Part shown: positions 1 through 22,040 of the stretch, piece after piece | Layout of the letters: each line of letters begins with the position of its first letter | Numbering within the stretch: the first letter of the stretch is position 1 | Virus record (IMG/VR): IMGVR_UViG_3300050118_000099 | Location: 1 to 22,040 of that record | Source: a virus | DNA length: 22,040 nucleotides | Direction: 5' to 3' (one strand) | Program-made: the position numbers and the translations under genes | Notes under the pieces: generated by a model | The model's input: only the letters and a program-made list of their open reading frames with translations | Databases searched by the model: none | Told to the model about the DNA's origin: nothing

Positions 1-168
1 TACGGTCCGAACTCGGCAAACACCTCGGCTCACGAGAACGACCTATTCAACTTCGATTCGAGCGACGACATCAACTTCCAATTCGGGATGCAGTGCACGA
101 AATGCACGACCCCCTCGGCAGTGTGGGATATAGGCGGGACTACTAGAGCTGTTTCGCAATTGGTGTAG
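1..168 (+). pseudogene. 5' part of interrupted LamG-like virion/surface protein (partial at window edge)
   Basis: Frame 1 is open from the window edge to a TAG at 166-168. It encodes the N-terminal side of a concanavalin/LamG-like beta-sandwich; the segments FQFGMQC and AVWDIGG resemble bacterial LamG-like proteins in which such a stretch precedes a V-P-x-x...W-H-H motif. That continuation lies in the same frame beyond the repeat at 145-258 (VPW, then NEWHHIV). The last eight codons and the stop belong to the repeat, so this is one gene split by an insertion. The true N-terminus is outside the window. The domain call is from pattern memory; the shared frame is seen directly. Confidence 0.65.
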
Positions 169-258
169 ACCGGAACGATAGGCCTTTTCGTGGTTTTCTT
201 CCAAGGAAAACCACTCCTCACGAACTTTTTGGGACCACAGTAATTGCGAAACCGCTCT
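145..258. repeat. 114-bp palindromic (MITE/REP-like) element inside a coding sequence
   Basis: The ends are 17-bp inverted repeats with one mismatch: AGAGCTGTTTCGCAATT at 145-161 and AATTGCGAAACCGCTCT at 242-258. Inside, 190-214 forms a second hairpin (GTGGTTTT / AAAACCAC), extended by TTCGTG / CACGAA. The length is 114 bp, exactly 38 codons. Both gene fragments are in frame 1, and joining 144 to 259 gives an uninterrupted GGTTNVPW reading. No convincing target-site duplication flanks it. It brings in-frame stops at 166 (TAG) and 241 (TAA). It encodes nothing, so it would need a transposase supplied elsewhere. Confidence 0.75.
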
Positions 259-1368
259 AACGTGCCGTGGACGGCCACCGGGGTCACGCAGGAGTTTGCC
301 GCAAACGAATGGCACCATATCGTCAAAGAGGACCACTGGGTTCTTTCGGAACTCACCACGAAACCGTGCAGTGGTTTTCCGTGCCTTTATTGGACAAAGC
401 TCATACTCGATGGGAATCCGCATAATTTGCAGCAAGGCGGTGCTTGCGGACAGACTTCGTCCTCACCTTATAAAAACGGCTGCACGTTCAAGGCGGACAC
501 TTTGGAGGCTGGCTTTGGGTCCCTGGTAGCCAACCAGTTCCAGATCGACGGAGGACCCGTCAGCTCGCCGGTGTCACTCAACGATACTTTGGATCAAGCG
601 ACCTTCACGGCCTTCTACGACCCCTCCGCCCCATCCACGGCCGCGTTCACGATCAGTCCGCTTACGGCCAACCTGCCCCTCACGGTGACTGCTGCAGCGC
701 CCACGCTGACCAGCGTCACGCTCACCGCGGCCGGAGGGGCAACTTCGATGGTTGTGGGCGGGACGCTGCAATTCACAGCCTTCTGCCACTACTCTGATGG
801 CTCGGCCACGAATTGCCAAGTAGCTGACACACACGGCAACGCAGTTACTTCGTGGGTCACGTCCGACCCGTCGCAGGCTGCGGTCGGCGCAGTGGGCTCA
901 GCTAACCCAGGCCTCGTGACCGCGGTGGGAGCCGGGGCGCCGAGTATCCAGGCATACGTCGGCGCGATACAAAGCGCGGCCTACGGGCTGACCATCTCCA
1001 GTCCCGCGGTAACGCTCACGGCAGTGTCGCTGGCGACTACCGGCGGGGTCACGGGCCTGTTTGTCGGCAGCACCAATCAGCTCATCGCCACCTGCGTTTA
1101 TTCGGATTCATCGACGACCAACTGCACGGCTGCCGACAGCCACGGGAATAAGGCTTCGACCTATGCCAGCTCGAGCACTGGCCACGCGACGGTGAACGCG
1201 AGCACCGGCCTGGTCACTGGCGTGGGCGCGGGCACGACGAATCTGACGGCCCACGCCGGCAGCTTTACCAGCACAGCGATCACGCTCACGGTACTGGCGG
1301 TACCGACAGGCTTATACACGATCACCATTACGGGCCCGGTTACTTTCAGTGGATCGGTCAAATTCTGA
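244..1368 (+). CDS. 3' part of interrupted LamG-like + BIG2-repeat protein
   Basis: This open frame continues the gene broken at 145-258. Its first possible start, TTG 244, lies inside the repeat and has no clear ribosome site; GTG 262 is the first start codon beyond it, and the first in-frame ATG is at 748. Residues 1-130 finish the LamG-like sandwich (NEWHHIV, LILDGNPHN, NQFQIDGG). Residues about 151-252 and 254-352 are two BIG2-type Ig-like repeats sharing a C-x-YSD-S-x-TNC-x-AD-x-HGN pattern. The tail is a short beta-rich end. Such proteins usually sit on virions or cell surfaces and bind glycans. The stop overlaps the next ATG (TGATG), so it is the first gene of a coupled cluster. Whether it is still translated is unclear. 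Confidence 0.6.
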   Translation: MRNRSNVPWTATGVTQEFAANEWHHIVKEDHWVLSELTTKPCSGFPCLYWTKLILDGNPHNLQQGGACGQTSSSPYKNGCTFKADTLEAGFGSLVANQFQIDGGPVSSPVSLNDTLDQATFTAFYDPSAPSTAAFTISPLTANLPLTVTAAAPTLTSVTLTAAGGATSMVVGGTLQFTAFCHYSDGSATNCQVADTHGNAVTSWVTSDPSQAAVGAVGSANPGLVTAVGAGAPSIQAYVGAIQSAAYGLTISSPAVTLTAVSLATTGGVTGLFVGSTNQLIATCVYSDSSTTNCTAADSHGNKASTYASSSTGHATVNASTGLVTGVGAGTTNLTAHAGSFTSTAITLTVLAVPTGLYTITITGPVTFSGSVKF

Positions 1369-1739
1369 TGGCGACTGCAAAAGGCAACTTGGCGACACGG
1401 CGGACGATCGATGCTCAAATCCTTGAGCAATTGGCGGAGGTGAAGGGCAAGGTGGACGAGAGCCTGGAACAGGGCCGTGAAAATGGCAACGAACTGAAGA
1501 TGCTTCGCCGGGAGCTGGGGCTGGATGGGCAACATGGACGCTTGCCCATCGTGGAGGCGACGCTGATCCGCCACGAGGTGCGCATGGAAAAGAGCGAGGC
1601 GCGCATCGACAAGCTGGAAATCGGCAATAGCGAAGCGAATGGCAAGGCAAAGCTTGTCGCCACCTCCCTGGCGCTACTGGGAGGCGGAGCAGGCGGCGCA
1701 CTGATTGCACTGTTGGCCCGCTTGCTCGGAGTGCATTAG
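1368..1739 (+). CDS. Coiled-coil protein with C-terminal membrane anchor (lysis-associated candidate)
   Basis: This 123-aa protein has a charged, helical, coiled-coil-like region (residues about 15-95) followed by one glycine-rich hydrophobic segment near residues 98-120 (ALLGGGAGGALIALLARLL). The layout, soluble coiled coil then C-terminal TM, recalls XhlA-type or holin-accessory proteins, and the endolysin begins one base after its stop. No specific family was recognised. The start ATG overlaps the upstream stop, so translation is probably coupled. A membrane-anchored virion or tail accessory protein is the alternative. The gene is very probably real; the lysis role is inferred from position and topology. 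Confidence 0.7.
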   Translation: MATAKGNLATRRTIDAQILEQLAEVKGKVDESLEQGRENGNELKMLRRELGLDGQHGRLPIVEATLIRHEVRMEKSEARIDKLEIGNSEANGKAKLVATSLALLGGGAGGALIALLARLLGVH

Positions 1740-2243
1740 ATGGCAAATGTGAATGCAGCAATCGACTACGTGCTGAGCTGGGAAGACGCGACGCTCTCGG
1801 GCGTGATTACGACGGCACCGGATGGCAAGCGGACCCGGTTCGGGATCGATGAGCACTGGCATCCGGAGCTGACCAATTGCCTCTATTTCAGCTCGATGGG
1901 CCAACTGGCAGCGCTGCAGATTGCCAAGGGGATTTACGATATCAGCTATTGCCAGCCTCTATGTATCGTCGAGATCGCCAATCAGGAGATCGCCAACAAG
2001 CTGCTGTCACTGGGGGTGAATGTCGGAGTGGTGAACGCAGCGAAGATGTTGCAGGATGCAGTGACTGTGGTGGGCGACGGCCGCATCGGGCCGCTGACCC
2101 TGCACGCGCTTGATCTGGCGGATCCGCAGAAAGTGCTCGAGGATCTGCGGGGAGAAGCGGAGAACTACTACGACGCATTGACAGCAAAGAATCCAAACCT
2201 GGCCGTGTACCGGGCGGGCTGGCTACGGAGAGCAGCGGCGTGA
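1740..2243 (+). CDS. Endolysin, GH108-type N-acetylmuramidase with C-terminal peptidoglycan-binding-like region
   Basis: This 167-aa protein matches the build of GH108 phage lysozymes, which cut the glycan strand of peptidoglycan. Near the N-terminus, W14-E15 fits the catalytic-Glu position, followed by a D-G-x-x-T-x-F-G-I motif at residues 28-36. The C-terminal half has the usual pattern for this family: V-N-x-A-x-x-L-Q-D-A, then GDGRIGPLT, then YYDAL and a final GW-x-R. The segment between the Glu and the FGI motif departs from the usual GG-Y-x-N-x-x-x-D-x-GG wording, so it is a divergent member. A GGAG ribosome site lies about 10 bases upstream. There is no signal peptide, so release would depend on a holin. 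The stop overlaps a GTG start (GTGA). Confidence 0.85.
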   Translation: MANVNAAIDYVLSWEDATLSGVITTAPDGKRTRFGIDEHWHPELTNCLYFSSMGQLAALQIAKGIYDISYCQPLCIVEIANQEIANKLLSLGVNVGVVNAAKMLQDAVTVVGDGRIGPLTLHALDLADPQKVLEDLRGEAENYYDALTAKNPNLAVYRAGWLRRAAA

Positions 2244-2338
2244 GAGCGCGCATCTTCGTCACCGTGCTCTTGATAATCGCAACTACCGCCATGGCACAGG
2301 AGACAGGTAGGGCATGGGTGTACACATGCACACAGTAA
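2240..2338 (+). pseudogene. 32-codon remnant of a secreted C-terminal-domain protein
   Basis: GTG 2240 overlaps the endolysin stop and opens a 32-codon frame: an Arg-rich start, a hydrophobic signal-peptide core ending AMAQETG, then AWVYTCTQ and stop. The secreted 157-aa protein at 9379-9852 starts with a signal peptide ending AMAQQTG and ends SWEYICTQ. The short gene therefore looks like that cassette with about 120 internal codons deleted, joining near 2308-2312. Its stop overlaps the next gene's ATG exactly as at 9379-9391. It could still make a small secreted peptide, or serve only to couple translation. The similarity at both ends is seen directly; the deletion history is inferred. Confidence 0.55.
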
Positions 2339-3069
2339 GACGCTGCCGTCCATGGGCGGTTCTCCTTTTGGCCCTCTCGACGTTGCCATTTTGCGACCGC
2401 GTCCAAGCGCAGAATATCGAAGGTCAAATCGTCGCCGCGCAGTTCGGCGAGTTCCAGGTGCCCGCGGTGGGTGACGGTTTCAAGTTCCCGCCAGCGACCT
2501 GTCAGGTAAGCGGAGGCGGCCGGAACTTCAATGCATTTGCTATGGGCGCCCCAATCAAGATCGTCGATAGCGATCCGAGCCTGACCGAGATCGCAACTCC
2601 AGTCGCAGTGTTTATCGACTCTTGCGCTGTCAGTCTGCCGACCGTGCATAGCCATGAGTCGTTCTATCTTACTTCGGGAACCGGCGGCCTGCAGGAGGCG
2701 ATTACCAACGGGATCGACCGCGGCGGCGGGCCGAATACCATCATCCTGAATGCGGAATGGTACACGCTCGTTGCCCCATCGAGCCCGTCTGCGGTCATCG
2801 CTTCGGTACACGGCAATACCACCCTTGGCCTGGTGGATGTCACCACCACGCCATACACCTCTTATGCCTGGAACGGCTCAAGTTATGTGGCCACTAGTGC
2901 TGGCGGTGGGGCGACTACTCCGGCAACCACTGCGCTACTAAAAGGAAGTGGCAGCGTAAACGGAGTGGTGGCGGCCACGCCGGGCACGGACTTCATCACT
3001 CCGAATCCAGGCGGCACGGGTCAGATCATCGCCGAGACCGGGGGGCGGTCCTGGGGGTCACCAACCTAA
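2326..3069 (+). CDS. Secreted beta-helix / tail-spike-like protein, N-terminal part (frameshifted)
   Basis: This 247-aa frame begins with a signal peptide (VRR, a hydrophobic core, cleavage expected after VQA at residue 28). A domain of about 190 residues follows that is closely matched by the 888-aa protein at 6725: shared blocks include EGQI-AAQ, SLTEIATP, YLTSGTGGLQEAIT and LGLVDVTTTPYT. The frame ends at a TAA soon after a G6 run at 3040-3045. A -1 shift there enters the frame that continues to 5096, giving about 923 aa, close to the intact paralogue. ATG 2326 is preferred over 2314 because the same ATG-inside-stop arrangement recurs at 9379. Function is unknown; the fused protein is a beta-helix adhesin or depolymerase candidate. 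Confidence 0.7.
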   Translation: MHTVRRCRPWAVLLLALSTLPFCDRVQAQNIEGQIVAAQFGEFQVPAVGDGFKFPPATCQVSGGGRNFNAFAMGAPIKIVDSDPSLTEIATPVAVFIDSCAVSLPTVHSHESFYLTSGTGGLQEAITNGIDRGGGPNTIILNAEWYTLVAPSSPSAVIASVHGNTTLGLVDVTTTPYTSYAWNGSSYVATSAGGGATTPATTALLKGSGSVNGVVAATPGTDFITPNPGGTGQIIAETGGRSWGSPT

Positions 3070-3191
3070 ACAATAACTTCTATGTTTCGGGCTTCCCTTC
3101 CAACGGCTGCACGGTCAACTCGATTACTTACACCACGCAGCTCGAGTGCGCCTGGTGGACGGCCAAGGCTTATGCCGAGGCCAACTTCGCC

Positions 3192-5096
3192 ATGGTCACG
3201 CTCTACATGGGGTACGGTTACTACAACATCAACGCTCCCCTCGTGCTGCCTATACAGGCATTCACGAGCGTAAGCCTGATCGGCGCGGGCTATCAGGGAT
3301 CGACCATCGTCGCGAACGCTGTTATGACCGACGCGATGATCTACAAGAATGAGACCGCTGGAGGCGGAACGCTGCCGAACGCCACTTTCCGGGACTTTAA
3401 GATGATTGCGAATGATGAGGCGCAGGGCTGCATGAGGCTCTGGGGGCTACAGGAGCCAGTAATCGAGAACGTGAACTGCGACAACGTTCCCAACGGCGCG
3501 CCGTTTTTGTATCAGTTTGGTGAGCCCAGCAATTATGGACAGGGTTGGATTTTCCAGCTCATGGGCAAAAACATCATCGGCGGCAACTCGGTCACCAACC
3601 CAACCACCAGGGCGACGGTTACGGCCACCTTGAGCGGCGGCAGCACAGGCAACATCACCGGCTATGTGGTCGCGAATGGCGGCTCAGGGTACGGCACGCC
3701 AAGCGCCGAGCAGGTGCTCTATGTCAACGTGCTGGGGAATCAAAACGGGACCAGCGATCAGCCCTGCGCGGTCATGCCGACCAACCTGGCCGCCACGCAG
3801 AGCGGCGGGGTCATTCAGACGGTGACGGGGACCGGTGGTACAGGTTGCTCCGGGACCATCACAGTGCAAGTTGTCCCAATGGCCAACATTGCCGTAGGCA
3901 TCGACGATTGGTCTTCGGACTCAACCTTGGATGATGCTGACGTGGGCTCGACGATCATCGGGATCATTCAACACAGCGGAGATACGACTTACAAGCACGC
4001 TCACCCCACGGGCACTAATATCGGCATCCAGAACGCCGGCGGCACGAACAACATCTACAAAGACACCGAGATAGATACGAACTATAAGTGGGGCTTCGAT
4101 ATGCAGGGCGGCGCGAATAGCTCCGAGATCGAAGGAACCCACGACTTCGGAGACGATCCGTCCGGGTTCAACATGTTCCACCTGTCGAGCACTGCCACGG
4201 TGCAGTTTGGCGCCCAGACGGATTTGTGCGTAGCCTCACCCTCGCCGGTTGACTATCATGAATTTCTGATGCCCTATGGCACCTATGAGGTAGCTGGGTA
4301 TCTGCCAGCGGGGTCGAGCATCGCGCCGAACGACACCGTTTGCTCAAACCTGGGATCGATCTTCATGCAGCCGGTCACGATCGGAGGTCCTGGACATACC
4401 AGCCCGTTGCTGGTGAATGGAAACGCGGCCGTCACGGGCACTACTACGCTAGGACCTACTTTTACCGGAGCACTGCAAACCAGTGGGACTCTCAATGCTG
4501 GACCAGTTGGAACTGCTACAGCATTGGCAAACTTTGCTTTTAATGCTCTTGTTGCTTCTGATAGCTATTGGACTGGGTCCGTACCAACCTATACGACTTT
4601 TGGTTGGAATATCGCACCTGGCAGCGGGAGCAATCCATTCACGTATGCGTACCTCGGATTTGGTAACTGCCCCAGTGGCGGGTGCCAGCTCCAAATTCAA
4701 CCTAACGTTTACTTCGACGGTTCGGTACAGTTTTCATCACCTACTCAGTTTCCAGGGTCTACCTCAATTGACGCAAATGGCCTAGTCGGCGCACCGTCCT
4801 ACGCGGTTACTGGCACAACCTTTACAGCAAGTGGCTGTGGAACAGTGACCAACCGTCTCGGAGGCGCAACAGCCGGGTCGTTTCATTCGGCGACGAGCGG
4901 AACTTGCACGGTAGTCGTGACTATGGGCAATTCCGTCACCGCAACCAACGGCTTCGCTTGTGGCCGGCCAAATGACCTCACCACGAATAGCGATTCAAGC
5001 AGTTGGAGTCAGACCGCGACCAGCACCACCACGGTCACCCTGTCAGGCACTTCGGTTGCAGGCGATGTCATTAGCTTTGCCTGTACGCCCTACTAA
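3192..5096 (+). CDS. Beta-helix / tail-spike-like protein, C-terminal part (frameshifted)
   Basis: ATG 3192 is the first ATG, but this frame is open and protein-like back to about 3040 (VTNLNNNFYVSGF, LECAWWTAKAYAEANF) and has no ribosome site at 3192, so it is the downstream half of the gene starting at 2326. The early part is typical of pectate-lyase-3-like right-handed beta-helices in phage spikes: a Tyr-rich head, then G-A-G-Y-x-G-S-T-I, then asparagine/glycine-rich rungs through about residue 350. Low-complexity TTTLGPTFTGALQTSGTL-type linkers follow, then a small Cys-containing C-terminal beta domain (CGTVTNRLGG ... SFACTPY). No catalytic residues can be assigned by eye. The stop is 19 bases before the next gene's start. 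Confidence 0.75.
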   Translation: MVTLYMGYGYYNINAPLVLPIQAFTSVSLIGAGYQGSTIVANAVMTDAMIYKNETAGGGTLPNATFRDFKMIANDEAQGCMRLWGLQEPVIENVNCDNVPNGAPFLYQFGEPSNYGQGWIFQLMGKNIIGGNSVTNPTTRATVTATLSGGSTGNITGYVVANGGSGYGTPSAEQVLYVNVLGNQNGTSDQPCAVMPTNLAATQSGGVIQTVTGTGGTGCSGTITVQVVPMANIAVGIDDWSSDSTLDDADVGSTIIGIIQHSGDTTYKHAHPTGTNIGIQNAGGTNNIYKDTEIDTNYKWGFDMQGGANSSEIEGTHDFGDDPSGFNMFHLSSTATVQFGAQTDLCVASPSPVDYHEFLMPYGTYEVAGYLPAGSSIAPNDTVCSNLGSIFMQPVTIGGPGHTSPLLVNGNAAVTGTTTLGPTFTGALQTSGTLNAGPVGTATALANFAFNALVASDSYWTGSVPTYTTFGWNIAPGSGSNPFTYAYLGFGNCPSGGCQLQIQPNVYFDGSVQFSSPTQFPGSTSIDANGLVGAPSYAVTGTTFTASGCGTVTNRLGGATAGSFHSATSGTCTVVVTMGNSVTATNGFACGRPNDLTTNSDSSSWSQTATSTTTVTLSGTSVAGDVISFACTPY

Positions 5097-5115
5097 AAGA
5101 GAGGAGGACGGAATC

Positions 5116-5346
5116 ATGAACAATCTCAAGCTATGGATTCACGGCTTGGCGGCGGCGGCTATCTCAGCCTTTGCCTCGGCGGCTAGCGGCGCAATCGCCC
5201 TGCCTAGCGTATTCACGTTCGACAAGGCAGGGTTTTTCAATATGGTCAAGCTGGCTACTGTACCGGCTTTGCTGGCAGTATTTGCTTACCTGAAAAGTAG
5301 TCCGCTACCGACGTTGACCCCTACGACCATGGTTAAAGGTCAATAA
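5116..5346 (+). CDS. Small two-helix membrane protein, holin candidate
   Basis: This 76-aa protein has a short N-terminal stretch (NNLKLWIHG), a small-residue-rich hydrophobic segment at about residues 9-30 (AAAAISAFASAASGAIAL), a short polar turn with FTFDKAGFFN, and a second hydrophobic segment at about 42-61, ending in a short Pro/Thr-rich polar tail. The size and two-TM layout fit phage holins, and small proteins with the same LKLW-x-HG start and YLK-x-SPLP end occur in many phage-like loci. ATG 5116 was chosen for a strong GAGGAGG ribosome site 9 bases upstream. The endolysin lies about 2.9 kb upstream, which is unusual. The 100-bp gap after it shows only a weak 6-bp hairpin near 5353-5372 without a T-run. 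Confidence 0.65.
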   Translation: MNNLKLWIHGLAAAAISAFASAASGAIALPSVFTFDKAGFFNMVKLATVPALLAVFAYLKSSPLPTLTPTTMVKGQ

Positions 5347-5446
5347 CGGGTAGTGCTTCCGCACGAAAGCACCGAAAATTGACCTAAATCTTCCGACATA
5401 CTCTACGATTCTTCCTCTACAGCACAAACCCATAAGGAGAGTTCCC

Positions 5447-5794
5447 ATGGCATTTACCTGGCAGTCAGCCGGGCACGCATTCGCGTCCCTATTTAAAGAT
5501 GTAGTCACTGTTTCGAAGAAGGTGGTCACGGTCCTCGGCGGTCTACAGAACGAAGAAAAGCTTATTGAGTCGCTGACTTCGCTGGTGAGTCCGCAGGCCG
5601 CGGCGGTGGAACAGATTGCTTTCGGCGCGCTGGGCGAGCTGGTTGCAGCCGTGCAAGCGACCGAGACGGCGGCGGGCGCCAACGGGGTCAACGTCGCCTT
5701 CGATGCTTCTGTCGTGGCCGAAGTCAAGAAACTGATCGCCGAGTTCCCTGAGGTTATCGCCCAGGTCGAGGCGGCGTTCGGCAAAATCAAGTAA
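5447..5794 (+). CDS. Small helical phage protein of unknown function
   Basis: This 115-aa protein has no signal peptide or clear TM segment. It is predicted mostly amphipathic helix, with Val/Ala-rich stretches (VVTVSKKVVTVLGGL; a GALGELVAAVQA region) and a C-terminal helix ending in FGKIK. The AAGGAGA ribosome site at 5434-5440 gives a firm start at ATG 5447. It sits between the holin-like gene and a lipoprotein gene, a place where phages often carry lysis or host-interaction accessory proteins. No family was recognised and no role is proposed. Codon use and the start site make the gene itself credible. Confidence 0.7.
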   Translation: MAFTWQSAGHAFASLFKDVVTVSKKVVTVLGGLQNEEKLIESLTSLVSPQAAAVEQIAFGALGELVAAVQATETAAGANGVNVAFDASVVAEVKKLIAEFPEVIAQVEAAFGKIK

Positions 5795-5822
5795 ATCATT
5801 CCAATCTTAAATGGGGTACCCA

Positions 5823-6161
5823 ATGGCCCTCCGGCTCTCGTGCCTGATCCACGGTGTGATGCTGCTGCTTGTCTCGGGATGCACCGCGCATCGGCCCGTC
5901 GCCGTGCGCGTCCTCCCCGATGCTGAGATTTCAGACGCCAAAGAGTTCGTGGTTGCGGTGGCAGACAAGATGCCGATGTGGGACGCCGACGCCATCTCGA
6001 GATACGAACAGGTGGAGATCGCAACGGTCAAGGCCGATATCGCGATGGCGCAACAGGACGACGAGAAAAGCGCATTTCTCGATGATGTGACCAAGCTACA
6101 AGACGACTGGGATGCGCTGGTCGCGCTCGACGACATGCTAAAGAAGGAGTCGCTCATATGA
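5823..6161 (+). CDS. Small lipoprotein, possible outer-membrane spanin-like protein
   Basis: This 112-aa protein has a lipoprotein signal: a hydrophobic core followed by LLVSGC, with Cys20 as the lipidation site. The mature part is acidic and helical (DAISRYEQVEIATVKADIA ... KLQDDWDALVALDDMLKK), probably coiled coil. In a lysis neighbourhood this suggests an outer-membrane spanin subunit (Rz1 role), but Rz1 proteins are usually shorter and proline-rich and no Rz partner was identified, so a plain lipoprotein moron is equally possible. ATG 5823 is preferred over 5811 because a G-rich GGGG lies 7-10 bases before it and 5811 has no ribosome site. The stop overlaps the next ATG (ATGA). Confidence 0.7.
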   Translation: MALRLSCLIHGVMLLLVSGCTAHRPVAVRVLPDAEISDAKEFVVAVADKMPMWDADAISRYEQVEIATVKADIAMAQQDDEKSAFLDDVTKLQDDWDALVALDDMLKKESLI

Positions 6162-6340
6162 GCAGCAAACACTGGATCGAAAGGGGGATCAAGAAACCCG
6201 GAACCTTCAAGGCGCTGGCCCAACGCGCCGGCGAGAATACGGCAGAATTCGCCAGTGAGCACGAGGACGCTGGGGGCAAGACTGGCAAGCGCGCGAGGCT
6301 GGCCGAGACACTGATGAAGATGCAGAAAGAGAAAGGCTGA
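6158..6340 (+). CDS. Small basic phage protein (KHWI...KKPG type)
   Basis: This 60-aa, lysine/arginine-rich protein begins SSKHWIERGIKKPGTFKAL and ends GKRARLAETLMKMQKEKG. Both ends resemble a widespread group of tiny phage proteins with K-H-W-I near the start, a KKPG turn, and KRARLA-x-TL near the C-terminus. Their function is not established; the charge suggests nucleic acid or virion binding. The ribosome site AAGGAG lies 9 bases upstream inside the lipoprotein gene, and ATGA overlaps that gene's stop, so the two are co-translated. The family resemblance is from memory. Confidence 0.7.
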   Translation: MSSKHWIERGIKKPGTFKALAQRAGENTAEFASEHEDAGGKTGKRARLAETLMKMQKEKG

Positions 6341-6342
6341 CC

Positions 6343-6708
6343 ATGGCCCACACACGATTGATTACGCTAAACGGCAGTGCCGGCGCGTTTGTTGCCGTCT
6401 CCGCAACCCAAGTGACCCGCCGGGTTGAGATCATCGAAGACGGCAGCGCGAATGGCGGGACTGGCCAGGGCATCGCGTACCAGTTCAACGATGGCTCAGC
6501 CACGCCCTTCACCACTACATACACGATTGAGCCACAGTCCGAGCCGATTGTGCTTGGCACGCCGGTCCCGCAAGGCGGAGGATATGGGATGGTGCTCGGT
6601 ACGCCGCCGGATAACTCGGGAGGATACACGATCGCAGCGACACTGCTAATCAACCTAAGGTCGGCGAGCACGAACACGACGATCGTCCGCGTGACGGAAT
6701 TCGACTAA
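6343..6708 (+). CDS. Small beta-rich phage protein of unknown function
   Basis: This 121-aa protein begins two bases after the preceding stop and has an AAAGG ribosome site. The sequence is Gly/Thr/Ser-rich with alternating hydrophobic residues (TRRVEIIEDGS, TIEPQSEPIVLG, TIAATLLINLRS), as expected for a beta-sandwich or beta-barrel such as a capsid decoration or spike-tip protein. It has no signal peptide and no cysteine. It resembles in style, but not in alignable sequence, the 121-aa protein at 19955. No family was recognised. The neighbouring secreted beta-helix gene begins 16 bases after its stop. Confidence 0.65.
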   Translation: MAHTRLITLNGSAGAFVAVSATQVTRRVEIIEDGSANGGTGQGIAYQFNDGSATPFTTTYTIEPQSEPIVLGTPVPQGGGYGMVLGTPPDNSGGYTIAATLLINLRSASTNTTIVRVTEFD

Positions 6709-6724
6709 GGCAATCACTCACTTT

Positions 6725-9391
6725 ATGAAGAAAGTACTGTTGGTTGTTCTGGCCCTCGTTCCGTGCTTCACCCGCGTACAGGCGCAGAACGCTGAAGGCC
6801 AAATCATCGCCGCGCAGTACGGCGAATTCAAGGTACCTGGCACCACGATCGGAGGGTTTGCCTTTCTGCCTGCGACTTGCCAGGTTACTGGCGGGGGGAA
6901 GAGCTTCTCCGCCTTCGCGACAGGGACGCCGATCAAGATTGTTGACGGCAACCCGAGCCTCACCGAAATTGCCACGCCGAGTTCGGTGTACATCAACGTC
7001 TGCTCGGTCAACATGGCGACGGCGAATGTCCACGCGCCGCCTTACTACCTCACTTCGGGGACAGGTGGGCTGCAAGAGGCGATTACCGCCAACCAGACGA
7101 ATAACGGCATCAACTCGATCATCCTCAACTGGGAGTGGTACCAGGAGGTGCTGCCAGGCAATGCGGCGAATGTCATTGCGTCCGTGCATGGTATCGCATC
7201 GCTGGGGCTGGTGGATGTGACCACCACGCCATACACCTATTACACCTGGACCGGGTCGCAGTATACGGTTAACAATCCGACGGCCGGCAGCGTTAATTAC
7301 AACCAGGGTGGAACCGGCGCGGTGACGCGCAGCAGCACCGCGAAGTGGCAAGACTCTATATCAATCAAGGACTTTGGTGCGTTGGGCAACGGCTCGTCCA
7401 TGGCGGCCGACACGGCGGGTTTGCAGAATGCCGTCGCCGCGGCCAACGTCCAAGGCAAAGCGGTCTACATCCCGGCCGGCAATTACCTGCTCAACAACAG
7501 CGGCGGCCCGGTTATTTCAGGGGCGAACAACATAGTTATTTGGGGCGATGGGCCATCGTCTTCCCTTGCCTGCCAGACCACTGGAGGTCCGGACTGCATC
7601 GCGTCGACGGGCGCGACCGGCTTTGGCCTGCAGAATCTTTCTATTGCCTTTGGACCGGCAGCCACGGAACGGTCCAGCGGCTACGCAGTGGACATCGAGA
7701 CGTGCAACACTTGTACCCTCGACGGGGTCTCGCTGAACAATGGCGACCTGAGCGGCCTCAGACTGGCGAGCTCGGTGCATAGCTCGATCCACAACCTGCA
7801 AGTCTCGAACTTCTTCGCCAACGGCACCTTCCTGGTTAACGACCAGGACCTGCGCGTAGACGGTCTGGCCTGCGCAAACAACGATGATGCGTGCTTCGAA
7901 ACCTCATGGTATGACTCGGAGTATGCGGCGCACTCGGTTCCCTGCCAGGACATCACGGCCACCAACATCACCAGTGCTAATGATCTTGAGGCGGTCCTCG
8001 TCAACTCCTGCAATAACGTCACCGTGACGGGTTTCTCCGCGGTGGGCAGCGCCAAGGAAGCAGTCTTTGTCGGTCAGGATCCAACCACGACCACTGCACA
8101 CTGGCCAGACCGGGTGAGCATCTCGAACGGATCCATCTACGGGTCCGGATACGGCAGCAACCCGCTCAACTCCGCCGCCGCGCAGGCGCTCTACATCAAC
8201 GTAGGCACCAGCCCGGGCAGCTTCATCTCGCACCTCGCCTTTTCTAACATCGTGGCCACGCACATCAGCTCCTGGGGCTTGCAGATGGCGGAGCTGCAAA
8301 ACGACGATGTGCAGGCAAGCAACCTGACATTTAATGACATTGGTAATGGAAACTCGGCTGGTTGCGTGCAGACAGAAGGCAACCAGGTCAACCTCGACAA
8401 TATCGCCTGCTCGAACATCGGCACTTACGCCTTTTATGACGCCGATACCAACCGGCTCACAGGCACGGGCTGGACGGCGAGTGGCTCCAATCAGGTGGGC
8501 GCCGGGACGGAGGCGGTCTTTCTGTCACCCACTGCCGTCGGATTTGTAAACGTAAACGGCATTTCACTGAACGACACCAACAGCAGCGTTTTTTCCAGCG
8601 CGGTCTACGATGACACGACCACGGGCGATCACATCCTGGTCAACATCAAGAGCTCGGGCATCGTGGCCCCCACTGGGCCGACCAGTGCAAACCAAGGTAC
8701 GACGTACACCTACGCCGACCCAACCCACTCCTGGATATTTAGGAACGGCGGGATGATTATGTCGTTTCTTCCGCCCGACGTGTACCTGCTGCCCACCGCC
8801 GGCGCGACCTCGGAGTCTTATGTCAACGGATCCACCTTCTGGTGGCAGAGCAAGTGCTGGACAAGTTCGCAGCAAACCGAGAGCGTTGCCTGGCTCGACC
8901 TCTATCCCACGTTGAGCACCGAGTCTTTTGCCTTCGCGCACACCGGAGGCTGCGGGTTTCCTATCACGCTCGATGTGACTGCGGCGGCTTCAATGCTGGG
9001 CAACATCTTCACCGGCACCATCATCAGCGGCCAACACTTCAGTGGCCTAACCAGCTCGGCACCAACGGCAGCGGCCGGGGCCGGCGCCGGGACGGGTCCC
9101 ACAATTTCGCTCAACGCGAACTCAAATGACCTGTCTGGCTATCTCAGCGTCACCACCGGATCTTCGCCAACTGCAAGCGCAATCGTAGCAACGCTCACCT
9201 ATGGCACGGCATACGCAACGCTGCCCAAGTGCTTGCTCGCGCCCGCAAACGCAGCCGCCTCCGCGCTTAGCGGCGCTGCCAACGTTTACATCCCGCTGAC
9301 TTCATCCGAGTCGGCCTTCACTGTCAACTCAAACACGACTGCTCTTGCCGCATCGACGCTTTACACCTGGGGGTACACATGCACGCAGTAA
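6725..9391 (+). CDS. Secreted pectate-lyase-3-type beta-helix protein (tail-spike-like), intact paralogue
   Basis: This 888-aa protein has a signal peptide (KK, hydrophobic core, cleavage after VQA at residue 20). Residues about 21-190 form the domain shared with 2326-3069. Residues about 207-560 form a right-handed beta-helix of the pectate-lyase-3 type, opening with ISIKDFGALGNG and VYIPAGNYLL, the typical start of phage spikes and polysaccharide depolymerases. Residues about 784-888 form a small C-terminal beta domain (GAGAGTGPTISL ... LAASTLYTWGYTCTQ) found at the ends of many phage tail fibres. The start has only a weak TAAGG site 13-17 bases upstream. A signal peptide is odd for a virion protein, so an exported surface enzyme or adhesin is a real alternative. 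The gene end overlaps the next start by 13 bases. Confidence 0.85.
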   Translation: MKKVLLVVLALVPCFTRVQAQNAEGQIIAAQYGEFKVPGTTIGGFAFLPATCQVTGGGKSFSAFATGTPIKIVDGNPSLTEIATPSSVYINVCSVNMATANVHAPPYYLTSGTGGLQEAITANQTNNGINSIILNWEWYQEVLPGNAANVIASVHGIASLGLVDVTTTPYTYYTWTGSQYTVNNPTAGSVNYNQGGTGAVTRSSTAKWQDSISIKDFGALGNGSSMAADTAGLQNAVAAANVQGKAVYIPAGNYLLNNSGGPVISGANNIVIWGDGPSSSLACQTTGGPDCIASTGATGFGLQNLSIAFGPAATERSSGYAVDIETCNTCTLDGVSLNNGDLSGLRLASSVHSSIHNLQVSNFFANGTFLVNDQDLRVDGLACANNDDACFETSWYDSEYAAHSVPCQDITATNITSANDLEAVLVNSCNNVTVTGFSAVGSAKEAVFVGQDPTTTTAHWPDRVSISNGSIYGSGYGSNPLNSAAAQALYINVGTSPGSFISHLAFSNIVATHISSWGLQMAELQNDDVQASNLTFNDIGNGNSAGCVQTEGNQVNLDNIACSNIGTYAFYDADTNRLTGTGWTASGSNQVGAGTEAVFLSPTAVGFVNVNGISLNDTNSSVFSSAVYDDTTTGDHILVNIKSSGIVAPTGPTSANQGTTYTYADPTHSWIFRNGGMIMSFLPPDVYLLPTAGATSESYVNGSTFWWQSKCWTSSQQTESVAWLDLYPTLSTESFAFAHTGGCGFPITLDVTAAASMLGNIFTGTIISGQHFSGLTSSAPTAAAGAGAGTGPTISLNANSNDLSGYLSVTTGSSPTASAIVATLTYGTAYATLPKCLLAPANAAASALSGAANVYIPLTSSESAFTVNSNTTALAASTLYTWGYTCTQ

Positions 9392-9852
9392 GGCGCCGCT
9401 GTCAATACGCGGTTTTGCTCTCTCTGGTGGCCGGCATCGCCATGGCGCAGCAGACAGGGACCAATGGCGTGCCCGGAACCTCCTCGGTCCATGTTGGCGT
9501 TCGCGCTGCCGCGATCCCCACCATTGCGGCCGGCGCGGGAGCCGGCACCGCGCCCGGCGCGGTAACCATCGTCGCCGGGTCAACCGATCTGTCCGGGACC
9601 ATCACCATCGGCACCGGGACGTCGCCGACGGCCTTCGGAATCGTCGCGACCATCACGTTCAATGTGCCTTATACCGGCCCCGTCCCGCATTGCATTCTTT
9701 ATCCGGTCACCACCAACGCTGCAGAGTTAGGGGCTGGGCCGGTCTTTTTGCCGCTGAGCGGCATCACCCTGACCGGGTTCAACATAAATTCCACCACCCC
9801 CGCTTTGGCCGCATCGACGACCTACTCATGGGAATACATCTGCACGCAGTAA
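9379..9852 (+). CDS. Secreted stand-alone tail-fibre C-terminal domain protein
   Basis: This 157-aa protein starts at an ATG inside the last codons of the 888-aa gene (ACATGCACGCAGTAA). Residues 1-23 are a signal peptide ending AMA. A linker follows, then residues about 51-157 match the C-terminal domain of the 888-aa protein: AAGAGAGT, DLSGTITIGTGTSPTA, IVATITF, ALAASTTYSWEYICTQ. It is effectively that domain with its own export signal. It may trimerise with, cap or chaperone the larger protein, or be a decoy; none of this is shown. It has no ribosome site of its own beyond the G-run in TGGGGGTAC just upstream, so translational coupling is likely. Confidence 0.75.
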   Translation: MHAVRRRCQYAVLLSLVAGIAMAQQTGTNGVPGTSSVHVGVRAAAIPTIAAGAGAGTAPGAVTIVAGSTDLSGTITIGTGTSPTAFGIVATITFNVPYTGPVPHCILYPVTTNAAELGAGPVFLPLSGITLTGFNINSTTPALAASTTYSWEYICTQ

Positions 9853-9871
9853 AGATGGTGGGTGATTCCCG

Positions 9872-10306
9872 ATGAGGCTGCCTTGGATATCCCGCTCTTC
9901 GCACGAGGAGATGATGGGCCTGGTGACTACGCAAGTGGACGAGCTGACGCACGAGCGGAGGCTGCTACTCGATCGCCTGGCAACCCTTGGGCTGGGTGGA
10001 CCTCTCTTCAACTCGCCCTCCTGGCCCGATTCCTCAGAGAACACGGCGGGGAATGCGGCGGAGGAGGCGGAGCCAATTGACCCGGAAGCGGAAGAGATGG
10101 AGAAGTTGATGAACCTTCGCCGCCGGCCGTCGAAACTGGCCGACGCGCTCACCCGCAAGGCTTATCGGGACTACAACCGGGTGCAGGCTGGGCCCAGCGT
10201 CAAGTGGATACCGAAGGCCGAAGCCCCGAAAGCCCAGGCCGCCAAGCTTGACACCATGACCAAGGCGCTCGACGAAGCGGAAGCATTAGGAAAGAAACAG
10301 GCGTAA
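9872..10306 (+). CDS. Small charged protein preceding the portal gene, unknown function
   Basis: This 144-aa protein is highly charged and helical: a DELTHERRLLLDRLATLGLGG segment lies near residues 23-44, an acidic AEEAEPIDPEAEEMEKLM region near 63-80, and a Lys/Ala-rich C-terminus ending EALGKKQA. No domain was recognised. It ends directly before the portal gene (TAAATG), so it belongs to the head operon; small proteins at this position are often head-assembly or portal accessory factors. The start is uncertain: ATG 9872 has a weak GGTGGG site, and in-frame ATGs at 9911 and 9914 would shorten it. Confidence 0.65.
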   Translation: MRLPWISRSSHEEMMGLVTTQVDELTHERRLLLDRLATLGLGGPLFNSPSWPDSSENTAGNAAEEAEPIDPEAEEMEKLMNLRRRPSKLADALTRKAYRDYNRVQAGPSVKWIPKAEAPKAQAAKLDTMTKALDEAEALGKKQA

Positions 10307-12829
10307 ATGGCCACATACCCCGGCGTTGCAATTACCCAGAGTTCGCAGACGCAAGTACCCCAAACCCAGCGAGGGATGGAGCATACGCCGTCGGACCCCA
10401 TGCAGGGCAAAGCAGATGAGCCGCAGAATAGCGCGCAGCTCAGCGAAGAAGACCAACAGCGGTTGCTCGCACTGGTGCGTAGTTATAAAGACCAGTGGTC
10501 GCAGGACCGCATGGTGCTGATGCAACGGTGCCTGGAAAACCTGGAGTTCTTCAAGGGCAATCAATTCATCTCCTTCGGTCCGGGTGAGTCAGAGTTTTTC
10601 AATGCGGTCGACTGGATGAACCAGGGCGAACATTCACAGGACTCCGACGATAAGGATCTCTATCAGTATTGCAATAACTTTTACCAGATGCTGGCGACCG
10701 GTTTTGTGGCGGCGCTTGCTCCGCAGGTTCCAAAATCCAAATGGATGCCGGAGGACGCCGAGCAGCTCTCCGATGTGACGACCGCCAAGGCGGCACAGAC
10801 GCTAATCGGCATCATCGAGCAGCAGAACCGGGAACAGTCGCTGCTCAAGCAACAGTTGCTGTATCTCTACACGACGGGAGCGGTCTTTCGTCATACCCGC
10901 TACGTAGTGGATGCGGAGCGCGCAGGCACCTCGCGAGAGCCCGTCTTCAATGAGACGGAGACGCAGTTGGCGCCCGATCGTTACCACTGCTTCCATTGCG
11001 GCGCGACTTCGCCTGCGGATGCGATGCCTGTGGGTAGGCACAGTTGCCAGCAGTGCCTGCGACCGCTGGGCGACGACTCGTTCTTCCCTGCTGAGTATGG
11101 GCCAGTGATTCAGAAGGTGGGCGAGGAGGAAGTGCCCAACGGCATGGTGGCGCAGAACCTCTACAGCCCGCTCGAGGTGGACTGCGACCCGGCGGCGAAT
11201 AACCTGCGGCAGACGCCGATTCTCAACCTCGAGGTCGAGGTTCACGTGGGAGCACTGCGGGCGGCGTATCCCGATATGTACGACCAGATCGCGGCGAGCG
11301 CGACCAGTGAGCTGTCGGCCAACGGAAGCATCGACCGTATTGCCAGGCAGCAGGTGTATTCGCAGACGGGGGCGTCCTCGAGCATCCTGCAGGACCAGCG
11401 CCCGACGCTGTCGCGGACGTGGATTCAGCCCTGGGCCTTCGATCTGGAGGATGACCGGGAGTTCGGCGAACGGATGCGGGCGACGTATCCCAATGGCCTG
11501 CTGCTGGTGAATACCGGCGCCACTTTCCTTTCGGCACGCGAAGCCTCGCTGACCAAGGAGTGGACCTGGGCGGGCACGCATGAGGGATTCGGCCTGTTTC
11601 CGCCGTCGATCGGCGACATTGTTGTGCCCTTTCAAAAGCGTTACAACGATATGGCCAACATCCTGCATGAGTTCATGGACCGCTGCTCCTCGGGAGTGAC
11701 GCTGGCCAATGCAGACCTGATCGACACCAAGTCGATGCAGGGCAAGCCGATGCTGCCCGGGGTTCTGAACCTGGTGAAGCTGAAGCGGACAGGGGCTCCG
11801 GGCGCGGTCCGCATGGCCGATGCGCTCTACCAGTTCCAGTTCCAGATGCATGAAGAAGCCTTTAGCTACCTGGATAAGCTGGCCTACAACGCACAGATGT
11901 TCGCCGGCATTCCTCCGCAGGTGTATGGAGGCGCTGGCGACCCATCGGTCGAGACCTTTGGCGGGCAGCAACAGCAATTGAATTCGGCGCTGGGCAAGCT
12001 GAACATCTATTGGGAGAACCTGAAAGAGGAGCACGCGAAGGCTGATGAGCTGGCGGTGAATTGCGCCAAGGACAATCTGACCGCCGATATGCGGCAGGTA
12101 ATCCTGGAGCGGGGCTCAGAGTTTCGCAATGATTACATCCGGCTCGACGATTTGCAGGGCAGCGTCCATGCGTACGCGGATACCGACCAGGGGCTTCCGG
12201 TCACCGCGGCCGAGCTGCGGCAGCGCTGGATGGATTTGATGCAGGCTGCGGCAAGCAATCCGCTGGCGCAGGCAATCTTCGACGATCCAACGAACCAGGA
12301 GCAGGCGGCGACGGCGTTGGGGGTTCCCAATATGGTGGTTCCGGGAGCTGCCATGCGGTCGAAGGTGTTGCAGATTATTGAGCGGCTGTTGGAGGCGGAG
12401 GCGGTGCCCGTGGTTGACCCGCGGACGGGACGGCCGACCGGGCAAGTGCGACCGACGATTCTTCCGGATAAAGCTATCGACGACTTCACGGTGCTGAAGC
12501 AGGTTGTGCGGCAGTATTGCCAGGAGAATTCAGATATTCCCGATGATAACCCCGCGGGTTGGCAGAATCTGTTGGCGTACTTCACGGCTGCGGTTGCCCT
12601 CGAGACTCAGCAGATGGCGGAGCTGGCACAGCAGAAGGCAGTGGTGGCGCAGGCTGGTTTGTTGAAGCCGCCTCTGCCGGTGGAGATCCCTCCGCACGAA
12701 ATTGATGATGTGGTGAACACTATTGGCGGACTGATGCATCTTCCGCCGAAGGCCACCTCGGGGAATATTCAGGGGCAGGTGCAGGCGGCGAATGCGCTGA
12801 TTAAGCTCGCAGATAAGCTGCAGGGTTAG
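10307..12829 (+). CDS. Phage portal protein with inserted zinc-finger-like motif
   Basis: This 840-aa protein sits just before scaffold-like and capsid genes. The N-terminal third has the portal hallmark of a helical segment leading into NLEFFKGNQFISF near residues 82-94, like the fy-x-G-x-Q-W motif of portals. The length, above the ~500-700 aa of siphovirus portals, fits podovirus-type portals. Portals form a dodecameric ring at one capsid vertex through which DNA is packaged. Residues 228-250 carry two CxxC pairs (C228, C231, C247, C250), a zinc-ribbon-like insert not usual in portals. The C-terminal part is Gln/Ala-rich and helical, compatible with a barrel. The start directly follows the previous stop. 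Confidence 0.85.
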   Translation: MATYPGVAITQSSQTQVPQTQRGMEHTPSDPMQGKADEPQNSAQLSEEDQQRLLALVRSYKDQWSQDRMVLMQRCLENLEFFKGNQFISFGPGESEFFNAVDWMNQGEHSQDSDDKDLYQYCNNFYQMLATGFVAALAPQVPKSKWMPEDAEQLSDVTTAKAAQTLIGIIEQQNREQSLLKQQLLYLYTTGAVFRHTRYVVDAERAGTSREPVFNETETQLAPDRYHCFHCGATSPADAMPVGRHSCQQCLRPLGDDSFFPAEYGPVIQKVGEEEVPNGMVAQNLYSPLEVDCDPAANNLRQTPILNLEVEVHVGALRAAYPDMYDQIAASATSELSANGSIDRIARQQVYSQTGASSSILQDQRPTLSRTWIQPWAFDLEDDREFGERMRATYPNGLLLVNTGATFLSAREASLTKEWTWAGTHEGFGLFPPSIGDIVVPFQKRYNDMANILHEFMDRCSSGVTLANADLIDTKSMQGKPMLPGVLNLVKLKRTGAPGAVRMADALYQFQFQMHEEAFSYLDKLAYNAQMFAGIPPQVYGGAGDPSVETFGGQQQQLNSALGKLNIYWENLKEEHAKADELAVNCAKDNLTADMRQVILERGSEFRNDYIRLDDLQGSVHAYADTDQGLPVTAAELRQRWMDLMQAAASNPLAQAIFDDPTNQEQAATALGVPNMVVPGAAMRSKVLQIIERLLEAEAVPVVDPRTGRPTGQVRPTILPDKAIDDFTVLKQVVRQYCQENSDIPDDNPAGWQNLLAYFTAAVALETQQMAELAQQKAVVAQAGLLKPPLPVEIPPHEIDDVVNTIGGLMHLPPKATSGNIQGQVQAANALIKLADKLQG

Positions 12830-12830
12830 T

Positions 12831-12893
12831 GGTTTCTATCGCCACAGCTCTGAGACGGTCGGCGATTAAAGCAACCGAAACCATCCTATTTTT
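12831..12893 (+). terminator. Terminator-like hairpin after the portal gene
   Basis: Two nested stems pair across this segment: GGTTTC 12831-12836 with GAAACC 12877-12882, and ATCGCC 12838-12843 with GGCGAT 12861-12866. ATCCTATTTTT follows. The internal loops make it weaker than the capsid terminator, so partial termination or an mRNA 3' stabiliser is as likely. Confidence 0.35.
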
Positions 12894-12901
12894 CCCACGT
12901 A

Positions 12902-13009
12902 CCCCGGATTTCCTGTCGAGGTTGGTGGCGTTGTCGAACCTCATGCGGCTTTCCTTAAAGAAAGCCGCACACGCGGCCCTGTCTGGTGCTGCGTAACAGG
13001 AAATCCGGG
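12902..13009 (+). repeat. Palindromic intergenic element, copy 1
   Basis: About 108 bp bounded by CCCCGGATTTCCTG and CAGGAAATCCGGG, with a central hairpin GCGGCTTTCCTTAAAGAAAGCCGC. Three more copies are at 13124-13230 (opposite orientation), 18127-18233 and 20355-20464. All share the outer inverted repeats and the central hairpin, while the arms between them vary. It is non-coding and resembles REP/MITE-type host repeats. It lies in the 466-bp gap between the portal and scaffold-like genes. Confidence 0.85.
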
Positions 13010-13078
13010 TATGCTGGGGCGAACGTGGGGCACCCGTCCTGCATTTACTAGTTTGCCGTAGCCGCCAGCGACCGCGGG

Positions 13079-13123
13079 TTGAGCGCTGTGGAATCCCACA
13101 TCTCGCAAAACACGAGCGAGATG
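13079..13123. repeat. Hairpin element, GTGGAATCCCAC type, copy 1
   Basis: A conserved TGTGGAATCCCAC block is followed by a stem-loop CATCTCGC (13099-13106) / GCGAGATG (13116-13123). A second copy at 16287-16354 keeps the leading block but has a different, still perfectly paired stem. This copy abuts the palindromic element at 13124. A GTGGGGCACCC motif that follows the stem in copy 2 appears here separately at 13025-13035 and 13233-13243. Confidence 0.6.
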
Positions 13124-13230
13124 CCCGGATTTCCTGTACGCGGCTTCACCGATGGTCGCGTGTACGGCTTTCTGTAAGGAAAGCCGCATGAAGTTCGTTG
13201 ACCTCACGAAGCCCCGCAGGAAATCCGGGG
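13124..13230 (-). repeat. Palindromic intergenic element, copy 2 (inverted)
   Basis: This copy runs in the opposite direction to the other three: its reverse complement starts CCCCGGATTTCCTG and contains GCGGCTTTCCTTACAGAAAGCC. With copy 1 it makes a head-to-head pair spanning the portal/scaffold gap. A long open frame reads through it into the scaffold-like gene from 13152, but that extension is simply repeat sequence. Confidence 0.8.
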
Positions 13231-13295
13231 GTGTGGGGCACCCCACGATCCGTGGTCAGGGCAGATTGCCTGACTACCAGAAGGAAGACACAACC

Positions 13296-14864
13296 ATGAC
13301 TGAAGCTACCATCGCGGCTCCCGCTCCGGCGGCGGCACCTATTTCTGCGCCCTCTCCCGCACCTGCATCGGCTCCCGCACCTGCATCGGCTCCCGCGTCT
13401 ACGCCTTCCACTCCTTCCTTTGGTGGATCGGTTCCAACCTCTACGGTCGATCCGGGCAAGTTTCCCATCCGCGAAGATTATGCCGCGGCGCTGCTCAAAG
13501 AAAAGCTGGCCGCGATTCCCACGGTTCAGGAGCAGCAGCCTGCTGTGCGTGATGAGCTGGTTGCCGTCGTGGACTCTACAACCGAGTTTGTCACGGACGA
13601 AGCTCCGGCCCCTGTAGCCGTCACGGATACAGACAGCGTCACGAAAGAAGTGCCGGCGATAACGGAAGAAGAGGATTTTCAGCTTGAGCTGGAGGCCATC
13701 GTAACGCCCGAAGTTCTGAGCCAGATGGTCACCGACAATCCCGAGTTCGGCAAGCTACTCGAGGCGGACGCCCGGCTCAAAGGTCAGCTTTACAAGACGG
13801 CACGCGAGGCAGCGGAGCTGAAACCCTACCGCGAAATCTTCCCCGACCTGGATTCGGCGAAGGCGGCCCAGGATTATTCTTCCACATGGATGGACGTGCG
13901 CGAGACCTTTCTCGGGTCGATTACCCGCGAAGGCACGATGGCCTCGCTCAGCAAGATCGCCGAACTCTCTTATCAGCGCGACGCCGACGGCAACGTTGTG
14001 ATGCAGAACGGCAAGCCGGTCATCGGCGAAGACTTTTTTGGATTTGTCGACAACGTGGTGGGACTCGATCTCGAGCACCGCGCACAGGATGTAACAGCAC
14101 GCCTCAAGGCGAACCAGTATCGCTCTGAGGAGGCACGCACGCGCGACCAACGCGTGAAAGACGCACTGGACGTCCTCAGGGAAGAATCCGCGGCTCCTTC
14201 CCCCGCGTTAGAGGCCCAACCAGACGCGCTGCGACGCAAGGCAGATGAGCTGGACCGGAGAGAACGCGCATTGAATGAGCGCCAGCACGGCGAGAAGGTG
14301 GAGGAGAGAAGGTCATTCGAAAGCGGATTGCAGACGGAAGCCCAAACGCGGATCCACGACGGCATCAGCAGGATCATTGCCAACGTGGAAAAGCAGGGTG
14401 GCGTCGTCAGTCCCTACTTGAAGAACATTCTCCCCAAAGCCATCGGCGCTAAGCTGATTCGCAAGATTCAGGCCAACCCGGCGCTGCAGGGCCAAATGCA
14501 CTCACTCCAGCGGCTCCCCATCGGCGATGCGTCACGCCAACGCAGACTCGCGGCCATTGACCGGGCCGTGCAGCAGTATCTTCCCGACGTGGCGCGGGAA
14601 GAGCTGCGCGAGGCAGGGGTGCAGATCGCCAATGCCTCAGCAGCCAAACGCGCCAAGGTAGACGCCCAGATCGACAGCACGAAGAAGACCGAGCCCAAGG
14701 GATCGACCGGACCGGCCGGCGGTGGAAGCGCAACGATGACCTCAAGCGCAGCTTTTGACCACGCGCAGGCCGAGTGGCAACGAGCCAATCCAGGTAAGCC
14801 CTTCGACAAAGTGGCGAGGGAACTGATTCTTCCTCGCGTTCTGCAGCTGATGACATCTCGGTGA
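13296..14864 (+). CDS. Scaffold-like head assembly protein
   Basis: This 522-aa protein lies between portal and capsid genes, the standard place for a scaffolding protein. Residues about 5-45 are an Ala/Pro/Ser low-complexity tract partly made by an 18-bp tandem repeat. An acidic region follows to about residue 140, then helical stretches with a coiled coil rich in Arg/Glu near 310-350 (DELDRRERALNERQ). The C-terminal end (PFDKVARELILPRVLQLM) is basic and helical, like the capsid-binding tails of scaffolds. No protease signature was seen. ATG 13296 has an AAGGAAG site and begins the Ala/Pro tract; an upstream in-frame ATG at 13152 would add 48 residues encoded by a repeat element and is rejected. 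Confidence 0.75.
   Translation: MTEATIAAPAPAAAPISAPSPAPASAPAPASAPASTPSTPSFGGSVPTSTVDPGKFPIREDYAAALLKEKLAAIPTVQEQQPAVRDELVAVVDSTTEFVTDEAPAPVAVTDTDSVTKEVPAITEEEDFQLELEAIVTPEVLSQMVTDNPEFGKLLEADARLKGQLYKTAREAAELKPYREIFPDLDSAKAAQDYSSTWMDVRETFLGSITREGTMASLSKIAELSYQRDADGNVVMQNGKPVIGEDFFGFVDNVVGLDLEHRAQDVTARLKANQYRSEEARTRDQRVKDALDVLREESAAPSPALEAQPDALRRKADELDRRERALNERQHGEKVEERRSFESGLQTEAQTRIHDGISRIIANVEKQGGVVSPYLKNILPKAIGAKLIRKIQANPALQGQMHSLQRLPIGDASRQRRLAAIDRAVQQYLPDVAREELREAGVQIANASAAKRAKVDAQIDSTKKTEPKGSTGPAGGGSATMTSSAAFDHAQAEWQRANPGKPFDKVARELILPRVLQLMTSR
13354..13389 (+). repeat. 18-bp tandem repeat inside the scaffold-like gene
   Basis: Two perfect copies of CTCCCGCACCTGCATCGG (13354-13371, 13372-13389) plus a partial third copy. 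The unit is six codons (roughly A-P-A-P-A-S), so copy-number change would lengthen or shorten the Ala/Pro tract without breaking the frame. Confidence 0.85.
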
Positions 14865-14880
14865 GGGATTCAGAATTAGC

Positions 14881-14905
14881 GCGGCGTCCACGCCGCAGAT
14901 AAGGA
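14881..14905 (+). promoter_or_regulatory. Hairpin next to the capsid-gene ribosome binding site
   Basis: GCGGCGTCCACGCCGC at 14881-14896 folds into a GC-rich 6-7 bp stem. The ribosome site AAGGA starts five bases later at 14901, with ATG at 14915. A tight hairpin just upstream of a clear ribosome site could protect the capsid message or mark an RNA processing point; the role is inferred. Confidence 0.35.
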
Positions 14906-14914
14906 ATAGATTTC

Positions 14915-16198
14915 ATGTCGAACATCATCGGCACCGCATCAACCACCCAGCAGCTGCAGCTTGAGGCCTTGAACGAGGTCATCAAGCTGCTCATCGAAAA
15001 GGAGGCCAAGCTCGACTCCCGCATCTCAGAGCGCGGCTCCATCACCCCGGTCTCGCTGCGCAGCTTTCGTCTGCGCTTCCAGACCGCGTTTCCCGGCAAC
15101 GTCGCCCTGTTCAACCTGGACGGCGGCATTCTGCCCGCCGGCAACTTCTCGCAGTGGGATCAGGGCACTCTGACTCCGCTGGCGACCGTCATCCCGGTTG
15201 AGTATTCGCGTTTGGTTGACATCATCGGCGAAGGCGGACCGAAGGTGGTCTCAGAAAATCCGGTCACTAAGACGCTGGCGGACGTGGCTGTCCAGATGGC
15301 GAAGAATCGGGACCAGTTCCTGCAGCAGGCGGGTGACGGCAAAATCGGCCAGGTAGATCCCACGTATACCGGCGGCGGCGCCAACCCGATTATCCTCGCC
15401 TCACAACCATGGGGCGCACGCCTGGTGTCGCAGGGGCAGCAGGTACAGGTGATGTCCAACACCTACACCCTGCGCGGCACCTGCTACATCACCAACGTCA
15501 ATAACAAGCTTGGCTCGGCCCAGTCCATTACCGTGGACGCGGTTCCTGCGGGCACCACCTCCGGCGACTTCATCATGGTTGCGGGCGTGGCGGCGACGAC
15601 CCCGGTGTTTCTCTACGGTATTCCGTATTTTCATAACACTTCGACCACGGGCACCTATCTCGGCATCAACCGGACGCAGAATTACGTGGTGGCGAACGGT
15701 GTGGCTGCCGGCGGCGCTCCGCTGTCGCTTCCCATGCTGCGCGCGGCACTTAGCCGTGTGGAGCAGTCGCTGGGCACCGATGCGCTCAAGTCGCAGGTAT
15801 GGCATGCGCATCCCTCCCAGATCCAGGCCTACGAGGAGATGGGCTTCGCCAAGCAGGAAATCCTGATGACCAACGGCAAGATGCCCGGCTTTGACGGACT
15901 CACCGCAAACGTAGGCCAGTTCACCATCGCCGGACGCGAGGTGATGCGGAACATCCACGCCGACCAGACACGCATCGACTTCATGGAGTTCGGTTCATGG
16001 CTCAAGGTCGTGTGGGGTAAGGCGCCGTTCTGGTTCAAGAACCGCAGCGGTCAGTGGGTGTTTCAGATCTATGATCCGGCGTCGGGTAACCCGACGGCGA
16101 ACGAGGGATGCTACTACGTGGATGCTCGGCAATACGCGGTTGATAACCCCCAGGCGATCAGCTCCGTTACCGGCCTGAAGGTGCCTGTCTACAACTAA
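14915..16198 (+). CDS. Major capsid protein
   Basis: This 427-aa protein follows the scaffold-like gene, has a clear AAGGA ribosome site and is followed by a strong terminator, as expected for the most abundant virion protein. It begins with a helical N-arm (QLQLEALNEVIKLLIEKEAK), then alternating beta/helix sequence with typical capsid phrases: VIPVEYSRLVDII, an Ala-rich spine-like helix near residues 120-145, VWHAHPSQIQAY and a C-terminal FVxG-like segment where residues GREVMRNIHAD lead into WLKVVWGKAPFWF. Length and order fit an HK97-fold shell protein, which is known for such phages but is not provable by eye. There is no sign of an N-terminal protease-processed domain. Confidence 0.85.
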   Translation: MSNIIGTASTTQQLQLEALNEVIKLLIEKEAKLDSRISERGSITPVSLRSFRLRFQTAFPGNVALFNLDGGILPAGNFSQWDQGTLTPLATVIPVEYSRLVDIIGEGGPKVVSENPVTKTLADVAVQMAKNRDQFLQQAGDGKIGQVDPTYTGGGANPIILASQPWGARLVSQGQQVQVMSNTYTLRGTCYITNVNNKLGSAQSITVDAVPAGTTSGDFIMVAGVAATTPVFLYGIPYFHNTSTTGTYLGINRTQNYVVANGVAAGGAPLSLPMLRAALSRVEQSLGTDALKSQVWHAHPSQIQAYEEMGFAKQEILMTNGKMPGFDGLTANVGQFTIAGREVMRNIHADQTRIDFMEFGSWLKVVWGKAPFWFKNRSGQWVFQIYDPASGNPTANEGCYYVDARQYAVDNPQAISSVTGLKVPVYN

Positions 16199-16221
16199 CC
16201 AGTAAGTAAGTGCACTTAGCG

Positions 16222-16255
16222 AAGGGCTGAGACAACTCTCTCAGCCCTTTGTTTT
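16222..16255 (+). terminator. Intrinsic terminator after the capsid gene
   Basis: A perfect 11-bp stem AAGGGCTGAGA / TCTCAGCCCTT with a 6-base loop (CAACTC) is followed by TGTTTTT. It lies 23 bases after the capsid stop. It would separate the portal-scaffold-capsid transcript from the genes downstream. Confidence 0.9.
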
Positions 16256-16286
16256 TAGATGGTTCGTCGAGTATCCCAAGACCTAG

Positions 16287-16354
16287 GGGTTGAGGTTTGT
16301 GGAATCCCACCCTATCTCCCAACAAATAACGCTGGGAGATAGGATGGGGCACCC
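16287..16354. repeat. Hairpin element, GTGGAATCCCAC type, copy 2
   Basis: GGGTTGAG and TGTGGAATCCCAC are followed by an 11-bp stem CCTATCTCCCA (16311-16321) / TGGGAGATAGG (16333-16343) and ATGGGGCACCC. Compared with 13079-13123 the flanking block is conserved while both stem arms changed together, pointing to a maintained RNA or DNA hairpin. It lies in the 378-bp gap between the capsid terminator and the glycosyltransferase gene. Confidence 0.6.
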
Positions 16355-16401
16355 GTAGTTCCTCTGTAGAGACAGCGCTACAGCATTCGGCCCTTGGTTT
16401 A

Positions 16402-16506
16402 TCAATGAAAGTGGATGTCCATTCCAAACGCACGACGTATCAAGGGTATAGCGAGCATTCCGAGCAAAAGGATGATCGCAGCAACGATCGCGAACCGTCT
16501 CAACAT
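16402..16506 (-). CDS. Possible 34-aa single-TM peptide on the minus strand
   Basis: On the minus strand, ATG at 16506 opens a 34-codon frame: LRRF, then a hydrophobic helix AIVAAIILLLGMLAIPLI, then RRAFGMDIHFH and stop. Positive residues on both sides of one TM helix are typical of genuine tiny membrane proteins. It is the only plausible minus-strand gene here and lies in a gap with no + strand gene. There is only a weak GATGGG upstream and no promoter was recognised. It could be a chance frame or the remnant of a host gene. Confidence 0.3.
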   Translation of the reverse strand: MLRRFAIVAAIILLLGMLAIPLIRRAFGMDIHFH

Positions 16507-16576
16507 GAACCCATCGTACCCAAAACCCACTTGTCTGCCACCTGCTGAAACAACAAACCTTTTGGAGACTCCTGCG

Positions 16577-17353
16577 ATGTCTTATGACAGCCCTTGCCCC
16601 GGTGGCACGGTTAACTTGCCCGACCCTGACTTCAAGATGGAAGCAGTGTTGGTATGTGACCGCTATTCCGACTTCCTACGCTGTACGCTGCCGGCCAACA
16701 AACATTTGTTCGACCGCATCGTGGTGGTCACCTCCGCGGAAGATCGCGATACGCAGCGCATTTGCGAGTTTCACCACGTCGAGTGCATCAAGACCGATGC
16801 GCTGAATTCGCGCTGGAACCGGTTCTGCAAGGGGGCGGGCATCAATGAGGGCCTAAGCCAGCTCGACCGGGATGCATGGGTGGTGCATCTTGACGCGGAT
16901 ATCTGGCTGCCACCGCAGACGCGCTTGTTGCTGCAGAATGCGAACCTCGACCCGGGCATGATCTATGGCATCGACCGGTTCTGCGTGAAGGGCTATGCAC
17001 AATGGGACAGCTTTCTGGAGATGCCTGCACTGCAGCATGAATGCGATGCCTACGTTCACCTGAACGCCTTTCCCCTGGGCACGCGAGTCACCAGCAAGGA
17101 CGGCGGGGGATATATTCCCATCGGGTTTTTTCAGATGTGGTGCCCGAAAGTCTCCGGTATTTGTGAATACCCGGTTGCGCACACCGACGCGGGACGCGGC
17201 GACATGGTGTTCGCCAAGACGTGGCCACGGGCAAAGCGCGGGTTAATCCCTGAGGTTGTGGGATACCACCTGGAGAGCACAGACGCGTCGATGTCAGCAA
17301 ACTGGTACGGCAGGAAGACGGCACCCTTCACACACAGTGGCGGCCCAGCATGA
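16577..17353 (+). CDS. GT-A-type glycosyltransferase candidate
   Basis: This 258-aa protein reads like a nucleotide-sugar-dependent GT-A enzyme. MEAVLVCDRYSDFLRCTLP and DRIVVVTS form the N-terminal Rossmann-like strands, and FCKGAGINEGL leads to WVVHLDADIWLP with a D-x-D metal-binding motif at D106-D108. A Trp/Tyr-rich second half follows with GIDRFCVKG and GRGDMVFAKTWPR. It could glycosylate phage virion proteins or modify the host surface; the acceptor is unknown. ATG 16577 is chosen for GGAG 10 bases upstream and because the conserved part begins there; an earlier frame start at 16415 reads through non-coding sequence. The stop overlaps the next ATG (ATGA), so it is co-translated with the next phage gene. 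Confidence 0.7.
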   Translation: MSYDSPCPGGTVNLPDPDFKMEAVLVCDRYSDFLRCTLPANKHLFDRIVVVTSAEDRDTQRICEFHHVECIKTDALNSRWNRFCKGAGINEGLSQLDRDAWVVHLDADIWLPPQTRLLLQNANLDPGMIYGIDRFCVKGYAQWDSFLEMPALQHECDAYVHLNAFPLGTRVTSKDGGGYIPIGFFQMWCPKVSGICEYPVAHTDAGRGDMVFAKTWPRAKRGLIPEVVGYHLESTDASMSANWYGRKTAPFTHSGGPA

Positions 17354-18057
17354 GCCATATCGTACCCAGCGCCACGCAGCGGTTTCTTACTAACTACGGC
17401 GGCAAGAATCCTTTCGGTAAGCCGCGATGGAGACTGCTCGTTGGCAGCGACCGGCTGGTAAAGGAGTCGGGCGTTTACCGGGATTGGGCTCCAGGGCTCT
17501 CTACGGCGGAGAAGGGCGGATTGAACTTTGAAGCCACCCCACATGCGCCGGGCTGTAACTTCTCGCGCCATGACAACCGTCCGATCCGCGTGGTCACCGA
17601 GATGCGCGAGGTGAGGAAGTATCCCCACGCTCCCGGGTGGGTGCTGGAGAAGTGGTTCCCTACCTCAAGTTATGGCACGCAGGCGGAGTGGTATTCGTAC
17701 AAGGCGGTCGACGGGTTTACTCCGATGCTGGGGCCGTATCCCGAATGTGGTGACTACGAGATGATCTTTGGACCGTGGCCCAAGGCGCCTACGACCGACA
17801 CGCTGCAGGGTTTGATTGCGCAGTATAGTGCGGGCATTAACAACCGCCGCGGAAGCGCAGCGTCCAGGGCACAAGAGTACTTACTGCGGTTCCAGTATGA
17901 AGAAGAACAGGCGGAGGCGAAACGGAAGATCGAGTATGACGCCATGATGCGCGACCATATCTCGCCCTTGCACAGCAGCAGCCTCGCCGCAAGCCGTTGG
18001 AGGCAGGACCTGGCCCGCCGCACGGGAAATGCTAACGAGCATATTGGGATTCTCTAG
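17350..18057 (+). CDS. Phage protein of unknown function (RWRLLVGSDRL...EKW type)
   Basis: This 235-aa protein has recurring aromatic and proline residues: RWRLLVGSDRLVKESG, VREVRKYPHAPG-like wording, WVLEKWFP, then a segment with GPYPECGDYEMIFGPW, and a helical charged C-terminal third (EEEQAEAKRKIEYDAMMRDH). The phrase pattern R-W-R-L-V...K-Y-P-H-x-P-G-x-W-x-L-E-K-W occurs in a broadly distributed phage protein of unknown role, usually close to capsid genes; this is memory, not a search. It overlaps the glycosyltransferase stop. A 235-bp gap with a palindromic element follows. A head-completion or virion accessory role is plausible. Confidence 0.7.
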   Translation: MSHIVPSATQRFLTNYGGKNPFGKPRWRLLVGSDRLVKESGVYRDWAPGLSTAEKGGLNFEATPHAPGCNFSRHDNRPIRVVTEMREVRKYPHAPGWVLEKWFPTSSYGTQAEWYSYKAVDGFTPMLGPYPECGDYEMIFGPWPKAPTTDTLQGLIAQYSAGINNRRGSAASRAQEYLLRFQYEEEQAEAKRKIEYDAMMRDHISPLHSSSLAASRWRQDLARRTGNANEHIGIL

Positions 18058-18126
18058 GACAGGGTCGTGGAATCCGTACGGCATGGTATGCGGGTTGAGT
18101 ACACCGCAGGTCCCGCCACTCCGCTA

Positions 18127-18233
18127 CCCCGGATTTCCTGTCGGACTTAGTGAGATTAGCAGACTTCCTGCGGCTTTCCTTGAAGAAAGCCGCACACGGG
18201 TCCATCTTTGGTGCCGTGCGGTAGGAAATCCGG
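18127..18233 (+). repeat. Palindromic intergenic element, copy 3
   Basis: CCCCGGATTTCCTG at the left end, an imperfect TAGGAAATCCGG at the right end, and the central hairpin GCGGCTTTCCTTGAAGAAAGCCGC. Similarity to copy 4 extends beyond the element: ACCGCAGG before it (18103) and CGCTCCGGTCGGGATGACA after it (18236-18254), so copies 3 and 4 share about 150 bp. It lies between the genes ending at 18057 and starting at 18293. Confidence 0.85.
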
Positions 18234-18292
18234 ACCGCTCCGGTCGGGATGACAATTCTTTACTTAACTAAGGCACTCAAGGAGCTTGATCG

Positions 18293-19249
18293 ATGGCAAC
18301 AGTTGTTATTACTCCAGAAATGCAGCGAGCTAATGCGGAGGCACTGCTGGGCAAGGATCCCGGCAAGTTCCGTGACCCCGGCCAGCGCTGGACCGTCCAA
18401 CGGTATGCCGAGATTCAGCGGCTGCTCAAACAGGCGGAAGCCGACAAGCCGGTCACCATCCTCAACCTGAATCCCTTTTCATTAAAGATCAATGGCGGTG
18501 TCTTTTTTCCAGAAGAGATTGCCCCTTGCCCTCCGGGCAAGCCTTACACCATCCACCTGATCCGGGAGACGCGTTGGGGCCATAAGGACCTGGGCTGCGA
18601 TGCGCAGAACATGATGCAGATGGAGCCGGTACCGGCGATTCCGCTGGTCCTGGCGGCCGAATATATTCGCGAATACGTGCAGCAGGACGGCGGTTTCGGC
18701 GGTGTGCTCTGCTACGTCGGAGATCACGACCCGGCCAGCTTCAAGAAAGGCGCGATGATCCGTGTTCCCGAGGTTGCCTACAACGAGCGGGGAGAGTTTT
18801 ATGTGGAGGTTCGCGAGCGCGACTTCCACGAGACGCTGGCGGCCATCCGGAAGAAGCGTAATTCGTCCATTCTGAACCGGCTGCAATCAGCCAATGCCTG
18901 GTACGAGAACGACTCGCAACGCATGAACGTGAACGACACCCATCGCGACATGGCGCGCCTGGCGGTCGAAGAAGGGCTGATTCCCGAATTGCCGCGCTGG
19001 GTCATGCAGGCCAACACGCTCACCGAAAAGCAGCCGGAGCCTTGCCCAAGTTGCGCGGCGACGCCCAAGGCGGGGGCCATTCTGTGCGTGAACTGCGGTC
19101 ACATCTTCAATGTGATTCAGGCCTACAAGAACACGCGAATCGCTTACGGCGCAGTGGAGATGGATCGCCTGACAGCGGAAGAGTGGAAGACGGTAAACCA
19201 GATCAAGGCGGAGCGAGATAAGGCGAAGGGCAAGGCAGGCGCATCGTGA
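18293..19249 (+). CDS. Phage protein with C-terminal zinc ribbon
   Basis: This 318-aa protein has an AAGGAG ribosome site 9-14 bases upstream. The N-terminal and central parts are mixed alpha/beta (VTILNLNPFSLKINGG, PYTIHLIRETRWGHKDLG, AMIRVPEVAYNERGEFYVEV) with no recognised domain. The C-terminal part carries a zinc-ribbon pattern: C251, C254, C265, C268 (CPSC-x10-CVNC). A charged Lys-rich tail follows. The stop overlaps the GTG of the next gene (GTGA), tying it to the head-tail genes. Its role is unknown; a structural or assembly protein is likely from position. The portal also has a double CxxC motif. Confidence 0.7.
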   Translation: MATVVITPEMQRANAEALLGKDPGKFRDPGQRWTVQRYAEIQRLLKQAEADKPVTILNLNPFSLKINGGVFFPEEIAPCPPGKPYTIHLIRETRWGHKDLGCDAQNMMQMEPVPAIPLVLAAEYIREYVQQDGGFGGVLCYVGDHDPASFKKGAMIRVPEVAYNERGEFYVEVRERDFHETLAAIRKKRNSSILNRLQSANAWYENDSQRMNVNDTHRDMARLAVEEGLIPELPRWVMQANTLTEKQPEPCPSCAATPKAGAILCVNCGHIFNVIQAYKNTRIAYGAVEMDRLTAEEWKTVNQIKAERDKAKGKAGAS

Positions 19250-19926
19250 GCTGGACTCTGGGCCAGGTAAAGGCGCGGGTGCGGAATCTGCTGGACGATC
19301 CCCAGGGATCGTATCTGACCGATGACTTCGTCGTGCCCTTGATTAGCGAGGTGTATGACGATGCCAACTCACAACTCGCGTCGACACAATCCTCGTGGGA
19401 CATCGCCGTGGTTGAGGTGCCTGGCATTCCTCCGGGTACCCCAAACCTGGGGCCCTATCAAACGGGCACCGGCCCCCTGGCCGCTCTCACCGACCAGCCG
19501 CTGCGCATCGATTGGAAGCCGGCGGGAGACGACCCTTCCTATTACCGGCTGGTGCCAAATTTCGAGGTCCTCCCCGACCTGCAGCCGCGCGAGGGCATGG
19601 CCGGATGGGAGTTCCGTAGCGAGGTGATCTGGCTTACGAATTCTTCCATCGCCGTCGACCTTCGCGTCCGGGGCGAATTTGGGCCGCAACCGCTGACCAG
19701 CGATGAGAGCGTGCTGATCTCGCATCCACGCATTGGCTACGTCGTCGCCTATGGCACGGCGGCGCTGATTGCCACGGTACGCGGCAACGATGCGTGGACA
19801 AGACAATACGAACAAAAAGCACAGGAAGGCATGGACGAAATCATGGAGCAACTCGTCCGCGCCGAGCAGGGCCAGGTGCGCCGGGCTGGGAGACAGACCC
19901 AGCGGCGCGGATCTTACGGGCAGTAG
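19246..19926 (+). CDS. Head-tail connector/adaptor-like protein
   Basis: This 226-aa protein starts with GTG overlapping the previous stop. The N-terminus (SWTLGQVKARVRNLLDDP, then DDFVVPLISEVYDDANSQLA) forms a helix pair like phage head-tail adaptors and tail-tube connectors of short-tailed phages, which bind beneath the portal. A beta-rich middle (SYYRLVPNFEVLPDLQPREG, a WLTNSSIAVDLRVRGEF region) follows, and the end is a helix with a basic tail rich in Arg/Gln. Order after capsid genes supports the call, but no signature motif was matched. A different virion accessory protein remains possible. Confidence 0.6.
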   Translation: MSWTLGQVKARVRNLLDDPQGSYLTDDFVVPLISEVYDDANSQLASTQSSWDIAVVEVPGIPPGTPNLGPYQTGTGPLAALTDQPLRIDWKPAGDDPSYYRLVPNFEVLPDLQPREGMAGWEFRSEVIWLTNSSIAVDLRVRGEFGPQPLTSDESVLISHPRIGYVVAYGTAALIATVRGNDAWTRQYEQKAQEGMDEIMEQLVRAEQGQVRRAGRQTQRRGSYGQ

Positions 19927-19954
19927 TTATCCCATTTCTTACTAAGGAGAAACC

Positions 19955-20320
19955 ATGGCAGTTTCAGGAGCAATCATCGATTACACAGGTGCGGCGGGGG
20001 AGCGTAACTTTACCGTCTTCATCCAGCTTACCTTTAGCGGCAGTTTCACCACCGGTGGAGATCCGCTCAACTTAGCGACACTGACCAACGCGAACGGCGT
20101 CGATGTAGAGGGCGTCTTCGAGCTTCCGCTGTCCTTGGCTCCGGCGGTTTACCTGGAGGATATCGGCGGGTATTATGTTCAACCCAAAGTCTCCGGCTCA
20201 ACCGTGAATGCATTTCTTATTAACGTGTATGCGCCCGGCGGATCGATCGTCTCCGGAGCTTACAACACGGCTGTCACGAGCGGGAACGTGATTCTCACCA
20301 TGCAGAAGCGGCGCGTCTAA
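19955..20320 (+). CDS. Small beta-rich virion-type protein, unknown function
   Basis: This 121-aa protein has a TAAGGAGA ribosome site 7-14 bases upstream. It is beta-rich with many Gly/Thr/Val/Ala residues (NFTVFIQLTFSGSFTTGG, VEGVFELPLSLAPAVYLED, NAFLINVYAPGGSIVSG) and ends in a basic KRRV. It lacks signal peptide, TM and cysteine. Position between the adaptor candidate and a long tail protein suggests a tail, decoration or spike-tip protein. No family was recognised. It is followed by a 199-bp gap containing copy 4 of the palindromic element. Confidence 0.7.
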   Translation: MAVSGAIIDYTGAAGERNFTVFIQLTFSGSFTTGGDPLNLATLTNANGVDVEGVFELPLSLAPAVYLEDIGGYYVQPKVSGSTVNAFLINVYAPGGSIVSGAYNTAVTSGNVILTMQKRRV

Positions 20321-20354
20321 AAACCGTGAAACCGCAGGTCCTTCCACTGCGCTA

Positions 20355-20464
20355 CCCCCGGATTTCCTGTCGGCCGCGGTGGGATCAGCGAACTTCATGC
20401 GGCTTTCCTCAAAGAAAGCCGCACACATGGCCGTTGTTGGCGCCGCGCAGTAGGAAATTCGGGG
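20355..20464 (+). repeat. Palindromic intergenic element, copy 4
   Basis: CCCCCGGATTTCCTG at the left end, TAGGAAATTCGGGG at the right end, and the central hairpin GCGGCTTTCCTCAAAGAAAGCCGC. It is flanked by the same ACCGCAGGTC (20331) and CGCTCCGGTCGGGATGACA (20467-20485) as copy 3. It lies 56 bases before the start of the next gene. Confidence 0.85.
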
Positions 20465-20519
20465 TTCGCTCCGGTCGGGATGACAAATTGGTTTGAGCAT
20501 TTGAGCGACAGGACACTCA

Positions 20520-22040
20520 ATGAACTTTGACGGCTTCATCCCGCACGAGTTCACTCGCTTTGGTGGGCTCGTAGACAATGACGATCCGACCGTGTTGCCT
20601 ATGGGCGTTGCGGCTGTCTGCAGGAACTGCAGATTTCAGCTCACGACCGTGGCCACGCGGTACGGCCTGCAGACGGTCATGCAAGGGCCAAACCAGGTCC
20701 CTATCTCTGGCCTCGCTTCTTTGATTTATACTCCGGAGAATCCTGGCGAGACACTCTTTCAGGTACCGATGGTCTTCGATACCGACGGCTATCTGCTGGT
20801 CGAAAGGCCGGCGGGCAGCGGAAAGCTGGTGCGCGTGCAGGGGCCGCTGGTGAGCCAGCCGGCCAACGCGCACGCGATCGTGACCGAGGCTTATAACCGG
20901 GCCCTCGTCGCGTACTCTGACCTGAAGACACCGTCGGCCCCGATCAACGTTTATGGGCTCAGCACGCAAGACCTGGACCCGTACGGCCAGAAACCTCTCG
21001 GCGCATCTTGGCTCCAGTCCACGGCATATGTAGTGGGCGAGTACGTGCAGCCGACTGCGGCGGGCGGCAATGGACACCTCTACCGATGCACCGTGGCGGG
21101 GACCACGTCCACTACGGAACCGGCGTGGCCGCTTACGGAAAACGCAACGGTTACGGATGGCGGCGTAACCTGGGAAGAGCTGACCCCGGTGTTGGTGAAC
21201 AGGCTGCCTGCGCCCAACTCGCCGCAGCCCAGCCGGGTCGCAAGCGGCGGAGCTTTCGCCGCGAGCCGCGATGTCTACCTGGAGATGACCTACGTCAACC
21301 CGCAGGGAGAGTCGATCGCCTCGGCTCCGGGCATCCTGGTCAACACCAACTTGAATGATGCCGCGGAGTTCACGGTCCCAGCCTTGTCCAGCCTGGCGGG
21401 GTGGATTCGCGGGCTGGCTGCGGCGTATCAGCCGGCAGCCGTCAACGTGTACGAGGCTGACGTTGCCACGGGAGCGGCAGCACCGTCTTCGGCGAGCTTT
21501 GCCGAGGTGGGAAATTTTGCGCTTGGGGCCACGGTCACGGTGACAACAACGGCCAGTGGGATTGCGCCGCCATCGTCGAACACAGCTCGGGTCACTCCGG
21601 GTGGATTGCAGCCCCCATCAACGCCTACTGTCGAACGCGCGTCGGGTTCGGGCAGCTTCCCTGCCGGTCGTGACGTCTACGTGATTGCCACCTTCACCAA
21701 TGCATCGGGAGAAACGCTGCCTTCCGTTGCCGGAACGCTGATCGACACCATCCTTGATGACGCAGTACAGGTTCCAATTTCCTCGACGCTGTACCAGATT
21801 ACGGGAGTGAATCTTTATGAGGCCGACGTTGCCACTGGAGCCGCCGCACCTGCTACCAACAGTTACGCGTTCGTGGGATCATTTCAGCCGCTTACAACCG
21901 CCACGATTATTGCGGCCGCGAGCGGGCCGGCTCCTCCAGTGGCCAACAGCTCAGGGGCTGCGGGCAATATTGCACCAGACGCGAGCCCGGGCCTTCGCTA
22001 TGCCAGCATCGCCTTCACCAACCGCAACGGAAACCTTAGC
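20520..22040 (+). CDS. Long modular phage tail/virion protein (partial, runs off window)
   Basis: ATG 20520 opens 507 codons without a stop to the window edge. Residues 1-130 (FTRFGGLVDNDDPTVLPMG, then RNCRF and TRYGLQ) resemble the start of a phage tail protein in which an F-G-G-L phrase is followed by a P-x-G and Arg-rich turn; the role is not certain. Residues about 163-222 form a sugar-binding-like module (STAYVVGEYVQP, GHLYRCTVAGTT, EPAWP, DGGVTWEEL) common in phage fibres. From about 240 an Ig-like module of about 110-125 residues repeats: copy 1 (240-360) and copy 2 (372-478) share DVY, G-E-S/T, and an N-x-YEADVATGAAAP block, and copy 3 begins near 489. The start has only a weak AGGAC site. 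Confidence 0.8.
   Translation, partial: MNFDGFIPHEFTRFGGLVDNDDPTVLPMGVAAVCRNCRFQLTTVATRYGLQTVMQGPNQVPISGLASLIYTPENPGETLFQVPMVFDTDGYLLVERPAGSGKLVRVQGPLVSQPANAHAIVTEAYNRALVAYSDLKTPSAPINVYGLSTQDLDPYGQKPLGASWLQSTAYVVGEYVQPTAAGGNGHLYRCTVAGTTSTTEPAWPLTENATVTDGGVTWEELTPVLVNRLPAPNSPQPSRVASGGAFAASRDVYLEMTYVNPQGESIASAPGILVNTNLNDAAEFTVPALSSLAGWIRGLAAAYQPAAVNVYEADVATGAAAPSSASFAEVGNFALGATVTVTTTASGIAPPSSNTARVTPGGLQPPSTPTVERASGSGSFPAGRDVYVIATFTNASGETLPSVAGTLIDTILDDAVQVPISSTLYQITGVNLYEADVATGAAAPATNSYAFVGSFQPLTTATIIAAASGPAPPVANSSGAAGNIAPDASPGLRYASIAFTNRNGNLS

Follow-up and report, generated by a model that had tools for sequence, protein, structure and literature searches.

A palindromic element of an acidobacterial host repeat family interrupts a LamG-like gene of a temperate phage

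A gene for a LamG-like/Ig-like protein is interrupted by a palindromic element, 114 bp net, near the start of the window, i.e. the whole stretch of 22,040 nucleotides of the IMG/VR viral record IMGVR_UViG_3300050118_000099 that we analysed. We consider it very probable that the 112 bp at window 146-257 are a MITE of a family belonging to the phage host, pasted by a host transposase into a TA of the phage gene, with truncation of the encoded protein. A recent MITE-like insertion was one of the explanations offered in the preliminary description, and it is the one sustained by a related prophage, in which the empty site is resolved to the nucleotide, together with many copies in the host genome. 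Such a transposon insertion is an ordinary event of a known kind, though documented unusually well here. For this host MITE within a temperate phage, the genome of the host, the allele lacking the insertion and the family of origin are all known.

An imperfect inverted repeat TAGAGC..GCTCTA, starting with TAGAGCTGTTTCGCAATT and ending with AATTGCGAAACCGCTCTA, spans window 144-259. Its arms (144-171 and 232-259, 28 nt each) are 82% complementary, and its fold beats those of shuffled sequences (z = -4.9; none of 200 shuffles was as good), giving the short element with terminal inverted repeats that is typical of MITEs. The longest open frame through the element has 38 codons, and within its 112 bp there is no transposase coding capacity. 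The likely unit, 146-257, makes up the 114 bp net together with one duplicated TA, so that excision of 144-257, 145-258 or 146-259 leads to an identical joint. The preliminary description had placed a 114-bp palindrome splitting the gene here, and the arms, the fold and the two gene halves, both in frame 0, confirmed it; it had also stated that no duplication is evident, thereby overlooking the TA copies at the two ends (Table 1). Removal of 145-258 restores the continuous GGTTNVPW junction that it had described (joined WDIGGTT/NVPWTATG), and the rest of the frame is without a stop. The window begins inside the gene, whose 5′ end is absent from it, and the reading frame, which has begun before position 1, extends to 1368.

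Table 1. Coordinates of the element, of the interrupted gene and of related loci.
Feature	Position	Strand	Basis
5′ part of interrupted LamG-like/Ig-like phage gene, start missing	1..143	+	92.3% nucleotide identity, gapless, to C94 prophage gene; protein homologues in 5 sister phages
Left TA target dinucleotide copy	144..145	.	sequence; TA ends in most host copies
MITE copy, 112 bp	146..257	+	outer inverted repeats of ~28 bp and inner hairpin GTGGTTTTC/GAAAACCAC; fold; host copies
In-frame TAG supplied by element	166..168	+	sequence, frame reading
In-frame TAA supplied by element	241..243	+	sequence, frame reading
Right TA target dinucleotide copy	258..259	.	sequence; empty site in prophage C94
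3′ part of interrupted LamG-like/Ig-like gene	260..1368	+	C94 match; Pfam Big_2 domain near end
Capsid-relative loci (G113, G060, G136, G177, G031, G159, G202, G237)	L203-L210		

A capsid search of the host family led to contig C94 of the Acidobacteriaceae MAG palsa_350 (G001), whose capsid is 100% identical to that of the window. C94 is 87 kb long and its phage block, at roughly 27-71 kb, contains a DUF1376 gene, relatives of the window portal-like and capsid genes and a weak terminase match. On the left the block is bordered by bacterial genes for an outer-membrane barrel protein, a copper amine oxidase and an amino-acid permease, and on the right by those for a short-chain dehydrogenase and a DUF255/thioredoxin protein. 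A close relative of the window phage is thus integrated as a prophage in C94, and the identical capsid together with the flanking bacterial genes identifies a soil acidobacterium (Acidobacteriaceae, palsa_350) as the host for this uncultured phage group. Relatives of the window capsid, with 29-92% identity, are also present in eight further host-family genomes (Table 1).

The search for uninterrupted homologues proposed in the preliminary description was answered by C94, in which the LamG-like gene is uninterrupted and open for 733 codons. Window 1-143 corresponds to L212:19134-19276, i.e. window 143 aligns to L212 19276, and window 259 onward aligns from L212 19278. A homologue not joining at 144/259 had been named as an outcome that would speak against an insertion; it was tested for and was absent, since C94 joins window 143 and 259 exactly. 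This is the clean empty site in a relative that a MITE insertion calls for, and since the flanks join exactly, 114 bp were added at this point. In five sister-phage contigs the protein is uninterrupted across the joint as well, with 57-59% identity over the aligned protein, and the alignment with the L004 protein is gapless at the joint. The empty DNA of C94 reads ACGACCAACGTG, the window ACTACT[..]AACGTG. TA stands on both sides of the element in the window, but the nearest empty allele has CCA rather than CTA; a TA target would call for a T in place of the C at this synonymous site in the ancestor of the window, which is likely, and the TA duplication is therefore suggested subject to one assumed C/T difference.

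In its present orientation the element does not leave the gene frame open. The product is truncated because a TAG and a TAA are put in frame (Table 1), and with the element present the translation of the visible frame ends at codon 56. The insertion is the sole stop or frameshift defect in the ~418 codons compared with C94, and dN/dS against C94 is 0.07 upstream of the insertion, 0.15 just downstream and 0.19 over the whole stretch. The gene has evolved under purifying selection, is otherwise intact and was probably in working order until recently, so that the insertion is probably recent; it would have led to a loss of the gene function. For the 5′ part of the gene (window 1-600) there is a nucleotide match with the C94 prophage but none with sister phages, which elsewhere are >90% identical; we regard the gene as a swapped allele, perhaps an adsorption module.

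The preliminary description had suggested looking for the element in the host genome, where dozens of diverged copies were in fact found. BLAST returned 44 matches in palsa_350 that share 75-93% identity with the window copy (at most 90% where full-length), the arm pattern matched 149 times against 0 for the reversed-pattern control, and an HMM profile picked out 94 non-overlapping segments in the palsa_350 stretches that were scanned. With pieces split by another repeat joined and partial copies included, we estimate that there are roughly 80 elements, i.e. the many dispersed genomic copies expected of a MITE. The absence of any other copy in related genomes, named beforehand as a result that would tell against the claim, was thus tested and did not occur. 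TA is found at both outer ends of 21 of the 50 full copies, at one end of 25 and at neither end of 4. The window copy is ~90% identical to the nearest subfamily consensus, so that its direct source copy was not seen. Among the 250 host-family genomes sampled, only one besides palsa_350 has copies, and these are weaker; most matches on genome contigs outside palsa_350 comprise a single 18-base arm and were discarded as chance. A scan of other viral contigs with the exact arm pattern found no copies (an arm match in L003 lacks a second arm and was judged to be chance), phage and plasmid records gave no credible match, and a literature search found no report of this palsa_350 family. The prophage itself carries a diverged relative of the MITE at L212:10764-10877 (C94:30764-30877). 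At C94:30764 there is a length difference of about 114 bp, with sister phages G252 and G254 the shorter, and the flanks are too diverged from C94 for the ends of the difference to be read.

As to how the element moved, the simplest model would be a transposase acting on its inverted ends with a TA target, as its TA ends indicate. Tc1/mariner/IS630-type and some IS5-group enzymes target TA or related sites. We read the element as a non-autonomous MITE of a family native to the Acidobacteriaceae host of the phage; a host-encoded transposase, possibly TA-targeting and of Tc1/mariner/IS630-like or IS5-group type, would recognise the inverted ends and insert the element at a TA of the phage gene, probably during the prophage state or during replication of the phage in the host, and duplication of the TA would give the 114 bp net. 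The parent insertion sequence would be expected to end in TAGAGCGGTTTCRCA. The few family models applied to palsa_350, a fragmented MAG, and to G202 turned up neither an autonomous element nor a transposase whose ends match, and neither the DDE_3, DDE_Tnp_1_2, IS630, DDE_Tnp_1 and Y1 models nor a search for paired element ends 0.35-4.5 kb apart gave a convincing parent. DDE_3 had no match in G001; the IS630 model matched weakly, below the cut-off, four times there and once in G202, and none of these loci has matching ends. This absence weighs little, because draft MAGs often lose such elements, and we do not assign the element to the IS630/Tc1-mariner-derived MITEs.

The net length of 3 × 38 nucleotides had raised the question of selection for a frame-neutral length, as in Rickettsia palindromic elements, with the element residing in proteins as a 38-residue insert. 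The antisense consensus does have one frame open over all 38 codons. However, the present orientation brings the two in-frame stops, the full copies have net lengths from 102 to 116 (114 in 27 of 50), and the 31 of 50 that are divisible by three reflect this mode. Of 20 consensus-length copies, 10 keep this antisense frame open, where a simulation of neutral substitution predicts 13.6, which rejects selection for an open frame. Nor is a Pfam domain spanned by an element in any of the ten long frames that we tested through copies: four of the ten have Pfam domains, with the element upstream of them in all four. We thus find this explanation very improbable. Antisense frame 2 is open in 9 copies against 3.0 expected, an excess that may be due to the shared ancestry of the GCAATT subfamily. 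Since the commonest family length is 114, a typical copy in a gene would keep the frame; the 38-codon length is inherited and not chosen, and its being a multiple of three is chance.

It had also been proposed that the element is removed from the mRNA, like an intron, or skipped by the ribosome, as in the bypass of T4 gene 60, so that the protein would be left whole. The joined protein is indeed perfect, with nothing missing, but a clean transposon insertion predicts the same joined protein. An Rfam search for an intron or ribozyme gave no match, the take-off and landing codons are unmatched (ACT at 142-144 before the element, TCT at 256-258 at its end), and the host genome carries the family at dozens of further dispersed sites, all of which makes such a rescue scarcely credible. 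An assembly chimera of phage and host repeats might be suspected in a metagenome-derived viral record with a high-copy host repeat, but it is just as implausible, given that both sides keep matching the same prophage gene, that the joint is base-exact with TA ends, that no identical host copy was found (best full-length match 90%), and that a chimera would not resume the same gene 114 bp on.

Besides the inserted MITE, the window holds four copies of a 107-bp palindrome (CCCGGATTTCCTG..GCGGCTTTCC..GGAAAGCCGC..CAGGAAATCCGGG), at 12902-13008, 13125-13230 (minus strand), 18127-18233 and 20356-20462, all in or beside intergenic gaps. Some or all of them are missing from sister phages, and several from the C94 relative; the presence of the repeat varies among phages with 91-94% identity. 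In palsa_350 this repeat also sits inside MITE copies (L051, L052, L054-L056), which supports the assignment of the host and shows that these phages receive repeats of more than one host family. A longer repeat, GCAGGTCCTTCCACTGCGCTAC..TTCGCTCCGGTCGGGATGACA, encloses two of the 107-bp copies, at window 18103-18260 and 20331-20490; at the second of these sites C94 has kept the outer repeat and the inner one is absent. It is conceivable, though we put it forward only tentatively, that temperate phages of these soil acidobacteria carry the two host palindromic families, MITE and 107-bp, which would transpose into phage genomes often enough to differ among phages 91-94% identical, and so would spread between host species. 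For repeat families whose movements are difficult to date in draft genomes of acidobacteria, phage genomes in any case offer a record of recent transposition.

With the REP/REPIN elements, which RAYT (Y1) transposases mobilise, the element shares the form of an extragenic palindrome, the inner hairpin and the high copy number, but it has long terminal inverted repeats ending in TA; palsa_350 has seven Y1 transposase matches and an element copy adjoins only one of these loci (L073). Rickettsia palindromic elements are likewise palindromes of about 100-150 bp with one open frame in one orientation (PMC10969869); they reside in frame in coding sequence, whereas the window copy stops its gene with two stops, no tested copy lies within a Pfam domain, and the family bears no sign of open-frame selection. 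Prokaryotic MITEs (reviewed in PMC10969869) are also short and non-coding, with inverted terminal repeats and TA ends, reach high copy number in one genome and insert into foreign elements. The present case differs from them in that the parent insertion sequence was not found, that a temperate phage gene was hit, and that a second palindromic repeat family inserts into the MITE copies.
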